NCBI GenBank assembly: GCA_016188005.1
Contig: JACPIQ010000008.1
Coordinates: 62,001-126,000, forward strand
Length of the DNA stretch: 64,000 nt
From: Candidatus Rokuibacteriota bacterium
GTDB taxonomy: Bacteria > Methylomirabilota > Methylomirabilia > Rokubacteriales > CSP1-6
Direction: 5' to 3'
The translations under genes were made by a program, and so were the position numbers. Below the pieces are notes generated by a model. That model saw only the letters and a program-made list of their open reading frames with translations, was not told the DNA's origin and ran no database searches. Positions 1-64,000 of the stretch are shown here, in pieces. How positions within the stretch are numbered: the first letter of the stretch is position 1; each line of letters begins with the position of its first letter.

Positions 1-479
1 CCCCAAGCGAACCCAAAGCGGGCCAAGCGACATTCAACCTGCAGATCTGTCGCGACCTGGCCACCGAGCATACGCCGTGCCAGACACGGGCACTGTCACC
101 CATCCAGTTGAAACAACGAATGGAATCCCACCCACGGCTGAATCGCCGGCATGCCGGGCTCGTCACCTTGTAAGGATTCCCGACGGGTTCCCAGAGCGAA
201 ACCCGCTTCGATTGGCAGGCGACGAAGCCGATCACGGGCGTCGCCCTTGAGCGGGTGTTCCAGCCCCTCCTTCGGCCGGCGTAGCGGTCTCAGAGCAGGG
301 ACGGCTGGTTGCCCTTGTACCGGTCCCAGTCGGGACCACTTCCTATGGAACCTCCTCCGCCGTCCTCTTGCCGACCGGGACAGTCTGGGGCTGAGCCTCG
401 AGGGCTTCGAGCCGATCGGTCCTCTGGCCAGCAAGCTCTGGACCTTCACGCCCGCGGATTCTCGTACGGCCCACCTGTG
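1..479. other. Stretch with no recognisable gene
   Basis: Open frames exist on both strands, but none gives a protein with a recognisable motif, a good ribosome binding site or a neighbour that would support it. The stretch looks less GC-rich than what follows. No tRNA, CRISPR or clear inverted repeat was seen. The window edge may have cut off a feature that lies to the left. Confidence 0.4.
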
Positions 480-683
480 TCAGATGCCCGCACGGCGCCA
501 CCGCGCGTGCACGCTGAACCCGAGCACCACTCCGGACCCCAAAATGAGCAACATCAGCGTCGAAGGCTCCGGCACTGTAGCCAAGTCGAGCGTAATCCCC
601 GTGCTCGGGGTATTGCTGCCGCATCCGAATCTCCGGTCGTCCGTGGTCGTGCAGGCAAAGCTCACCAACGAAAAATCCTTATC
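480..683 (-). pseudogene. Remnant of a PEP-CTERM surface protein (C-terminal sorting signal only)
   Basis: The last 67 codons before the stop end in a textbook PEP-CTERM sorting signal: VPEPSTLMLLILGSGVVLG, a hydrophobic stretch, then a basic tail with RWRR. This tripartite tail is the substrate of exosortase. Before it there are only about 36 residues, including two cysteines. The reading frame then runs into the 3' end of the neighbouring luciferase-like gene. No ATG is present in frame; TTG and GTG codons at about residues 6-7 are the only possible starts. I therefore read it as the left-over 3' end of a longer gene, although a very short real gene cannot be excluded. Exosortase is not in the window. 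Confidence 0.55.
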
Positions 684-733
684 GATCCTATGCGCGGGGC
701 ATGAGCGACGGTCGCCGCCGGCGGAGCCCGGGC

Positions 734-1615
734 TCATCCGGCGTCGCGCCGGTACGGCGCGATGACGTGGGTGGCGATGGACTCCAGGCGCTGGAGCACC
801 TTGTCGCGATCGAGGCTGAACACCGGCGCGAGCAGGTGCCGCACGCCCTGGGCGGCGAAGTGGTGGGCAAGATCCAGCGTGAGCCGATCCGTGGGCGAGG
901 CGCTGATGACGAACTCCGCCTCCGTGCGTCCGGCCCGGTCCAGCGCCTCGCGGAGGAGGCGGAGCTTGCCGGGCAGGTCGGCCGCCGAGGTGGCGGCCGA
1001 GTGCCATCCGTCCCCGAGCCGCGCCGCGCGGCCGAGCGCCGCTGGACTCTCGCCGCCGATCCAGAGAGGCACGTGCGGCTTCTGCGCGGGCTTGGGGGCG
1101 AAGCCACAGTCCTCGACCTGGAAGTACTGACCCGAGAAGCGCGGGTGCTCCTCGGTCCAGAGGACCTTCATGAGCCGCAGGTACTCGTCCATGCGGCGGC
1201 CACGGTCGTGGAACGAGGCCCCGAGGAGGGTGAACTCCTCTTCCATCCAGCCCACGCCGGCCCCGAAGATGACGCGCCCCCGCGAGAGGTGGTCGGCGCT
1301 GGCGATCTGCTTGGCGGTGACGATGGGGTGCCGCATGGGCACCACCGTGATGCTGGTGCCGAGGCGGATCGTCGTGGTGTGGGCGGCGAGGTAGCCGAGG
1401 GCGACCATGGGATCGAGCCAGTCCAGGTCCGGGTCGTACGGGAAGCTGCCGTCCCGGGAATACGGGTAGGTCGAGGCCAGGCGCCGCGGGACGATGATGT
1501 GATCGGCCAGGAACACCGAGTGATAGCCCAGCTCCTCGGCCCGGCGCGCGACGCGCGCCAGCGTCTCGGGCTCGGCGAGGGGTCCCACGCCGAAGATGTG
1601 TGCGCCGAAGTCCAT
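734..1615 (-). CDS. LLM-class F420-dependent oxidoreductase (TIGR03619-like)
   Basis: A 293-residue luciferase-like monooxygenase-fold protein. Family hallmarks are an N-terminal strand with MDFGAHIFGVGPLAEPE, the segment ELGYHSVFLADHI, a central RLGTSITVVPMRHP, the FGAGVGWMEEEF block and PLWIGGESPAALGRAARLG near residue 190. Members use F420 or FMN to oxidise or reduce small organic substrates; the substrate cannot be read from sequence. The ATG is preceded by AAAGGAGG at ideal spacing. It lies downstream of the vapBC pair on the same strand, about 30 bases from vapC, and is probably unrelated to it. A second LLM protein lies at 56274-57302, which fits an organism that makes F420. Confidence 0.85.
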   Translation of the reverse strand: MDFGAHIFGVGPLAEPETLARVARRAEELGYHSVFLADHIIVPRRLASTYPYSRDGSFPYDPDLDWLDPMVALGYLAAHTTTIRLGTSITVVPMRHPIVTAKQIASADHLSRGRVIFGAGVGWMEEEFTLLGASFHDRGRRMDEYLRLMKVLWTEEHPRFSGQYFQVEDCGFAPKPAQKPHVPLWIGGESPAALGRAARLGDGWHSAATSAADLPGKLRLLREALDRAGRTEAEFVISASPTDRLTLDLAHHFAAQGVRHLLAPVFSLDRDKVLQRLESIATHVIAPYRRDAG

Positions 1616-1645
1616 GAGTCCTCCTTTGCGCGGCGGGGGTGTCGG

Positions 1646-2095
1646 CTAACGCCGGTGCGCGGCTGGGCTTTCGGGGTTGATGACCGTGAGGCCCTCGGCC
1701 TCCGCCGCCCGGAGGAGCCGATTGTCGGCGGCGACGAAGGTGATGGGCTCGCCCAGCTCCGTGTGAAGGCGGCACGCCGAGGCGAGGTGAATGGCGTCGA
1801 ACCCCTTCAGCGGGTGACGCTGGATGAGCTGGCGGGCGACATCGAGGACGGGGCCAGAGAGGTCGACGCGGAGACAGCCCTGCCAGTCGTGCTCGAACTG
1901 GCGACAGGACCCGGCGTACTCGGCAGGCGAGAGGTCGCGCTCCCGGTGACGGCGTGTGAGTCCGGCGTACACCTCGGCGTAGGCGATGTTCGCCGTCGCG
2001 AACAGTCCCTCTCGGGCCAGGATGGCCTGGACGAGCGGGGTTCCCCTCTCGTCGACGAAGCGCTTGATGAGCGCGCTGGTATCGAGATAGTTCAT
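1646..2095 (-). CDS. vapC: PIN-domain toxin, VapC family
   Basis: A 149-residue PIN-domain ribonuclease. The start MNYLDTSALIKRF carries the first catalytic aspartate (D5). Further acidic positions lie in YAEVYAGL, in FDAIHLASA and in the AADNRLLRAAEAEGL block near the C-terminus. VapC toxins cleave tRNA or rRNA when not held by antitoxin. The ATG overlaps the antitoxin stop as ATGA, so the two are translationally coupled, antitoxin first. Length and residue pattern are intact, so the toxin is probably active. Confidence 0.88.
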   Translation of the reverse strand: MNYLDTSALIKRFVDERGTPLVQAILAREGLFATANIAYAEVYAGLTRRHRERDLSPAEYAGSCRQFEHDWQGCLRVDLSGPVLDVARQLIQRHPLKGFDAIHLASACRLHTELGEPITFVAADNRLLRAAEAEGLTVINPESPAAHRR

Positions 2096-2373
2096 CTCCG
2101 GTCTTCGAGGATCGTCCTGGAGAGCGGCTTGCCGCGAACCCGGACCAGCCGGACGCGCCTCAACAACTTCCGGGTGGGCAAGGTCACCACACCCCGTGCG
2201 GCCAGCTTCGCCAGTCGCGCCTCCAGGCTCACGGGGGTCTCTGCCGACAGGATGGGCTGGAGCAGGGCGATCGGCTTTCCCCTCTCGGTGACGATAACCT
2301 CTTCGCCGCGCTTGGTCCGACGGAGGTACTCCGCGAGGCGGTTCTTAAGCTCCCGGACGCCGACGCTGCCCAT
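2092..2373 (-). CDS. vapB: Antitoxin of the Phd/YefM type, partner of VapC
   Basis: A 93-residue protein beginning MGSVGVRELKNRLAEYLRR and continuing with GEEVIVTERGKPIALLQP, the typical Phd/YefM DNA-binding fold that dimerises and represses its own promoter. The C-terminal part (LPTRKLLRRVRLVR and beyond) would be the toxin-binding tail. The ATG chosen has a GGGAGGGG ribosome binding site. The open frame runs further upstream but without family similarity. The stop overlaps the vapC start by ATGA. Functional annotation rests on the fold plus the adjacent PIN protein. Confidence 0.85.
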   Translation of the reverse strand: MGSVGVRELKNRLAEYLRRTKRGEEVIVTERGKPIALLQPILSAETPVSLEARLAKLAARGVVTLPTRKLLRRVRLVRVRGKPLSRTILEDRR

Positions 2374-2533
2374 GGCCGCCCCTCCCTGGTGGCCATTGTA
2401 GCCACATGGCACAGGAACGAGCAAGACCTCCGTTCGGCATTTCGCCCGGGGGCGCATCGCGGGTAGACTGGCGGCCGGGAAGAGGCGCAGGTTGCACCGG
2501 CTTCCCGGGGAGCCCGACGTGGCCGATGGCGGG

Positions 2534-3814
2534 GTGAGGACGGCGCTGTTCGCCGCCATCAGCAGGCGGTGCTTCTACGGCTGGACTGTCCTGGCCGTGG
2601 CCGGTCTCGGCATCTTCGCCAGCGGCGCCGGCCAGTCGCATATCTTCAGCGTCTTCAGCGGGCCCATCGGCGGGGACCTCGGCCTGTCCAAGGCTGCGAT
2701 CGGATCGGCGTACGGCCTCGCCACCCTCGTGGCGGCCCTCTGTCTGCCGTACATGGGCCGGCTGCTGGACCGCTTCGGGCCCCGCCGTACGATTGCCGTG
2801 GTGGTGCTGCTGTTCGGCGCCGCCTGCCTGGCTCTGGGCGGCGCCGCGAACATCGTCTGGCTCGCCGCCGGCTTCGCGGCGCTCCGGTGCCTCGGCATGG
2901 GCGCGCTGATGCTCGCCTGCACGAACCTGGTCTCGCAGTGGTTCAGCCGCCGCCGTGGCCTCGCGCTGAGCCTGATGGCGCTCGGCTTCGCCGCCTCGAT
3001 GGCGATTCACCCGCCGCTGGGCCAGTACCTGGCCGAGACGCTGGGATGGCGGCGGGCCTGGGTCATCCTGGGTCTTCTCACCTGGGTGCTGCTGCTGCCG
3101 CCGATCGTCCTGCTCGTGCACGACAGGCCGGAGGACAAGGGGCTTCGACCGGACGGCGATCCGCCCGAGCCCGCAGTCGCCGGGGCCGACAGCCCCGCCA
3201 CGACCGCCCCGAATGGACTGACCTTGCGCGCGGCGCTCGGGACGCCCGCCTTCTACATCGTCGGGGCCGGCTTCTTCACCACCACGATGATGGCGACGAC
3301 CCTGCACTTCTATCAGGTCTCGATCCTGGGGGCGCAGGGGGTGGCCGCGGAGATCGCCGCGCGGGTCTTCCCGGTGTCGGCGTTGACGATGGTGCTGGCC
3401 ATGCCCTTCGTCGGCCGCCTCTTCGATCGGTGGCGCACGCGGCACGTCTTCGCCGGGGGCCTGCTCGTCAGCGCCGGCGCGCTCGTCGGCGTGACGCTCG
3501 TCCACGACGTCGCCACGGCCGTGCTCTACGGCATGCTCTTCGGGATCAACAATGCCTCGACGATGACGATGTTCGGCTACATGTGGCCGCGCTACTTCGG
3601 CCGCCGGCACCTCGGCAGCATCCAGGGCATGGGCCAGATGATCGGCGCCCTCGGGGCCGCGCTGGGGCCCTTACCCGTGGGGCTCGCCTTCGACCTCACG
3701 GGCAGCGCCGCGGCCACGCTGCGGCTGCTGGCGCTCCTGCCGATCGCCTGCGCCGTGGCGGCGAGCTTCCTCAGGACACCGCGCGGCGTCACGGGTGGCG
3801 AGCACCTGGAGTGA
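2534..3814 (+). CDS. Major facilitator superfamily transporter
   Basis: A 426-residue integral membrane protein with about twelve hydrophobic segments. The loop after the second segment reads GRLLDRFGPRR, the MFS motif A, and a related GRLFDRWRTRH recurs in the second half, as expected for the internal duplication. QWFSRRRGLALSLM after helix 4 is common in the monocarboxylate/oxalate-formate antiporter branch. Substrate is unknown; an organic acid is the best guess. I took the GTG at 2534 because the preceding 14 codons look non-coding, but the ribosome binding site is poor and another start is possible. It is divergent from vapBC. Confidence 0.85.
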   Translation: MRTALFAAISRRCFYGWTVLAVAGLGIFASGAGQSHIFSVFSGPIGGDLGLSKAAIGSAYGLATLVAALCLPYMGRLLDRFGPRRTIAVVVLLFGAACLALGGAANIVWLAAGFAALRCLGMGALMLACTNLVSQWFSRRRGLALSLMALGFAASMAIHPPLGQYLAETLGWRRAWVILGLLTWVLLLPPIVLLVHDRPEDKGLRPDGDPPEPAVAGADSPATTAPNGLTLRAALGTPAFYIVGAGFFTTTMMATTLHFYQVSILGAQGVAAEIAARVFPVSALTMVLAMPFVGRLFDRWRTRHVFAGGLLVSAGALVGVTLVHDVATAVLYGMLFGINNASTMTMFGYMWPRYFGRRHLGSIQGMGQMIGALGAALGPLPVGLAFDLTGSAAATLRLLALLPIACAVAASFLRTPRGVTGGEHLE

Positions 3815-4084
3815 CGGGGCGGCCACCAGCCCGCTCCCGATCGGAGCCTGAGCCCGCGGGATCTCGGACACGCCTTGGACGCGGCCGCGTTGTGCCACGC
3901 CCGTGCCAGGCTGTCACGACAGATGCGGGTACCGCCGGCGACGATGACGAAGCTCCGGTGAATTCTGAAGCCAACTTGGACGGTGCCTGAGGTTTGGCAA
4001 GGCGGTTGCTGTGCAGGTCCTCATGGTCCCGAGGTGGCTGCGGGGGACACCGTGACGATCCATGGCTTCGGGGAGGAATCGCCG

Positions 4085-6019
4085 ATGACGATCCGGCTGC
4101 GACGCGGAAGCAGGCTCGCCTCTCGTCTGGTGCTGATGGCGGCCGTCCTGGTCCTGGCGGCGGGGCTGTGCGCAGGACCGGCCCGGGCGCAGGAGGTGAT
4201 CACCAACGAGTCGGTGGTGGCCATGACAAGAGCCGGGCTTCCCGAGTCGGTGATCGTCGCCAAGCTCCGCTCGGGGCATTCGGCGCTGGACCTGCGCGCC
4301 GACGCGCTGATCGCGCTGAAGCAGGCTGGCGTCTCGGATCGGATCCTGGAAGCCATGGTGGCGACGGGCAGCGCTGCGCCGGACGCAGGCTCGAGCGCGC
4401 CCGCTCCTGCGGGACCGTCCTCGCACCTCGGGGACCCCCCGGCGGGCCCGCGTCTGCCTGGGCCCATGTCGCAGCTCCCGGGCAGCGAGGCGCTCCTGCC
4501 GCCGTCCGGAGCTGGAGAGGCGCCGCCGATGGCCCCGCCGCCAGCGTGGGCCGCGGGCAGCGCGGCTCCGCAGGCCGCCGACGCGCAGGATGGTCTGGGC
4601 GCACTGCTGGGCGCGCTCAAGAGCATCGCCGATCTCGTCGCGAGCACCGGCAGCAAGGCGGAACGACGGCAAGACGCGGGCGGCGAGGTCGGTCCGCCAC
4701 CCGAGCCCATCCTCGGCAGCCCGGCGCCGCCAGCGCTGCCCGAGGTCCCGCCGGCTCCGGCCGCTGAGGGCCCCTCGCCAATGCCGCCGGAACCCGTCCC
4801 CGCGACCCCTCCGGTATCGCCCTCGGCAGGAAGCGCGCCGGACCCGAGGCAGTTCGCGCCGCGGACCGGCCGGCTGGGCGTGCGGGTCGAGACCCTCACC
4901 GCCGAGGCGGCGCGGTCGCTGGGCACGGGCGCCAGCGAGGGTGCGGTGCTGCGCGAGGTGTTTCCGGACAGTGCGGCCGCGGTTGCCGGGCTGCGCCCCG
5001 GGGATGTGGTGACGCGGATCAACGGCCAGAGTGTCCGATCGTCGGAGGAGATGCTCGCAGCGCTCGCCCACCGGATGCGCGGCGAGCGCAGCCGCCTCGC
5101 TGTGGTTCGCGGGAGCGCCGCGGGGGAGATCGTGGTCCCGGCGGCCTCCGAGTTCTCCTCTCCGGACCAGGGGGCGCCGCTGGCCGCGAGGCCGGAGAGG
5201 CCGCCCGTGGCGACTCCGAGGCCGGCGGCACCGCCGGCGGGGCTGGCCGCGGCGGCGGGGACCTACCGCTGCTGGATGTTCAACGTGGGTGGGGCCGGCG
5301 GGCGCTGTCGCACCTCCCCTCCGATCATCCTCCGCGCCGACGGCACCTACGAGGAATCGAGCACGCGGGGCAGCTGGACGCTGCGCGGGAGCCAGGTGTT
5401 GCTCGCGGGCTCCACCGTCCGCGGCGCGGGGCGGCTGGAGTCCGGCAACCAGATCGTCTTCGAGTACGTCTACAACGGCCAGCCTCATCGCGTCACCTAT
5501 CTCCGTCAGGACGGCACCGGCGCCGATGCGCCGGCCGGCGCGCCGGCCCGGACCGTCGCGGCGCCCCCCGCGACGCCGGCCCCGCCGGCGGCGGCCCCGT
5601 CGCGGGTGCCGGTGGAGCTCACGATCCGCTTCGCCGCGTCGGACGGGTCGGTGGGCTGGATCAACAGCGTCGCGCTGATCCCGGCCGGCGGGACGACGGG
5701 CCCCGAGGCGCTGGGACGAACGGATGGCAAGCGGTCAGTGGCTGCCTCGTTCCGGTCGGTGGAGGCGGGGCATGTCTACACGGTGCACGTGTCGAGCGGG
5801 CTGCACCGCTGGCCGGTGGGCACGATCGATCTGCGCGCGCCAGCGGGGCCGGTGGCGCTGACGGTGAACGCGCCCGCCCCGGCCGCGCGCCGGGACAGTG
5901 GCGCGCCCGCGCCCAGAGACGCCGTCGCGCCCGCACGCGCCGAGCCAGCGGGAGCCGCCGCCGGGAAGCCCTGCGACCCGCGGCTGCCCCGGTACGCGCA
6001 GAAGGGATGCACAGAGTGA
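4085..6019 (+). CDS. Secreted or periplasmic PDZ-domain protein with proline/alanine-rich linkers
   Basis: A 644-residue protein. Residues 1-37 form a signal peptide (basic start, a VLVLAAGLCAG core, ARAQ cleavage site). A short alpha-helical domain follows (ITNESVVAMTRAGLPESVIVAKL to about residue 95). Next comes a long Pro/Ala/Gly-rich linker, then a PDZ domain from about 258 to 355 with the GRLGVRVETL opening and the GLRPGDVVTRINGQSV carboxylate-binding region. A compact domain around 395-475 (YRCWMFNVGG, then YVYNGQPHRVTYLR) and a second low-complexity region lead to a C-terminus with two cysteines. PDZ domains bind exposed C-termini; no protease domain is present, so this is a binding or scaffold protein. 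The ATG has GGGGAGGAA upstream. The next gene starts 28 bases downstream and is also secreted. Confidence 0.7.
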   Translation: MTIRLRRGSRLASRLVLMAAVLVLAAGLCAGPARAQEVITNESVVAMTRAGLPESVIVAKLRSGHSALDLRADALIALKQAGVSDRILEAMVATGSAAPDAGSSAPAPAGPSSHLGDPPAGPRLPGPMSQLPGSEALLPPSGAGEAPPMAPPPAWAAGSAAPQAADAQDGLGALLGALKSIADLVASTGSKAERRQDAGGEVGPPPEPILGSPAPPALPEVPPAPAAEGPSPMPPEPVPATPPVSPSAGSAPDPRQFAPRTGRLGVRVETLTAEAARSLGTGASEGAVLREVFPDSAAAVAGLRPGDVVTRINGQSVRSSEEMLAALAHRMRGERSRLAVVRGSAAGEIVVPAASEFSSPDQGAPLAARPERPPVATPRPAAPPAGLAAAAGTYRCWMFNVGGAGGRCRTSPPIILRADGTYEESSTRGSWTLRGSQVLLAGSTVRGAGRLESGNQIVFEYVYNGQPHRVTYLRQDGTGADAPAGAPARTVAAPPATPAPPAAAPSRVPVELTIRFAASDGSVGWINSVALIPAGGTTGPEALGRTDGKRSVAASFRSVEAGHVYTVHVSSGLHRWPVGTIDLRAPAGPVALTVNAPAPAARRDSGAPAPRDAVAPARAEPAGAAAGKPCDPRLPRYAQKGCTE

Positions 6020-6047
6020 CGGGCGGAAGGTCGCCGAGGAGGAAGTC

Positions 6048-8363
6048 ATGACAGGTCTACTGTCGGCCGCCAGGATCGCCGCTGCCGTCCTGACCGTGGG
6101 GGTGCTGCTGGCGGAGGTGCCCCGGCCGGAGGCGGGCCGCCCCTCCCGGCAGTGCCGCGAGGGTGAGAGCGTCGAGCAATGCGCGCGGCGCGAGCGACTG
6201 CAGGGCAAGGCCACGCAGGCCGCCGCGCGCGTTCGGACGACCTACCGGCAGGTCCTCAACCGGGAGCCCACTCAGGACGAGATCAACTTCCACGTGGGGT
6301 TGGGGGGACCGTGGAGCATCGGGGCTGGCACCGACGGCGCGGTCCGCGCCAGCGTGCAGCTGTTCGACCGGGTCGACAAGCGATACCCCCGTCACGGCCG
6401 CATCGTCTTCAAGGGCTGGGCGGAGATCCCGCAGTGGCTGCCGGACGACGTCTGGGTCAAGCGGCATGCCGAGGCCATGGCGCGGGGGGAGCTGGACGAG
6501 TCATCGTTGCGGGCGCAGCTGCGGGATCGCACCGTGACCTGGGCCATCCAGAGGGCATTCGAGGCCGAGCTGAAGTCACAGGGGTCGCTGGGCCCCTTCC
6601 TCCTGGATCCTGGGAGCCGGACGTGGAAGCTCGCCCGGGGGCAGGTCGACCGCGGCACCGTGCAGGGCATCAACGGGCTGGCGACGTGGCTGAAGACCCA
6701 CCCGCAGGTGCGCCAGGACGTGGCCGATCTTCCGCGACTCGAGCGGGAGGCGGCTGCCGCGGCGCTGGAGGCGAGCTTCGCGGCCGAGGTGACGCGCTGG
6801 CCGGCGCTGGCGAGCTATCTTCGCGAGGATCGGCGGCCGCCGCTCAAGGCAGCGCTGGCCGACCTTCGGGCGGGCCAGGAGGGCGGCGGACCGGACGGGA
6901 TCCGGCGCTGGCTCGCGCGCCAGGAGGTGCGCGCGCGCTACTGGCAGACTCATGGCGTGGGCAGCCGCGTCGCCACACTCGAGCGCGACGCGGTGGTGAC
7001 GGGGCTACAGGGGGCATTCGACCGCGAGGTGAGGTTGTTCCCTGGCCTCATGGGCTACCTGCTGGACCCGAGCCAGCCGCCCTACCGCACGGCGCTGGTG
7101 GATCTGCGGGCGGGGCGCGAGGGGGGCGGGGCCGCGGGGATCGCCGCCTATCTGCGGAAGCCCGGGGTCCGCGACTACTACTGGAGCGCGCTGGGCATCG
7201 TGCAGCAGTACGCGCTGCAGGAGCGGGAGGCGGTCCGTGAGGCGCTGACGGCGGCCTTCGCCAGCGAGGTGCGCTCGCGGCCCGCGCTGGTCGCCTATCT
7301 CGTGGACGAGGGGCAGCCGCCCTACCGCACGGCGCTGGTGGATCTGCGGGCAGGGCGCGAAGGAGGCGGCGCAGAAGGGATCGCGACCTACCTGGGGAAG
7401 CCCGGGGTCCGCCAGTACTACTGGAATACCCTCGGCATCGGGCGGAAGGCCGTGGAGCTCGCCGCCCGCGAGACCGCCCAGGCCGTGCTCCAGGGCGCGC
7501 GGGAGACCCTGGGCCAGGGCGTCGTCCTGCTCGGGGCGGCGAGCAACAAGTGCGTGAGACCGATGGGGTCCACCAGCGGCGCGGCGCTGCAGCTGGTGGA
7601 GTGCACGGGTCAGGCGGACCAGCGCTTCGAGCTCGTCGACGGCGCGCTCAAGTTCCAGGGGAAGTGCGTCGACGCCCGCGGCGGCCAGGGCCGGAACGGG
7701 GACGCCATCTTGCTCTGGGACTGCACCGGAGGAGCCAACCAGCGGTGGGCGGCGGACGGCGACGGACGCATCAAGGGGATCAACGGCCGGTGCCTCGACG
7801 TGGAGAAGGAAAATATGGCGGCCGGCGCGAGGCTCGTGCTCTGGGATTGCAAGTGGCCGGCGGCCCGGCACCAGCAGTGGTTCGTCGGCCGGCGGCTCGG
7901 GTTCGCCTACGCCTTCTTCCGCCCCAACATGCCGCTGGTCGCCGGCCACGTCGGCTGGGGCTATCAGCAGGCCGACGGCAGCTTCCGCGCGGGCGCGGTG
8001 GACGGCACAGGGATCGCGCCTTACATCGCCTCGCAGGACGACCGCGGGTACCACTGGATCGAGAAATTCCCCACCGAGAAGGCGATGACGGATTACTTCC
8101 GGCGCTGGGGCGAAGGGACCAAGGACGCACAGTATACCGAGGTCAAGCGCATCGCGGTGCTGGATCCGGACTACGAGGGCGCCCGCGCGAAGGCGGACTC
8201 CTTCGTGGGCTCGGGCTACATCGTGGTCATCAAGAACTGCATGGACGAGACCAACGCGGTCATCCAGGCGTACGGCGCCAAGGGGATGCCGTGGCCGCAG
8301 ACGAACTGGTTCCCCTACTTCTGGTTCACCAACATGGCGAGCACCGCGCATCACCGGCTGTAG
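6048..8363 (+). CDS. Large secreted protein: four 80-residue repeats, ricin-B-type lectin region, possible permuted papain-fold domain
   Basis: A 771-residue protein with an N-terminal signal peptide and, near residues 66-80, a TYRQVLNREPTQDEI segment resembling DUF4214. From about residue 165 to 470 there are four repeats of exactly 80 residues (240 bases), with consensus YLxD-PPxxxALxDLRAGxEGGG-GI-YL-PxVRxYYW; the first is degenerate. Residues about 490-611 hold three blocks ending QRF, QRW and QQW with paired cysteines, as in ricin-B lectins that bind sugars. The last 160 residues contain GHVGWGY and later KNCMDETNAVIQAYG; a histidine ahead of a cysteine recalls permuted NlpC/P60 or LRAT-like hydrolases, but that is a guess. 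The ATG follows GAGGAGGAAG. Likely an extracellular carbohydrate-interacting protein. Confidence 0.65.
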   Translation: MTGLLSAARIAAAVLTVGVLLAEVPRPEAGRPSRQCREGESVEQCARRERLQGKATQAAARVRTTYRQVLNREPTQDEINFHVGLGGPWSIGAGTDGAVRASVQLFDRVDKRYPRHGRIVFKGWAEIPQWLPDDVWVKRHAEAMARGELDESSLRAQLRDRTVTWAIQRAFEAELKSQGSLGPFLLDPGSRTWKLARGQVDRGTVQGINGLATWLKTHPQVRQDVADLPRLEREAAAAALEASFAAEVTRWPALASYLREDRRPPLKAALADLRAGQEGGGPDGIRRWLARQEVRARYWQTHGVGSRVATLERDAVVTGLQGAFDREVRLFPGLMGYLLDPSQPPYRTALVDLRAGREGGGAAGIAAYLRKPGVRDYYWSALGIVQQYALQEREAVREALTAAFASEVRSRPALVAYLVDEGQPPYRTALVDLRAGREGGGAEGIATYLGKPGVRQYYWNTLGIGRKAVELAARETAQAVLQGARETLGQGVVLLGAASNKCVRPMGSTSGAALQLVECTGQADQRFELVDGALKFQGKCVDARGGQGRNGDAILLWDCTGGANQRWAADGDGRIKGINGRCLDVEKENMAAGARLVLWDCKWPAARHQQWFVGRRLGFAYAFFRPNMPLVAGHVGWGYQQADGSFRAGAVDGTGIAPYIASQDDRGYHWIEKFPTEKAMTDYFRRWGEGTKDAQYTEVKRIAVLDPDYEGARAKADSFVGSGYIVVIKNCMDETNAVIQAYGAKGMPWPQTNWFPYFWFTNMASTAHHRL
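6600..7460 (+). repeat. In-gene tandem repeats, 240-base period
   Basis: Equivalent codons recur at exact 240-base steps (for example 6841, 7081, 7321, with a degenerate copy at 6601). The third and fourth copies share 38 identical bases at 7074-7111 and 7314-7351, so that duplication is recent or is kept uniform by gene conversion. Confidence 0.85.
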
Positions 8364-8430
8364 TCCCGGGGGCGACCTCCGGAGGGTCCGCCGGGAGCCG
8401 TCGGGGATCGCGGCGCGTGGCGGGCGTGCT

Positions 8431-8450
8431 GGATTGCAAGACCTGACCCC
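8431..8450. repeat. Half copy of the GGGGTCAGGTCTTGCA element (right arm only)
   Basis: The sequence ending in TTGCAAGACCTGACCCC is the right arm of the element found complete at 9905-9964, 16638-16731 and 52206-52343. No left arm is present nearby. Its outer end touches the TAG stop of gltD on the minus strand. Confidence 0.85.
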
Positions 8451-9896
8451 CTAGAGGGGGGAGGGAAGGTCGGAGCGGCCCATGAGGTAGAGGTCCACGC
8501 CCCGGGCGAGGCTGCGCCCTTCCGCGATGGCCCAGACGATGAGCGACTGGCCGCGCTGCATGTCGCCCGCCGTGAAGATGCCGGGCAGGCTGGTCATCCA
8601 GCGGGCGTCGCGCCACACGGTGCCGCGCTCGGTGAGGCGCACGCCGAGGGCCTCCAGCATGCCGGGGCGCTCGGGGCCGACGAAGCCCATGGCCAGCAGC
8701 ACCAGCTCGCAGGCCAGCGTGAACTCGGTGCCGTTCCTCTCCTTGAAGGTCAGGCGGCCGCCGTCGCGGACCAGCTCCACCTCCACGGCCTCGAGGGAGC
8801 CCACGTGCCCCTGCTCGTCACCCAGGAAGCGCTTGGTGGAGACGGCGAAGAGGCGTTCGCCGCCCTCGGCATGGGCCGAGGAGACGCGGAAGACGTTGGG
8901 CCACTGCGGCCAGGGGTTGTCGGCGGCGCGGTGCTCCGGCGGGCGCGGCAGGATCTCGAGCTGGTGGACCGATCGGGCGCCCTGCCGGTGGGCGGTGCCG
9001 AGACAGTCGGCGCCGGTGTCGCCGCCGCCGATGATGACGACGCGCTTGCCGCGCGCGCTGATGAAGCGCTCGTCGGAGATGGCCTCGCCCTGGCAGCGCC
9101 GGTTCTGGAGCGTGAGGTACTCCATGGCGACGTGGATGCCCGCGAGCTCGCGGCCGGGAACCGGCAGATCGCGCGGCGCGCAGGCCCCGCCCGTGAGCAC
9201 GAGGGCGTCGAAGTCGGCGCGCAGCCGCGCCACCTCCACGGTCACGCCCACGTGCGCGCCCGTGACGAAGGCCACGCCCTCGGCCTCCAGCTGGCGGAGC
9301 CTCCGGTCGAGCACGCGCTTCTCGAGCTTGAACTCCGGGATGCCGTAACGGAGGAGGCCGCCGGGGCGGTCGTCGCGCTCGAAGACGGTGACGGCATGAC
9401 CCGACCGGGCCAGCTGCTGCGCGGCGGCCAGGCCGGCGGGACCCGAGCCCACGATGGCGACGGTCTTGCCGGTGCGGACCACCGGGGGCTCGGGCCTGAT
9501 CCAGCCTTCCTCCCACGCCCGGTCCACGATGGCCAGCTCGACGGCTTTGATGGTCACGGGGTCGTCGTTGACGCCGAGGACGCAGGCCCCCTCGCAGGGG
9601 GCGGGGCAGAGGGTACCGGTGAACTCCGGGAAGTTGTTTGTGGCGTGGAGGCGGTCGATGGCCTCCCGCCAGCGCTCCCGGTAGACGAGGTCGTTCCAGT
9701 CGGGGATGAGGTTGCCGAGCGGGCAGCCCTGATGGCAGAAGGGGATGCCGCAGTCCATGCAGCGGGCGCCCTGCTTCCGGAGCGCCGCCTCGGGGTAGGG
9801 GAGGATGACCTGCCGGAAGTCGCGCACCCGCTCCGCCACGGGGCGGTACGGCTGCTTGTCCCGCGTGAACTCCAGAAACCCGGTCGCCTTGCCCAT
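8451..9896 (-). CDS. gltD: Glutamate synthase (NADPH) small subunit
   Basis: A 481-residue beta subunit of GOGAT. It takes electrons from NAD(P)H through FAD and passes them by its iron-sulfur clusters to the large subunit, which makes glutamate from glutamine and 2-oxoglutarate. Cysteine motifs are seen at [17 protein letters not shown] (near residue 46) and [12 protein letters not shown] (near 97). The FAD site is [14 protein letters not shown] (near 147) and the NADPH site is [13 protein letters not shown] (near 290). Length is normal. It lies 3' of gltB on the same strand, separated by a 60-bp inverted-repeat element; its own ribosome binding site is weak. Confidence 0.95.
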
Positions 9897-9904
9897 GCTA
9901 CGCC

Positions 9905-9964
9905 GGGGTCAGGTCTTGCATTACGACACAATCCCGGAAATGTTGGATTGCAAGACCTGACCCC
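9905..9964. repeat. Complete 60-bp inverted-repeat element between gltB and gltD
   Basis: The left arm is GGGGTCAGGTCTTGCATTAC and the right arm is its near-complement ending GCAAGACCTGACCCC. Sixteen terminal bases pair perfectly. It overlaps the last base of the gltB stop codon (TAG) and fills almost the whole gltB-gltD gap, so any transcript continuing into gltD carries it as a strong hairpin. Whether it terminates, stabilises or processes the mRNA cannot be told from sequence. Confidence 0.9.
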
Positions 9965-12900
9965 TAGCTGTGCGCGCTGGCCATCACGGCCTCGTCCACC
10001 GGGATGCCGGTTTCCTGCGCCTTCTTGATGGCCGCCAGCACGCGCTTGTAGTCGCGCGGCATGACCTTGACGAACTTCTGCTGGCTCTGCTCCCAGTTGA
10101 CGAGGAAGCGGGCCGCGACGGGGCTCTGCGTGTAGCGGATGTGGCGGGCCAGGAGGTCCTTGACCGTCTCGACGTCCTCCACGTCCACGAGCGGCTCGAG
10201 GTCCACCATGCCGGTGTTGCAGCGCCGCTTGAAGTCGCCGGCCCCGTCCAGCACGTAGGCGATGCCCCCCGACATGCCGGCGGCGAAGTTGCGCCCGGTG
10301 CCGCCGATCACCACCACGCGCCCGCCCGTCATGTACTCGCAGCCGTGGTCGCCGACGCCTTCCACCACGGCCAGCGCGCCGCTGTTGCGCACCGCGAATC
10401 GCTCCCCGGCCACGCCGCGGAAGTAGGCTTCACCGCCTGTGGCGCCGTAGAGCACCACGTTGCCCACGAGGATGTTCGCCTCGGGGACGAAGGTGGCCTC
10501 GCGCGGCGGGTAGACGACGATCTTGCCCCCGGAGAGCCCCTTGCCCAGGTAGTCGTTGCTGTCACCCTCGAGCGTCAGCGTGACGCCGCGCGGGACGAAG
10601 GCGCCGAAGGATTGCCCCGCCGACCCCGTGAAGTGCAGGCGGATGGTGTCGTCGGGGAGCCCCTCGCCGCCGCGCCGCCGCGTGATCTCGGAGCCGAGGA
10701 TGGTGCCCACGGTGCGGTTCACGTTGCGGATGGGCAGGCGCACGTCCACCGTCTCGCCCCGCTCCAGCGCCGGGCGGCACAGGGGCAGGAGGGTCGTCAG
10801 GTCCAGCGAGCGGTCGAGTCCGTGCTCCTGCTCCACCACTTTGCGGACCGCGACCTCGGGCCCCACCGGCGCGCGGTGGAGGACCGAGGAGAAGTCGAGC
10901 CCGCGCGCCTTCCAGTGGTCCACCGCATGCCTGACATCGAGCCGGTCCACGCGGCCGATCATCTCCTCCACGCTGCGGAAGCCGAGGCGCGCCATGTGCT
11001 CCCGCACCTCCTGGGCGAGGAAGCGGAAGAAGGTCTCCACGTGCTCCGGCCGACCCGTGAACCGCGCGCGGAGCTTCGGGTCCTGGGTGGCGATGCCCAC
11101 GGGGCAGGTGTTGAGATGGCAGACGCGCATCATCACGCAACCCAGCACCACCAGCGGAGCGGTGGAGAAGCCGTACTCCTCGGCGCCCAGCAGGGCCGCG
11201 ATCACCACGTCGCGACCGGTCTTCAGCTGCCCGTCGGCCTGCACGATGATGCGGTCGCGGAGCTTGTTGAGCACGAGCACCTGCTGGGTCTCGGCCAGCC
11301 CGAGCTCCCAGGGGACCCCCCCGTGCTTGATGGAGGTGAGCGGGGAGGCGCCGGTGCCGCCATCGTGCCCCGAGATGAGGACCACGTCGGCGTGGGCCTT
11401 GGAGACGCCGGCAGCCACCGTCCCCACGCCCACCTCGGCCACGAGCTTCACGCTGATCCGCGCCCGGGGGTTGGCGTTCTTGAGATCGTGGATGAGCTGG
11501 GCGAGATCCTCGATGGAGTAGATGTCGTGATGCGGCGGCGGGGAGATGAGCCCCACGCCGGGGGTCGCGTAGCGCACGCGGGCGATCCAGGGGTAGACCT
11601 TGTGGCCGGGGAGCTGGCCGCCCTCGCCTGGCTTGGCGCCCTGGGCCATCTTGATCTGTAGCTCCTCGGCGTTGACCAGGTACTCGCTGGTGACGCCGAA
11701 GCGGCCCGACGCGACCTGCTTGACCGCGCTGCGGCGCCAGTCGCCGCTGGGGTCGCGCACGAAGCGCGCCGGGTCCTCTCCGCCCTCGCCCGTGTTGGAG
11801 CGGCCACCCAGGCGGTTCATGGCGATGGCCAGCGTCTCGTGCGCCTCCTGGCTGATCGAGCCGTAGGACATGGCTCCTGTGGCGAAGCGCCGCACGATCG
11901 ACTCCACCGGCTCGACCTCCTCGAGGGGGAGGGGCGTCGCCGCCTCCTTGAACTCGAAGAGGCCGCGCAGCGTGGCCAGGTGACGGCTCTGGTCGTCCAC
12001 CGCCGCCGTGTACTCCTTGAAGATCCGGTAGTCGCCGGCGCGCGTGGCGTGCTGGAGCTTGGCGACCGTCTCGGGGTTGAAGAGGTGATACTCGCCGTCG
12101 CGGCGCCACTGGTACTCGCCGCCCCAGTCCAGCTCGGGCTCGCCCACGGGGCGCTCGGGGAAGGCGCGGCGGTGGCGCCGGAGCGCCTCCTCGGCGATCA
12201 CCTCGATGCCGACGCCGCCGATCCGCGAGGCAGTCCAGGTGAAGTGGCGGTCCACGAGCGGCTGGTCGAGCCCGATGGCCTCGAAGATCTGGGCCCCGCG
12301 ATAGGACTGGATGGTGGAGATGCCCATCTTGGAGATGACCTTGAGCACCCCCTTGTTCAGCGCCTTGATGTAGTTCTTGACGGCCGTCTTGTGGTCGAGC
12401 CCCGGGAGCATCCCCTGGCGGACCATGTCGTCCAGCGTCTCGAAGGCCACGTAGGGGTTGATGGCGCCCGCGCCGTAGCCGAGCAAGAGGGCGGCGTGGT
12501 GCACCTCGCGCGCGTCCCCCGACTCGATGATGAGCCCCACCTTGCAGCGAGTGCCCTCGCGCACCAGGTGGTGGTGCACCCCCGCGGTGGCCAGGAGCGA
12601 CGGGATGGGCGCCAGCTCCACGTTGACGCCGCGGTCGGAGAGGATCAGGTAGCTGTGCCCCTCCGCGATGGCCTGGCTCGCCCGACGGCAAAGGGCCTCC
12701 ACGGCCCGCGCCAGCCCCGCCACCCCTTCCGCCACGGGGAAGAGCATCGGCACGGTGGCCGTCCGCAGGCCGGGGAGGTCCACGTGCCGGATCCGCGCCA
12801 GTTCCTCGTTGTCGAGGATCGGGCTCCTGAGCTTGATCTGACGGCAGGCTTCGGGCGTGGGCTCCAGCAGATTGCCCTCGGGGCCGATGCTGGTGGCGAT

Positions 12901-14529
12901 CTGGGTGACGAGCTCCTCGCGGATGCCGTCCAGCGGCGGGTTCGTCACCTGGGCGAAGAGCTGCTTGAAGTAGTCGTAGAGGAGCCGCGGCCGGTTCGAG
13001 AGCACGGCCAGCGCGGTGTCCGTGCCCATCGAGCCGATGGGCTCCTCGCCGGCTGTGGCCATGGGGGCCAGCAGCATGCGCAGATCCTCGTGGGTGTAGC
13101 CGAAGGCCAGCTGCCGGTGCAGCACCGTGTCGTGGTCCGGCTCATGGACGTGGGGCGGTTCGGGCAGGCTCTCGAGCGGGCGGAGATGGGTCTTGAGCCA
13201 CTCGCCGTAGGGGTGCTGGCTGGCGAAGGCGTGCTTGAGCTCGGCGTCATCGATGATGCGGCCTTCTGCTGTGTCCACGAGGAAGATGCGGCCCGGGTGC
13301 AGCCGCTCCTTGAGGAGCACGCGCTCGGCCGGGATGTCGAGCACGCCGACCTCGGAGGCCATGACGACCAGATCGTCCTTGGTCACGTAGTAGCGTGAGG
13401 GGCGGAGGCCGTTGCGATCGAGCACCGCGCCGATCACGGTGCCGTCGGTGAAGGCGATGGAGGCGGGGCCGTCCCAGGGCTCCATGAGGCAGCCGTGGTA
13501 CTCGTAGAAGGCCTTCCGCTCCTCGCTCATGGACTCGTGCCCGCTCCACGCCTCGGGGATCATCATGAGGATGGCGTGCGGCAGGGGGCGGCCGGCCATG
13601 ACGAGGAACTCCAGGACGTTGTCGAAGGTGGCCGAGTCGCTGCCGCCCTCCACGACGACGGGGAGGATCCTGGCGAGGTCGTCCCCGAGGACGGTGGAGC
13701 GGCAGAGCGCCTCGCGGGCATGCATCCAGTTGATGTTGCCGCGCAGCGTGTTGATCTCGCCGTTGTGGGCGATCATCCGGTACGGGTGCGCCAGCGGCCA
13801 GGACGGGAAGGTGTTGGTGGAGAAGCGCTGGTGGACCAGCGCCAGCGCCGAGTCCACCAGCGGGTCCGTCACGTCGGGGAACATGGGCTCGATCTGGTCG
13901 GCCGAGAGCATGCCCTTGTAGATGAGCGTGTTGGCGGAGAGGCTCGGCAGGTAGAAGAAGGCGCGCTCGGAGAGGCCCGAGCGCCGGACGGCATGCTCGG
14001 CGCGCTTGCGGATCACGTAGAGCTTGCGCTCGAAGGCCGCCCGGTCCGGCACCCCGGCGGCGCGGGCGATGAACACCTGCTGGAAGACAGGCTCCACGGC
14101 GCGGGCCGAGGGTCCCATCGGGGAGGAGTCCGTCGGCACCTCGCGCCAGCCCAGCAGGGTTTGCCCTTCCTCCCGGACGACCTCGGCGAGGAGCTGACGG
14201 CACGCGTCGGCCTGGGCCGGATCGCGCGGCAGGAAGACGAGCCCCGCGCCGTAGTGCCCGGGCTCGGGAAGGGGAAAGCCGGCGCGCTCCGTCTCGCGCG
14301 CGAGGAAGGCATGCGGCATCTGGATCAGGATGCCGGCGCCATCGCCCGTGTTGACCTCGCAGCCACAGGCGCCGCGGTGGAGCAGGTTCTTGAGGACCGT
14401 GAGCGCCTGGCTCACCACGGCGTGGGAGCGGCGCCCCTTCATGTCCACGACGAAGCCGACGCCGCAGGCCTCGTGCTCGTGGCGCGGGTCGTAGAGGCCC
14501 TGGGCCTCGGGCCAGCCGGGAGTTGTCAT
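9964..14529 (-). CDS. gltB: Glutamate synthase large subunit
   Basis: A 1521-residue alpha subunit. Domain order: class II glutamine amidotransferase (residues 22 to about 420), whose nucleophile is the cysteine in HEACGVGF, exposed after removal of a 21-residue leader; central domain; FMN-binding synthase barrel (about 810-1180) with [18 protein letters not shown]; a 3Fe-4S motif [12 protein letters not shown]; and the GXGXG beta-helix at the C-terminus with [13 protein letters not shown]. The ATG at 14529 has GGAGGC upstream and gives the usual short leader; an earlier in-frame start 19 codons upstream is less likely. A LysR gene lies divergent 112 bases away. Confidence 0.96.
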
Positions 14530-14591
14530 CGCGCCGCCTCCATCATGTTGAGCAGAGACGGTACACCAGATCCGGGCATTAGCCAAGGCTC

Positions 14592-14618
14592 AATATACGA
14601 CAACATTCCATAAGGCAT
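14592..14618 (-). promoter_or_regulatory. Putative gltB promoter with a dyad for the LysR regulator
   Basis: Read toward gltB, a -10-like TATATT lies at 14597-14592 (five of six consensus matches). Just upstream, 14605-14618 is the 14-base dyad ATTCCATAAGGCAT with symmetry AT-CC-TA-GG-AT. It covers the place of a -35 box, for which no good match exists. This is the layout of a promoter that depends on a LysR-type activator. Binding is inferred, not shown. Confidence 0.4.
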
Positions 14619-14641
14619 GCTGATAGTGTATCCTGACGGCG

Positions 14642-15541
14642 ATGAACCTGGATGGTCTGCGCCTCTTCTGCGACGTGGTCCGGCTCCGCTCCTTCTCCCG
14701 GGGCGCCGCCACCAACGGCGTCTCCCAGTCGGCCGCCAGCCAGGCGATCCAGCAGCTGGAGGCGGAGCTGGGCGCCGTGCTGGTGGACCGCTCGCGCCGG
14801 CCGCTGCTGCCCACCGAGGAGGGACGGGGGTTCCACGAGGCCTGCCGGACGCTGCTCCAGGGCTTCGACAAGGCGCGCGCCGACCTGGCGGCCTCGCGCC
14901 AGCGGGTGGAGGGGACGGTACGGGTGGCGGCGATCTACTCGGTGGGGCTCCACGACATGAGCCGCCACCTGCAGCCCTTCATGGCCGCGCACCCGCAGGC
15001 GCGTGTGCTGCTCGAGTGCCTGCACCCGCACAAGGTGGTGGAGGCCGTGCTCAACGACGAGGCGGATGTGGGCGTCCTCTCCTATCCGGCGGCGACCCGC
15101 GCCCTGGAGGTGCTGCCGCTGCGCTCGGAGCCCATGGTGGTGGTCACGCACCCGAGCCACCGCCTCGCGCGCAAGCGGCTCGTGGCGCCGGCCGACCTCA
15201 CCGGCGAGGCCTTCGTCGCCTTTGACCACGACCTGGCTGTGCGCCGGGCCATCGACCGCGCCCTGAAGCAGCACGGGGTCCGGGTGCGCGTCGTCATGGA
15301 GTTCGACAACGTCGAGACGATCAAGCAGGCCATCGGCATTGCCGCCGGGCTCAGCATCCTCCCGCGCCCCACCGTGCTCAAGGAGGTGGAGATCCGTACC
15401 CTGGCCGCCGTGCGGCTGGGCATCCCGGAGCTCGTGCGCCCCATCGCCATCATCCACCGGCGGGGCCGGCGGCTGACGCCGGCCGTGGCGCGCTTCATCG
15501 AGGCCCTGCAGCGGGCCGGCGACGTCTCTGCCTCCGCGTGA
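14642..15541 (+). CDS. LysR-family transcriptional regulator
   Basis: A 299-residue regulator with an N-terminal winged helix-turn-helix (LRLFCDVVRLRSFSRGAA, then SQSAASQAIQQLEAELG) and a substrate-binding domain from about residue 90. It is divergent from gltB over 112 bases. The same arrangement (gltC beside gltAB) is known in Bacillus subtilis, where the LysR protein activates glutamate synthase. I infer control of gltBD from position only; the effector is unknown. The ATG has no strong ribosome binding site, which may indicate low expression, as is usual for such regulators. Confidence 0.9.
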   Translation: MNLDGLRLFCDVVRLRSFSRGAATNGVSQSAASQAIQQLEAELGAVLVDRSRRPLLPTEEGRGFHEACRTLLQGFDKARADLAASRQRVEGTVRVAAIYSVGLHDMSRHLQPFMAAHPQARVLLECLHPHKVVEAVLNDEADVGVLSYPAATRALEVLPLRSEPMVVVTHPSHRLARKRLVAPADLTGEAFVAFDHDLAVRRAIDRALKQHGVRVRVVMEFDNVETIKQAIGIAAGLSILPRPTVLKEVEIRTLAAVRLGIPELVRPIAIIHRRGRRLTPAVARFIEALQRAGDVSASA

Positions 15542-15627
15542 TCGGTACCCGGGCTCTCGAGGGGAACGGGCACGCGTGCTGCCTTCCGGGGCAGCGCGCC
15601 GCCGATGGGTCGTGGTAGCGTAGGGGC

Positions 15628-16638
15628 ATGGACGTCACCCGCTTCGTCTCCGCCTCGGGGATCCGCGCCTACCTCTTGCCCGTGGAGACCTTTCCGGGCC
15701 ACGTCAACAACATCTACCTGATCCTGGACGGTGGCCAGGTCACGCTCCTCGACGTGGGCTCGGGCCTGGAGATGTCCAACGAGGGGCTCGAGCGCCGCAT
15801 CGGCGAGGTGCGGGAGCGCTTCCGCGAGGACGTGACGCTCGAGCAGGTGCAGCACGTGGTCATCAGCCACGCGCACATGGACCACTTCGGCTGGGCGGGG
15901 CGCTTTGCCCGGCCGGGCGGGGCCGAGGTGTACGTGCACGAGCTGGATGCCCGCGTGCTCAACAACTTCGAGGAGCGGCTGGTCCTGGCCTCCAAGGACC
16001 TGCGCGTGTTCATGGAGCGGGCGGGCGTCAAGCCCGAGGCGCGGGCGGCGCTGGAGGAGATGTACCGCTTCTCCAAGGACTTCTTCAAGTCGGTGGAGAT
16101 CCGACACCCGGTGCGTGACGGCGACCGGATCATCAACGGCTACCGGGTGCACCACGTCCCGGGACACTGCCCGGGGCAGATCTGCCTCGAGGTGGAGGAC
16201 TTGCTCTTCACCGCCGATCACGTGCTGGCGCGCATCACGCCGCACCAGTCGCCCGCCTCCATCACGCCCTTCTGCGGGCTCGAGCTCTACCTCCGCTCGC
16301 TGGAGCGGATCCGGCGCATCGAGGGCGTCACGGTGGCGCTCCCGGGCCACGAGGCGCCCATCGAGGACCTCGCCGGGCGCATCGAGGAGATCGTGGCGCA
16401 TCACCGTCGCCGGCTCGACCGGGTGCTCGACATCTGTGGCGAGCCCCGCTCGCTGGCGGGCGTGTCCCGGACGCTCTTCGGCGACCAGGCCGGCTACAGC
16501 CGCATCCTGGCACTGGAGGAGGCGGGGGCGCACGTCGAGTATCTGTTCGAGCGGGGCGAGCTACGCATTGCCAATCTCGACGAGGTGGCCCGCGAGCCGA
16601 ACCCCGTGATCCACTACGAGGCCCGGCGGGGCGCCTAG
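15628..16638 (+). CDS. Metallo-beta-lactamase-fold hydrolase
   Basis: A 336-residue MBL-fold enzyme. The metal site is visible as SHAHMDHFG (near residue 75), HHVPGHCPGQ (near 175) with a later ADHVL, and GHEAP (near 240). The C-terminal third (AHHRRRLDRVLDICGEP and on) matches the helical tail of the glyoxalase II/lactonase-like branch. Substrate unknown. It stands alone between the LysR gene and korAB. Its TAG stop is shared with the first base of an inverted-repeat element. Confidence 0.85.
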   Translation: MDVTRFVSASGIRAYLLPVETFPGHVNNIYLILDGGQVTLLDVGSGLEMSNEGLERRIGEVRERFREDVTLEQVQHVVISHAHMDHFGWAGRFARPGGAEVYVHELDARVLNNFEERLVLASKDLRVFMERAGVKPEARAALEEMYRFSKDFFKSVEIRHPVRDGDRIINGYRVHHVPGHCPGQICLEVEDLLFTADHVLARITPHQSPASITPFCGLELYLRSLERIRRIEGVTVALPGHEAPIEDLAGRIEEIVAHHRRRLDRVLDICGEPRSLAGVSRTLFGDQAGYSRILALEEAGAHVEYLFERGELRIANLDEVAREPNPVIHYEARRGA

Positions 16639-16731
16639 GGGTCAGGTCTTGCATTACGACATGCGTCAGGGCATGGGTCATGCTGCAGCGGCGCGGCCGG
16701 GGCCACGTGTCGGATTGCAAGACCTGACCCC
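16638..16731. repeat. Complete 94-bp inverted-repeat element
   Basis: The arms are GGGGTCAGGTCTTGCATTAC at the left and a complementary end GCAAGACCTGACCCC at the right. Pairing holds for 16 terminal bases, is broken for three, then resumes over CGACA/TGTCG. The interior is unrelated to that of the other copies. The left end overlaps the TAG stop of the MBL-fold gene. A good promoter for korAB starts five bases past the right end. Confidence 0.9.
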
Positions 16732-16735
16732 CAAG

Positions 16736-16764
16736 TTGCGAATCCAGGTCCGCTTGGGTAGCAT
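16736..16764 (+). promoter_or_regulatory. Predicted sigma70-type promoter of korAB
   Basis: TTGCGA at 16736-16741 and TAGCAT at 16759-16764 are separated by 17 bases; each box has four of six consensus matches. The leader to the korA ATG would be about 130 bases. Confidence 0.4.
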
Positions 16765-16902
16765 GGCCCTTGGGCTCTCGTGGCCTCCCGCAGGGCTCTC
16801 CGATGGCAAACTGATCCGCGGCTCCCCCTGCCCGGAGTGTGACCGGTCGCGGCGCGACCCGAGGGAGTGCGCGCAGCGGGAGAGCAGGAAAGGACAGACT
16901 GC

Positions 16903-18774
16903 ATGAGCGAGACGACGGCCTCGGCCCCCGTCGCGGCCAAGCCGCGACGGACGCTGACGCGGGCGGTGATCCGCTTCGCCGGGGACTCGGGGGACGGCAT
17001 GCAGGTCACGGGCGAGCAGTTCACGACCGAGGCGGCGTGGGCGGGCAACGACATCGCGACCCTGCCCAACTTCCCGGCCGAGATCCGCGCCCCGGCCGGG
17101 ACCCTCTTCGGCGTCTCCTCCTTCCAGCTCCAGTTCGGCAGCCAGCGCGTGTACACCCCCGGGGACCAGCTGGACGCCCTGGTGGCCATGAACCCGGCGG
17201 CCCTCAAGGTGCACCTCGGCGACCTCAAGCCCGGCGGCATCCTCGTCGTCAACGCGGCGGCCTTCGAGGAGCGGAACCTGGCCAAGGCCGGCTACGAGAA
17301 GAGCGCGCTCGGGGACCCGGGGCTCGCCGAGAAGTACCGCGTCCACCAGGTGGACATCACGGGGCTCACCAAGAAGGCGCTGGAGGACCTGCCGCTCAAC
17401 GCGAAGGAGAAGGACCGCTGCCGGAACTTCTTCGCGCTGGGGCTGGTGTCCTGGATCTACACGCGCCCGCTGGAGCCCACGCTGGACGCCATCCGGAAGC
17501 GTTTCGCGAGGAACCCGCAATTCGTCGAGGCCAACATCCGGGTGCTCAAGGCCGGGCATGCCTTCGGCGAGACGGCCGAGATGTTCGGCGAGCACTACGG
17601 GATCGAGCCGGCCGAGATGGCGCCGGGCGTCTACCGGAGCATGACCGGAAACCGCGCGCTCGCCTGGGGCGTGCTGGCGGCGGCGCAGCGCACCCAGCTG
17701 CCCGTCGTGTTCGGCGCCTACCCGATCACGCCGGCCAGCGATGTCCTCCACGAGCTGGCGCTGCACAAGCGCTTCCGCATCCGCACCTTCCAGGCCGAGG
17801 ACGAGATCGCGGCCATGGGCGCGATCATCGGCGCGGCCTTCGGGGGAGCCATCGGGGTCACCGCCAGTAGCGGCCCGGGCATCGCGCTCAAGGGCGAGGC
17901 CATCGGGCTGGCGGTGATGGCCGAGTTGCCGGTGGTGGTCTTCGACGTGCAGCGCGGCGGGCCGAGCACGGGGCTGCCGACGAAGACCGAGCAGGCCGAC
18001 CTCATGCAGGCCATGTACGGGCGCCACAGCGAGGCGCCGGTGGTGGTGCTGGCGCCGGCGAGCCCCGGCGACTGCTTCTTCGTCGCCTACGAGGCGATCC
18101 GCATCGCCGTGAGGTACATGGTGCCGGTGATCGTGCTCTCCGACGGGTACCTCGCCAACGGCTCGGAGCCCTGGCTGATCCCGGACCCGGCGACCCTGCC
18201 GGACATCCCCGTCAAGTTCCGGACGGAGACGGCGGGTTTCTTCCCGTACCTGCGGGACCCGGCGACCCTGGCGCGGCCGTGGGTGCGTCCGGGCACGCCG
18301 GGGCTCGAGCACCGGATCGGCGGCATCGAGAAGGAGGACGTGACCGGCAACATCTCCTACGAGCCCGAGAACCACGACCACATGGTGAGGATGCGCGCCG
18401 AGAAGGTGCGGCGCGTCGCCCAGGAGATCCCGCCGACCTCCATCAACGGCCCGCACGGCGGCGATGTGCTGGTGGTGGGCTGGGGCGGGACCTACGGAGC
18501 CATCACGGCGGCCGCCGAGGAGGCGCAGCTCGCCGGCAAGGCCGTGGCCTCCATCCACCTCCGCCACCTCAACCCGCTGCCGCCCGACCTCGGGCAGATC
18601 CTGCGCCAGTACCGCCGGGTGCTCGTGCCGGAGATCAACAGCGGCCAGCTGATCCGCATCCTGCGCGCCGAGTACCTCGTGGACGCCGTGGGCTTCCACC
18701 GCGTCCGCGGGATGCCGCTGCAGACGCAGGAGATCTACGAGGCCATCACGCAGCTGCTGGAGGCCCGGCCGTGA
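16903..18774 (+). CDS. korA: 2-oxoacid:ferredoxin oxidoreductase (2-oxoglutarate type), fused gamma-alpha subunit
   Basis: A 623-residue subunit. The N-terminal gamma domain has IRFAGDSGDGMQVTGEQF (near residue 22). The alpha (pyrimidine-binding) domain begins near 245 with FGAYPITPASDVLHEL and includes EDEIAAMGAIIGAAFGGA and RGGPSTGLPTKTEQADL. A C-terminal transketolase-like part follows (GWGGTYGAITAAAEEA, LRHLNPLPPDLG). Together with KorB it interconverts a 2-oxoacid plus CoA with acyl-CoA, CO2 and reduced ferredoxin. 2-Oxoglutarate is the likely substrate by family, but not certain. AGGAAAGGA precedes the ATG. The stop overlaps the korB start as GTGA. Confidence 0.9.
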   Translation: MSETTASAPVAAKPRRTLTRAVIRFAGDSGDGMQVTGEQFTTEAAWAGNDIATLPNFPAEIRAPAGTLFGVSSFQLQFGSQRVYTPGDQLDALVAMNPAALKVHLGDLKPGGILVVNAAAFEERNLAKAGYEKSALGDPGLAEKYRVHQVDITGLTKKALEDLPLNAKEKDRCRNFFALGLVSWIYTRPLEPTLDAIRKRFARNPQFVEANIRVLKAGHAFGETAEMFGEHYGIEPAEMAPGVYRSMTGNRALAWGVLAAAQRTQLPVVFGAYPITPASDVLHELALHKRFRIRTFQAEDEIAAMGAIIGAAFGGAIGVTASSGPGIALKGEAIGLAVMAELPVVVFDVQRGGPSTGLPTKTEQADLMQAMYGRHSEAPVVVLAPASPGDCFFVAYEAIRIAVRYMVPVIVLSDGYLANGSEPWLIPDPATLPDIPVKFRTETAGFFPYLRDPATLARPWVRPGTPGLEHRIGGIEKEDVTGNISYEPENHDHMVRMRAEKVRRVAQEIPPTSINGPHGGDVLVVGWGGTYGAITAAAEEAQLAGKAVASIHLRHLNPLPPDLGQILRQYRRVLVPEINSGQLIRILRAEYLVDAVGFHRVRGMPLQTQEIYEAITQLLEARP

Positions 18775-19811
18775 CCGCGATGGCGGGCGCGAGCAAGGCG
18801 GCCCAGGGCGGTCCGCACTACACGAAGAAGGATTTCGAGTCGGACCAGGACGTCCGCTGGTGCCCCGGCTGCGGGGACTACGCGATCCTCGCCGCGGTGC
18901 AGAAGACCATGCCGGATCTCGGCATCCCGCGGGAGAACATCGTGTTCATCTCGGGGATCGGCTGCTCGAGCCGCTTCCCCTACTACATGAACACGTATGG
19001 CTTCCACACCATCCACGGGCGGGCGCCGGCGATCGCCACCGGGCTCAAGCTGGCCCGGCCCGAGCTCAAGGTCTTCGTCGTCACGGGCGACGGGGACGGG
19101 CTGAGCATCGGCGGTAACCACCTGATGCACGTGCTCAGGCGCAACGTGGACGTGACGGTACTGCTCTTCAACAACCGGATCTACGGCCTCACCAAGGGGC
19201 AGTACTCGCCCACCAGCGAGCAGGGGAAGGTGACCAAGTCGACGCCGCTCGGCTCGGCCGAGCGCCCGGTGAGCCCGTGCTCCTTCGCGCTGGCCGTGGG
19301 CGCCACCTTCGTGGCGCGCGTCGTGGACCGGAACGTTGGCCACATGGAGGAGGTGCTCCGGCGCGCGGCCCGGCACCGGGGCGCCGCCTTCGTGGAGATC
19401 CTCCAGAACTGCAACGTCTACAACGACCTGGCGTGGAACGTGCTCTACGACCGTGAGTCGAAGGTGCTGGCCGAGTTGCGCCTCGAGCACGGCCAGCGCC
19501 TCGTCTTCGGCCCGGCCGACGACCGGCGCGGGCTCGTGCTGGACGGCGTGAAACCCCGCGTGGTGCGCGTCAAGGACGTGCCGGAGAGCGCGCTGTGGGT
19601 CCACGACGAGCGGGACCGGGCCACGGGCCTCGTCCTGGCCCAGCTCTGGGCGCCGGAGTACCCCGTCCCGCTGGGCGTCATGACCAGCGACGAGACGGTG
19701 CCCGTCTACGAGGACACGCTGCTCGCCCAGGAGCGCAAGGCCGTCGCCGACCGGGGCCCCGGGGACATCGCGGCCCTGCTCGGCTCCGGCGAGACCTGGA
19801 CCATCAAGTAG
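18771..19811 (+). CDS. korB: 2-oxoacid:ferredoxin oxidoreductase, beta subunit
   Basis: A 346-residue thiamine-diphosphate subunit. WCPGCGDYAIL near residue 35 and the SGIGCSSRFPYY block supply cluster- and TPP-binding residues. The TPP signature is VTGDGDGLSIGGNHLMHVL, ending at LLFNNRIYGLTKGQYSPTS. I chose the GTG that overlaps the korA stop (GTGA); an ATG three codons on is an alternative. The protein is longer than archaeal versions at the C-terminus, as in other bacterial KorB. A terminator hairpin follows 84 bases after the stop. Confidence 0.9.
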   Translation: MTAMAGASKAAQGGPHYTKKDFESDQDVRWCPGCGDYAILAAVQKTMPDLGIPRENIVFISGIGCSSRFPYYMNTYGFHTIHGRAPAIATGLKLARPELKVFVVTGDGDGLSIGGNHLMHVLRRNVDVTVLLFNNRIYGLTKGQYSPTSEQGKVTKSTPLGSAERPVSPCSFALAVGATFVARVVDRNVGHMEEVLRRAARHRGAAFVEILQNCNVYNDLAWNVLYDRESKVLAELRLEHGQRLVFGPADDRRGLVLDGVKPRVVRVKDVPESALWVHDERDRATGLVLAQLWAPEYPVPLGVMTSDETVPVYEDTLLAQERKAVADRGPGDIAALLGSGETWTIK

Positions 19812-19826
19812 CCGCCGATGTCCTGC

Positions 19827-19874
19827 CCCCTCACCCCTCCCTCTGTCCACGGGGAGAGGGTGCAGGGTGAGGGG
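19827..19874. repeat. Two-tier palindrome CCCCTCACCC ... GGGTGAGGGG
   Basis: The outer arms 19827-19836 and 19865-19874 pair over ten bases; inside them 19839-19844 (CCCTCT) pairs with 19855-19860 (AGAGGG). Palindromes of this type occur between genes of many high-GC bacteria; here it lies just 3' of korB. Confidence 0.7.
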
Positions 19875-19894
19875 TGTGACCGACGGCGTGGAGA

Positions 19895-19928
19895 CCGCCG
19901 GCTCCCAGCCAGGAGCCGGCGGTTCTTT
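19895..19928 (+). terminator. Rho-independent terminator after korB
   Basis: An 11-bp perfect stem (19895-19905 with 19912-19922, CCGCCGGCTCC and its complement), six-base loop, followed by TTCTTT. It separates the korAB transcript from hicBA. Confidence 0.75.
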
Positions 19929-19954
19929 GATACCGTAGCGATGGAGGTAACCGA

Positions 19955-20179
19955 ATGCCCAAGAGTTCTTATACTGCGATCCTGGAGAAGGAAGGCGGCC
20001 TCTACGTCGCGCTATGCCCCGAGCTCGACGTCGCGAGTCAGGGCGCGACCGTGGAAGAGGCCACGGCGAATCTGAAGGAGGCGGTGGAGCTCTTCCTCGA
20101 GTGCGCCGATCCCGAGGAGATCAAGCAGCGGTTGCACAGCGAGGTCTTCGTCACGCGGTTTGAAGCAACGCATGGGTAG
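19955..20179 (+). CDS. hicB: HicB-type antitoxin
   Basis: A 74-residue HicB-fold protein: SSYTAILEKEGGLYVALCPELDVASQGATVEEATANLKEA is the degraded RNase H-like core that blocks HicA. It has no obvious C-terminal DNA-binding domain, so it is of the short type and self-repression may need another mechanism. It precedes hicA and overlaps it by eight bases. GGAGGT lies upstream of the ATG. Confidence 0.85.
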   Translation: MPKSSYTAILEKEGGLYVALCPELDVASQGATVEEATANLKEAVELFLECADPEEIKQRLHSEVFVTRFEATHG

Positions 20180-20393
20180 GCTTCGTATCCTCTCGGGACG
20201 CGAAGTTCGCCGCGTTCTCGAAGGGCATGGGTTCTCGGAAGTCCGCGGGCGGGGAAGTCACATGGTGATGCAGCGCAGGACCCCGGAGGGAACCGTGACG
20301 GTGCCGGTCCCGGATCACCGGGAGCTTGCCCTCGGGACCCTCGTCTCGATCATCCGTCAGAGCCGGGTGCCCAGGGAGGAGTTCGAGGCGTGA
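20172..20393 (+). CDS. hicA: HicA-type mRNA interferase toxin
   Basis: A 73-residue double-stranded-RNA-binding-like protein. LSGREVRRVLEGHGFSEVRG is followed by RGSHMVMQR with the catalytic histidine of HicA, then a VPVPDHRELALGTLVSIIRQ end. HicA cleaves mRNA when free of HicB. The ATG at 20172 gives the usual start; a TTG at 20160 is possible. Its stop overlaps the GTG of glcD (GTGA), so toxin translation is coupled to a metabolic gene, which is unusual. Confidence 0.85.
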   Translation: MGRLRILSGREVRRVLEGHGFSEVRGRGSHMVMQRRTPEGTVTVPVPDHRELALGTLVSIIRQSRVPREEFEA

Positions 20394-21832
20394 GTGTGGA
20401 CGCGGGGCTGATCGCGGCGCTGGAGGGCATCGTGGGGCGGGCCGGCGTGGTCGCCACGCCCGAGGGCCGGCTCACCTACGAGTGCGACATGCACACCTTC
20501 TACAAGGGGGCGCCCGACGTCGTGGTGCTTCCCACCTCCGCGGCCGAGACGGCGGCCGTGGTCCGGCTCTGCCGTCAGGCGCGCGTCCCCGTCGTGCCCC
20601 GCGGCTCGGGCACGGGGCTCATCGGCGGTGCGATGGCCCCGCGGGGCGGCGTCATGGTGGCCATGACGCGCATGAACCGCATCCTCGAGGTGGACCTCCC
20701 GAACCGCTGCGCCACGGTGGAGCCCGGGCTCATCAACCTGTGGCTGAGCGACGCCACACGCGCCCACGGCTACTTCTTCGCCCCCGACCCGTCGAGCCAG
20801 ATGGTCTCCTCCATCGGCGGCAACGCCTCGACCAATGCCGGCGGGCCGCATTGCCTCAAGTACGGCATCACGGTCAATCACGTGCTGGGGTTGCAGATGG
20901 CCACGGGGGCGGGGGAGCTCGTCTGGGTGGGCGGCAAGGCCCACGACCGGCCCGGCTATGACCTCCCCGGAGTGATGGTGGGGGCCGAGGGCACCTTCGG
21001 CGTGGTGACGGCCGTGATGGTGCGGCTCTTCCACGTGCCGGAGGGGGTGAAGACGCTGCTCGCCTCCTTTTCCAGCATCGAGGACGCCTCCGAGACCGTG
21101 TCAGCCATCATCGCCGACGGCATCATCCCCGCCGCGCTGGAGATGCTGGACGAGGCGATGGTCCGCGCCATCGAGGAGGGGATCCACGCCGGCTACCCGA
21201 AGGGGGCCAGCGCCGTGCTCCTCATCGAGCTGGACGGCCCCCGGGCCGAGATCGAGGCCCAGGCCCGGCGCATCGAGGAGATCTGTCGCGCGCACCTGGC
21301 GCTGGAGCTGCGCGTGTCGCAGAACGACGCCGAGCGCGCGCTGCTCTGGAAGGGGCGCAAGGAGGCCGCCGGCGTCATCGGCCGGCTCACCCCCAACTGG
21401 CTGCTCCAGGACGCCGTCGTGCCGCGCTCACGGCTGCCGGAGATCATGCGTGAGATGCTCGCCATCTCCGCCCGGCATCGGCTCGTGTTCGCCAATGTCT
21501 TCCACGCCGGTGACGGCAACCTGCATCCCATCATCTGCTACGACGACCGCGTGCCGGGGGAGCTCGAGCGCGCCAAGCAGGCGAACGAGGCGCTCATGCA
21601 CGCCTGCCTCGCCATGGGGGGCAGCGTCACCGGCGAGCACGGCGTGGGACTGGACAAGGCCGAGAAGCTGCCCTACCAGTTCGCCGCGGCGGATCTCAAC
21701 TTCATGGCGCGGCTGCGGCGCGTCTTCGACCCCGACACGCTCATGAACCCCGGCAAGCTCCTGCCCGATCACCCGGCTTGCGCAGAGGGATTCAGACCGG
21801 CCGCGGCCCTGCCCGGCGGGAGCTGGGTCTAG
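20390..21832 (+). CDS. glcD: FAD-linked oxidase, glycolate/lactate oxidase subunit GlcD
   Basis: A 480-residue flavoprotein. The FAD-binding type 4 domain has VPVVPRGSGTGLIGGAM (near residue 65), SSIGGNASTNAGGPHCLKYG (near 145) and GAEGTFGVVT (near 200). The FAD-oxidase C-terminal domain has FHAGDGNLHPII (near 380) and GEHGVGLDKAEKL near 420. It oxidises a 2-hydroxy acid to the 2-oxo acid; glycolate is the likely substrate because glcE and glcF follow. A GTG start overlaps the hicA stop. Confidence 0.9.
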   Translation: MSVDAGLIAALEGIVGRAGVVATPEGRLTYECDMHTFYKGAPDVVVLPTSAAETAAVVRLCRQARVPVVPRGSGTGLIGGAMAPRGGVMVAMTRMNRILEVDLPNRCATVEPGLINLWLSDATRAHGYFFAPDPSSQMVSSIGGNASTNAGGPHCLKYGITVNHVLGLQMATGAGELVWVGGKAHDRPGYDLPGVMVGAEGTFGVVTAVMVRLFHVPEGVKTLLASFSSIEDASETVSAIIADGIIPAALEMLDEAMVRAIEEGIHAGYPKGASAVLLIELDGPRAEIEAQARRIEEICRAHLALELRVSQNDAERALLWKGRKEAAGVIGRLTPNWLLQDAVVPRSRLPEIMREMLAISARHRLVFANVFHAGDGNLHPIICYDDRVPGELERAKQANEALMHACLAMGGSVTGEHGVGLDKAEKLPYQFAAADLNFMARLRRVFDPDTLMNPGKLLPDHPACAEGFRPAAALPGGSWV

Positions 21833-21835
21833 CCC

Positions 21836-23146
21836 GTGGTGGTGTCGGTTCAGGCGGCTCGCGGCGCCCTGGCCGAGATCGTCGGGAGCGCCCATGTCGT
21901 GAGTGAGCCGGCGGCGCTGGAAGGGCTCGCGGTGGACGGCGCGACGCCGCGCTGGGCCGCGCGCCCCGGCTCGGTGGAGGAGATGAGCCGACTCCTGGCG
22001 CTGGCCTCGAGCGAGCGGTGGAGCGTGGTGCCGCGGGGCAGCGGCTCCTGCCTCGATCTCGGCGCGCCGCCGGCCCGCGTGGACCTGCTCCTCGACTGCC
22101 GGCGGCTCGACGCCATCGTGGAGCACACCCCCGCGGACATGGTGGCCAGCGTCGGAGCGGGCCTCTCGCTGGCGGCCCTCGGCGCGGCGCTGGGGCGTCA
22201 CCGCCAGCGCTTCCCGGTGGATCCCGTGGGTGGGGCCTCGCGCAGCGTTGGCGGCGTCCTGGCCACCGGGGCCAGCGGCCCGCTGCGTTTCCGCTACGGC
22301 CAGGCCCGCGACCTGCTGCTCGGGGTGCGCTTCGTCCAGGCCGATGGGAGCATCACGTGGGGCGGATCGAAGGTGGTCAAGTCAGTGACAGGATACGATG
22401 TCCCCAAGCTCCTGGCGGGCTCGCTCGGCACGCTGGGGGTGATCGCCGAGGCGACGCTCAGGCTGCATCCGATGCCGCCGGCCTCGGGCTCCTGGCTCCT
22501 GTCCTTCCGCACCCCCGGCGCGGCGGCGGCCTTCGTCGGGGCGATGCTCGATTCCACCCTCCAGCCGGAGCGGCTGGTCGTGGCCAACGCGGGCGCGCTC
22601 AGGGCGGCCGCGCGGCCCGCGGCGCCGGCCGCGGTGGCGGTGTCGGTGGGGAGCATCGCCGAGGCAGTGCGGAGTCAGGGGAGCGAGCTCGTCCGCATGG
22701 GGCGGGAGCACGGAGCCATGGTAAGCGATGTCCCGGAGGATGTGTGGCTCGAGCTGGGTGCGGCGCTCGCCGGCCCGGTGAGGCTCAAGCTCTCGGGGGA
22801 GCCCGCGCGGCTATGCCACTGGCTGGCGGAGGTGGAGCGTCTGGCGGGCGAGGCCTCGGTGCCCGTCTCGGCGCTTGGCGATGCGGGGAGCGGTGTGCTG
22901 TGGCTGTCGCTGGGCAGGGCCGCGGCTGACGGCGGCTGGCTTGCCGGCGCCGTCGGCACCTTGCGCGAGGCGCTCTCGGGTGAGGGCGGAAACCTGGTGG
23001 TGGAGCGCGCGCCCCGCAGCCTTAAGGATCATCTCGATGTATGGGGGCCTATCCAAGCGGATTCCCTTGCGATCATGAAGCGGATCAAGCGGGAGTTCGA
23101 CCCCACCGGCATCCTCAACTCCGGCCGCTTCGTGGGGGGGGCGTGA
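21836..23146 (+). CDS. glcE: Glycolate oxidase FAD-binding subunit GlcE
   Basis: A 436-residue second FAD-binding type 4 protein with WSVVPRGSGSCLDLG (near residue 62), GGASRSVGGVLATGASGPLRFRYG (about 128-151) and KSVTGYDVPKLLAGSLGTLG (near 182). The shorter and more divergent C-terminal half is typical of GlcE compared with GlcD. It has a GTG start three bases after glcD and overlaps glcF as GTGA. Confidence 0.88.
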   Translation: MVVSVQAARGALAEIVGSAHVVSEPAALEGLAVDGATPRWAARPGSVEEMSRLLALASSERWSVVPRGSGSCLDLGAPPARVDLLLDCRRLDAIVEHTPADMVASVGAGLSLAALGAALGRHRQRFPVDPVGGASRSVGGVLATGASGPLRFRYGQARDLLLGVRFVQADGSITWGGSKVVKSVTGYDVPKLLAGSLGTLGVIAEATLRLHPMPPASGSWLLSFRTPGAAAAFVGAMLDSTLQPERLVVANAGALRAAARPAAPAAVAVSVGSIAEAVRSQGSELVRMGREHGAMVSDVPEDVWLELGAALAGPVRLKLSGEPARLCHWLAEVERLAGEASVPVSALGDAGSGVLWLSLGRAAADGGWLAGAVGTLREALSGEGGNLVVERAPRSLKDHLDVWGPIQADSLAIMKRIKREFDPTGILNSGRFVGGA

Positions 23147-24420
23147 GCCCCGGGGCCACGGCTCCCTTCATCGCGGATGCCCCGTCCCTGGACGGGCTCC
23201 GGGCCTGCGTACACTGCGGCATCTGCCTGCCGCAATGCCCGACCTACCGCGTGCTGGGCGAGGAGATGGACTCACCCCGGGGGCGCCTCTATCTCATGCG
23301 CGCGGCGGCGGAGGGGCGCATCGGCCTCACGCCGACGCTTGCGCGCCACCTGGACCTCTGCCTCGGCTGCCGGGGCTGCGAGAGCGCCTGTCCCTCGGGA
23401 GTCCCCTTCGGCACCCTGCTCGAGGCGACCCGGAGCCAGCTCGAGCGGCAGGGCGTCCGGGCCCCAGGGAGCGATCACGGCGGCCTCTCCATGCTGCTGC
23501 AGTGGTTCCCGTACCCGGGCCGGCTGGGCGCCCTGCTGCCGTGGCTCCGTCTCTACCAGTCGTCGGGGCTCCAGCGGCTGGTACGCGGCCTCGGCCTCCT
23601 TGCCCCCTTCAGGCGTCTTCGCGCGATGGAGGCGCTGCTGCCGCGCCTGCCAGCCGCGGTGGCGCTTCCGGAGGTGACGCCGGCCCGGGGCAAGGCGCGG
23701 GGGCGGGCGGGGCTCCTCGTGGGCTGCGTCCAGCGCCACTTCTTCCCCGACGTCAATGCGCAGACCGCGCGTCTCCTCGCCGCGGCGGGGTACGACGTGG
23801 TCGCGCCGCGTGAGCAGGGGTGCTGCGGGGCGCTGCACCTTCACTCCGGGCGCCTCGATGACTTCCGCGTGCTGGCGCGGCAGCTCATGCGCGCCTTCCC
23901 GGCCGACGTCGACGTGATCGTGACCAATGCCGCCGGGTGCGGGTCGGCGCTCAAGGAGTACGGCCGCTGGCTCGAGGGGTCCGAGGCGGAAGCCTTCTCG
24001 CAGAAGGTGAAGGACATCTCCGAGGTGCTCGTGGACGCCGAGCTGCCGCTGGGTCCGCTGCCGGTGACGGTCACCTATCAGGACGCCTGCCACCTGGCCC
24101 ATGGCCAGAAGGTGCGCGCGGAGCCTCGGCTGCTGCTCGGGCGCATCCCCGGGCTGAGGCTCGTGGAGATGGCCGACAGCGACCTCTGCTGCGGGAGCGC
24201 CGGCGTCTACAACCTGCTGGAGCCCGGCATGGCGGCGGAGCTGGGCCGGCGCAAGGTCGAGCGCATCCGCGAGAGCGGCGTCTCCCTGGTCGCCGCGGGG
24301 AACCCGGGCTGCATCATGCAGATCGAGCAGGCGTGCCGCGGCCTGGGGCTCCCGGTGGAGGTGCTGCACCCCGTGACGCTCCTCGCCCGCGCGCTCGACA
24401 GCCATGGAGGCGCGCGGTGA
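23143..24420 (+). CDS. glcF: Glycolate oxidase iron-sulfur subunit GlcF
   Basis: A 425-residue electron-transfer subunit. Two 4Fe-4S motifs occur near the N-terminus: CVHCGICLPQCP (near residue 24) and CLGCRGCESACP (near 76). Two CCG domains follow, with GCCGALHLHSG and LCCGSAGVYNLLEPGMA. It passes electrons from GlcDE to the membrane quinone pool. A GTG start overlaps the glcE stop; its own stop overlaps the next GTG. Confidence 0.92.
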   Translation: MSPGATAPFIADAPSLDGLRACVHCGICLPQCPTYRVLGEEMDSPRGRLYLMRAAAEGRIGLTPTLARHLDLCLGCRGCESACPSGVPFGTLLEATRSQLERQGVRAPGSDHGGLSMLLQWFPYPGRLGALLPWLRLYQSSGLQRLVRGLGLLAPFRRLRAMEALLPRLPAAVALPEVTPARGKARGRAGLLVGCVQRHFFPDVNAQTARLLAAAGYDVVAPREQGCCGALHLHSGRLDDFRVLARQLMRAFPADVDVIVTNAAGCGSALKEYGRWLEGSEAEAFSQKVKDISEVLVDAELPLGPLPVTVTYQDACHLAHGQKVRAEPRLLLGRIPGLRLVEMADSDLCCGSAGVYNLLEPGMAAELGRRKVERIRESGVSLVAAGNPGCIMQIEQACRGLGLPVEVLHPVTLLARALDSHGGAR

Positions 24421-25160
24421 AGGGTCCGGTGAAGGCCTCGCTCATGATCACCTGCCTCGGGGAGATGCTCTTCCCCGAGGTCGGGGTCGCGATCGTGACG
24501 CTCCTGCGCCGGCTCGGCGTGACGGTGGACTTCCCGCCGAGACAGACCTGCTGCGGGCTCCCGCTCTTCAACTCGGGCTACCATCGAGCCGCCGCGCGGG
24601 TCGCGGCGCGGACCGTGTCCCTCTTCGAAGGCTCCGAGCACGTGGTGGTGCCCTCGGGCTCCTGCGCGTGGCTCGTCAAGCAGGAGTACCCGGCGCTGCT
24701 CGCGCGCCACGGCGGCCCCGCGGAGGCGGCGCGGGCGCTCGCGGCGCGGACATGGGAGCTGTCGCAGTTCCTGGTGAAGGTGCTGGGCGTCACGGATGTC
24801 GGCTCGCGCTTCCAGGGCCGGGTGACCTACCACGACTCCTGCCACCTGCTCCGGGGGCTCGGGGAGGCCGCCGCGCCGCGGAGCCTGCTCCGCGGGGTCA
24901 GAGGCCTCGAGCTGGTGGAGCTCGATGGCGCGGAGGAGTGCTGCGGATTCGGCGGCGCCTTCTCGGTGCGACTCCCCGAGGTGTCGGCCGCCATCCTCGG
25001 CAAGAAGGTCCGGTGCCTCGAGCAGACCGGCGCCGGGTGTGTCGTGGCCTGTGACGCCGGCTGCCTCATGCAGATGGGGGGCGCCCTCTCCCGCGCGGGC
25101 TCGCGCGTCCAGCCCCTGCACCTGGCCCAGGTCCTCTCCCCTGACGGCACGTCCCGATGA
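24417..25160 (+). CDS. lutA: (Fe-S)-binding CCG-domain protein, LutA-like
   Basis: A 247-residue protein made of two CCG domains: CCGLPLFNSGYH near residue 43 and ECCGFGGAFSVRLPEVS near 175, each expected to hold a non-cubane-type or 4Fe-4S cluster. With LutB and LutC it forms the lactate oxidation complex found in Bacillus and many others. A GTG overlaps the glcF stop by four bases; a Met five residues downstream of the second Val is another option. A 66-bp tandem repeat separates it from lutB. Confidence 0.9.
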   Translation: MKGPVKASLMITCLGEMLFPEVGVAIVTLLRRLGVTVDFPPRQTCCGLPLFNSGYHRAAARVAARTVSLFEGSEHVVVPSGSCAWLVKQEYPALLARHGGPAEAARALAARTWELSQFLVKVLGVTDVGSRFQGRVTYHDSCHLLRGLGEAAAPRSLLRGVRGLELVELDGAEECCGFGGAFSVRLPEVSAAILGKKVRCLEQTGAGCVVACDAGCLMQMGGALSRAGSRVQPLHLAQVLSPDGTSR

Positions 25161-25279
25161 GCCCGTCAGGGCGAAGAGGCCCAACCGCGGCCCGATGTCA
25201 TCCACATTCAGGCGAGATGGAGAGAGGCCCGTCAGGGCGAAGAGGCCTAACCGCGGCCCGATGTCATCCACATTCAGGC
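25161..25279. repeat. Tandem direct repeat, 66-bp period, between lutA and lutB
   Basis: Copy 1 is 25161-25213 and copy 2 is 25227-25279. The 53-bp units begin GCCCGTCAGGGCGAAGAGGC and end CATTCAGGC and differ at one base, with a 13-base linker between. Each unit holds GCCCGTCAGGGC, a short palindrome. The repeats fill the gap exactly up to the lutB leader. Confidence 0.92.
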
Positions 25280-25290
25280 AACATGGTCAG

Positions 25291-26700
25291 ATGAGCGACG
25301 AGGCGCTCCGCACCCCCTTCGCAGCCCGGGCCGGCGCCGCGCTCGGCGACGCGCACCTGCAGGAAGCGCTCACGATCGCGACGAGCAAGTTCATGGCGCT
25401 GAGGCGCGAGTCCTTCGCCGGCTTCCCCGAGGGCGAGGCGCTGCGCGACCGCGCGCGCGCCGTGAAGGAGGCCACGCTCCAGCGGCTCGACGCTCATCTC
25501 GAGCAGCTCGCCGACAGCGTGGAGCGTCTCGGCGGGCACGTGCACTGGGCGGCCAGCGGGGAGGAGGCGCGCGAGATCATCCTCCGTCTCTGCCGGGAGC
25601 GCGGCGTGCGCACCGCCGTCAAGTCCAAGTCCATGGCGACGGAGGAGATCGAGCTGAACGCGGCGCTGGAGGCCGCCGGCGTCACGCCCGTGGAGACAGA
25701 TCTCGGCGAGTACATCATCCAGCTCGCGCACGAGAAGCCCTCCCACATCATCGCCCCGGCGATTCACAAGACCAAGGCGCAGGTGGCCGACCTCTTCTCG
25801 CGCGAGCTGCGCCAGCGCTTCCCGGCCGAGCCGGAGGCGCTCACCGCCGCGGCCCGGAAGGAGCTGCGCCAGAAGTTCCTCGCGGCCGACATGGGGATCA
25901 CGGGCGCCAACTTCGCCGTGGCCGAGACGGGGACCGTCGTGCTCGTCACCAACGAGGGCAACGGGCGCATGGTGACCTCGCTGCCGCGCATCCACGTGGC
26001 GGTGATGGGGATCGACAAGGTCATCCCCTCGATGACGGACCTGATGCTGTTCCTGGCGATCCTGGCGCGCAGCGCCACCGGGCAGAAGCTCTCCGTGTAC
26101 ACGACGCTGGTCCGCGGCCCGCGACATGCGGGAGAGCTCGAGGGGCCCGAGGAGTTCCACCTGGTCCTCATGGACAGCGGCCGCTCGGCGCAGATCGCCG
26201 GACCCCTGCGCGAGGCGCTGTACTGCCTGCGCTGCGGCGCCTGCCTCAACGTCTGTCCGGTGTACCGGCAGATCGGGGGCCACGCCTACGGGCACACCTA
26301 TCCGGGGCCGATCGGCATCCTGCTCACGGCCATGCTCAAGGGCGACCGGTCCGTGAAGGAGCTGGCGCATGCCTCGTCGCTGTGCGGGGCCTGCCACGAG
26401 GTGTGCCCGGTGCGCATCGACATTCCCCGGATGCTGATCGGACTGCGGGAAGAGCTGGATCGCGCCCGCATTGCCTCGTGGGGCGAGCGGGTGCTCTTCG
26501 GCGCGCTCGGCCGCGTGCTCGGCTCGCCGACGCTCTTCAGGCTTGCGGGGCGGATCGGGCGTCTGGCGCAGCGGCCCTTCGTCAGCAACGGCCGCATGCG
26601 GCGCCTGCCCTTCCTCTTCGGACGGTGGACGCGGAGCCGCGACCTGCCGCCGGTGGCCGCGAGCCCCTTCAGCGAGCGCTGGACGGATCTGGGGCGCTGA
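25291..26700 (+). CDS. lutB: LutB-like iron-sulfur protein of lactate utilisation
   Basis: A 469-residue protein. An N-terminal DUF162/LUD domain carries KSKSMATEEIELN (near residue 112) and ADMGITGANFAVAETGTVVL (about 199-218). A C-terminal ferredoxin-like part has CLRCGACLNVCPVY (near 312) and CGACHEVCPVRIDIP (near 365). ATG 25291 is chosen because translation upstream of it would only read the tandem repeat. The stop and the lutC ATG share one base. Confidence 0.93.
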   Translation: MSDEALRTPFAARAGAALGDAHLQEALTIATSKFMALRRESFAGFPEGEALRDRARAVKEATLQRLDAHLEQLADSVERLGGHVHWAASGEEAREIILRLCRERGVRTAVKSKSMATEEIELNAALEAAGVTPVETDLGEYIIQLAHEKPSHIIAPAIHKTKAQVADLFSRELRQRFPAEPEALTAAARKELRQKFLAADMGITGANFAVAETGTVVLVTNEGNGRMVTSLPRIHVAVMGIDKVIPSMTDLMLFLAILARSATGQKLSVYTTLVRGPRHAGELEGPEEFHLVLMDSGRSAQIAGPLREALYCLRCGACLNVCPVYRQIGGHAYGHTYPGPIGILLTAMLKGDRSVKELAHASSLCGACHEVCPVRIDIPRMLIGLREELDRARIASWGERVLFGALGRVLGSPTLFRLAGRIGRLAQRPFVSNGRMRRLPFLFGRWTRSRDLPPVAASPFSERWTDLGR

Positions 26701-27428
26701 TGGCGACGCGCGCCGAGTTCCTCGATCGCGTCCGCCGTGAGGTGCGGCGGGCCCCCGCGCTGTTCGAGGCGGAGCCGGCGCCGCGGCCGGCGCGCCCCGA
26801 GGAGGCCGCGGCCGCCCTGCGGCGGGGGCTGGCCGAGCGCTGGCCCGGGGCGCTGGCGCGCTTCCAGCGGGAGCTCGAGGGCGTGGCGGGTGTCTTCCAC
26901 CGCGTGCCGGCCCTGGAGGCGGTGAGCGGGCTCGTCGCCGATCTGGCGCGGACGATGGGCGCGCGGGAGCTGGTGACGTGGGCGCCGGCCGCCCTCGGTG
27001 TCGACCTCGGGCCGGCGCTCGGCGCGGCGGGCCTCGCCGTGACCGCGGCGCCGGCCGGGGGCGGGGAGGCGGCGCGGCTCGCCCACCGCGAGGCCGCCGC
27101 GCGCGCCCAGATCGGGGTGACCGGCGTGGACTGGGCGCTGGCCGAGACCGGCACGCTGATCCTGGTCTCGGGCGCGGGGCGGCCGCGCTCGACCTCGCTC
27201 CTGCCGGACACCCACGTGGCCGTGTTCGGCAGGCGGCAGCTCCTCGAGCGGCTGGAGCAGGTCGGCATCATGCTGGAGGCGCTGCACGCCGACCCGGCGC
27301 GCCACATGACCGGGGCGATGATCAACTTCATCACCGGCCCCTCGCGCACGGCGGACATCGAGCTGACGCTGACCCGCGGCGTCCACGGCCCGAAGGACGT
27401 GCACGCCGTCTTCGTGGAGGCGCTGTGA
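26700..27428 (+). CDS. lutC: LutC-like LUD-domain protein
   Basis: A 242-residue LUD-domain protein. The core is IGVTGVDWALAETGTLILVSG (about 138-158), SLLPDTHVAVF and a C-terminal GPSRTADIELTLTRGVHGPKDVHAVFVE that is nearly diagnostic of LutC. It is the third component of the lactate oxidation complex; its own chemistry is not well defined. Translational coupling on both sides. Confidence 0.92.
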   Translation: MATRAEFLDRVRREVRRAPALFEAEPAPRPARPEEAAAALRRGLAERWPGALARFQRELEGVAGVFHRVPALEAVSGLVADLARTMGARELVTWAPAALGVDLGPALGAAGLAVTAAPAGGGEAARLAHREAAARAQIGVTGVDWALAETGTLILVSGAGRPRSTSLLPDTHVAVFGRRQLLERLEQVGIMLEALHADPARHMTGAMINFITGPSRTADIELTLTRGVHGPKDVHAVFVEAL

Positions 27429-27841
27429 CGGAGCGTCACTTCACCGCGGCCGAGGTGGACGCCCTCATCCCGCGGCTCACCGAGCTCATGGGTGCCGCGA
27501 TGGAGCGCCACCGCCAGGCGACGGCGCTCGCCGGGATGCTGCAGGACGAGCGGGAGCGGATCGGGCGCTCCGGCGGCGGAGTGGTGAACCGGCGCGAGTG
27601 GAAGGCGCGCGCCGAGCGGCTCGACGGCCTCACGATCGAGGTACGGGAGGCGGTGACGGCGATCACCGAGCTGGGCGGCGTGGTGAAGGATCTCGACCTG
27701 GGGCTCGTGGACTTCCCGGGGCTCGTGCGCGAGGCGGCGGGGGAGGAGCCCGTCAACCTCTGCTGGAAGCACGGCGAGGACGCCGTGCGCTTCTGGCATC
27801 GGATGAGCGACGGCTACGCCCAGCGGAAGCCCTTGCCATGA
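27425..27841 (+). CDS. DUF2203 family protein
   Basis: A 138-residue protein whose start HFTAAEVDALIPRL and middle GGVVKDLDLGLVDFPG match DUF2203; the end VNLCWKHGEDAVRFWHRMSDGY contains the conserved Cys/Trp/His stretch. Function unknown. A GTG start overlaps the lutC stop, and the stop overlaps the next ATG (ATGA), so it is part of the operon. Confidence 0.85.
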   Translation: MTERHFTAAEVDALIPRLTELMGAAMERHRQATALAGMLQDERERIGRSGGGVVNRREWKARAERLDGLTIEVREAVTAITELGGVVKDLDLGLVDFPGLVREAAGEEPVNLCWKHGEDAVRFWHRMSDGYAQRKPLP

Positions 27842-28593
27842 GGTACGGGAGGTGGGACGCGCTCCTCTTCGATCTCTTCGACACGCTGGTGCTCTTCGAC
27901 CGGGAGCGGCTGCCCGAGATCCACGTGAACGGGCGCGCGCTGCGCTCCACCGCCGGGCAGATGCACGAGGTCTTTCGCCCCTTCGCCCCCGGCGTGTCGC
28001 TGGAGGAGTTCGTCTCGGCGCTCTTCTGGAGCTGGCAGGAGGCCGAGCGTGTCCGCGGCGAGAGCCACCGGGAGGTGCCGGCGGCGGAGCGCTTCGCCCT
28101 GCTCTTCGGCCGTCTGGGCCTGGACCCGGCGGCGATGGCGCGGGAGGCGCTGCCCATCCTCCTCGCGACCCACATGGAGGCCCTGGCGAAGGCCGTAGTG
28201 TTCCCCGGCCACCATCGCGAGGTGCTCGTCACGCTGGGGGCGCGGCACCGGCTCGCGGTCGTCTCCAACTTCGACTACACGCCCACGACGCGATTGGTCC
28301 TCGAGCGCGAGGGCATCGCGTCCCTCTTCGCGGCCATCGTCATCTCGGACGCGGTGGGCTGGCGAAAGCCCACGCCCGTGATCTTCGAGAGCGCGCTCGG
28401 CGCGCTCGGCGTGCCGCCGGGGCGCGCCCTCTTCGTGGGAGACCGGGCGGATATCGACGTGGCGGGAGCCCACGGCGTGGGGATGCAGGCGGTGTGGATC
28501 AACCGCGCCCGTGAGGCGCTGCCCGCGGGGGCCCCGCGGGCCGAGTTCGAGATCCAGGATCTGGCGGAGCTGGGTCGGATCGTCGGCGGCTGA
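27838..28593 (+). CDS. HAD-superfamily hydrolase
   Basis: A 251-residue HAD phosphatase. Motif I is LLFDLFDTLVLFD with the nucleophile near residue 11, motif II is VVSNFDYTP, the motif III lysine lies in VGWRKPTP and motif IV is FVGDRADIDVAGAHGVGM. A helical cap sits between I and II. In glycolate-metabolising bacteria a phosphoglycolate phosphatase beside glycolate oxidase would make sense, but that is only suggested by the neighbourhood. Last gene of the coupled glc/lut operon. Confidence 0.9.
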   Translation: MRYGRWDALLFDLFDTLVLFDRERLPEIHVNGRALRSTAGQMHEVFRPFAPGVSLEEFVSALFWSWQEAERVRGESHREVPAAERFALLFGRLGLDPAAMAREALPILLATHMEALAKAVVFPGHHREVLVTLGARHRLAVVSNFDYTPTTRLVLEREGIASLFAAIVISDAVGWRKPTPVIFESALGALGVPPGRALFVGDRADIDVAGAHGVGMQAVWINRAREALPAGAPRAEFEIQDLAELGRIVGG

Positions 28594-28689
28594 ACCGCCC
28601 CGCCGGGAGCCGCCCCGCGGGCCGCTCGCGGACTCCGGGCGCGGGGTCGTGCATACTGAGCTGTGAACGACGGGGAGGAGAGGAGCGCC

Positions 28690-29631
28690 ATGGGAGCGAC
28701 GCGCAAGGTGATCATCATCGGGTCCGGGCCGGCCGGTTACACCGCCGCCATCTACGCCGCCCGCGCCAACCTCGCCCCGGTGATGTTCACGGGCGTGCAG
28801 TCCGGCGGCCAGCTCATGCTGACGACGTTGGTGGAGAACTACCCGGGCTTCATCGAGGGGATCGATGGGCCGCCCCTCATGGACAACTTCCGGAAGCAGG
28901 CCGAGCGCTTCGGCACGGAGATGATCGAGGAGGACGTGACGGCGGTGGACTTCGGCCAGCGCCCCTTCAGGGTCACCGGAGGGGACGTCAAGCTCGAGGG
29001 CCACACGGTCATCGTCGCCACGGGCGCCTCGGCGAAGCTCCTCGGGCTCCCGAGCGAATCCGCGCTCATGGGGCGCGGCGTCTCGACCTGCGCGACCTGT
29101 GACGGCTTCTTCTTCAAGGACCAGAACATCATGGTGGTGGGCGGGGGTGACTCGGCCGTCGAGGAGGCGCTGTACCTGGCCCGGCTCGGCCGGCAGGTCG
29201 AGATGGTGCACCGCCGGGACGCGCTGCGCGCCTCGAAGATCATGCAGGAGCGCGCCTTCAAGAACTCCAAGATCAAGTTCATCTGGGATGCCACGGTGAG
29301 CGAGGTGCTGGATCCCGCCCAGGGCAAGGTCACAGCCGTCCGGCTGCGCAACCTCAAGACCGGCGCGGTGTGGGAGACGCCGGTGGACGGCCTCTTCGTC
29401 GCCATCGGGCACCAGCCCAACACGGCGCTGTTCAAGGGCCAGCTCGAGCTGCACGCGAACGAGTACGTCAAGGTCACGCCCGGCACGACCCAGACCTCGG
29501 TGCCCGGCGTCTTCGCCGCCGGCGACGTGCAGGACTTCACCTATCGCCAGGCCGTCACCGCGGCCGGCACGGGCTGCATGGCCGCCCTCGAGGCGGAGCG
29601 CTGGCTGGAGGCACAGGGCCTCGGTCACTGA
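28690..29631 (+). CDS. trxB: Thioredoxin-disulfide reductase
   Basis: A 313-residue flavoprotein. FAD site IIGSGPAGYTAAIYAAR at residues 9-25; redox-active CATC at 134-137; NADPH site MVVGGGDSAVEEAL near 148; GVFAAGDVQDFTYRQA near 280. It reduces thioredoxin with NADPH. ATG 28690 has a GGAGGAGAGGAG leader; a GTG nine codons upstream is less likely. It is probably a single-gene unit; a promoter for the next operon lies about 70 bases after it. Confidence 0.95.
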   Translation: MGATRKVIIIGSGPAGYTAAIYAARANLAPVMFTGVQSGGQLMLTTLVENYPGFIEGIDGPPLMDNFRKQAERFGTEMIEEDVTAVDFGQRPFRVTGGDVKLEGHTVIVATGASAKLLGLPSESALMGRGVSTCATCDGFFFKDQNIMVVGGGDSAVEEALYLARLGRQVEMVHRRDALRASKIMQERAFKNSKIKFIWDATVSEVLDPAQGKVTAVRLRNLKTGAVWETPVDGLFVAIGHQPNTALFKGQLELHANEYVKVTPGTTQTSVPGVFAAGDVQDFTYRQAVTAAGTGCMAALEAERWLEAQGLGH

Positions 29632-29701
29632 GGGGCGGGGCCGGCGCGGGAGGCGGCTGCCGGCCGCGCGTGCTGCCCCGGGTGTTCTCGCGCGCCGCGT
29701 C

Positions 29702-29730
29702 TTGACAAGCTGGTCCGACCACCATACGAT
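29702..29730 (+). promoter_or_regulatory. Predicted sigma70-type promoter of the formate dehydrogenase operon
   Basis: A perfect TTGACA -35 box at 29702-29707, 17-base spacer and TACGAT -10 box at 29725-29730 (four of six). It is the best housekeeping promoter I saw in the window. The leader to the first ATG would be about 120 bases. Confidence 0.55.
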
Positions 29731-29860
29731 CCGCGCTCATCAAGACCCCGTCCGCGACCTCTAACGAGCCCCGAACAGGCCGGCCACGCGCAAGCGCGCG
29801 AAATGGCTGGTGTGCTCGGGTGGCTCGGTGCGGCAAGCCCCATCCCATAGGAGGCCCGCG

Positions 29861-30139
29861 ATGACGCAGAGCCTGACCGACTGGCTTCAGCAGAGCCGCC
29901 TGATGGTCGTCGAGGTCGACACGCGCACGGGGCGCCTCCGGGTGAAGGGAGAGGCAGAGGCCTGCTCCGACATCGCATGCTCCGAGGCGACCGTCGTGGT
30001 GGCCGACGATGAGGCCGCCGCCACCCTCCACACCCTGAACCCGGGCGACATCGTCAGAGTCGAGTCGGCGCCCGGCCAGCCCCAGCGCGTCGTGGTCCTC
30101 CGTCGAGTCTGGGAAGAGCTGACGAGTCCGGAGCTCTAG
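29861..30139 (+). CDS. Small protein of unknown function ahead of formate dehydrogenase
   Basis: A 92-residue, acidic, soluble protein starting MTQSLTDWLQQSRLMVVEVD, with two cysteines spaced CSDIAC around residue 38 and a beta-rich second half (NPGDIVRVE, RVVVLRRVW). It has a perfect AGGAGG site. I do not recognise the family. It sits between the predicted promoter and the catalytic subunit and so is likely the first gene of the operon. Confidence 0.7.
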   Translation: MTQSLTDWLQQSRLMVVEVDTRTGRLRVKGEAEACSDIACSEATVVVADDEAAATLHTLNPGDIVRVESAPGQPQRVVVLRRVWEELTSPEL

Positions 30140-30214
30140 ACAGGCCGCGCGCGGGCCCCTGACCTTACCCGGCCGCGCGCTCCCACGCCGCCGTCGGCGG
30201 CAAGGAGGTTCCCG

Positions 30215-33200
30215 ATGAGTCTGTCGCGACGTGACTTCCTGAAGGTCGGGAGCGCCGCCACCGCCGGCGTCGTCGGCGGCGGCCGCGGGCTCGACCTGGC
30301 GCCGGTCGAGGCCGCGGCAACCACGCTGAAGATCACGGAGGCGAAGGCTGTCCACGGCGTCTGTCCGTACTGCGCCGTCGGCTGCGCCCAGCTGATCTAC
30401 ACGAAGGACAACCGGATCATCGACATCGAGGGCGACCCGGATACGCCCCACACGCTGGGGCGGCTTTGCCCGAAAGGTGCTGCGACCATCCAGCTGTCCA
30501 ACAACCCCCTCCGCCCGACGAAGGCGCTCTACCGCGCGCCGGGATCCGACCGGTGGGAGGAGAAGCCGCTCGAGTGGATGTGGGACGAGATCGCCAAGCG
30601 CGTCAAGGCCACGCGGGACGCGACGTTCGTCGAGGTCGAGAAGGGCAAGGACGGCAAGGACGTCGTCGTGAACCGGACCGAGGGCCTCGCGAACCTCGGC
30701 TCCGCGTGCATCGACAACGAGGAGTGCTACCTCGTCACCAAGCTCATGCGGACCCTGGGGGTGGTCTACCTCGAGCACCAGTCCCGCGTCTGACACTCCG
30801 CCACGGTCCCAGCTTTGGGGACCACGTTCGGCCGCGGGGCGATGACGACGAACCTCATCGACATCCAGAACGCGGATGTCATCATCGCGACGTCCAACAT
30901 GGCGGAGAACCACCCGGTCGGCTTCCAGTTCGTGATGAAGGCCAAGGAGCGCGGCGCCAAGCTCATCCACGTCGACCCGCGCTTCACCCGGACGAGCGCC
31001 GCCGCCGACATGCACCTGGCGATCCGCTCCGGCACGAACATCGCGTTCTTCGGGGGGCTGATCAAGTACGCGATCGACAACAACCTCTACTTCAAGGACT
31101 ACGTCGTCCACTACACGAACGCGTCGTTCCTGATCGACCCGGAGTTCAAGACGGCGACGGACCTCGCCGGGCTCTTCGCGGGCTTCGACGAGGCGAAGCG
31201 GGCCTACGACCAGAAGTCCTGGAAGTACCAGCTCGACGCCGAGGGCAACCCGAAGCGCGACCTGACGCTCCGGGACCCGCACAGCGTCTTCCAGCTCATG
31301 CGGCGCCAGTACGACCGCTACACCGTCGAGATGGTGGAGCGTGTGTGCGGCATCCCGAAGGAGAAGTTCATCGCGGCCGCCAAGCTCTTCTGCGAGGCGA
31401 GCGGCCCCGAGAAGACGGGGACCATCACCTACGCGCTCAACCTCACGCAGCACACGAACGGGGTCGAGAACATCCGTTCTCTCTGCATGCTCCAGCTCCT
31501 GCTCGGCAACGCCGGACGGCCCGGCGGCGGCGTCGTCGCCCTCCGCGGCCACGCGAACGTCCAGGGCGCCACCGACCTGGCGGTGCTCTACCAGGACTTG
31601 CCGGGCTACCACCCCACGCCGCTCCGCGACGCGCACCCCGACCTCAAGACCTACCTCGAGAAGACCACGCCGAAGTCCGGCTTCGTGGTCAACCGCCCGA
31701 AGTGGGTGGTCTCGTTGCTGAAGGCGTGGTACGGGGATAGGGCCACCAAGGAGAACGACTACGGCTTCGACTGGATCCCCAAGCGCGCGGCCGCGGACGC
31801 CTACAGCCAGCAGCACACCTTCGTGGACATGTACAACGGCAAGCTCAAGGGGTTCTTCGTGATCGGCCAGAATCCCGCGGTGGGCGGCTCGAACACCCGC
31901 GTGGTGCGTGAGGCGCTGCACAAGCTCGACTGGCTGGTCGTCCAGGACATCTTCCTGACCGAGACGGCCGAGGTCTGGAAGGCCCCGGCCTCGTCCTCGC
32001 GAGCGGCCGTGAGCCCGAAGGACGTGAAGACGGAGGTCTTCTTCCTGCCGGCGGCGCCAGCGGCGGAGAAGGACGGGACCCTCACCAACACGATGCGCCT
32101 CATCCAGTGGCATGACAAGGCCGTCGACCCGCCGGGGGACGTGCGCTCGGATGCCGAGCACATCTACCAGCTCGGGCGGCGGCTGAAGGCGCTCTATGCC
32201 GGCTCGAAGGCCAAGCGTGACCAGGGGATCCTCGCGCTGACCTGGGAGTACGGCGACACGCATCCCAGCATCCTCAAGGTGCTCGTCGAGATGAACGGCG
32301 TCGCGCTCGAGGAGCTGAAGGACAAGGACGGAAAGGTCCTCTACAAGAAGGGCGAACCGCTCAAGACCTTCGCCGACCTCCGGGACGACGGCACCACGGC
32401 GTCGGGGATCTGGATCTACACGGGCGTCACGGTCGCCGACGCGGAGGGCAAGATCGTCAACCGCGCCGCGAGCAGGAAGAAGGCCGACGAGAAGGACTAC
32501 CTCGCCCACGGCTGGGGCTGGGCGTGGCCGGCCAACCGGCGCATCCTCTACAACCGCGCCGCGGCGGCACCCGACGGCCGGCCGTGGAGCGAGAAGAAGA
32601 AGTTCCTCTGGTGGGACCCGGAGGCGCCGTCCAACGTGCCCGACAAGAAGGGCCGATGGGTCGGCTTCGACGTGCCCGACTTCAACGCCTTCCTGGCGCC
32701 CGACGCCAAGGGGGGCGACAACCCGTACATCATGCGGGCGGACGGCAAGGGGGCGTTCTTCGGCCCGCTGGTCGACGGGCCGTTCCCCGAGCACTACGAG
32801 CCGATGGAGTCGCCGGTCAAGAACCTCCTCTCCAAGACGCAGAACAACCCGACGGCCAAGCGCTGGACGGTGGGCGAGAAGCGGAACGAGCTGGCGGGGG
32901 TCGGGTCGACCGAGTACCCGTACGTGATCACGACGTACCGGCTGACCGAGCATCACCTCTCGGGCGTCATGTCGCGCAACCTGCCCTTGCTCGCGGAGCT
33001 GTACGAGTCGCACTTCGTCGAGATGAGCCAGGAGCTCGCGAAGGAGCTCGGCATCCAGAACGGCGAGAAGGTGACCGTCATGACGCCGCGGGGCAAGATC
33101 CACGTGAAGGCGATGGTGACCCAGCGGCTCAAGCCCTTCACGATCGACGGCAGGACCGTCCACCAGATCGGCATCCCGTGGCACTGGGGCTACAATGGCG

Positions 33201-33325
33201 TCCCGGCACTCCCCGGGAGCAAGGGAGACATCACCAACGACCTGTCGGCCAACGTGGGAGACCCCAACGTCTTCATCCAGGAGTCCAAGGCCTTCCTCTG
33301 CAACGTGAAGAAGGGGGTGGTCTAG
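30215..33325 (+). CDS. fdnG: Formate dehydrogenase catalytic subunit, selenocysteine-containing (in-frame UGA read as Sec193)
   Basis: The gene is 1037 codons and is interrupted by TGA at 30791-30793. Read as selenocysteine, it gives a 1036-residue molybdopterin enzyme of the FdnG/FdoG class. The signal SRRDFLK at residues 4-10 is a twin-arginine leader. The 4Fe-4S cluster uses C50, C53, C57 and C85. The active site reads HQSRV-U-HSATVPALGTTFGRGAMT, identical in layout to known Sec-containing enzymes, where Sec binds Mo or W and takes the formate hydride. The two halves are in the same frame and share the family without a gap. A 6-bp perfect stem-loop lies 11 bases after the UGA. AAGGAGG precedes the ATG. 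The enzyme faces the periplasm by analogy. Confidence 0.95.
30805..30823 (+). promoter_or_regulatory. Candidate bacterial SECIS hairpin of fdnG
   Basis: GGTCCC at 30805-30810 pairs perfectly with GGGACC at 30818-30823, with a seven-base loop AGCTTTG. The apical loop begins 17 bases after the UGA, within the normal range for bacterial SECIS elements bound by SelB. Confidence 0.65.
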
Positions 33326-33327
33326 CC

Positions 33328-34104
33328 ATGGCCCGCACGCTGGCGATGTTCACGGACACCTCCCTGTGCATCGGCTGTCGCGCCTGCCAGGTCGCGTGCA
33401 AGCAGTGGAACGAGCTCGGCATGGAGACGCCGCAGTGGACCGGCACCTATCAGAACCAGCCGCACTTCACCGACCAGACCTACCGCCTCGTGCGCTTCGT
33501 CGAGGAGGCGCGGCCGACGGGCGAGCTGGCCTGGCTGCTCATGTCGGACGTCTGCAAGCACTGCGCCCAGGCCGGCTGTCTCGAGGCCTGTCCGACCGGC
33601 GCGATCTACCGGACGCAGTACGGAACGGTGGACATCAAGCAGGACGTCTGCAACGGCTGCCGCTACTGCGTCTCCTCGTGCCCGTTCGGCGTGGTGGCGT
33701 TCGACAAGACCGCGGGCACGGCGAAGAAGTGTACGTTCTGCAACGACCGGATCCAGAACGGGCTTGGCCCGGCGTGCGCGAAGGCGTGCCCCACCGAGTC
33801 GATCCAGTTCGGCTTCCGGGACGACCTCGTCGCGAAGGCGCAGAAGCGTGTCGAGGCGCTCAAGGGCATGGGCTTCAGGGACGCCCAGCTCTACGGCGCC
33901 GACTCGAAGGGCTTCCTCGGCGGCCTGAACGCGTTCTTCTTGCTCCTGTCGAAGCCCTCTACCTACAACCTGCCCGACAGCCCGAAGGTGCCGCAGCGGA
34001 ATGTCGTCGCGGACTCCCTCCTGTCCATCGCCTCGGGGGTCCTGGTCGGGCTCGGTGCGTTGCTCGCGTTCCGCGGCCGCGGGCAGGGAGGCGGCGATGC
34101 TTAA
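33328..34104 (+). CDS. fdnH: Formate dehydrogenase iron-sulfur subunit
   Basis: A 258-residue protein with four cysteine clusters: CIGCRACQVACKQW (near residue 14), CKHCAQAGCLEACP (near 76), CNGCRYCVSSCP (near 108) and CTFCNDRIQNGLGPACAKACP (near 135). These would carry four 4Fe-4S clusters and wire the catalytic subunit to the membrane. A hydrophobic helix (LLSIASGVLVGLGALLAF) near the C-terminus anchors it. It starts three bases after fdnG and overlaps the next gene by eight bases. Confidence 0.93.
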   Translation: MARTLAMFTDTSLCIGCRACQVACKQWNELGMETPQWTGTYQNQPHFTDQTYRLVRFVEEARPTGELAWLLMSDVCKHCAQAGCLEACPTGAIYRTQYGTVDIKQDVCNGCRYCVSSCPFGVVAFDKTAGTAKKCTFCNDRIQNGLGPACAKACPTESIQFGFRDDLVAKAQKRVEALKGMGFRDAQLYGADSKGFLGGLNAFFLLLSKPSTYNLPDSPKVPQRNVVADSLLSIASGVLVGLGALLAFRGRGQGGGDA

Positions 34105-34921
34105 GGCCCCGCACTGGGAGATGCTGATCGTCTGGTACTTCTTCCTCGGCGGGATCGCCGGCGGGGCGTACTTCACGGCGGCGATCGCCGACAACTTCGG
34201 GAGCGCCCGTGACCGGGCGGTGGCCAAGGTGGGCTACCTCCTGTCGCTCCCGCTGGCCGCCGCCTGCGGCATCCTGCTCATCGTGGACCTCGGGGTGCCG
34301 ACGCGGTTCCTCAACATGCTGGGCACGTTCAAGTTCTGGGACCCGATGTCCATCGGGGCGTGGGGCATCGGCATCTTCGGGCTCTTCTCGCTCGGGTCGT
34401 CCGTTCTGAGCTTCTCGAGCTCGGCGCGGGCGCTGGCGCTCCGCCGGAAGGGCAGCCTCGTCGGCAGCATCTTCGGGTTCTTCCTGGCCGCCTACACGGG
34501 CGTGCTCCTCAGCAACACCGCGCTGCCGTTCTGGAGTGACGCGCGGCTGATGGGCGCGCTCTTCCTGGCCTCCGGCGCGTCGACCGGCCTGGCGGCCATC
34601 TCGCTCCTGATGTGGCTCGGCAGCGGCTCCGGCGGCGAGGGCTTGGCCAAGGTGAAGCGGGCCGATCGGTACTCGATGATCATCGAGCTCGTCCTGCTGG
34701 CGGTCTTCCTGGGCCTGCTCGGGTCCGCCGCCCAGCCGATCACGACGGGCCGCCTTGCGCCGCTCTTCTGGGGGGGGCTCGTGGGGGTGGGACTCGTCAT
34801 CCCGCTCCTGCTCGAGCTGGTCGGCCGGCGCGTGAAGGCCGTGGCGGCGATCGCGGCTGTCCTGGTGCTCGTCGGTGGCTTCGTGCTGCGTTACGTCGTG
34901 GTGATGTCCGTCCAGACCTGA
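34097..34921 (+). CDS. NrfD/PsrC-family membrane subunit of formate dehydrogenase
   Basis: A 274-residue polytopic protein, about eight hydrophobic helices, starting HWEMLIVWYFFLGGIAGGAYFTA, which is typical of NrfD/PsrC quinone-reactive subunits. No haem-binding pattern of the FdnI cytochrome b type is evident, so electrons probably pass directly from iron-sulfur clusters to quinone. It overlaps the iron-sulfur subunit gene. Confidence 0.88.
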   Translation: MLKAPHWEMLIVWYFFLGGIAGGAYFTAAIADNFGSARDRAVAKVGYLLSLPLAAACGILLIVDLGVPTRFLNMLGTFKFWDPMSIGAWGIGIFGLFSLGSSVLSFSSSARALALRRKGSLVGSIFGFFLAAYTGVLLSNTALPFWSDARLMGALFLASGASTGLAAISLLMWLGSGSGGEGLAKVKRADRYSMIIELVLLAVFLGLLGSAAQPITTGRLAPLFWGGLVGVGLVIPLLLELVGRRVKAVAAIAAVLVLVGGFVLRYVVVMSVQT

Positions 34922-34933
34922 CCGGGTCGCCCG

Positions 34934-35857
34934 GTGCCGACCGGCGAGGGGCCCGGCGTCGGGCCCCTCGCGTCGCGTCCCGAGGCCGGGGAGCCTGCGC
35001 GCGTGGCCATCGATCTCCGGGAAGAGTGGGCGGACCTGCTCGCGCGCCGCACCGAGCTCGGCGCGGCGCTCACAGCGTACGGGGAGATCGTCGACCAGTG
35101 GGCACAGTGGTCGGCGGAGCGCCCGGCGCGGCTCGGCTGGGGATCAGCGGAGTGCCGCGCCCGGTGGGAGCGTGGTGTCCCCCTGCTCGCCGAGGCCCCC
35201 CCGACGATCCGCGCCGACGACCTCGAGGAGCTTCTCGGCGGCGTGATGGAGCGGCTCGCGGCGGCCAGGGAGGATGCGACCCCGGGCTTGCGGCGGGTGG
35301 CGGCGGCGTGGGACCGGGGGGAGATCGGCCCGGCCGCCCTGTTCCCGGGACCCGGGAGGGTGGGGGCGCCCGCGCTCGAGGAAGTGTCGGGGCTGCCCGC
35401 TGACCTGCTGTCGTTCCTCGCCTACGGGAGCCTGCGGCCGGCGCTCGAGCCCTACTTCGCGGGGTGCCGGCCGCACCTGGACGAGCACATCTGGGCTCTC
35501 GGCATCTGCCCGTTCTGCGGAGGCCCTCCGGGCTTCTCCGACGTGCTCGAGGACGGCAAGCGACGGCTCGCATGCCACCTGTGCGGGGGTGGCTGGACGT
35601 TCGGGAGGCTGCGCTGCCCGCACTGCGGGACCGAGGAGAGCGCGGACTTGGTCCGTCTCGGGCTGGAGGAGCGCGACCAGGGCTACGCGATCGTCGCCTG
35701 CCGGCGCTGCAAGGCCTACCTCAAGGAACTGGACCGCAGAGTCCGCTGGAACGCTCGATCCGCGCTGGTCGAGGACTGGGGCTCTCCCCACTTCGACGTG
35801 GCCGCCAAGCGGGCCGGATACTGGAGGGCGTGCCCGACGCTGCTCCTGCTCGTGTGA
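34934..35857 (+). CDS. fdhE: Formate dehydrogenase accessory protein FdhE
   Basis: A 307-residue FdhE-like protein. Four CxxC pairs are seen in the C-terminal half: CPFCGGPP, CHLCGGGW, CPHCGTEE and CRRCKAYL, forming a rubredoxin-like iron or zinc site. FdhE is needed for maturation of respiratory formate dehydrogenases. The GTG at 34934 lacks a ribosome binding site; a GTG at 35002 with GGGGAG upstream gives VAIDLREEW and may be the true start. Confidence 0.88.
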   Translation: MPTGEGPGVGPLASRPEAGEPARVAIDLREEWADLLARRTELGAALTAYGEIVDQWAQWSAERPARLGWGSAECRARWERGVPLLAEAPPTIRADDLEELLGGVMERLAAAREDATPGLRRVAAAWDRGEIGPAALFPGPGRVGAPALEEVSGLPADLLSFLAYGSLRPALEPYFAGCRPHLDEHIWALGICPFCGGPPGFSDVLEDGKRRLACHLCGGGWTFGRLRCPHCGTEESADLVRLGLEERDQGYAIVACRRCKAYLKELDRRVRWNARSALVEDWGSPHFDVAAKRAGYWRACPTLLLLV

Positions 35858-35966
35858 GCCTCGCGGTGGATGTCCGCCATCCGGGCCTCCCGGCCCGGGG
35901 CGCCTGGGACGTTAGCGCGACGGCCGTCAGGCGTCGGCCCGGGGGGTGCTGCCTCCACCTGGCTCC

Positions 35967-36746
35967 TCAGGTCCCGACGCGGACGGAGGCACCCAGTTCC
36001 CTCAGCATGGCAATGGCGGACAGATAGGAGAGCTTGCCGGTGCGCGGGTTCTCCGAGGGGACGTTCTCGATCTCGACGGCGAGGCGCCCGAACTCCCCCT
36101 CGATGACGACCCGGTGCCGGTTGTGCTCCTGCCCGGGCACGGCGAAGATCCTGATCCGGGTGCGCTCGGGCCCCACGCCGGCCAGCGAGAGCGCGGCCAC
36201 CACGTTGACGTTGGCGGGGAAGGCGCGCACGGCCTCCGTGGCCGATCCCTCGAAGAGGAGCGTCTCGCGGGTGATGGCGTCGAGGTCGATCCCGTGCTGC
36301 TCGACATAGGGCGCCCCCGCGAGCCCCCGGGGCGGCTTGCGGGTCTCCATGGTGACCGACGTGATGGCGCCCTCGCGGGCGCCCTTCATTCCGTCGAGGC
36401 CGGCGATGGCCCCGGAGGGCACGAGGATCCGGCACCGGTGCGCGGAGGCGAGCCGGGCCCACTCGTCCAGCACGCCGACGAGGCCGCCGACGGAGAGGAT
36501 CATGAGATCCTTGCCAGCCCGGAGCACGTCGGGACCGAAGTCGCGCAGCGCCGCCTGAGTGGCCGCCTCCACGACGAGATCGGCGCGGCGGATCAGCTCG
36601 GGCAGCGGCAGGGCGGGGTACCCGGCGGCCTTCGCCGGATCGCGCACGCTGACCCCGGCCAGCGCGATGCCCGGGATGCCCGCCGTCACGGCGCGGGCGA
36701 CCGCCCGCCCGATCACTCCCATGCCCACGACCCCGACCCTGATCAC
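35967..36746 (-). CDS. nadX: L-aspartate dehydrogenase
   Basis: A 259-residue NAD(P)-dependent enzyme. Rossmann motif VGVVGMGVIGRAVARA at the N-terminus; DLVVEAATQAALRDFGPDVLRAGKDL in the middle; PSGAIAGLDGMKGA (near 117) and ANVNVVAALSLAGVG near 180 are hallmarks of aspartate dehydrogenase. It makes iminoaspartate/oxaloacetate from aspartate and can feed NAD synthesis. It starts at GTG, 35 bases after tctA. No nadA or nadC is nearby, so a catabolic role linked to the transporter is possible. Confidence 0.85.
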   Translation of the reverse strand: MIRVGVVGMGVIGRAVARAVTAGIPGIALAGVSVRDPAKAAGYPALPLPELIRRADLVVEAATQAALRDFGPDVLRAGKDLMILSVGGLVGVLDEWARLASAHRCRILVPSGAIAGLDGMKGAREGAITSVTMETRKPPRGLAGAPYVEQHGIDLDAITRETLLFEGSATEAVRAFPANVNVVAALSLAGVGPERTRIRIFAVPGQEHNRHRVVIEGEFGRLAVEIENVPSENPRTGKLSYLSAIAMLRELGASVRVGT

Positions 36747-36781
36747 ACGGCCCCCCGAAGCAGGATACGGCGAAAGACGCC

Positions 36782-38311
36782 TCAGAAGTCGACGTCGGGC
36801 TCGGCGGTCTCCGCCAGGCGTGCCCGGGTCCGGTAGTGCTGCCAGACGGCGAAGGCCACCGAGACCACCGACAGCCCGATGAGCGTGCCCGAGATGGGGC
36901 GGGTGAGGAAGAGCCACGGGTTGGCGTCGGTCATGATGGCCCGCACGAGGTTGACCTCGATCTGGTCGCCCAGGACGACGCCGAGGATGAGCGGAGCCAG
37001 CGGGAATCCGAGCTTGACCATGGCGTAGCCGAGCACCCCGAAGAGCAGGAGCACGTAGACGTTCTCGATGATGTTGTTGAGCGCGTAGGCGCCGATGACG
37101 CAGAAGACGAGCACCACGGGGATCAGCACGGGCTTGGGCACCGTGACGATGCGCAGGAAGAGCCGCGCCCCGGCGCCCACGAGGAGCACCATGATCAGAT
37201 GGGCGAGCAGATAGGCCGCGAAGATCCCGTAGGCGAGACGGGGCTCCTGGCTGACGAACAGCGGCCCCGGCTGGATGCCGTGGATGATCATGGCGCCCAG
37301 CATCACCGCGGTGACGGCATCGCCGGGGATGCCGAAGGCCATGATGGTCACGAGCGAGCCGCCCACGTTGGCGTTGTTCGAGGCCTCGGAGGCGATGATC
37401 CCCTCGGGGGTGCCGGTCCCGAAGCGCTCGGGGTGCCGGGAGAACTTCTTGGCCTGATCGTAGGCCATGATGTTCGCCGCGCTGCCGCCGATGGCGGGGA
37501 GCACTCCGATGAGGATGCCGATCACGGTGGATCGGAGCAGGAGAAAGGGCCGGCCCAGGATCTCGGCGATGACCTTGAGGTGCGAGACCGACAGGCTCGG
37601 CGCGACGCGGGCCACCGTGCCCGCCGGCGCCGGACCGCCCATCTTCTCGATGTCGGTCATGATCTGGGCGAAGGCGAAGACGCCGATGAGGATGGGCAGG
37701 AACTGGAAGCCGCCCTGCAGGAACTCCGAGCCCAGGGTCAGGCGCGGCACGCCCATGATCGGGTCGGCGCCGATGATGGTGGCCATGAGCCCGATGGCGC
37801 CCGAGATGAGGCCCTTGAGGAGCGAGGCCTCCGTGAGCCCGGCCACCATGGCCAGGGCGAAGAGGAAGAGGGAGAAGAACTCCCACGGGCCGAACTCGAG
37901 CGCGAAGGCGGCCAGCGGGCCCGTGGTGGCGATGAGGAAGACGCCGCCGAGGAGCCCGCCCCAGAACGAGGCCCAGACCCCGAGCCACACGGCGCGGCCG
38001 GGCTGGCCCTTCCTCGCCATGGGGAAACCGTCGAAGGTGGTGGCGATGGCCGACGGCGTGCCCGGGATCCCGATGAGGCAGGCGGTGACGAGTCCGCCCG
38101 CCGACCCTCCCACGTAGACGCCGGTCATGGCCGCCAGCCCCTGGAGCGGATCGAGCCCGAAGGTGAAGGGCAGGATCAGGATGATGGTCATGGTGATCGT
38201 GACACCGGGCAGCGCCCCGCCCACCACGCCGGCCAGCGTCCCGATCACGAGCGAGAGGAGGTACTTCGCCTGGAGGATGTTGAGGAGGCCAGCGCCGAGG
38301 AGCTCCAGCAT
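36782..38311 (-). CDS. tctA: Tripartite tricarboxylate transporter, large membrane subunit
   Basis: A 509-residue protein with about twelve helices. TctA marks are GTLAGVVGGALPGVTITM near the start, PFTFGLDPLQGLAAMTGVYVGG, GIPGTPSAIATTFDGFPMA (near 80), GFGIPGD-type repeat AFGIPGDAVTAVMLGAM (near 333) and PLILGVVLGDQIE near 450. It forms the secondary-carrier channel and works with TctB and the periplasmic binding protein. It begins two bases after tctB. Confidence 0.93.
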   Translation of the reverse strand: MLELLGAGLLNILQAKYLLSLVIGTLAGVVGGALPGVTITMTIILILPFTFGLDPLQGLAAMTGVYVGGSAGGLVTACLIGIPGTPSAIATTFDGFPMARKGQPGRAVWLGVWASFWGGLLGGVFLIATTGPLAAFALEFGPWEFFSLFLFALAMVAGLTEASLLKGLISGAIGLMATIIGADPIMGVPRLTLGSEFLQGGFQFLPILIGVFAFAQIMTDIEKMGGPAPAGTVARVAPSLSVSHLKVIAEILGRPFLLLRSTVIGILIGVLPAIGGSAANIMAYDQAKKFSRHPERFGTGTPEGIIASEASNNANVGGSLVTIMAFGIPGDAVTAVMLGAMIIHGIQPGPLFVSQEPRLAYGIFAAYLLAHLIMVLLVGAGARLFLRIVTVPKPVLIPVVLVFCVIGAYALNNIIENVYVLLLFGVLGYAMVKLGFPLAPLILGVVLGDQIEVNLVRAIMTDANPWLFLTRPISGTLIGLSVVSVAFAVWQHYRTRARLAETAEPDVDF

Positions 38312-38313
38312 GG

Positions 38314-38817
38314 CTAGAAGGCGGTCCAGCGCCCGCGCGGCAGGAGCACGGAGAGATAGCTCTCGAAGACCAGGTGTGTCACCCAGGCCGTGGCCGCCGC
38401 CACGACGACGATGAGGAGCCAGCGCCGCCTGCCGGGCGGCTCCAGCGCGGTCTGGAGCGCGCCGACGAAGAGGAAGGTCCCGAGTCGGTAGCCGAGACCG
38501 GGGAGGAGCAGGACATAGGCGGCGAAGAGACCGAAGGTCGTGAGGACGAGCGCCCAGCCCGCCGGGACGAGCGAGCGCGCGGCGGGTCCGGGGCCAGGGG
38601 CCCTGCCCCGTCGCGTGCGTCCTTCGCGCCGCCGGGCGAGGAGATCGGCGATGACGAGCATCGCGCTCAGGAGGGCGGTGGAGCCCAGGACGAGGCGGGG
38701 GTAGAAGCCAGGGCCGATGGGCACGAGCGCGGGCTGGGGGAGGCCGCGGGTGAGGGCCAGGAGCCCGAGGCTCCCCCCGAGGCAGACGAGCCCCGCCCAG
38801 CCGTCGCGCCCGAGCAC
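38314..38817 (-). CDS. tctB: Tripartite tricarboxylate transporter, small membrane subunit
   Basis: A 167-residue four-helix protein with GPGFYPRLVLGSTALLSAML and a GYRLGTFLFVGALQTAL helix, both typical of TctB. A charged cytoplasmic loop (RRREGRTRRG) sits in the middle. Starts at GTG seven bases after tctC. Confidence 0.88.
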   Translation of the reverse strand: MLGRDGWAGLVCLGGSLGLLALTRGLPQPALVPIGPGFYPRLVLGSTALLSAMLVIADLLARRREGRTRRGRAPGPGPAARSLVPAGWALVLTTFGLFAAYVLLLPGLGYRLGTFLFVGALQTALEPPGRRRWLLIVVVAAATAWVTHLVFESYLSVLLPRGRWTAF

Positions 38818-38824
38818 GGAGGCG

Positions 38825-39775
38825 CTACCGCTTGAGCAGCCCGAGGTCCTTGGCGAGGTCCCGGTTCAGGTCGTCGAGCTTCTTCTGGTACTCGGCGTAC
38901 GCCTTCCGGCCGAGGTAGCGCACCTCGGTGCCCTGCTTCTTCATGGACTCGGCGAAGGCGGGCTCCTTGCTCGCCTGGGCGCAGGCCGAGTCGAGCTTGG
39001 CCACGACGTCGGCGGGGGTGCCCTTGGGCACCATGAGCCCGCGCTCCACGGAGAACACCACGTTGACCCCCAGCTCCTTGAGCGTGGGCACGCTCGGGAT
39101 CTCGGGGCTGCGCTTCTCCGTGGCGATGGCGAGGAACTTGAGCTGCCCCGCGTCCACCTTGCCCTTCTGGGTCAGGTTGGAGTCGGTGAGGTCGATGTGG
39201 CCGCCCAGGATGGCGTTCATGCGCGGCGCCAGCCCCTCGTAGGAGACGTACTTGAACTTGATGCCCGCGGCCTTCTCGACGAGCGCCGGGAAGAAGTGGC
39301 TGGTGGAGCCGAGAGTCGCGCCGACGGAGATCTGGCCGGGGCGCGCCTTGGCATCACCCAGGAGCTCCTGCCAGGAGGTCCACTTGGTCTTGGGGCTGGC
39401 CGTGAGGACGGACGGAGTCGACGACAGCAGGCACACCGGCTCGAAGTCCGTGTACTTCACGTCCGAGACGCCGGTGTAGTAGGTGGAGTGGATGTAGTCG
39501 TGGACGGCGTAGATCGTGTAGCCGTCCGGGGGCGAGTTCTTCGCCTCGCGCGCGCCCACGGTCCCGGAGGCGCCGCCGACGTTGGCGATGACCACCGTGC
39601 CGCCCAGCGCCTTCTGCAACCCCGGCACGAAGGGGCGGAAGATGTTGTCGGTGTCGCCGCCGGCAGCCCACGGCACGATGAGCTTCACCGGCCGATCGGG
39701 ATAGGCCGCGGGCAGAGACGCCGCGGCGACGAGCACGAGGGCGAGCAGGAGGCCGAGGGAGACGACCTTGCGCAT
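38825..39775 (-). CDS. tctC: Tripartite tricarboxylate transporter, periplasmic binding protein
   Basis: A 316-residue Bug/TctC-family receptor with a signal peptide (about residues 1-24). Family motifs: PDRPVKLIVPWAAGGDTDN, VVIANVGGASGTVGA, DGYTIYAV and VPTLKELGVNV with VPKGTPADVVAKL. It captures a carboxylate; the identity of the ligand cannot be deduced, but the aspartate dehydrogenase downstream hints at a C4 dicarboxylate or amino acid. A GGAGGAGT site precedes the ATG. First gene of the tctCBA-nadX operon. Confidence 0.93.
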   Translation of the reverse strand: MRKVVSLGLLLALVLVAAASLPAAYPDRPVKLIVPWAAGGDTDNIFRPFVPGLQKALGGTVVIANVGGASGTVGAREAKNSPPDGYTIYAVHDYIHSTYYTGVSDVKYTDFEPVCLLSSTPSVLTASPKTKWTSWQELLGDAKARPGQISVGATLGSTSHFFPALVEKAAGIKFKYVSYEGLAPRMNAILGGHIDLTDSNLTQKGKVDAGQLKFLAIATEKRSPEIPSVPTLKELGVNVVFSVERGLMVPKGTPADVVAKLDSACAQASKEPAFAESMKKQGTEVRYLGRKAYAEYQKKLDDLNRDLAKDLGLLKR

Positions 39776-39882
39776 GGGGACTCCTCCGAGGAGTTGGCGT
39801 TCACTGCGAGAGCGGCCACATCATAGCAACCGGAGGGTGAGCGGGCAACCGCCGTGCTAGAATCCGGGCCAGAGGCCCCCGG

Positions 39883-40887
39883 GTGAGACGCCGCCGCGCG
39901 AGACGCAGTGACGCGAGAGGCCGCTTGGTGCGGTCGCCGCCGCCGCTCGAGGCGGCGCTGGACCGGCTCCACCGCGGCTTCGACTGGGCCGGCCGCACCC
40001 CGCAGGACGCCATTCGCCATCCCCTCCGCTACGCGGATCCGGGCGACCGGGAGGTGGCGGGGCTCCTCGCGGCATGCCTGGCATACGGACGGGTGGACCT
40101 CTTCGGCCCGCAGGTGGACTGGGCGCTCGGCCAGATGGGAGAGTCGCCGCGGCGCTTCGTCCTCGGCTTCGACCCGAGGAAGGACGGCGCCCGCTTCGAC
40201 GGCTTCCGCTACCGCTTCAACCGCCCGCGGGATCTCGCGGCCTTCTGCCTCGCGACCCAGCGCATCCTCCTCGCTCACGACTCGCTGGGGGCCTTCTTCG
40301 CCAGGGGATACTCGCCGGGGGATCCTGACGTGGGACCGGCGCTGCAGCGCTTCGTGGACGGCTTCCTCGGTCAGGACCTCTCCGCGGTGTTCCCGCGCAA
40401 CCGGCTCTCCCGCGGCTTCCGCCATCTCTTCCCGCGGCCGTCGACCGGAGGCCCATGCAAGCGCCTGCACCTCTTCCTCCGCTGGATGGTGAGGCGCCAG
40501 GCCCCCGACTTCGGCCTCTGGACGGCCATCCCGCCCTCGGCGCTCCTCATGCCCGTGGACACCCACGTGGAGCACATGGCGCGCGCGCTGAGGCTCACGC
40601 GGCGGCGGAGCCGCAACTGGAAGATGGTCGAGGAGATCACGGCGCGCCTGCGCGTGCTGGACCCGGAGGATCCGGTGAAGTACGACTTCGCCCTCTGCCA
40701 CAAGCGCATGTCCGGCGACTGCCTCGACCGGCGGGACGCCGTCGTCTGCGCTCCGTGCGACCTCAAGCCCGTCTGCCGCCACTGGCAAGGTTGGCGAGGC
40801 GCAGCCGCAGGCGAGCCGAGCGCATACGGAGATCCCCCGCGCGGAGCGAGGGGGCGAGGCGCAGCCGCAGGCGAGCCGAGCGGATAG
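39883..40887 (+). CDS. TIGR02757 (DUF2400) family protein
   Basis: A 334-residue protein. The core from residue 20 to about 300 matches TIGR02757: DPGDREVAGLLAACLAYGRVD, FNRPRDLAAFC, LFLRWMVRRQAPDFGLW and PVDTHVEHMARALRL, ending with a CLDRRDAVVCAPCDLKPVC cluster that could hold an iron-sulfur centre as in HhH-GPD glycosylases. Activity unknown. The last 35 residues are encoded by a tandem repeat and look foreign to the family. GTG start with a weak site. Confidence 0.85.
   Translation: MRRRRARRSDARGRLVRSPPPLEAALDRLHRGFDWAGRTPQDAIRHPLRYADPGDREVAGLLAACLAYGRVDLFGPQVDWALGQMGESPRRFVLGFDPRKDGARFDGFRYRFNRPRDLAAFCLATQRILLAHDSLGAFFARGYSPGDPDVGPALQRFVDGFLGQDLSAVFPRNRLSRGFRHLFPRPSTGGPCKRLHLFLRWMVRRQAPDFGLWTAIPPSALLMPVDTHVEHMARALRLTRRRSRNWKMVEEITARLRVLDPEDPVKYDFALCHKRMSGDCLDRRDAVVCAPCDLKPVCRHWQGWRGAAAGEPSAYGDPPRGARGRGAAAGEPSG
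40793..40882. repeat. Direct repeat at the 3' end of the TIGR02757 gene
   Basis: Thirty bases beginning GGCGAGGCGCAGCCGCAGGC occur at 40793-40822 and again at 40853-40882, 60 bases apart. Between them CCCCC ... GGGGG can fold into a hairpin. The repeats are read in frame as GAAAGEPS and carry the gene up to its stop. Confidence 0.85.
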
Positions 40888-41970
40888 ATGAGCGAGCTGG
40901 CGCTGGTCGCCGCAGGGGCGCTGCTCGTGGTGCTGGCCGCCGTCGCCTGGGGACTCGTGACGACGCGTCGCCAGCAGGAAGGGCTCAGGCAGGAGGTCGG
41001 GGACCTCGGCGCGCACGTGCGGGACGAGGTCGCCGCGCTGAGGCTCGCCGTGGCGGGGGAGCTCAAGGGGGTCACGGCAGAGGTCACCCGTCAGCTTCAG
41101 GAGGGCATGCGGCTCGCCCAGGATGCCCAGGGCGCCATGGGGGAGCGGCTGGACCGGGCGGCGAAGGTGGTCGGCGACGTCCAGGGCAGCCTCGGCAGGC
41201 TCGGCGAGGCCACCCAGCGGGTGGTGGAGGTGGGCCGGGAGATCCACGGCCTCGAGCAGGTGCTCAAGTCGCCGAAGATCCGCGGGGGGCTCGGCGAGAC
41301 GCTGCTGGAGCAGCTCCTGGCGCAGATGCTGCCGCGCGAGCACTACGACCTGCAGCACGGCTTCAAGAGCGGTGATCGGGTGGACGCCGCCATCCGCATC
41401 AGCGGGCGGCTGGTCCCCGTGGACGCCAAGTTCCCGCTGGAGAACTTCCGCCGCCTGCTGCAGGAGCCGGACGAGGAGCGCCGGCGACCCTTCCGCCGCG
41501 CCTTCGTCCGCGACGTGAAGCTGCGCGTGGACGAGATCGCGAAGAAGTACATCCTGCCGGACGAGGAGACCTTCGACTTCGCCCTCATGTACGTGCCCGC
41601 GGAGAACGTCTACTACGAGATCATCATCAAGGGAGACGACGCGGAGGAGGAGCCCATTGCGACCTATGCGCTGGGCCGGCGCGTGATCCCGGTGTCACCC
41701 AATAGCCTGTATGCCTATCTCCAGGTGATCGTGCTGGGGCTCCGGGGCTTGCGGATCGAGGCCAATGCCCGCGAGATCCAGAATGACCTGATCCGCCTCG
41801 GGGGAGATCTCGAGCGGGTGCGGGAGCACATGCAGAAACTGGGCGGGCATCTGGGCAATGCGCAGAAGCAGTTCGCGGACGCCGACCGCGACCTCTCCCG
41901 CTTCGAGGCCAAGCTCGAGGGCATCGAGCGCAAGGGGGAGCAGGCGGGGCTGCCGGAGCCGGCCGCGTGA
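40888..41970 (+). CDS. rmuC: DNA recombination protein RmuC homologue
   Basis: A 360-residue protein. One N-terminal membrane helix (residues 4-24), a coiled coil to about 120, then the RmuC nuclease-like domain: RGGLGETLLEQLLAQMLP, VDAAIRISGRLVPVDAKFPLENFRRLL and DFALMYVPAENVYYEI. RmuC limits recombination between inverted repeats. The ATG directly follows the stop of the upstream gene. The stop overlaps the next GTG. Confidence 0.92.
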   Translation: MSELALVAAGALLVVLAAVAWGLVTTRRQQEGLRQEVGDLGAHVRDEVAALRLAVAGELKGVTAEVTRQLQEGMRLAQDAQGAMGERLDRAAKVVGDVQGSLGRLGEATQRVVEVGREIHGLEQVLKSPKIRGGLGETLLEQLLAQMLPREHYDLQHGFKSGDRVDAAIRISGRLVPVDAKFPLENFRRLLQEPDEERRRPFRRAFVRDVKLRVDEIAKKYILPDEETFDFALMYVPAENVYYEIIIKGDDAEEEPIATYALGRRVIPVSPNSLYAYLQVIVLGLRGLRIEANAREIQNDLIRLGGDLERVREHMQKLGGHLGNAQKQFADADRDLSRFEAKLEGIERKGEQAGLPEPAA

Positions 41971-43694
41971 TCCTCACGGCGCTCGACTGGGTCGTCATCG
42001 CGCTGTACTTCGCGCTCTCTCTCGCGGTGGGGCTCCTCTTCGCGCGGCGGGCGGGGAAGAGCGCCGAGGAGTTCTTCCTCTCGGGCCGCAAGCTGCCGTG
42101 GTGGCTGGCCGGCACCTCGATGGTGGCCACGACCTTCGCGGCCGACACGCCGCTGGCGGTCACGGGCCTCACGGTGAAGCACGGGATCGCCGGGAACTGG
42201 TTCTGGTGGTCCTTCGTGATGAGCGGCATGCTCACGGTCTTCTTCTACGCGCGGCTCTGGCGCCGCGCCGGGGTCATGACGGACGCCGAGCTCACGGAGC
42301 TGCGCTACGCCGGGCGGCCCGCGGCCTTCCTGCGGGCCTTCCGCGCCTGCTACCTGGCGATCCCCATCAACTGCATCATCATGGGCTGGGTCACCCACGC
42401 CATGGCGACGATCCTCGGGCTCTCCGTGGGGCTCGACAAGTGGCAGGCCACGGTGGCGCTCCTCGCCATCACGGCCCTGTACTCGACGCTCTCCGGGCTC
42501 TGGGGTGTCGTCGCCACCGATTTCTTCCAGTTCATCCTCGCCATGGCGGGCTCGGTGGCGCTGGCGGTGTTCGCGCTGGGAGCCGTGGGTGGACTGGGCG
42601 GGCTCCAGGCGGGGCTCGCGGCCAGGTTCGCGGCCCCCGGGCCCACGGCGCTCCTGCCGGATCTCGGCGAGGCGTGGATGCCGGCGCTGACCTTCTTCGT
42701 GTACATCGCCGTGAACTGGTGGGCCTCGTGGTACCCCGGCGCCGAGCCTGGCGGCGGCGGCTATGTCGCCCAGCGCATCCTCGCCACGAAGGACGAGCGT
42801 CACGCCTTCCTCGCCGCACTCTGGTTCAACGTGGCCCACTACGTGCTGCGGCCGTGGCCGTGGATCCTGGTGGCGCTCTGCTCGATGCTGCTGTATCCGG
42901 GGCTCGCGAATCCTGAGGAAGGCTACGTGCGCGTGATGGTGGACCAGCTGCCTCCCGTCTGGCGCGGCTTTCTCCTGGCCGCCTTCTTCGCCGCGTACAT
43001 GTCCACCATCTCGACTCACCTCAACTGGGGCGCCTCCTACCTCCTGAACGACGTCTACCGCCGCCACCTCCGGCCCGACGCCTCGCCGGGCCACTACGTG
43101 GCGGTGGGGCGCTGGGCCACCCTCGGCCTGATGGTGATCTCGGGGATCATCACCTACTACCTCAAGTCCGTGGAAGGGGCGTGGAAGTTCCTCCTCGCCA
43201 TCGGCGCCGGCACCGGGCTCGTCTATCTGCTCCGCTGGTACTGGTGGCGGATCAACGCGTGGAGCGAGGTGGCGGCCATGGCGGCGGCGCTGGTGCTCTC
43301 GCTGTCGCTCCAGTTCGGCGCCGGGCTGGATCCTGCCACGCCGCGGAGCTTCGCCTGGCTGATGCTCCTCACCGTGGCGGGCACGACGCTGGTATGGCTC
43401 GCCGTCACCCACCTCACGCCGCCCGAGCCCGTGGAGCACCTGCGGCGCTTCTACGAACGCGTGCGTCCCGGCGGACGCGGCTGGGTGGAGGTGGCGGGTC
43501 GCGCGGACGAGGAGGGGCCGGGCTGGGGCGGGCTCGGCAGGTGGCTGCTCGGCTGCGCCGTGGTGTATCTGGGGCTCTTCGGCACGGGATCGCTTCTGCT
43601 CGGACGCCCGTGGCGCGGCCTCACGCTCGTCGGCGCGGCCCTCGCGCTCACCGTGTGGATCGTGAGGCACTCCGAGCCCGAGCCCATCGAGTGA
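41967..43694 (+). CDS. Sodium:solute symporter family protein
   Basis: A 575-residue SSS-family carrier with about 13 helices. Family marks: AEEFFLSGRKLPWWLAGTSMVATTFAADTPL near residue 35, ALYSTLSGLWGVVATDFFQF near 170 and FFAAYMSTISTHLNWGASYLLNDVY near 335, the last containing the SxxST-type sodium site. Substrate unknown. A GTG start overlaps the rmuC stop. Confidence 0.9.
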   Translation: MILTALDWVVIALYFALSLAVGLLFARRAGKSAEEFFLSGRKLPWWLAGTSMVATTFAADTPLAVTGLTVKHGIAGNWFWWSFVMSGMLTVFFYARLWRRAGVMTDAELTELRYAGRPAAFLRAFRACYLAIPINCIIMGWVTHAMATILGLSVGLDKWQATVALLAITALYSTLSGLWGVVATDFFQFILAMAGSVALAVFALGAVGGLGGLQAGLAARFAAPGPTALLPDLGEAWMPALTFFVYIAVNWWASWYPGAEPGGGGYVAQRILATKDERHAFLAALWFNVAHYVLRPWPWILVALCSMLLYPGLANPEEGYVRVMVDQLPPVWRGFLLAAFFAAYMSTISTHLNWGASYLLNDVYRRHLRPDASPGHYVAVGRWATLGLMVISGIITYYLKSVEGAWKFLLAIGAGTGLVYLLRWYWWRINAWSEVAAMAAALVLSLSLQFGAGLDPATPRSFAWLMLLTVAGTTLVWLAVTHLTPPEPVEHLRRFYERVRPGGRGWVEVAGRADEEGPGWGGLGRWLLGCAVVYLGLFGTGSLLLGRPWRGLTLVGAALALTVWIVRHSEPEPIE

Positions 43695-43712
43695 GTGTGA
43701 TAGGATAGCCGC

Positions 43713-44015
43713 ATGACAGACATCCAGTTCCAGGTCTACGGGATCAATCTCTTGGTCCGACTCCTGGCCGAGGCTCCCGCGGATGTCCGGGTACACTGCC
43801 CCAAGGGCTCGCCGATCCGCTACGGCGAGGTCGTCGGCCGGGGCGACGGGTTCGACGAGGGCGCCAACGCCTTCCGCGAGATGCCGCCGATCCGTTCCGT
43901 CGTCGCCTTCGAGGAAAACCCCGAGGAGGTGGAAGGGCACTACTTCTACATCGGGGGTGAGGAGCATCGGGTCATCCGGCTGGACGCCGTGATCCTGTCC
44001 TTTCCCCTGGAGTAA
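43713..44015 (+). CDS. Small conserved-looking protein of unknown function
   Basis: A 100-residue acidic protein: FQVYGINLLVRLLAEAP, HCPKGSPIRYGEVVGRGD, then GHYFYIGGEEHRVIRLDAVILSFPLE. No membrane segment or known motif. It starts 18 bases after the symporter and ends 16 bases before the peptidase, so it is likely in the same operon. No good guess at a role. Confidence 0.65.
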   Translation: MTDIQFQVYGINLLVRLLAEAPADVRVHCPKGSPIRYGEVVGRGDGFDEGANAFREMPPIRSVVAFEENPEEVEGHYFYIGGEEHRVIRLDAVILSFPLE

Positions 44016-44031
44016 CGGCGAGCCCCGCGGG

Positions 44032-45288
44032 TTGTCCCCGCCGCCCCTGTCGTCCTTCCGCAAGGCTCTCGACGCCCTCCTCTCCCGCATCGACGGGGAC
44101 GAGGTCGTGGCGCTCACCCGGGCCCTGGTCCGCATCCCCAGCGTCTACCGCCCCGACGATCCCGGCGCCACCGAGCAGCAGGTGGCGGACTTCGTGGAGA
44201 CCTGGCTGAGGCGCGAGGGGTTCGAGGTCACGGTGCAGTCCGTGGCGCCGGGGCGCCCGAACGTCATCGGCTCGCTCGGGGAGAAGCGGACGGGGCAGCG
44301 GAGCCTGCTCCTGGAGGGCCACATGGATGTGGTGACGGAAGGCGATCCGGGCCAGTGGTCCTTCCCGCCCTTCGGTGCCGAGCTCTCGGGCGGGAGGATC
44401 TACGGGCGCGGGGCCGCCGACATGAAGGGGGGACTGGCCGCGGCGATGGTGGCCGCCGCGGCCTTTGTGCGCGCCTCGGTGGAGCCGGCAGGCAAGCTCG
44501 TGCTGGGGGCCTTGGTGGACGAGGAGGACAGGATGCTCGGCGTCCGCCACCTCGTGACCACCCAGGTGGGGCGGGAGCTGGACGCCGCCATCATCTGCGA
44601 GCCGGAGGAGAACGAGCTGTGCCTGGTGCAGCGGGGCGTGGTGTGGGCGCGCTTTCGCGTGCGCGGCCGCATGGCTCACGGCGCGATGCCCGAGGCGGGG
44701 ATCAATCCGATCGCCGCGCTCGGCAGGCTGCTCCGCCAGGCGCCGGCCCTGGAGAGGCGCCTGCGGAGGCGCTGCGAGCGGAGCCGCTACCTGCGCCCCC
44801 CCACCGTGACGCCGACCATTGTCCAGGCCCCGCCCAGGGGCGTGGGCGTGCCGCAGTCCAACGTGATCCCGGCCCTGGGCGAGTTGACGCTCGACGTGCG
44901 GGTCACCCCGGGGATCGGTGCCTCCGAGCTCGGCGCTGAGCTGGACTCGCTGTGCCGCGCCGCCGAGGCGGACCAGCCGGGCTTGAAGGTCGAGTGGGAG
45001 CCCGTCAACGAGTTCAGGCTGGCGACCAGGGTGGACAGAGACGAGGCCATCGTCCGGGCCATGGCGCTGGCGGTGAGGCAGGCCACCGGGCGGCCTCCCC
45101 GCTGGGGCGGGGTGCCTGGTTCCACCGACGGCACCATCCTCAGGATGGAGCTGGGCCTGCCCATCGTCACCTGCGGTCCCGGGAACCGGCTCATCCCCCA
45201 CCAGGTGGACGAATACGTCGAAGTCGCAGAGTTACTCGAGGCGGCGAGGATTTACGCTGCCTCGGCTCTCAGATACCTTCAAGCCTGA
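44032..45288 (+). CDS. M20-family metallopeptidase (ArgE/DapE/ACY1 type)
   Basis: A 418-residue zinc amidohydrolase. Metal ligands and catalytic residues are visible: H97 and D99 in LLEGHMDVV, D130 in GRGAADMKGG, E164/E165 in ALVDEED and CEPEENE near 190; a late histidine lies in LIPHQVDEYVEVAEL. A dimerisation domain is inserted around 205-315. It would cleave an N-acyl or peptide bond; substrate unknown. The start is TTG without a strong site. Confidence 0.88.
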   Translation: MSPPPLSSFRKALDALLSRIDGDEVVALTRALVRIPSVYRPDDPGATEQQVADFVETWLRREGFEVTVQSVAPGRPNVIGSLGEKRTGQRSLLLEGHMDVVTEGDPGQWSFPPFGAELSGGRIYGRGAADMKGGLAAAMVAAAAFVRASVEPAGKLVLGALVDEEDRMLGVRHLVTTQVGRELDAAIICEPEENELCLVQRGVVWARFRVRGRMAHGAMPEAGINPIAALGRLLRQAPALERRLRRRCERSRYLRPPTVTPTIVQAPPRGVGVPQSNVIPALGELTLDVRVTPGIGASELGAELDSLCRAAEADQPGLKVEWEPVNEFRLATRVDRDEAIVRAMALAVRQATGRPPRWGGVPGSTDGTILRMELGLPIVTCGPGNRLIPHQVDEYVEVAELLEAARIYAASALRYLQA

Positions 45289-45328
45289 TCACCTTTTTCC
45301 CGCGCGCCGCCCGCGCGCAAGACACCAA

Positions 45329-45358
45329 GGGCGCCGAGCCATGATCCGCCCGGCGCCC
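45329..45358. terminator. Hairpin between convergent genes
   Basis: GGGCGCC at 45329-45335 pairs with GGCGCCC at 45352-45358. It lies between the stops of the M20 peptidase and the PEP-CTERM gene. There is no T-run on either strand, so termination is only suggested by position. Confidence 0.3.
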
Positions 45359-45384
45359 CGAGGCGAGGGAACGGGATCCTCAGG

Positions 45385-46413
45385 CTATGGCCGGCGACGT
45401 CTCCACGCCATCACTGCCCAGCCCGCAACTCCACCGCCGAGCAGGATCAGCGACGCGGGCTCTGCCACTCCGGTTGGCGGTGGCGGCGGAGGAGGCGGAG
45501 GGGGCGGGGCGAGGAAGCCCTGCACCACCACCACCTGATTTCCCCCGCCGAAGGTCGAGAAGAGGAAGTCTCCGGTGAGGGGATCGATGGCCGCCCCCTC
45601 GGCCCCCGAGAGATCCGACAGGAAGGTGCGTCGCGTCGCCACGAGCGGGTTGCCGTCGGCGTCGAGATCATAGGCGCCGACCATGCCGGCGCTGAACTCG
45701 GAGATCAGCAGGCTGTCGACCGCGAACCCGGGGTTGCCTGAGGCGATGTAGACGAAGCCCTCGGGGCCACCCGGGACGTTCTGGATGCCGCCCAGCGCCG
45801 GGTCGAGGTCCACCTGGGCCAGCCCCGCCAGATCGAAGGTGCCCGAGCCGTCGGGGGTGAGGGTCGCCGAGTACCACTGTCCGCCGGACCAGGAAACGAG
45901 CTTGACCTCCCCGGCACCCCCGAAGCCGGCGGGCACGAAATTGATCGCCGCGTGGGAGCTGGCCACCCCGGCCGCTGCGAGATCGATGATCTTGTCCTCC
46001 GAGAGGCTGCCTGGCTTCACCTGCCCGAGGGCGTTCACGGGCCAGCGGGAGAGGAAGAGCACGCCCCCGGGGCCGAAGACGACGCCGCCATCGTTGAAGG
46101 CGCCCATCGTGGAGCCGGCACCCGGGTAGAGCGTCGCCGCCCCCGAGAAGCCGGTGACATGCCCGCTCCCTCCGCGGACCACGTCGACCTGGTAGATCCG
46201 CCCTGCCGCGGTGTTGGCGTTGCCCCCGATGATCACGGTGTCGCCGTCGAGGAAGGTCAGCCCGCCGTACAGGGGGGGCAGGCCGGGGACGGACCCGAGG
46301 CTCGTCGCCGTGTAATCCGCGGAGAAGTCGCCGCCGAGGGTGATCGCGTAGACCGGATCCCCGAGAAGCACGCTTAGGACCGCTAAGACGGCTATCATGA
46401 TACGGCGGATCAT
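45385..46413 (-). CDS. PEP-CTERM-type secreted surface protein
   Basis: A 342-residue protein. Signal peptide at residues 1-23 (MIRRIMIAVLAVLSVLLG, cut after VYA). The body is a beta-rich, propeller-like repeat region (GGLTFLDGDTVIIGG, NDGGVVFGPGGVLFLSR, GGPEGFVYIASGNPGF, EGAAIDPLTGDFLFSTFGG). An 11-proline run precedes the sorting signal GVAEPASLILLGGG, a hydrophobic stretch and an RRRRP tail. VAEP replaces the usual VPEP. Such proteins are exported, cut by exosortase and associated with exopolysaccharide. AGGAGGG precedes the ATG. It is a single gene, convergent with the peptidase. Confidence 0.8.
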   Translation of the reverse strand: MIRRIMIAVLAVLSVLLGDPVYAITLGGDFSADYTATSLGSVPGLPPLYGGLTFLDGDTVIIGGNANTAAGRIYQVDVVRGGSGHVTGFSGAATLYPGAGSTMGAFNDGGVVFGPGGVLFLSRWPVNALGQVKPGSLSEDKIIDLAAAGVASSHAAINFVPAGFGGAGEVKLVSWSGGQWYSATLTPDGSGTFDLAGLAQVDLDPALGGIQNVPGGPEGFVYIASGNPGFAVDSLLISEFSAGMVGAYDLDADGNPLVATRRTFLSDLSGAEGAAIDPLTGDFLFSTFGGGNQVVVVQGFLAPPPPPPPPPPPTGVAEPASLILLGGGVAGWAVMAWRRRRP

Positions 46414-46908
46414 GCTGAAGCCCTCCTGGTCAAGTATGTCGGACAGAGTCCCGCACAGATCCTTCCGCATGCATTCCCTGTTCTTGGCTGCAAGCGAGAT
46501 GCCCGACGCCATTCCGCGGGGGTTTCGGCCAGATTCGCATGGACCGGCTTGGCGAATTGTGGGCGTTGTAAGAAGAGCCGACAGCGGGGCGACGCGCCCA
46601 GCAATGCCACTTGGTAGACTTGGCTGGGGGGCCGGGAGGTGTCCCGGCGGGCTCGGCGCCTTCGCGAGCCCGGGGGCGGCGCCGCCGGGGACGGGGCGTC
46701 CGCTCGGCGTCACAGGCGCACCCCCAACCGGACCTTGCGATTCCGCATGGGTTGGTGTGTCATCGCCGGATGGATCGGGGCAGGGCCCGGTGGGCGGACG
46801 AGGGGCCCCGGGTTGCTGGTGGCGTTCGCCGCCGGCCGTTCGGGGCGATCGGCTCCCCGGCCGCCGAAGCGGCGCCATGAGCTGCGGGCGGGCGCGGAGG
46901 GGCACGCG
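46414..46908. other. Divergent intergenic region with no recognised gene
   Basis: The 495 bases between the PEP-CTERM gene and the MEMO-family gene must hold both promoters. The half next to the PEP-CTERM gene is distinctly less GC-rich. I found no sigma54 -24/-12 pair of correct spacing and no convincing sigma70 pair. Open frames in the right half lack family similarity. Confidence 0.5.
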
Positions 46909-48162
46909 ATGAGCGAGAGCAGCGAGCGGCCGAGGCTCAGGGCCCTCGAGGCCTTCCCGGTGCAGCAGGAGGGCGATCGTGCGGTGGGCTTGAGGGACCC
47001 TGCCGGCTTCACCGATCAGGTTGCGGTGCTGGCGCTGCCGTTGCTGGATCTGGTGTCGCTCTTCGACGGGGAGCACTCCATCGGAGAGATGCGGGAGATC
47101 TTCCTCGCCCGCCACGGCCAAGCCCCCAGCGCCGAGCAGATCCGCGGCATCGTGGAGCAGATGGATTCGGCGGGCTTCCTGGACAGCCCGCGCTTCGCCG
47201 AGCGGCGGCGACGCATCGAGGAGGGCTTCCGGCTGAGCCCGGTGCGTCCGCCGGCTCACGCCGGAGCGGCCTACGCGGGCGAGCCCGGGACACTCCAGGA
47301 ACAGATCCGCTCGTTCTTCACCCACGCGGACGGTCCGGGCACGCCGGGCCCCGTGAGTCTCGGGCTGGACGGTGCCGCCGGCGGCGCGCCCGGCATCCGC
47401 GGGCTGATCGCGCCGCACATCGACTTCCACCGCGGCGGGCCGACCTATGCCTGGGCCTACCGCGAGCTGGCCCACTCCGACGCCGACCTCTTCGTGATCC
47501 TCGGCACCTGTCATGCCGGCATGGCAGATCCCTTCGCCGCTACGGGCAAGGCCTATGAGACGCCGCTTGGTCGGGCGGCCGCCGATGGCGACTTTCTGGA
47601 TGCCCTGGGCCGGAGATACGGCCACGATCTCCTGGCCTCCGAGGGTGCGCACCGCGTCGAGCACTCCGTGGAGTTCCAGGTCGTGATGCTCCAGCATCTC
47701 CTCGGGGAGCGGCGGCCCTTCACCATCGTGCCGCTGCTCGCCTCCTTCCTTCACGAGGCGGTGTGGCGCGCAAGCGCGCCCGAGTCGGACGCGCGCGTGC
47801 CCCGCTTCCTCGAGGCGCTGGGCGAGACGCTGGCCGTCTCGGGACGCCGGGTCTGTCTGGTGGCGGGCGTGGACCTGGCCCACGTGGGGCCGCGCTTCGG
47901 CGATCCCGAGCTCAACACCGATGAGTTCCTCCGCCACGTAGAGGCCCAGGACCGCGCGATGCTCGCGACCGTGACGGCGGGAGACGCTGGCGCCTTCTTC
48001 GAGGAGGTGGCGCGGGACGGCGACGCGCGGCGGATCTGCGGGCTGTCGCCCATCTACGCCTTCCTCCGGGCGCTGCCCGGGGCCCGGGGGCGGCTGCTCC
48101 GCTACAGCCAGTGGCCCGATCCCGAGGGGGCGGTGAGCTTCTGCGCCGCCGCGTTCTCATGA
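46909..48162 (+). CDS. MEMO1-family protein with an N-terminal winged-helix-like domain
   Basis: A 417-residue protein. Residues 1 to about 105 form a small helical domain (FTDQVAVLALPLLDLVSLFDGEHSIGEMREIF, then EQMDSAGFLDSPRF) of PqqD or winged-helix type. The MEMO domain follows: GLIAPHIDFHRGGPTYAWAYREL (near 162), ILGTCHAGMADPF (near 198), RVEHSVEFQVVMLQHLL (near 246) and VAGVDLAHVGPRFGD near 322. The His/Cys residues match the metal site of human MEMO1. Bacterial relatives usually sit with AMMECR1 and a radical SAM protein; neither is here. ATG 46909 has a GGAGG site. Coupled to the next gene by ATGA. Confidence 0.85.
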   Translation: MSESSERPRLRALEAFPVQQEGDRAVGLRDPAGFTDQVAVLALPLLDLVSLFDGEHSIGEMREIFLARHGQAPSAEQIRGIVEQMDSAGFLDSPRFAERRRRIEEGFRLSPVRPPAHAGAAYAGEPGTLQEQIRSFFTHADGPGTPGPVSLGLDGAAGGAPGIRGLIAPHIDFHRGGPTYAWAYRELAHSDADLFVILGTCHAGMADPFAATGKAYETPLGRAAADGDFLDALGRRYGHDLLASEGAHRVEHSVEFQVVMLQHLLGERRPFTIVPLLASFLHEAVWRASAPESDARVPRFLEALGETLAVSGRRVCLVAGVDLAHVGPRFGDPELNTDEFLRHVEAQDRAMLATVTAGDAGAFFEEVARDGDARRICGLSPIYAFLRALPGARGRLLRYSQWPDPEGAVSFCAAAFS

Positions 48163-48629
48163 CGGCCGCGGGGCATCCCGCCCATCCGGGGCTGCCGCGC
48201 CTGTCCATCACCCGTGACGGCGAATGGCGCCACGAGGGAGAGACGATCACCCACGCGCGGATCCTGGACGATCTGTGGACGCGCCTCCAGATGGATGCGG
48301 CCGGGTATTACCTCCTGGTGGGCTCGCTCCGGGTGCCAGTGGAGGTGGAGGACGCCCCGTTCGTCGTGGTGCGAGTCGAGCTCGACCAGGACCCGGCGGG
48401 GGTGGTGCTGAGCGACGGCAGCCGTGAGCCCCTGGCCCTCGACACCCTGCGTCTCGGCCCGGGAGAGGTGCCCTATTGCCGCGTCAAGGGCGGGCGCTTC
48501 GAGGCCAGGCTGGGCCGCGCCGCCGCCTGGCAGCTCCTGCAGGCGATGGAGACCGACGAGACCACCGGCGAGGCCGCGCTCCTGCTCCGGGGGCGCCGCC
48601 ACATCATCCCCCGCGTCGCCTCCGGCTAG
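48159..48629 (+). CDS. DUF1285 family protein
   Basis: A 156-residue protein. SITRDGEWRHEGETITHARILDDL, then YYLLVGSLRVPVEVEDAPFVVV and VPYCRVKGGRFEARLGRAAAWQL, are the DUF1285 signature (beta-barrel proteins of unknown function). The ATG overlaps the stop of the MEMO-family gene, suggesting a shared role. Confidence 0.85.
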   Translation: MTAAGHPAHPGLPRLSITRDGEWRHEGETITHARILDDLWTRLQMDAAGYYLLVGSLRVPVEVEDAPFVVVRVELDQDPAGVVLSDGSREPLALDTLRLGPGEVPYCRVKGGRFEARLGRAAAWQLLQAMETDETTGEAALLLRGRRHIIPRVASG

Positions 48630-48758
48630 CCGGATCTTTCCGGGGCCGGCGCGCCCGCCGCCTCGCGAGCGGGTCGGCCAGTGGCCTGGCTGAGCAATGC
48701 GTGGACACGCGGCGCCGGATGGGCCGGCGCTTCGTCTCCGCCTTTCCGAGACGGCGCG

Positions 48759-49340
48759 CTACGAGACCGGCTCGCGGTGCTCCTTGTACGTGGACATCGC
48801 GCGAAGCCCCGCCTCGTCGCCCCGCTTGAGCAGGTTGTGCAAGGGCCCGTGCTCCCGCCACGACCGGCAGGTGTTGACGAACCAGCGGTCGCCGTCGCCG
48901 CCCATGACCGCCTCGCTGTTCCGGTCCCTGAAGGCGACGCCCGCCGCCTGGCGGATCACGGGTCCCATGCCCTGGATGAGGGCGGTCAGGTGGGAGCAGC
49001 CCTGCTGGCGGCCGAGCCGCTCGTTGACGGCGCGGGTGAAACCCTGGGCGACGGAGACGCCGACCAGCCGCTGGAGGGCCGGCAGGGCCTCGGGGCAGAT
49101 CGTGTACGGCTGGGTGTGCATGGCGCCTTCCACGGATGTGATCACCAGCTCGGGATGGCGGACGCGCAGAGCGACCCGCATGTCGTGCACCACCCGCGGT
49201 CCTGGAACGCCGAACCACTTCGGGCCGCCCCGCGGGCGCTCGTCCAGCAACGAGCCGGTGACGACGAGCTCGTCGTCACCGGACTCGACGGCTTCCATCC
49301 GGATGGTGCGCACCTGGAGCGGCAGCGTCTTGTCACTCAC
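48759..49340 (-). CDS. DUF2889 family protein
   Basis: A 193-residue protein with VVHDMRVALRVRHPELVITSVEGAM, YTICPEALPALQRLVGVSVAQGF and GCSHLTALIQGMGPV, the conserved Cys and His blocks of DUF2889. Function unknown. A GTG start overlaps the suhB stop (GTGA). Confidence 0.8.
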   Translation of the reverse strand: MSDKTLPLQVRTIRMEAVESGDDELVVTGSLLDERPRGGPKWFGVPGPRVVHDMRVALRVRHPELVITSVEGAMHTQPYTICPEALPALQRLVGVSVAQGFTRAVNERLGRQQGCSHLTALIQGMGPVIRQAAGVAFRDRNSEAVMGGDGDRWFVNTCRSWREHGPLHNLLKRGDEAGLRAMSTYKEHREPVS

Positions 49341-50125
49341 TGGGCTCTGACCTCCTTGAGGGTTCGGATGATCTCGTCGTGGATCGTCCCGTTGGACGCG
49401 ACCACGGCGGGGGCGGCGGGGTCCAGCGGGCCGCCCTCGAGATCCGTGACGCGCCCCCCGGCCTCCTCCACGAGTAGGGCGCCGGCGGCCACATCCCAGG
49501 GGCCCAGGACGAGCTCCCAGAAGCCGTCGAGACGGCCGGCCGCCACCGAGGCGAGGCTCAGGGCCGCGGAGCCCAGCTCCCGCACGATGCGGCTCCTGCG
49601 GGTCAAGGCTGCGTGCTCGGCGAGATTGTTGTCGGCGGCGGCGCGGACGTCGTAGGGGAAGCCCGTGGCCAGCAGACTCTCGCCGAGCGCCGCCGTGGGC
49701 GAGACGCGGAGCGGCACACCGTTGACGCGGGCGCCTCGCCCGCGCTCGGCGGTGAAGCACTCGCCGCGGTTCGGATCGAAGACGACGCCCACCAGCGCCC
49801 GCCCGTCCACTTCGAGGGCGATGGAGACGCCGAAGAGCGGCAGGCCATGGACGAAGTTGGTGGTGCCGTCGAGCGGGTCGATGACCCAGCGGTGGCTGCG
49901 CGAGCGCGTCACGGCGCCGCCCTCCTCGGCCAGGATCGAGTGGTCAGGAAAGTGCTGATGGATCGTCTCGACCACCAGGGCCTCGGCGCCGCGGTCGATG
50001 TCGGTGACGAGGTTGATGGGACTCGACTTGGTGGTGACGCTGAGGGCGGCGCCGCGGTGCTCGAGGAGAAAGGCCCCCGCGCGCCTGGCCGCCTCGACGG
50101 CGACCCCGAGGAACGATGCTCTCAT
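49337..50125 (-). CDS. suhB: Inositol-1-monophosphatase family protein
   Basis: A 262-residue magnesium-dependent phosphatase. Metal ligands: E67/E68 in ILAEEGG, D83 and D86 in WVIDPLDGTTNFVHG, and the aspartate in GPWDVAAGALLVEEAGG near 215. It hydrolyses myo-inositol-1-phosphate or related sugar phosphates; SuhB in E. coli also helps rRNA transcription. First gene of a two-gene minus-strand unit. Confidence 0.93.
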   Translation of the reverse strand: MRASFLGVAVEAARRAGAFLLEHRGAALSVTTKSSPINLVTDIDRGAEALVVETIHQHFPDHSILAEEGGAVTRSRSHRWVIDPLDGTTNFVHGLPLFGVSIALEVDGRALVGVVFDPNRGECFTAERGRGARVNGVPLRVSPTAALGESLLATGFPYDVRAAADNNLAEHAALTRRSRIVRELGSAALSLASVAAGRLDGFWELVLGPWDVAAGALLVEEAGGRVTDLEGGPLDPAAPAVVASNGTIHDEIIRTLKEVRAQ

Positions 50126-50284
50126 ATCGCGCTGAGCCTAACACGGCTGCGGCTTGACAACCACCGCGCGCGCCCCGCAGAGTGACGGCGGCTGAGATCG
50201 GGCGATGGACGTCGGACAGCGCGAAGATCCGGCGGGCGCGGGCCGGCCCCGGCCAGGGTGCCCGCGCCAGATCAAGGAGGTCGT

Positions 50285-51262
50285 GTGAAGGGCGTGGAGG
50301 ACTGCGCGGCGTACGCCGACGGACAGCGGGTGGCGGATGTCGCGATCGCGGACATCAGCGAGGCGCTCGAGCAGCCCGACCGCTTCGTCTGGATCGGCCT
50401 GCACGAGCCCGACGAGGCGCTGCTGCGGGAGGTCCAGCAGGAGTTCGGCCTGCATGACCTGGCGGTGGAGGACGCCCACCGGGCCCATCAGCGGCCCAAG
50501 CTCGAGCGCTACGGCGACTCGCTGTTCGTGGCGCTCCGGACGGCCCGGATGAACCCGGCGTCCCGGCGGGCCGACTTCGGCGAGACGCACATCTTCGTGG
50601 GGCCCCGCTACGTGGTGTCGGTGCGCCACGGGGCGTCGCTGTCGTACGAGGAGGTGCGGGGCCGCTGCGAGGCCGCCCCCCAGCAGCTCCGCAAGGGCCC
50701 CGGCTACGTCCTCTACGCGCTCATGGACTTCATCGTGGACCAGTACTTCCCCGTCGTGGAGGCGCTCGAGGAGGACCTCGACGGGCTCGAGGAGGGGATC
50801 TTCGGTCGGCCGTTCGACCGTGACACCACTGCGCGGATCTATCGGCTGAAGCGCGATTTGCTGGAGGTGAAGCGGGCGGTCTCGCCGCTGGTGGATGTCT
50901 GCAACCGCCTGACGCGGTTCGAGGACGAGCTGGTCCCGGACGATACGCGGCTGTACTTCCGCGATGTGTACGACCACAGCATCCGGATCAACGAGATGGT
51001 GGATACCGCGCGCGAGCTCCTGACGACGGCCTTCGAGGCCAACCTCTCGCTGATCTCGGTGGCGCAAAACGAGTCCATGAAGAAGCTGGCTGCGTGGGCC
51101 GCGATCCTGGCAGTGCCGACCATGATCGCGGGCGTCTACGGGATGAACTTCCAGCACATGCCCGAGCTCGGCTGGACGCTCGGCTACCCGGCGATCATGG
51201 CCGTCATGCTGGGGACCTGCATCGGCCTCTACCGCCACTTCAAGCGGGTCGAGTGGCTCTGA
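50285..51262 (+). CDS. corA: CorA-type magnesium/cobalt channel
   Basis: A 325-residue channel subunit. A cytoplasmic funnel domain (FVWIGLHEPDEALL, DLAVEDAHRAHQRPKLERYGD) and long helix lead to two C-terminal membrane helices; the selectivity motif YGMNFQHMPEL follows the first. The acidic loop and GMN are intact. GTG 50285 with AAGGAGG upstream is preferred over an earlier in-frame start. Confidence 0.93.
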   Translation: MKGVEDCAAYADGQRVADVAIADISEALEQPDRFVWIGLHEPDEALLREVQQEFGLHDLAVEDAHRAHQRPKLERYGDSLFVALRTARMNPASRRADFGETHIFVGPRYVVSVRHGASLSYEEVRGRCEAAPQQLRKGPGYVLYALMDFIVDQYFPVVEALEEDLDGLEEGIFGRPFDRDTTARIYRLKRDLLEVKRAVSPLVDVCNRLTRFEDELVPDDTRLYFRDVYDHSIRINEMVDTARELLTTAFEANLSLISVAQNESMKKLAAWAAILAVPTMIAGVYGMNFQHMPELGWTLGYPAIMAVMLGTCIGLYRHFKRVEWL

Positions 51263-51285
51263 CGCCCCGGGAGGCGCCGGCGCGG

Positions 51286-52203
51286 ATGCGGATCGTCGTC
51301 ATGGGCAGCGGCGGGACCGGCGGCTACTTCGGCGCCAAGCTGGCGCGCGCGGGGGAGGACGTCACGTTCGTGGCCCGCGGGAAGCACCTGGAGGCGATCC
51401 AGATCAGCGGCCTGCGGGTCCGCTCGGCGATGGAGGGGGAGTGGACCGTGACGGCGCCCGCGGTGGAGCGGCTGGAGGGGTTGCCGCCGGCGGACCTCGT
51501 GCTCTTCTGCGTGAAGGCCTTCGACACCGAGCCCGCGGCGGCGGCGATCCGGCCGGTGGTGGGGCCGGAGACCGGCGTGCTGTCCATCCAGAACGGGATG
51601 GAGAGCGAGGGGAGGCTGGTGCGGATCCTCGGGCCGGGGCACGTGCTCGGCGGCGCCGCCCAGGTGCTGGCGACCATCGAGGCCCCCGGCGTCATCGCCC
51701 ACACGGTGATGGGGCGCATCGTCTTCGGCGAGATGGACGGGCGCGAGACACCCCGGGCCCGCGCGTTCCTCGAGGCGTGCCGGCGCGCCTCCATCCCGGC
51801 GGAGATCTCCGCGAACATCAGGCGGGCGCTCTGGGAGAAGTACGTGATGATCGTCGCCCACTCGGGCATGACGGCGGTCACGCGCTGTCCCGCCGGCATC
51901 ATCCGGGCGCTGCCCGAGACACGCCGCATGTACCGGCTGCTGCTGGAGGAGATGGTGGGGGTGGCCGGGGCGGCCGGCGCCGGGGTCGAGAGCGGGATCG
52001 TCGACACGGTGCTGGGTCTCCTGGACAGCCAGCCGGGCGGCTTCTATTCCTCGCTCCACCACGATCTGACCCGCGGCAAGCGGCTGGAGCTCGAGGCGCT
52101 GCAGGGCCATGCCGTGCGGCTCGGCGAGCAGCTGGGGGTGCCGACGCCGACGCTGTTCGCCGTCTACGCCGCCCTCCGGCCCCACCTCGACGGCCCCCCC
52201 TAG
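51286..52203 (+). CDS. panE: 2-dehydropantoate 2-reductase
   Basis: A 305-residue ketopantoate reductase-family enzyme. NADPH motif GSGGTGGYFGAKLARAG near residue 7, LVLFCVKAFDTEPAA (near 73) with the catalytic Lys, and ALWEKYVMIVAHSGMTAVTR (near 183) plus FYSSLHHDLTRGKRLELEALQG near 247. It makes pantoate for CoA synthesis, though paralogues act on other 2-oxo acids. The TAG stop lies two bases ahead of an inverted-repeat element. Confidence 0.85.
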   Translation: MRIVVMGSGGTGGYFGAKLARAGEDVTFVARGKHLEAIQISGLRVRSAMEGEWTVTAPAVERLEGLPPADLVLFCVKAFDTEPAAAAIRPVVGPETGVLSIQNGMESEGRLVRILGPGHVLGGAAQVLATIEAPGVIAHTVMGRIVFGEMDGRETPRARAFLEACRRASIPAEISANIRRALWEKYVMIVAHSGMTAVTRCPAGIIRALPETRRMYRLLLEEMVGVAGAAGAGVESGIVDTVLGLLDSQPGGFYSSLHHDLTRGKRLELEALQGHAVRLGEQLGVPTPTLFAVYAALRPHLDGPP

Positions 52204-52205
52204 CG

Positions 52206-52343
52206 GGGGTCAGGTCTTGCATTGCGACATCGGCAGGCGTGGGAACCTCCATAGGATCGGGGTCAGCGCCTTGGCGATCGGTGCCGCCGGAAACGCAACC
52301 GAAGTGGGGCCGGGCGGCGTGTCGGATTGCAAGACCTGACCCC
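52206..52343. repeat. Complete 138-bp inverted-repeat element
   Basis: Left arm GGGGTCAGGTCTTGCATTGC, right arm the complementary end GCAAGACCTGACCCC; 16 terminal bases pair perfectly, then CGACA/TGTCG after a short mismatch. The interior has no open frame of its own. It lies between panE and the ABC exporter genes. Confidence 0.9.
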
Positions 52344-52378
52344 GTAGTGGAGGAGCGGCGGGCGATATACTGAGGGGC

Positions 52379-54127
52379 GTGTCGCCCGCTCGACGGCTGC
52401 TCCGCTACCTGCGCCGCTATCGGCTCCGCTACGCCTGCGGCGCCGTGTGTCTCCTGCTGGCCACCGTGTTCTCGCTGGGCATCCCCTGGACGGTGAAGGC
52501 GGCCGTGGACGCGCTCGGGGCGAGCCGGGATCTTCACGCCATGGTGACTTACGCCGCCATCATCGTCGCGCTGGCGGTGGCCCATGGGGCGGCGCGGCTT
52601 GGGTCGCGCTTCACCATGATCGGCGCCGGGCAGTGGGTGGAGCATGACCTTCGCCGCGACCTCTACGCCCGGCTGCTGCGGCTGCCGGCGACCTTCTACC
52701 ACTCCCACCGCACGGGAGACCTGATGTCGCGGGCCTCCAGCGACATCTCGGCGGTGCGCACGCTGGCGGGCTTCGGCACAACCATGCTCACCTCCACGTC
52801 ACTGGCCTTCGCGGGCACGCTCGTCGCCATGTGGAGCATCGATCCCCGGCTCACGCTGTACGCGCTGGCCCCCTCGCCGGTGCTCATCCTGGCCGCCCGC
52901 CGCTTCAGCCGGAGCGTGGAGCGGCAGTCGACGGCTGTGCAGGAGCAGCTGGGCGCCCTCTCGGCCAAGGTCCAGGAGAACCTCGCGGGCATCGCCGTGG
53001 TCCGCGCCTATACCATGGAGCAGCGCGAGATCGCGGGCTTCGGCCGGCTCAACGGCGAGTACCTGACCCGGAGCGCCCGCCTGGCGCGGACGCAGGCGGG
53101 CTTCTGGCCGCTCATGGGGCTCATCTCGGGGATGGGCACGCTCATCATCCTCTGGCTCGGCGGCAAGGCCGTCGTGGATGGCCGGATCACGCTCGGGGCC
53201 TTCGTCGCCTTCAACGGCTATCTCGCATACCTGGCCTGGCCCACCGTGGCACTGGGGTGGACGCTCGGAAACTTGCAGCGGGGGCTGAGTGCCATGCAGC
53301 GCATCGCCGAGGTGCTGGACGCACCGGCGGAGGCGGAGCCGGACGGGGCCGAGGCGGGGGATGCGCGGCGGCTGCCGAGGGGAGGCCTCCAGTTCAGCGG
53401 TCTGTCGTTCGCCTACGAGGGGCGGGCGGCACCCGCGCTTCGCGATGTGAGCTTCACGGTGCCCGAGGGCGCCTTCGCGGTGGTCGTGGGGGCCACGGGA
53501 AGCGGCAAGTCCACGCTGGGCGCTCTGGTCTGCCGGCTCTTCGAGCCGCCGCGCGGGACGCTCTTCGTGGGCGGCACCGACGTGCGCGAGCTGCCGGTCC
53601 GGCAGCTGCGCCGGACCGTGGGCTACGTACCGCAGGAGGCGTTCCTCTTCTCGCGCTCGCTGAGGGACAACCTGCTGCTGGGTGACGGGGCGGCTGGTCA
53701 CGAGCGGCTGTCGGCGGCGGCGGCCGCCGCCGGGCTGGCCGCCGAGGTGGAGGGGTTTCCCGAAGGCTGGGACACGGTCGTGGGGGAGCGCGGGCTCACG
53801 CTGTCCGGGGGCCAGCGCCAGCGAGCGGCCCTGGCGCGGGCGCTCGTGGGCGAGCCGGCGTTTCTCGTCCTGGACGATCCGTTCGCCTCCGTGGACCCCG
53901 GGAAGGAGTGGGAGATCCTGCAGGCCCTCCGCGGCGCGCGGCGCGGGCGGACGACCCTCCTGATGACACACCGCCTGCTCGCCGCCGAGGAGGCCGACCT
54001 CGTGGTGGTCCTCGATGACGGGGAGGTCGTCGAGCAGGGCCGGCACGCGGATCTCCTGGCGGCGGGCGGAGCCTATGCACGCCTCTGGCGTATCCAGCAG
54101 ATCGAGAGCGAGCTTGAGCCAGACTGA
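52379..54127 (+). CDS. ABC exporter half-transporter with non-canonical Walker B (heterodimer subunit 1)
   Basis: A 582-residue fusion of six membrane helices (to about 310) and an ATPase domain. Walker A is GATGSGKST near 371, signature LSGGQRQRAALARAL, Walker B LVLDDPFASVD near 498, H-loop THR. The catalytic glutamate after Walker B is aspartate, the change known from one subunit of heterodimeric exporters such as TM287/288. GTG start with GAGGGG upstream. It overlaps the next gene by 14 bases. Substrate unknown; the pair resembles MdlAB. Confidence 0.92.
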   Translation: MSPARRLLRYLRRYRLRYACGAVCLLLATVFSLGIPWTVKAAVDALGASRDLHAMVTYAAIIVALAVAHGAARLGSRFTMIGAGQWVEHDLRRDLYARLLRLPATFYHSHRTGDLMSRASSDISAVRTLAGFGTTMLTSTSLAFAGTLVAMWSIDPRLTLYALAPSPVLILAARRFSRSVERQSTAVQEQLGALSAKVQENLAGIAVVRAYTMEQREIAGFGRLNGEYLTRSARLARTQAGFWPLMGLISGMGTLIILWLGGKAVVDGRITLGAFVAFNGYLAYLAWPTVALGWTLGNLQRGLSAMQRIAEVLDAPAEAEPDGAEAGDARRLPRGGLQFSGLSFAYEGRAAPALRDVSFTVPEGAFAVVVGATGSGKSTLGALVCRLFEPPRGTLFVGGTDVRELPVRQLRRTVGYVPQEAFLFSRSLRDNLLLGDGAAGHERLSAAAAAAGLAAEVEGFPEGWDTVVGERGLTLSGGQRQRAALARALVGEPAFLVLDDPFASVDPGKEWEILQALRGARRGRTTLLMTHRLLAAEEADLVVVLDDGEVVEQGRHADLLAAGGAYARLWRIQQIESELEPD

Positions 54128-55910
54128 GCCCGACCACGAGCTCCTCGGCCGGGCCTACGACGGGCGGCTCATGGCGCGGCTCTGGGCGGTCACGCGCCCG
54201 CACCGTCCACTCGTGTTCCTGTCCATGGCCCTGTTCCCCCTGGCCGCGGCCGCGGAGCTGGTACAGCCGTACCTCGTCAAGGTGGCCATCGACGAGCACA
54301 TCCTCAGGGGGAACTGGGTGGGGCTCGGCCGGATGGCGGGCCTCTTCCTCCTCACGCTCGTGGCCCTGTATCTGCTGCGGGCCGCGCAGTCCTACGTGAC
54401 CCAGATCACCGGCCAGCGCGTCATGCACGACCTGCGGGAAGCGCTCTTCGCGCACCTGCAGCGCATGCACGCAGGCTACTTCGACCGGAACCCGGTGGGC
54501 CGGCTGATGACCCGCGTGCTCAACGACGTGGAGGCGATCAACGAGCTGTTCACGAGCGGCGTGGCCGCCGTGGTCGGCGACATCGTGACGCTCGTGGGCG
54601 TGGTGGTCATCATGCTGTCCATGAACTGGCGGCTTGCGCTCGTCACCTTCGCGCTGGTGCCCGTGCTGGTGCTGGCAGCGGGGTACTTCAGCCTCAAGGC
54701 CCGCGAGAGCTACCGCCTCGTGCGGGCGCGGCTGGCGCGGCTCAACGCCTTCCTGCAGGAGTCGCTCCAGGGGATCACCGTGATCCAGCTCTTCGCCCGG
54801 GAGCGGGAGGAGGCGCGGCTCTTCGGGGCGCTCAACGGCGACCTGCGCCGGGCGCAGTTCCGCTCGACGTTCTTCGAGGCCTCGCTCTACGCCGGGGTGG
54901 AGGCCCTCGGCTCCATAGCCGTGGCGCTGCTTCTCTGGTACGGGGGAGGAGAGGTGGTGGTGGGGGCGCTCACCTTCGGCGGGCTGGTCGCCTTCCTCGA
55001 GTACACGAACCGGTTCTTCCTGCCCATCCGGGACCTGGGCGCCAAGTACACCGTGATGCAGGCGGCGACGGTCTCCTCGGAGCGCGTCTTCGGCCTGCTG
55101 GACACACCCCCCGGGATCGCGGGCCCGGCCGGCGCCGGGCTCGCCCGCCCCGCCGACCCTGGCGCCGGCACGCCCACCGTGGAATTCCGCGACGTCTGGT
55201 TCGCCTACCAGGGCGAGCAGTGGGTGTTGCGCGACTGTTCCTTCACACTGGCGCGGGGGGAGCACGTCGCGCTGGTGGGGCCCACGGGCGAGGGCAAGTC
55301 CACCATCGCGCGGCTCCTGACGCGCGCCTACGACGTGACGCGGGGCCAGGTGCTGGTGGAAGGCGTGGACGTGCGCCAGTGGGACCTGCTGGCGCTCCGG
55401 CAGCACGTGGGCCTGGTCCCGCAGGAGGTCTTCCTCTTCGCCGGCACCGTCGAGGAGAACCTGACGCTGGGCCGTGACGGCGCCGTGCCGCACGCCGAGC
55501 TGGCGCGTGCGCTGGAGCGCGCCAACGCGGCGCGGCTCGTGGAGGCACTGCCGCGCGGTCTCGCGGAGGAGATCCGCGAGCGCGGCGTGAACCTCTCCGG
55601 CGGCCAGCGTCAGCTGCTGGCCATTGCCCGCGCGCTCATCTATAATCCTCGCGTCCTCGCGATGGACGAGGCGACGTCCAGCGTGGACGTGGAGTCCGAA
55701 GCGCTGATCCGCTCGGCGATGGGCGAGCTACTGGAGGGGCGCACCACCCTGGTCATCGCCCACCGCCTCTCGACGATCCAGAGCGCGGACCGCATTCTCG
55801 TCCTCCACAGGGGGCGGGTGCGGGAAGCCGGGCGCCACGCCGAGCTGCTCGCCGCGCAGGGCCTCTACGCCAGGCTGTACGAGCTCGAGCTTGGGCGCGA
55901 GCGGCGGTGA
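54114..55910 (+). CDS. ABC exporter half-transporter with canonical Walker B (heterodimer subunit 2)
   Basis: A 598-residue fused permease-ATPase. Intracellular-loop motif YFDRNPVGRLMTRVLNDVE near 125; Walker A GPTGEGKST near 389; signature LSGGQRQLLAIARAL; Walker B VLAMDEATSSVD near 517 with the normal glutamate; H-loop AHRLS. I use the TTG at 54114 because the family start (HELLGRAYDGRLM) lies upstream of the first ATG (54171). Partner of the preceding gene. Confidence 0.92.
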   Translation: MSQTEPDHELLGRAYDGRLMARLWAVTRPHRPLVFLSMALFPLAAAAELVQPYLVKVAIDEHILRGNWVGLGRMAGLFLLTLVALYLLRAAQSYVTQITGQRVMHDLREALFAHLQRMHAGYFDRNPVGRLMTRVLNDVEAINELFTSGVAAVVGDIVTLVGVVVIMLSMNWRLALVTFALVPVLVLAAGYFSLKARESYRLVRARLARLNAFLQESLQGITVIQLFAREREEARLFGALNGDLRRAQFRSTFFEASLYAGVEALGSIAVALLLWYGGGEVVVGALTFGGLVAFLEYTNRFFLPIRDLGAKYTVMQAATVSSERVFGLLDTPPGIAGPAGAGLARPADPGAGTPTVEFRDVWFAYQGEQWVLRDCSFTLARGEHVALVGPTGEGKSTIARLLTRAYDVTRGQVLVEGVDVRQWDLLALRQHVGLVPQEVFLFAGTVEENLTLGRDGAVPHAELARALERANAARLVEALPRGLAEEIRERGVNLSGGQRQLLAIARALIYNPRVLAMDEATSSVDVESEALIRSAMGELLEGRTTLVIAHRLSTIQSADRILVLHRGRVREAGRHAELLAAQGLYARLYELELGRERR

Positions 55911-55944
55911 CCGTGCGGGCCGCGCCGCCGCCGGAGCTCGCGGG

Positions 55945-56289
55945 ATGCAGTTCCGGCGGGCCGTGTGGAGGCTGGTCCGCGAGATCCCGGCGGGCCGGGT
56001 CGTGACGTATGGGCAGATCGCCGCGCTGCTGGGCCGGAAGGGAGCGGCGCGCGCGGTGGGGAAGGCCATGACGCGCTGCCCACCCGGCGTGCCCTGGCAC
56101 CGAGTGGTCAATGCGCGGGGCGGGATCAGCCGCCGGGCGAACGTGGAGAGCATGCTCACCCAGCGGATTCTTCTCCAGCAGGAGGGGGTCCGGGTGCGAG
56201 GAGGGATCGTGGCGATTTCCCGACACCGCTGGGGAGGCCCTGGTGGCTCCGGGCTCCCGAGGAGGACACCGCGATGCGTCTCGGGCTGA
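55945..56289 (+). CDS. Alkyltransferase-like protein (MGMT fold, Trp in place of the active Cys)
   Basis: A 114-residue MGMT-fold protein. [19 protein letters not shown] and [24 protein letters not shown] match alkyltransferase-like proteins. In true O6-alkylguanine transferases the second motif is PCHRV; here it is PWHRV, so it cannot accept alkyl groups. Such proteins flip damaged guanines and recruit nucleotide excision repair. The last 15 or so residues overlap the next gene and look unlike the family. Confidence 0.88.
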
Positions 56290-57302
56290 ACATCGGCTAC
56301 TCCGGCTCCAACGCGGGTGTCGACCTGCCGCTGATCCAGGAGGCGGATCGGCTGGGCTTCCACTCCGTGTGGTCGGCCGAGGCCTACGGATCGGACGCGG
56401 TGACGACCCTCACGTGGGTCGCGGCGCAGACCCAGCGCATCCGGGTGGGGACGGCGATCATGCAGATCCCGGCGCGGACGCCGACGCTCACGGCCACCAC
56501 CGCGCTGACGCTGGACCAGCTGTCCGGGGGGCGCTTCCTGCTGGGCCTGGGCGTCTCCGGCCCGCAGGTGGTCGAGGGGTGGCACGGCGTGCCGTTCGGC
56601 AAGCCGCTCCAGAGGACGCGCGAGTACGTGGAGATCATCCGCGCCGTCTGGCGGCGGGAGAGCCCGCTCACCTTCAAGGGCGAGTACTACCAGATCCCCT
56701 ACGCGGGGCCGGATGCCTCCGGCCTCGGCAAGCCGCTCAAGTCCATTCTCCACGGCCGGGCGGACATCCCGCTCTACCTCGCCGCCGTGGGCCCGAAGAA
56801 CGTCGCGCTGGCTGCCGAGATCGCCGAGGGCTGGCTGCCGGTGTTCTTCTCCCCCCAGCGGATGTCGGTCTTCCGGCCGCACCTCGAGGCGGGCTTCGCC
56901 GCAGCCGGCGGCGGCAAGTCGCTCCCGCGCTTCGACGTCGCGCCGACGGTGCCCGTCGTGGTCGGCGACGATGTGGCGCGCTGCCGGAACGTGATCAAGC
57001 CCAGACTCGCGCTCTACGTGGGGGGCATGGGCGCCCGCGGCAAGAACTTCTACAACGAGCTGGTTCGCCGCTACGGCTACGAGGCTGCCGCCGCGCGCAT
57101 CCAGGATCTCTACCTCTCGGGGAAGAAGGACGAGGCCGCGGGGGCCGTGCCCGACGCGCTCGTGGACGAGGTGGCGCTGTGCGGCCCCAAGGCGCGCATC
57201 CGGGAGCGGCTCGGAGCCTGGCGGGAGGCGGGCGTGACGACGCTGATCTGCGGGGTCGGGCAGCCTGAGGCATTGCGGACCATGGCGGAGCTGGTCCTCT
57301 GA
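56274..57302 (+). CDS. LLM-class F420-dependent oxidoreductase
   Basis: A 342-residue luciferase-like protein with [41 protein letters not shown] (near 55), [22 protein letters not shown] and [23 protein letters not shown] near 165. This resembles the methylene-H4MPT reductase-like branch of LLM proteins (uncharacterised oxidoreductases). GAGGAGGA precedes the ATG at 56274. Confidence 0.88.
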
Positions 57303-57310
57303 AGCCGGCG

Positions 57311-57778
57311 GTGGAGCGCGTGCAGGCGGCCATCGCCGGGCGGGGACTTCACCGGCAGGTGATCGAGCTGGCCGTGCACGCGCGGACCGCGAGGCAGGCC
57401 GCGGAGGCGCTGGGCGTGACGGTGGCGCAGATCGCCAAGTCGCTGGTCTTCACGGTCAACGGGGCCCCGGTCATGGTGATCGCCTCGGGCGCCAACCGGG
57501 TGGACGAGGCCCGGGTGGGCCTGCTCGCCGGCGGGACGGTGCGGCGCGCCGACCCCGAGACGGTGCGGCAGGCCACCGGCTACGCCATCGGCGGCGTCCC
57601 ACCCTTCGGCCACCAGACAGCGCTGCCCGTCTACATCGATCGGGACCTCGAGCAATACGATCTCGTCTACGCGGCCGCCGGCGTGCCCGAGTGTGTGTTC
57701 CCGCTGACACCGGCCGAGCTGATCCGTGCCACTGGCGGCACCGTCGTCGACGTCAAACCGCAGGGCGACAGCGGCTGA
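57311..57778 (+). CDS. YbaK/EbsC-family aminoacyl-tRNA deacylase
   Basis: A 155-residue editing-domain protein. [22 protein letters not shown] holds the lysine that binds the 3' end of t[17 protein letters not shown] and the final [13 protein letters not shown] fit the family. Members remove mischarged amino acids from tRNA (Cys or Ala from tRNA-Pro). Starts at GTG eight bases after the preceding stop. Confidence 0.9.
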
Positions 57779-57820
57779 CGCCGTGCGAGGGAGCGAACGC
57801 GCGTGAACATCCGGCGGGCG

Positions 57821-57929
57821 CGGGCGGGCGCCAGCCCGGGCGCCCGCGCTGGGTCAAGAAAGCGGGCGCCAGCGCGGGTGCCCGCCGGGTCAAGAAAGCG
57901 GGCGGGCGCCAGCCCGGGCGCCCGCGCCT
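57821..57929. repeat. Three short GC-rich hairpin repeats ahead of the SDR gene
   Basis: The unit GGGCGCCAGC-CGGG-GCCCGC occurs at 57821-57850, 57863-57886 and 57899-57929; the first two are each followed by GGGTCAAGAAAG. Each unit is self-complementary (GGGCGC pairing with GCGCCC). The array ends 16 bases before the SDR start. Confidence 0.8.
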
Positions 57930-57945
57930 GGTGAGGGGACACACG

Positions 57946-58707
57946 ATGAAGCTCAGGGACAGGGTGGCGCTGGTGACCGGAGCGGGGTCGGGCATCGGCC
58001 GGGCCGCAGCGGTGCTCTTTGCCCGCGAGGGCGCGCGCGTGGCCGTGGTGGACATCGACGAGGCCGCCGCCAAGGCGACCGCGCAGCAGGTCGAGCAGGG
58101 GGGAGGGGAGGCGATTCCGCTCCGCTGCGACGTCTCGGCGGCGGCCGACAACCAGGCAGTGGTGGAGCGCGCGGTGGCCCGCTGGGGGCGGCTCGACGTC
58201 TTCTACGCGAATGCGGGGGTGCCGCAATGGCCCACGCAGGTGGAGAACGTGGAGGAGGCCACTTTCGACCGGATCCTGGCGGTCAACGTCAAGGGGGTGT
58301 TCCTCGGCGCCAAGTACGCGCTCGGGGTGATGAAGCGTCAGAAGCGCGGTGTCTTCCTCGTGACCGCCTCGACCGCGGCGATGCGCCCGCGCCCGGGCGG
58401 GCAGTGCTACGCCGCGTCCAAGGGGGCCGTGGTGAGCATGACGAAGAGCCTGGCCATCGAGTGCGCGCCGTTCGGCGTGCGGGTCGTCTCCATCGCCCCC
58501 GTCGCCACGGAAACCCCGATGCTGCCGACGTTCATGGGCAAGACGGCCGTGGACGACGAGGGGAGGGCCCGCTACATCGCCACGGTGCCCCTGGGACGGC
58601 TCAACACCCCGGAGGACATCGCGAGAGCCGCCCTCTTCCTCGCCTCCGACGACGCCGCCATGGTGACGGGGACCTGCGTGGAGGTGGACGGCGGCCGCTG
58701 CATCTGA
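57946..58707 (+). CDS. Short-chain dehydrogenase/reductase
   Basis: A 253-residue classical SDR. TGAGSGIG at residues 11-18, NAG near 90, Ser in VTASTAAM and the active YAASK near 155; the final TGTCVEVDGG is typical. Cofactor probably NAD (aspartate in VVDIDEA). Substrate unknown. Its stop shares one base with the next ATG. Confidence 0.92.
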   Translation: MKLRDRVALVTGAGSGIGRAAAVLFAREGARVAVVDIDEAAAKATAQQVEQGGGEAIPLRCDVSAAADNQAVVERAVARWGRLDVFYANAGVPQWPTQVENVEEATFDRILAVNVKGVFLGAKYALGVMKRQKRGVFLVTASTAAMRPRPGGQCYAASKGAVVSMTKSLAIECAPFGVRVVSIAPVATETPMLPTFMGKTAVDDEGRARYIATVPLGRLNTPEDIARAALFLASDDAAMVTGTCVEVDGGRCI

Positions 58708-59654
58708 TGAAGATCGTCCCGCTGGCAGGCGAGTCGCTGGGCGTGCGCTCGGTGGCGACGTACGTGGAGTGCGGGGCCACGCGGCTCATCATCGACCCGG
58801 GCGCCTCGCTGGCGCCGAGCCGGTTCAACCTCCCCCCCGCCGACGCGGAGTGGGAGGCGCTCAAGCGGGCGAACGACCGCATCTCCGGCTACGCGGCCCG
58901 CGCCGGGTGGGTGTTCGTCAGCCACTACCACGAGGACCACTTCCGCTACGACCCGGCGCTCTACCGGGACCGCGGCGTGTGGGCGAAGGATCCCGCGCGG
59001 ATGATCAACCCGAGCCAGAAGGGGCGCGCGCGGGAGCTGTGGAAGGCGCTGGAGGGGCAGTGCCGGCTGGACACGGCCGAGGGCCGGCGGTACGAGACGG
59101 CGGAGTGCGTGCTTCACGCCTCGCCGCCGCTGGCTCACGGGGTCGAGGGCAGCGGCTTCGGCTACGTGGTGGCGTTGACCGTGACGGACCGCCGCGAGGG
59201 CTTCCGGTTCGTTCACGGCTCCGACGTGCAGGGGCCGCTCTCCGCCGTGGCGGCGGCCTACCTGGCGCGCGAGCGGCCGAACCTGCTGTACCTCTCGGGT
59301 CCGCCGGCCTACCTGGAGGCCCGGATCGGGCGCGCCCTCATCGAGCAGGGGGTGGAACATCTGCTGCGGGTGATGGATCGCACGGGGTGCCGCGTGATCA
59401 TGGACCATCACGCTCTGCGGGACGACGGCTACCCCGAGCGGTTCCGGAGGCTCTGGGAGACGGGCCGGGTCCAGACGGCGGCGGGCTTTCTCGGGCTCGC
59501 GGACCAGCCGCTGGAGGCCCGGCGGCGGCGGCTCTGGGAGATCACGCGGAAGCCCGCCGGGCGCATGCAGCCTCGATTGAAGAGCGACAGAGCGTCGGGT
59601 AAGATGACGACGCCTCACCCAGTCCGTCGCACAAGGGGGGGACGATCCGGATGA
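58707..59654 (+). CDS. UPF0282-type metallo-beta-lactamase-fold protein
   Basis: A 315-residue protein that starts LAGESLGVRSVATYVECG and LIIDPGASLAPSRFNLPP, the UPF0282 opening. SHYHEDHFRYDP near 71 is the metal motif; VHGSDVQGP (near 172) and MDHHALRDDGYPERF near 232 supply other ligands. UPF0282 is best known from archaea and some deep-branching bacteria. Function unknown. It overlaps the peroxiredoxin gene by ATGA, hinting at a joint role. Confidence 0.85.
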   Translation: MKIVPLAGESLGVRSVATYVECGATRLIIDPGASLAPSRFNLPPADAEWEALKRANDRISGYAARAGWVFVSHYHEDHFRYDPALYRDRGVWAKDPARMINPSQKGRARELWKALEGQCRLDTAEGRRYETAECVLHASPPLAHGVEGSGFGYVVALTVTDRREGFRFVHGSDVQGPLSAVAAAYLARERPNLLYLSGPPAYLEARIGRALIEQGVEHLLRVMDRTGCRVIMDHHALRDDGYPERFRRLWETGRVQTAAGFLGLADQPLEARRRRLWEITRKPAGRMQPRLKSDRASGKMTTPHPVRRTRGGRSG

Positions 59655-60118
59655 GCGAGACGAGGACGCTGACCATCGGAGATGCGGCTCCCGATTTCAC
59701 GCTGAAGGGCATCGGCCTCAAGGAGGTGAGCCTGCGGGACTTCCGCGGCAAGACCGTCGTCGTGCTCTTCTATCCGCTGGACTGGACGCCCGGCTGATCC
59801 ACCTGCATGCCCGCCTTCGACAAGCGTGTGAAGGACTTCGAGGCGGCCAATACCCAGGTGCTGGGTATCAGCACGGACAGCCCGTTCAGCCATGAGAACT
59901 GGGCGAAGGCGGTCGGGATCTCGAACTACCCGCTGCTCGCAGACGTGCACCGGAGCGCGGCGAAGGACTGGGGCGTGTACTGGCCCGACTGGAACGCCAA
60001 CGTGCGCGCGACCTTCGTCGTGGACCGCGGCGGGACCGTCCGCTTCATCGAGCGTTACGCCAAGGGGCAACTCCCCGACCCGGAGAAGATCCTGGCCGAG
60101 GTCAAGAAGCTCGGCTAG
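59651..60118 (+). CDS. Selenocysteine-containing peroxiredoxin (in-frame UGA read as Sec49, U-x-x-C)
   Basis: A gene of 156 codons interrupted by TGA at 59795-59797. Upstream the protein is typical AhpC/TSA: IGDAAPDFTLKGI, VSLRDFRGKTVVVLFYPLDWTPG. Downstream, in the same frame, STCMPAFDKRVKDFEAANTQVLGISTDSPFSHENWAKAVG and FVVDRGGTVRFIERYAKGQLPDP complete the family. The UGA falls precisely on the peroxidatic residue (TPGC in Bcp/PrxQ becomes TPG-U) and is followed by C52, giving a UxxC pair. With Sec the product is 155 residues. A hairpin with a four-base loop lies 16 bases after the UGA. The alternatives, nonsense mutation or split gene, are less likely because the rest is intact. ATG overlaps the upstream stop. 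Confidence 0.88.
59814..59834 (+). promoter_or_regulatory. Candidate bacterial SECIS hairpin of the peroxiredoxin gene
   Basis: CCTTC (59814-59818) pairs with GAAGG (59830-59834); a bulged G (59819) is followed by ACA/TGT pairing and an AGCG loop (59823-59826). The loop starts 25 bases after the UGA, within the usual range. The bulge and a G in the loop resemble SelB-binding elements. Confidence 0.6.
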
Positions 60119-60289
60119 CGCCGGGTCAACGAACTTCGCCATGGCTCGCTCGTGCTCGCCTGACGGGCAGGTTCGCTCGCCTTGCCTCCGGCTGCGGCTC
60201 GCCGAGCCACGTTCTCGATCGGCGCCGGCGCTCAACGTACACCCGCGTACGCCTCGCGCCTCCCCCGGGCCTCGTCTGGCTCGTCCCTT

Positions 60290-60469
60290 GGCCCCGCGCG
60301 TTTGAGGCGGGCCGGGGCGGGGGCCCTCCCCGCGGAACCGTGGCTTCTGCGCGATGCCGGAGCCGAGGACCTCGGTCTCGTGGCTCCTCAGGAGCCATCG
60401 CTGCGGGGGGCGATTCAGCGCGTTCCGCGGGGAGGGCCCCCGACCCGGCCGGCCCTGCGCGTTTGACGC
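60290..60469. mobile_element. MITE-like element: 29-bp inverted repeats, flanked by 19-bp imperfect direct repeats
   Basis: Arms 60310-60338 and 60422-60450 are complementary over 29 bases with one mismatch. Directly outside lie imperfect direct repeats 60290-60308 and 60451-60469 (17 of 19 identical, GGCCCCGCGCGTTTGAGGC on the left). The interior has a further dyad at 60381-60397. There is no open frame of its own. It occupies most of the 385-base gap after the peroxiredoxin gene; the left part of that gap (60119-60289) holds no gene I could recognise. Confidence 0.55.
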
Positions 60470-60503
60470 CTGCGGGGCGGCCGCGTACTATAGCGCCGCG
60501 CGC

Positions 60504-61001
60504 ATGGCCGACTACGTGCTCGAGTCCCGCTTCTGGCTACCCTGTCCTCGCCCGGTCGTCTTCGATTTCTTCGCGGACCCTCGCCACCTGGCACTCGTCC
60601 AGCCCCCCTCGGCGCACTTCGCGTGGAGCGCTCCGCCTCCGCGGCGCCTCGAGGCGGGGACGGTGCTCGACTTCACGCTGCGTGTCCTTGGTCTCCGGCT
60701 CCGCTGGCGTGTCATGGTGCGCGAGTTCGACGCCCCCTACCGCTTCGTGGACGCGCAGCTCTGGGGGCCGTTCGCACGCTGGGAGCACCGGCACCGGTTC
60801 GTGGAGCAGCCAGAGCGCGGCGAGCCCGGCGCGATCATGGGAACGCTCGTCGAGGACCGCGTGACCTATCGGCTGCCGGCGGGCCCGCTGGGTCTGCTCG
60901 CGCATGCGCTCTTCGCTCGACGGCGGATCGCGCGGCTCTTCGCCCACCGCGAGGCGCGCCTCCGGGAACTGCTCGCCGCCACCCAGGCGCCGGATGGCTG
61001 A
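60504..61001 (+). CDS. SRPBCC-superfamily (START-like) protein
   Basis: A 165-residue protein. LESRFWLPCPRPVVFDFFADPRHLALVQPP opens the helix-grip fold, and VREFDAPYRFVDAQLWGPFARWEHRHRF continues it; it resembles polyketide cyclase/CoxG-type ligand-binding proteins. Ligand unknown. ATG 60504 is supported by the family start. It overlaps nfo by eight bases. Confidence 0.8.
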   Translation: MADYVLESRFWLPCPRPVVFDFFADPRHLALVQPPSAHFAWSAPPPRRLEAGTVLDFTLRVLGLRLRWRVMVREFDAPYRFVDAQLWGPFARWEHRHRFVEQPERGEPGAIMGTLVEDRVTYRLPAGPLGLLAHALFARRRIARLFAHREARLRELLAATQAPDG

Positions 61002-61905
61002 TCTGCTCGGCGCCCACATGTCCATCGCCGGGGGGCTCGAGCAGGCGCTCTGGCGGGGACGCGAGGTGGGTTGCTCGGTGGTGCAGCTCTTCCTCAAGAA
61101 TCAGCTGCAGTGGACGGCGCGGCCCTACGCCGCCGACGAGATCGCCCGCTTCAAGGCGGCGTGGAAGGCCACCGGCATGCGCGAGGTGTTCGCGCACGCG
61201 GCCTACCTGATCAACCTCGCCGCGCCGCACGCCGCAGAGTGGGCGCGTGCCGTGGGGGCCTTCCACGACGAGCTCGAGCGCGCGGAGGCGCTGGGGCTTG
61301 CCTTCGTCATCATCCATCCCGGCTCCCACCGCGGCGCCGGCCTCGAGGGCGGCATCCGGCGGATCGCGGAGGCGCTGGACGAGGCGACCGGACGGACCGC
61401 GGGCTACCGGGTGCTGGCGCTGCTGGAGAACACGGCGGGTGGCGGCGCCACCGTCGGGCGGAGCTTCGAGGAGCTGGGACGGATCCTCGCCGCTCTCCGA
61501 CGGCCCGAGCGCGTCGGCGTCTGCCTGGACACCTGCCATCTCTTCGCGGCGGGCTACGACCTGCGGCGCCCCGAGGGGTACGAGGCGGCCATGCGGCGGT
61601 GCGCGCGGCTCATCGGGACGCGGCTGGTCCGTGCCTTCCACCTCAACGACGCGCGCGCGCCGCTGGGCTCGGGGCTCGACCGTCACGAGCAGATCGGCCG
61701 CGGGCAGCTGGGGGTTGCCGCGTTCCGGCATCTGCTGAACGACCGGCGGTGGGCGCGCGTGCCGATGGTTCTCGAGACGCCGAAGGAGCCGGAGCCGCGA
61801 GCGGACCGCGAGGCGCTGGCGCTCCTCCGCTCGCTCCGCCGGACGGCCCAGCGGGTCCGCGGGCAGCGGGCGCGCCGCCGTCCGGGGCTCAGCGGGAGCG
61901 CCTGA
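60994..61905 (+). CDS. nfo: Deoxyribonuclease IV (AP endonuclease)
   Basis: A 303-residue TIM-barrel endonuclease. LLGAHMSIAGGLEQAL, QLFLKNQLQW, VIIHPGSHRGAG, LLENTAGGG, VCLDTCHLFAAGYD, RAFHLNDARAPLGSGLDRHEQIGRG and VLETPKE contain the zinc ligands (His, Glu, Asp) of the family in order. It nicks abasic sites in base excision repair. The last 30 residues are basic. Converges with nth, overlapping by 17 bases. Confidence 0.93.
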   Translation: MADLLGAHMSIAGGLEQALWRGREVGCSVVQLFLKNQLQWTARPYAADEIARFKAAWKATGMREVFAHAAYLINLAAPHAAEWARAVGAFHDELERAEALGLAFVIIHPGSHRGAGLEGGIRRIAEALDEATGRTAGYRVLALLENTAGGGATVGRSFEELGRILAALRRPERVGVCLDTCHLFAAGYDLRRPEGYEAAMRRCARLIGTRLVRAFHLNDARAPLGSGLDRHEQIGRGQLGVAAFRHLLNDRRWARVPMVLETPKEPEPRADREALALLRSLRRTAQRVRGQRARRRPGLSGSA

Positions 61906-62497
61906 CGCCCACGCGAGGGCAGAGGGGGCGCACCGGGCAGATGGAGCACTTCGGGGAGACGGGCAAGCAGAGGTTCTGGCCGAAGGCCACGAGGAGATCG
62001 TTGTAGCCGATCCAGTGGCGCCGCGGGAGCCGGGCCCGCAGCGCCATCTCGGTCTCCTCGGGGGTACGGGTTGCCACGTAGCCGAGCCGGTTGGAGATGC
62101 GGTGGACGTGGACGTCCACGCAGATGCCCGGCTTGTGGAAACCCACGGTGACCACGAGGTTGGCCGTCTTCCTGCCGACGCCCTTGAGCGTCAGGAGCGC
62201 GTCGATGCTGTCGGGCACCCGGCCGTCGAAGCGCTCCAGCAAGTCCCGACAGACCCCGAGGAGGACGCGGGCCTTGGTGCGGTAGAAGCCCACGGGGAAG
62301 ATGGCGCGCTCGATCGACGCCGGCGTCAGGCGCAGCATGGCGCCGGGCGTGTCCGCCAGGGCGAAGAGCCGCGCGGCCGCGGGCCCCGTCGTCTCGTCCT
62401 TGGTACGGAGCGAGAGCAGGCAGGCGACGAGCACGCGGAACGGGTCGCGGCGGCGCTCGGCCACCTCCGCCAGCGCCGTCGGGCGCCAGCGGGGCAA
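61889..62497 (-). CDS. nth: Endonuclease III (base-excision DNA glycosylase/AP lyase)
   Basis: A 202-residue HhH-GPD protein. TLKGVGRKTANLVV carries the catalytic K110, VDVHVHRISNRLG the catalytic D128, and the 4Fe-4S site is C177-x6-C184-x2-C187-x5-C193. It removes oxidised pyrimidines. The TTG at 62497 is the only normal start codon, but family similarity (IGRIIARLRTEL) continues about ten codons upstream, so the true start may be a rarer codon. Convergent overlap with nfo joins two repair enzymes. Confidence 0.9.
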   Translation of the reverse strand: MPRWRPTALAEVAERRRDPFRVLVACLLSLRTKDETTGPAAARLFALADTPGAMLRLTPASIERAIFPVGFYRTKARVLLGVCRDLLERFDGRVPDSIDALLTLKGVGRKTANLVVTVGFHKPGICVDVHVHRISNRLGYVATRTPEETEMALRARLPRRHWIGYNDLLVAFGQNLCLPVSPKCSICPVRPLCPRVGVRRSR

Positions 62498-62562
62498 CTC
62501 CGTCCGGAGGCGGGCGATGATCCGGCCGATGGCCGGCCGGGAGCGAGAGGGCCGGGGACCCG

Positions 62563-63306
62563 TCAGCGACGCTCCTCGAGGCTGTCCAGGAGCTCACGCG
62601 CCTGCCTGGAGTCCTTGACGGTCCAGTCCGCGGGATTGCGTGGCGCCTTCTCGTCGAGCACCGCCCGCAGCTCCCGCCGGGCCTCGTCGAGGCGCTTCTT
62701 CTTGATGAGAGTCTTCGCCAGCCCCACGCGAAGCCCTGTGTACCTGGGATCCAGCTCGATCCCCTTGCGGAACATCTCCTCGGACTTGTCGAGATCGCCG
62801 CCGAAGAGGCCGGGGACTTCCGCATACACGCTGCCTGCCAGCGAGTAGGCGCCCACGAGCTTGGGGTCCAGCTCCAGCGCGGTGCGCATGCCTTCCTTCA
62901 CGGTGGGCACGAGGAAGAGCGAGCGCATGACCCCCTTCGTCTGTCCCCAGCGCCCCGCGTTGGTGGCGTGCCAGAAGTGGCCCCACGCGTTCCGGGGGGC
63001 CAGTTCCACCACCCGCTTGGCCGCCTGCCGGCCGCGGTCATAGGCCTCGAGCTTCTCCTCGACGCTCCGGGCGCGGACATCCCCCCACATGAAGCAGATC
63101 TGGGCCAGCGCGAGGTAGTTGTCGATATGGGAGTCCGTCTTCACCGCCTCCGTGAGGCCCTGGTAGAGGCGGTCGAGTCGACCCGGCTCCTCGTGGTAGC
63201 GGGCCTCCCAGGCTCGGAGCTCCGCCACCAGCGGCGACTGGGCGGCGGCCCCCACGGCTGTGGCCAGGACGAGGAGCGCTGCGAGGAGTGCTCGCACGCG
63301 GCTCAT
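62563..63306 (-). CDS. Exported TPR-repeat protein
   Basis: A 247-residue protein with a signal peptide (MSRVRALLAALLVLATAVGAAA). The mature part consists of TPR-like helices: AVKTDSHIDNYLALAQICFMWGD, AYDRGRQAAKRVVELAPRNAWGHFW, MRTALELDPKLVGAYSLAGSVYAE and FRKGIELDPRYTGLRVGLAKTLIKKKRLDEAR. Likely a periplasmic scaffold; partners unknown. Confidence 0.8.
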   Translation of the reverse strand: MSRVRALLAALLVLATAVGAAAQSPLVAELRAWEARYHEEPGRLDRLYQGLTEAVKTDSHIDNYLALAQICFMWGDVRARSVEEKLEAYDRGRQAAKRVVELAPRNAWGHFWHATNAGRWGQTKGVMRSLFLVPTVKEGMRTALELDPKLVGAYSLAGSVYAEVPGLFGGDLDKSEEMFRKGIELDPRYTGLRVGLAKTLIKKKRLDEARRELRAVLDEKAPRNPADWTVKDSRQARELLDSLEERR

Positions 63307-63380
63307 GCTAGGTCGGCCGGGGCGAGGTGTCAACGGCGCCGCTTGAACGGCTGGACGGCTCCCGATATGGTAAGGAGCGC

Positions 63381-63857
63381 ATGCGACAGATCACGATCGT
63401 CTCGACGGCCCTGTGGCTCGGGGCCCTGGGCTTCTTCGCCTTCGTGGCGGCCCCGGCGGCGTTCGGAGTGCTGGGGCGCGAGCCGGCGGGGCGCCTCATC
63501 GCGGCCGTGATGCCCCGGTATCACTGGATCGGCCTGGCGCTCGGGGTGGTGGCGCTGTGCGGGATCATCGGCCGCTGGGGACGGGGTGGGGCGGCCCTGC
63601 TCGACCGGCTTCCCTTCCTCCTCGTGCTCGTGATGCTCGCCCTCACGGCGTGGTCACTGTTCGTGCTCCTCCCGCAGGTGGACGCGCTCCGGCTGGCGCT
63701 GCCGCCCGGGCGCGCCACCGAGGCGCTCGCCGCTTCTCCCGAGGCGACGCGCTTCGCGCGGCTGCACAGCCTGTCCACCCTCCTCGGGCTCAGCGTCATG
63801 GTCGCGGGCATCGGCGTGCTGCTCCTGGAGTCACTCCGCGGCTGGCCCGGGCGCTGA
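63381..63857 (+). CDS. DUF4149-type membrane protein
   Basis: A 158-residue protein with four hydrophobic helices. LWLGALGFFAFVAAPAAFGVLGREPAGRLIAAVMPRYHWIGLALG is typical of DUF4149/TMEM205-like proteins, and FARLHSLSTLLGLSVM closes the domain. Role unknown. TAAGGAG precedes the ATG. Confidence 0.8.
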   Translation: MRQITIVSTALWLGALGFFAFVAAPAAFGVLGREPAGRLIAAVMPRYHWIGLALGVVALCGIIGRWGRGGAALLDRLPFLLVLVMLALTAWSLFVLLPQVDALRLALPPGRATEALAASPEATRFARLHSLSTLLGLSVMVAGIGVLLLESLRGWPGR

Positions 63858-64000
63858 CCCGGGACGGTGTCGGCCCGCGGTGGGCGGCGGCGAGGGCGCT
63901 GCCAGAGCCAGGAGCGCGCCGACGATGCGGGCTGGGGGCACCGGGCCTCCGTGGCTCGGCGCCTGGAGCAGGCAGCCCTCCGCGGCGCCGAGGATGATCG
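63831..64000 (-). CDS. C-terminal end of a gene cut by the window edge (perhaps a TetR-type regulator)
   Basis: An open frame enters from the right edge and stops at 63831, giving about 56 residues (IILGAAEGCLLQAPSHG, then ARIVGALLALAAP). The pattern recalls the C-terminal helices of TetR-family regulators, but similarity is thin. It overlaps the end of the convergent DUF4149 gene by 27 bases. Confidence 0.3.
   Translation of the reverse strand, partial: IILGAAEGCLLQAPSHGGPVPPARIVGALLALAAPSPPPTAGRHRPGSAPGPAAE

Follow-up and report, generated by a model that had tools for sequence, protein, structure and literature searches.

An FdnG-Type Formate Dehydrogenase Gene with an In-Frame TGA, Almost Certainly Read as Selenocysteine, in a Candidatus Rokuibacteriota Genome

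Genes and Features of the Locus

We analyzed a stretch of DNA of 64,000 nucleotides (hereafter, the window) from a Candidatus Rokuibacteriota bacterium, which corresponds to positions 62001-126000 of contig 8 in a draft genome of 5.37 Mb (140 contigs; estimated 98.1% complete and 4.7% contaminated). A formate dehydrogenase operon is located near the middle of the window, in the order 92-aa gene, fdhA, fdhB, NrfD-type gene and FdhE-like gene, and its features are listed in Table 1. The closest named relatives are Candidatus Rokubacteria metagenome genomes, in which four loci have best segments 88-95% identical.

Table 1. Positions in the window of the formate dehydrogenase genes and of the signals found in and before fdhA.
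Feature	Position	Strand	Evidence
92-aa conserved protein, no known family	29861..30139	+	NCBIfam, Pfam, profile search
fdhA ribosome binding site AAGGAGG	30202..30208	+	read off sequence
fdhA, alpha subunit of a selenocysteine formate dehydrogenase (1036 aa)	30215..33325	+	TIGR01553, Pfam, translation
In-frame TGA, codon 193, almost certainly read as selenocysteine	30791..30793	+	translation; relatives; aligned with E. coli fdnG TGA codon 196
Candidate SECIS hairpin GGUCCC, loop AGCUUUG, GGGACC	30805..30823	+	near-frozen synonymous sites, rare codons, covariation
fdhB, ferredoxin-type beta subunit, one C-terminal hydrophobic helix	33322..34104	+	FDH-beta 217 bits, below cut-off 335
NrfD-type membrane subunit	34088..34921	+	PF03916 97.8 bits, cut-off 25.8; hydropathy
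FdhE-like maturation protein	34934..35857	+	PF24859 central domain 31.2 bits, cut-off 27

The fdhA frame contains a single internal stop, and its translation gives 192 residues, the TGA and then 843 residues up to the terminal stop. An earlier note on this DNA had placed the TGA at codon 193 within HQSRV-U-HSATV, and the translation confirms this position. The ribosome binding site ends 6 nt 5' of the fdhA ATG. After the TGA, no sequence resembling a ribosome binding site was read upstream of the first TTG (30815), and the first ATG (30842) is preceded by a GGGG run 2 nt upstream, which is too close to serve as one; the statement of the same note that the downstream half has no ribosome binding site of its own therefore stands, as none lies at a usable distance before either start.

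The protein has a twin-arginine start, SRRDFLK, for which the Pfam TAT model gives 21.2 bits, slightly below its cut-off of 22.7, and it carries the Fe-S motif CPYCAVGC...RLCPKG. FdhB has a C-terminal hydrophobic helix and the NrfD-type protein has several hydrophobic helices, which suggests that the operon encodes a membrane-anchored complex passing electrons to quinone. The membrane side on which the enzyme would act rests on the twin-arginine start, with its Pfam score slightly under the cut-off. In the FdhE-like protein, the C-terminal domain PF24860 scores 24.1 bits (under the cut-off of 27), and the cut-offs of the NCBIfam FdhE models were not reached.

The 92-aa protein showed no family in these searches: among 19 members the best Pfam E-value was 0.0095, and one PDB match had an E-value of 0.89. 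Its AlphaFold model is of low confidence (pLDDT 67.7, pTM 0.56). Two cysteines, C35 and C40, are invariant among the 19 aligned members, and the conserved tail is approximately RRxWxExxSPE. When 95 genomes of the phylum were searched with a profile, 48 matches reached E 1e-29 or better. Of these, 37 sit immediately before an fdhA match in the same orientation, 3 adjoin one divergently and 8 are beside none, where the fdhA matches considered are those at E 1e-100. The matches of fdhA, of the 92-aa protein and of the peroxiredoxin described below were tallied by hand from tables.

Family Assignment and Known Relatives

When the TGA is read through, FdhA matches TIGR01553 with 1149 bits (cut-off 814.2) over residues 3-1033, in agreement with the earlier assignment of this frame to a formate dehydrogenase catalytic subunit. 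The score against NF041513 (1210.9 bits) is higher than that against TIGR01553 but is under the NF041513 cut-off of 1400. Molybdopterin, dinucleotide-binding and Fe4S4 domains were found by Pfam (Fe4S4, 54.5 bits with a cut-off of 22.7). The active site has selenocysteine (Sec) followed by His, and the Fe-S cysteines are present.

Compared with E. coli K-12 FdnG (PDB 1kqf), 445 of 990 aligned positions (45%) are identical and the TGA codons coincide; the earlier note had described Sec at this position as standard for FdnG/FdoG enzymes. The twin-arginine start and the Fe-S motif are common to both proteins, whereas the active site reads UHGP in E. coli and UHSA in the window; at the DNA level, no match was found in E. 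coli genomes. The best-scoring solved relatives are PDB 1h0h, 9qm0 and 6sdr (897 and approximately 840 bits), which are FdhA proteins of the Desulfovibrio type. At the site aligned with the window TGA, 1h0h has X and then HSAT, and the other entries are titled selenocysteine-containing. The Desulfovibrio-type enzymes are soluble and consist of two subunits, unlike the window operon, which encodes a membrane subunit after fdhB. This membrane subunit is of the NrfD type instead of the FdnI of the E. coli complex, and we have therefore filed the catalytic subunit under FdnG, while the complex is not filed under FdnGHI. An excerpt of PMC13188914 lists the Sec-site motif UHxP for formate dehydrogenase, which the UHSA of the window does not match; because 1h0h also has HSAT after its X, we take this motif as typical and not as defining.

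Selenocysteine Decoding Genes and Other TGA Genes

The source genome carries the genes needed for Sec decoding: selC (69.3 bits, cut-off 47; called by ARAGORN as tRNA-SeC with anticodon tca), selA (577 bits, cut-off 268), selB (364 bits, cut-off 242, the match running from position 1 to 580 of 581) and selD, for which the score is 348 bits with a cut-off of 125. The first three are within 5 kb on contig 4, selD is on contig 86, and none is inside the window. The earlier note had expected Sec decoding in this genome with sel genes outside the window, and had named absence of selB or selC as evidence against it; since selC, selA, selB and selD are present, the expectation is supported and this objection fails.

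Among the 60 genomes of the order, selB was found over the cut-off in 54 and selC in 49. Against the Sec reading, five genomes with a TGA-containing fdhA gave neither (G023, G026, G042, G043 and G053). Three of these are estimated to be 77-81% complete, and G026 and G053, which carry both the TGA-type formate dehydrogenase and the TGA peroxiredoxin, to be 95% and 100% complete; we can only suggest that the missing genes are assembly gaps. Two other genomes have more than one tRNA-Sec match above the cut-off, with three in G057 and two in G059, on different contigs.

The peroxiredoxin gene of the window (59651-60118; AhpC/TSA match) has a TGA at 59795. One TGA was found in 52 of its 57 matches, which come from 52 of the 60 genomes of the order, and TGC takes the TGA position in G045; the other matches are three fragments short of the site and one paralogue at 40% identity. 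This TGA gene is also real, in line with the earlier description of fdhA as a second selenoprotein in the window. In the peroxiredoxin region the predicted folds are weak and vary from relative to relative, so that no hairpin is proposed for this gene. Two further TGA genes were observed elsewhere in the genome. The selD gene has one in-frame TGA near its start, read as ACAG-U-ASK, which is presumably the usual active-site place. A second, more distant formate dehydrogenase on contig 49 has a TGA at the same site as fdhA, with fdhB-, nrfD- and fdhE-like genes downstream.

Conservation of the TGA and Cys-Type Paralogues

In the same order, 60 genomes yielded 90 listed fdhA matches; 41 of these, from 38 genomes, have exactly one TGA, and no stop other than TGA was found in the 90. 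Many of the remaining matches are Cys types or fragments short of the site. A search for the active-site motif, in which any residue was allowed at the Sec position, gave 51 matches (the window being counted twice and three genomes twice), comprising 43 with TGA, 8 with Cys and nothing else. Seventeen full-length relatives with the TGA are 73-95% identical to the window protein right to the end.

The Cys-type paralogues (L043-L045, L047 and L049-L052) are approximately 65% identical to the window protein, having Cys instead of Sec, and this residue is encoded by TGC or TGT. Their surroundings are similar to those of fdhA: fdhB and an NrfD-type gene come next in 7 of the 7 loci that reach that far, and the 92-aa gene precedes in 6 of 8. 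A tree of 42 proteins groups 7 Cys proteins in a single clade with support of 100/100, which adjoins the Sec type of the window; the remaining Sec types fall outside. The tree is rooted at its midpoint and has some open branches elsewhere. The position of one locus (L068), which has a very long branch, is unsure because its gene matched in two pieces in different frames. The simplest reading of this topology would be one change from Sec to Cys.

Sec and Cys types are located a few kb apart on one contig in at least two of the 60 genomes (G043 and G030). In G043 both operons are complete, and the TGA and the Cys are read directly in L052, a locus that represents this genome. The second operon of G030 is stop-free and 64% identical to the window, and it is ended by the contig end short of the residue at the site. 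The stretches L097 and L098, from two genomes, each show a TGA-type operon beside a stop-free (Cys-type) one; together they contain three 92-aa genes, and a fourth 92-aa gene is on a contig that seems to continue L098. The genome of the window itself gave no Cys-type formate dehydrogenase at E 1e-100.

A Candidate SECIS Hairpin After the TGA

The perfect 6-bp hairpin that had been noticed 11 bases past the TGA is indeed present, GGTCCC (30805-30810) pairing with GGGACC (30818-30823). According to an excerpt of PMC13188914, a bacterial SECIS has a stem of 4-16 bp, a loop of 3-9 nt and a G in the first two loop positions, the loop being 16-37 nt from the UGA, and the fdhA hairpin, with its 7-nt loop and 17 nt between loop and UGA, fits this rule. 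No Rfam family reached its gathering score anywhere in the window. The hairpin alone is not beyond chance, because 88 of 1016 fdhA codon positions are followed, at an appropriate spacing, by a perfect stem of 6 bp with a loop of 3-9 nt. When the peptide was shuffled synonymously 5000 times, such a hairpin arose in 28.5% of cases, and the folding energy is not better than that of the shuffles (P 0.57). The presence of a hairpin was dropped as proof of Sec, since coding DNA this rich in GC is expected to yield one by chance.

The weight rests instead on conservation, since the codons of the hairpin are nearly frozen in Sec genes and not in Cys genes, and its pairs covary. The hairpin is spelled with CCA, GCT and TTG, which account for 3.5, 2.9 and 4.5% of the use for their amino acids in fdhA, and the joint usage product of its six codons is 3.7e-6. 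In 18 complete Sec genes (the window and 17 relatives, L022-L039; mean pairwise protein identity 81%), synonymous variation in these six codons is 0.068 vs 0.281 gene-wide; values this low or lower occur in 23 of 674 six-codon segments of the Sec genes, so that other segments are equally frozen. For the same codons of eight Cys paralogues with loci, one of them partial, the variation is 0.393 vs 0.307 gene-wide, and 587 of 748 segments are as low. Partial Sec genes, more distant Sec types and Cys matches without a locus stood outside this test, as did five loci without a site in the motif search (L040, L054, L069, L070 and L072); L052, L053 and L055, which come from the same genomes as L024, L025 and L023 and have rows identical to theirs in the tree, were not included in the Sec set.

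Covariation was examined in 14 distinct Sec sequences, including the type of the window and more distant types, in which 90% of cells pair. Two-sided changes occur in 7 cells and at 3 of the 7 pairs. None of 500 shuffles, which ignore relatedness among the sequences, reached the cell counts or the covariation score, and 20 of 500 reached the number of pairs. When the partner strand was slid by 1-3 nt, pairing fell to 62% or less. The outermost pair, which is one of the three covarying pairs, and the innermost pair are each unpaired in 5 of the 14 sequences, and the safe core of the hairpin is therefore five pairs. As judged from these patterns, the fdhA hairpin is under selection.

In the same register of the Cys paralogues, 77% of cells pair with no excess covariation, and this pairing is left over either from Sec ancestry or from the coding sequence itself. 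A covariance model built from the formate dehydrogenase hairpins also scores 7 of the 7 Cys paralogues searched (12.8-39.5 bits); with both results, the presence of the hairpin does not separate Sec genes from Cys genes. The model finds the window fdhA and the second formate dehydrogenase of the genome, both of which are in its building set, and gave no match at the peroxiredoxin or selD site. We rejected it as a selenoprotein detector, since it misses these two sites and reaches the Cys paralogues. On E. coli fdnG, its second-best match is at the right site with 8.6 bits only. The fdnG hairpin shares the register and the loop distance of the window hairpin and keeps 5 of the 7 pairs; the loop reads GCUUU in the window vs AGUCU in E. 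coli. The comparison proposed in the earlier note, which looked for a common shape of the formate dehydrogenase and peroxiredoxin hairpins, did not give a common sequence, the peroxiredoxin being missed by the covariance model; the two sites share at most the loose general rules in the excerpt of PMC13188914.

Alternative Explanations

An in-frame TGA in a Cys-type gene would also result from an error in sequencing or assembly or from a genuine nonsense mutation, and a Cys paralogue whose codon here is TGC or TGT does occur in the order. It is, however, hardly conceivable that such an event explains fdhA, as the same TGA recurs in independent genomes (the 41 matches in 38 genomes mentioned above) with no other stop, and the 17 full-length relatives remain similar to the end of the protein. 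An equally slight chance is given to a split gene, in which one protein stops at the TGA and a second begins after it. Such a second protein could be provided by an 836-aa open frame from TTG 30815, but no suitably spaced ribosome binding site precedes this start, the active-site motif would be cut, and the eight Cys paralogues read are unsplit at the site.

In a third alternative, the UGA would be decoded not as Sec but as some other amino acid, or simply read through. Nothing was found in favor of this, and we regard it as very improbable: the genome has a complete sel gene set, the alternative residue is Cys in 8 of the 8 non-TGA genes read, the hairpin is under selection, and the NrfD-type gene of the same operon ends normally at a TGA (34919). 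Because the decoding genes are all present in the genome and the signal is conserved in relatives, the TGA of fdhA is almost certainly read as selenocysteine, and we have very high confidence that fdhA encodes an FdnG-type formate dehydrogenase catalytic subunit whose UGA is decoded through SelB and the hairpin.

Discussion

The gene, its TGA, the selected hairpin, the complete Sec genes and the operon are read directly from the DNA. From knowledge of the family, SelB with the Sec-tRNA encoded by selC would bind the hairpin just past the UGA and insert selenocysteine, which would coordinate the cofactor metal, molybdenum or tungsten. Once folded, FdhA would be exported by the TAT route, and FdhA, FdhB and the NrfD-type membrane protein would together oxidize formate, with the electrons passing to quinone. 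It is conceivable, though rather doubtful, that the 92-aa protein is a lineage-specific maturation or regulatory factor for Rokubacterial formate dehydrogenases and, at the same time, that the neighboring Sec and Cys operons in some lineages act as a selenium-dependent switch.

Formate dehydrogenase as a selenoprotein is textbook knowledge. Among the papers listed on Rokubacteria or Methylomirabilota with Sec or formate dehydrogenase, on NrfD with selenocysteine formate dehydrogenase and on Cys variants of formate dehydrogenase, no title or abstract opening is devoted to this enzyme. Excerpts of a 2026 review (PMC13188914) describe FdhA as the most widely distributed bacterial selenoprotein family and, citing Deng et al. 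2026, note that 63 selenoproteins are predicted in one Methylomirabilota genome. Our finding is therefore not surprising: it is real, correctly read and ordinary, being another example of a well-known kind of enzyme. Concerning its metabolic role, an excerpt of PMC5103831 suggests that methanol oxidation in Rokubacteria may be followed by the use of formate dehydrogenase, and according to an excerpt of PMC8780371 one Rokubacterial genome of two carries formate dehydrogenase genes. Methanol oxidation as the source of formate was considered and set aside, since TIGR03075 finds no PQQ alcohol dehydrogenase in the genome of the window; this negative result is weak, because the model was over its cut-off in 0 of 14 control genomes.

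Four genes of this genome (the two fdhA genes, selD and the peroxiredoxin gene) carry an in-frame TGA that a standard gene caller would read as a stop. The comparison of a well-sampled Sec gene with its Cys sister shows post-codon synonymous sites that are frozen only where Sec is decoded, and in GC-rich genomes such frozen sites are a cleaner test of a SECIS than a hairpin search.
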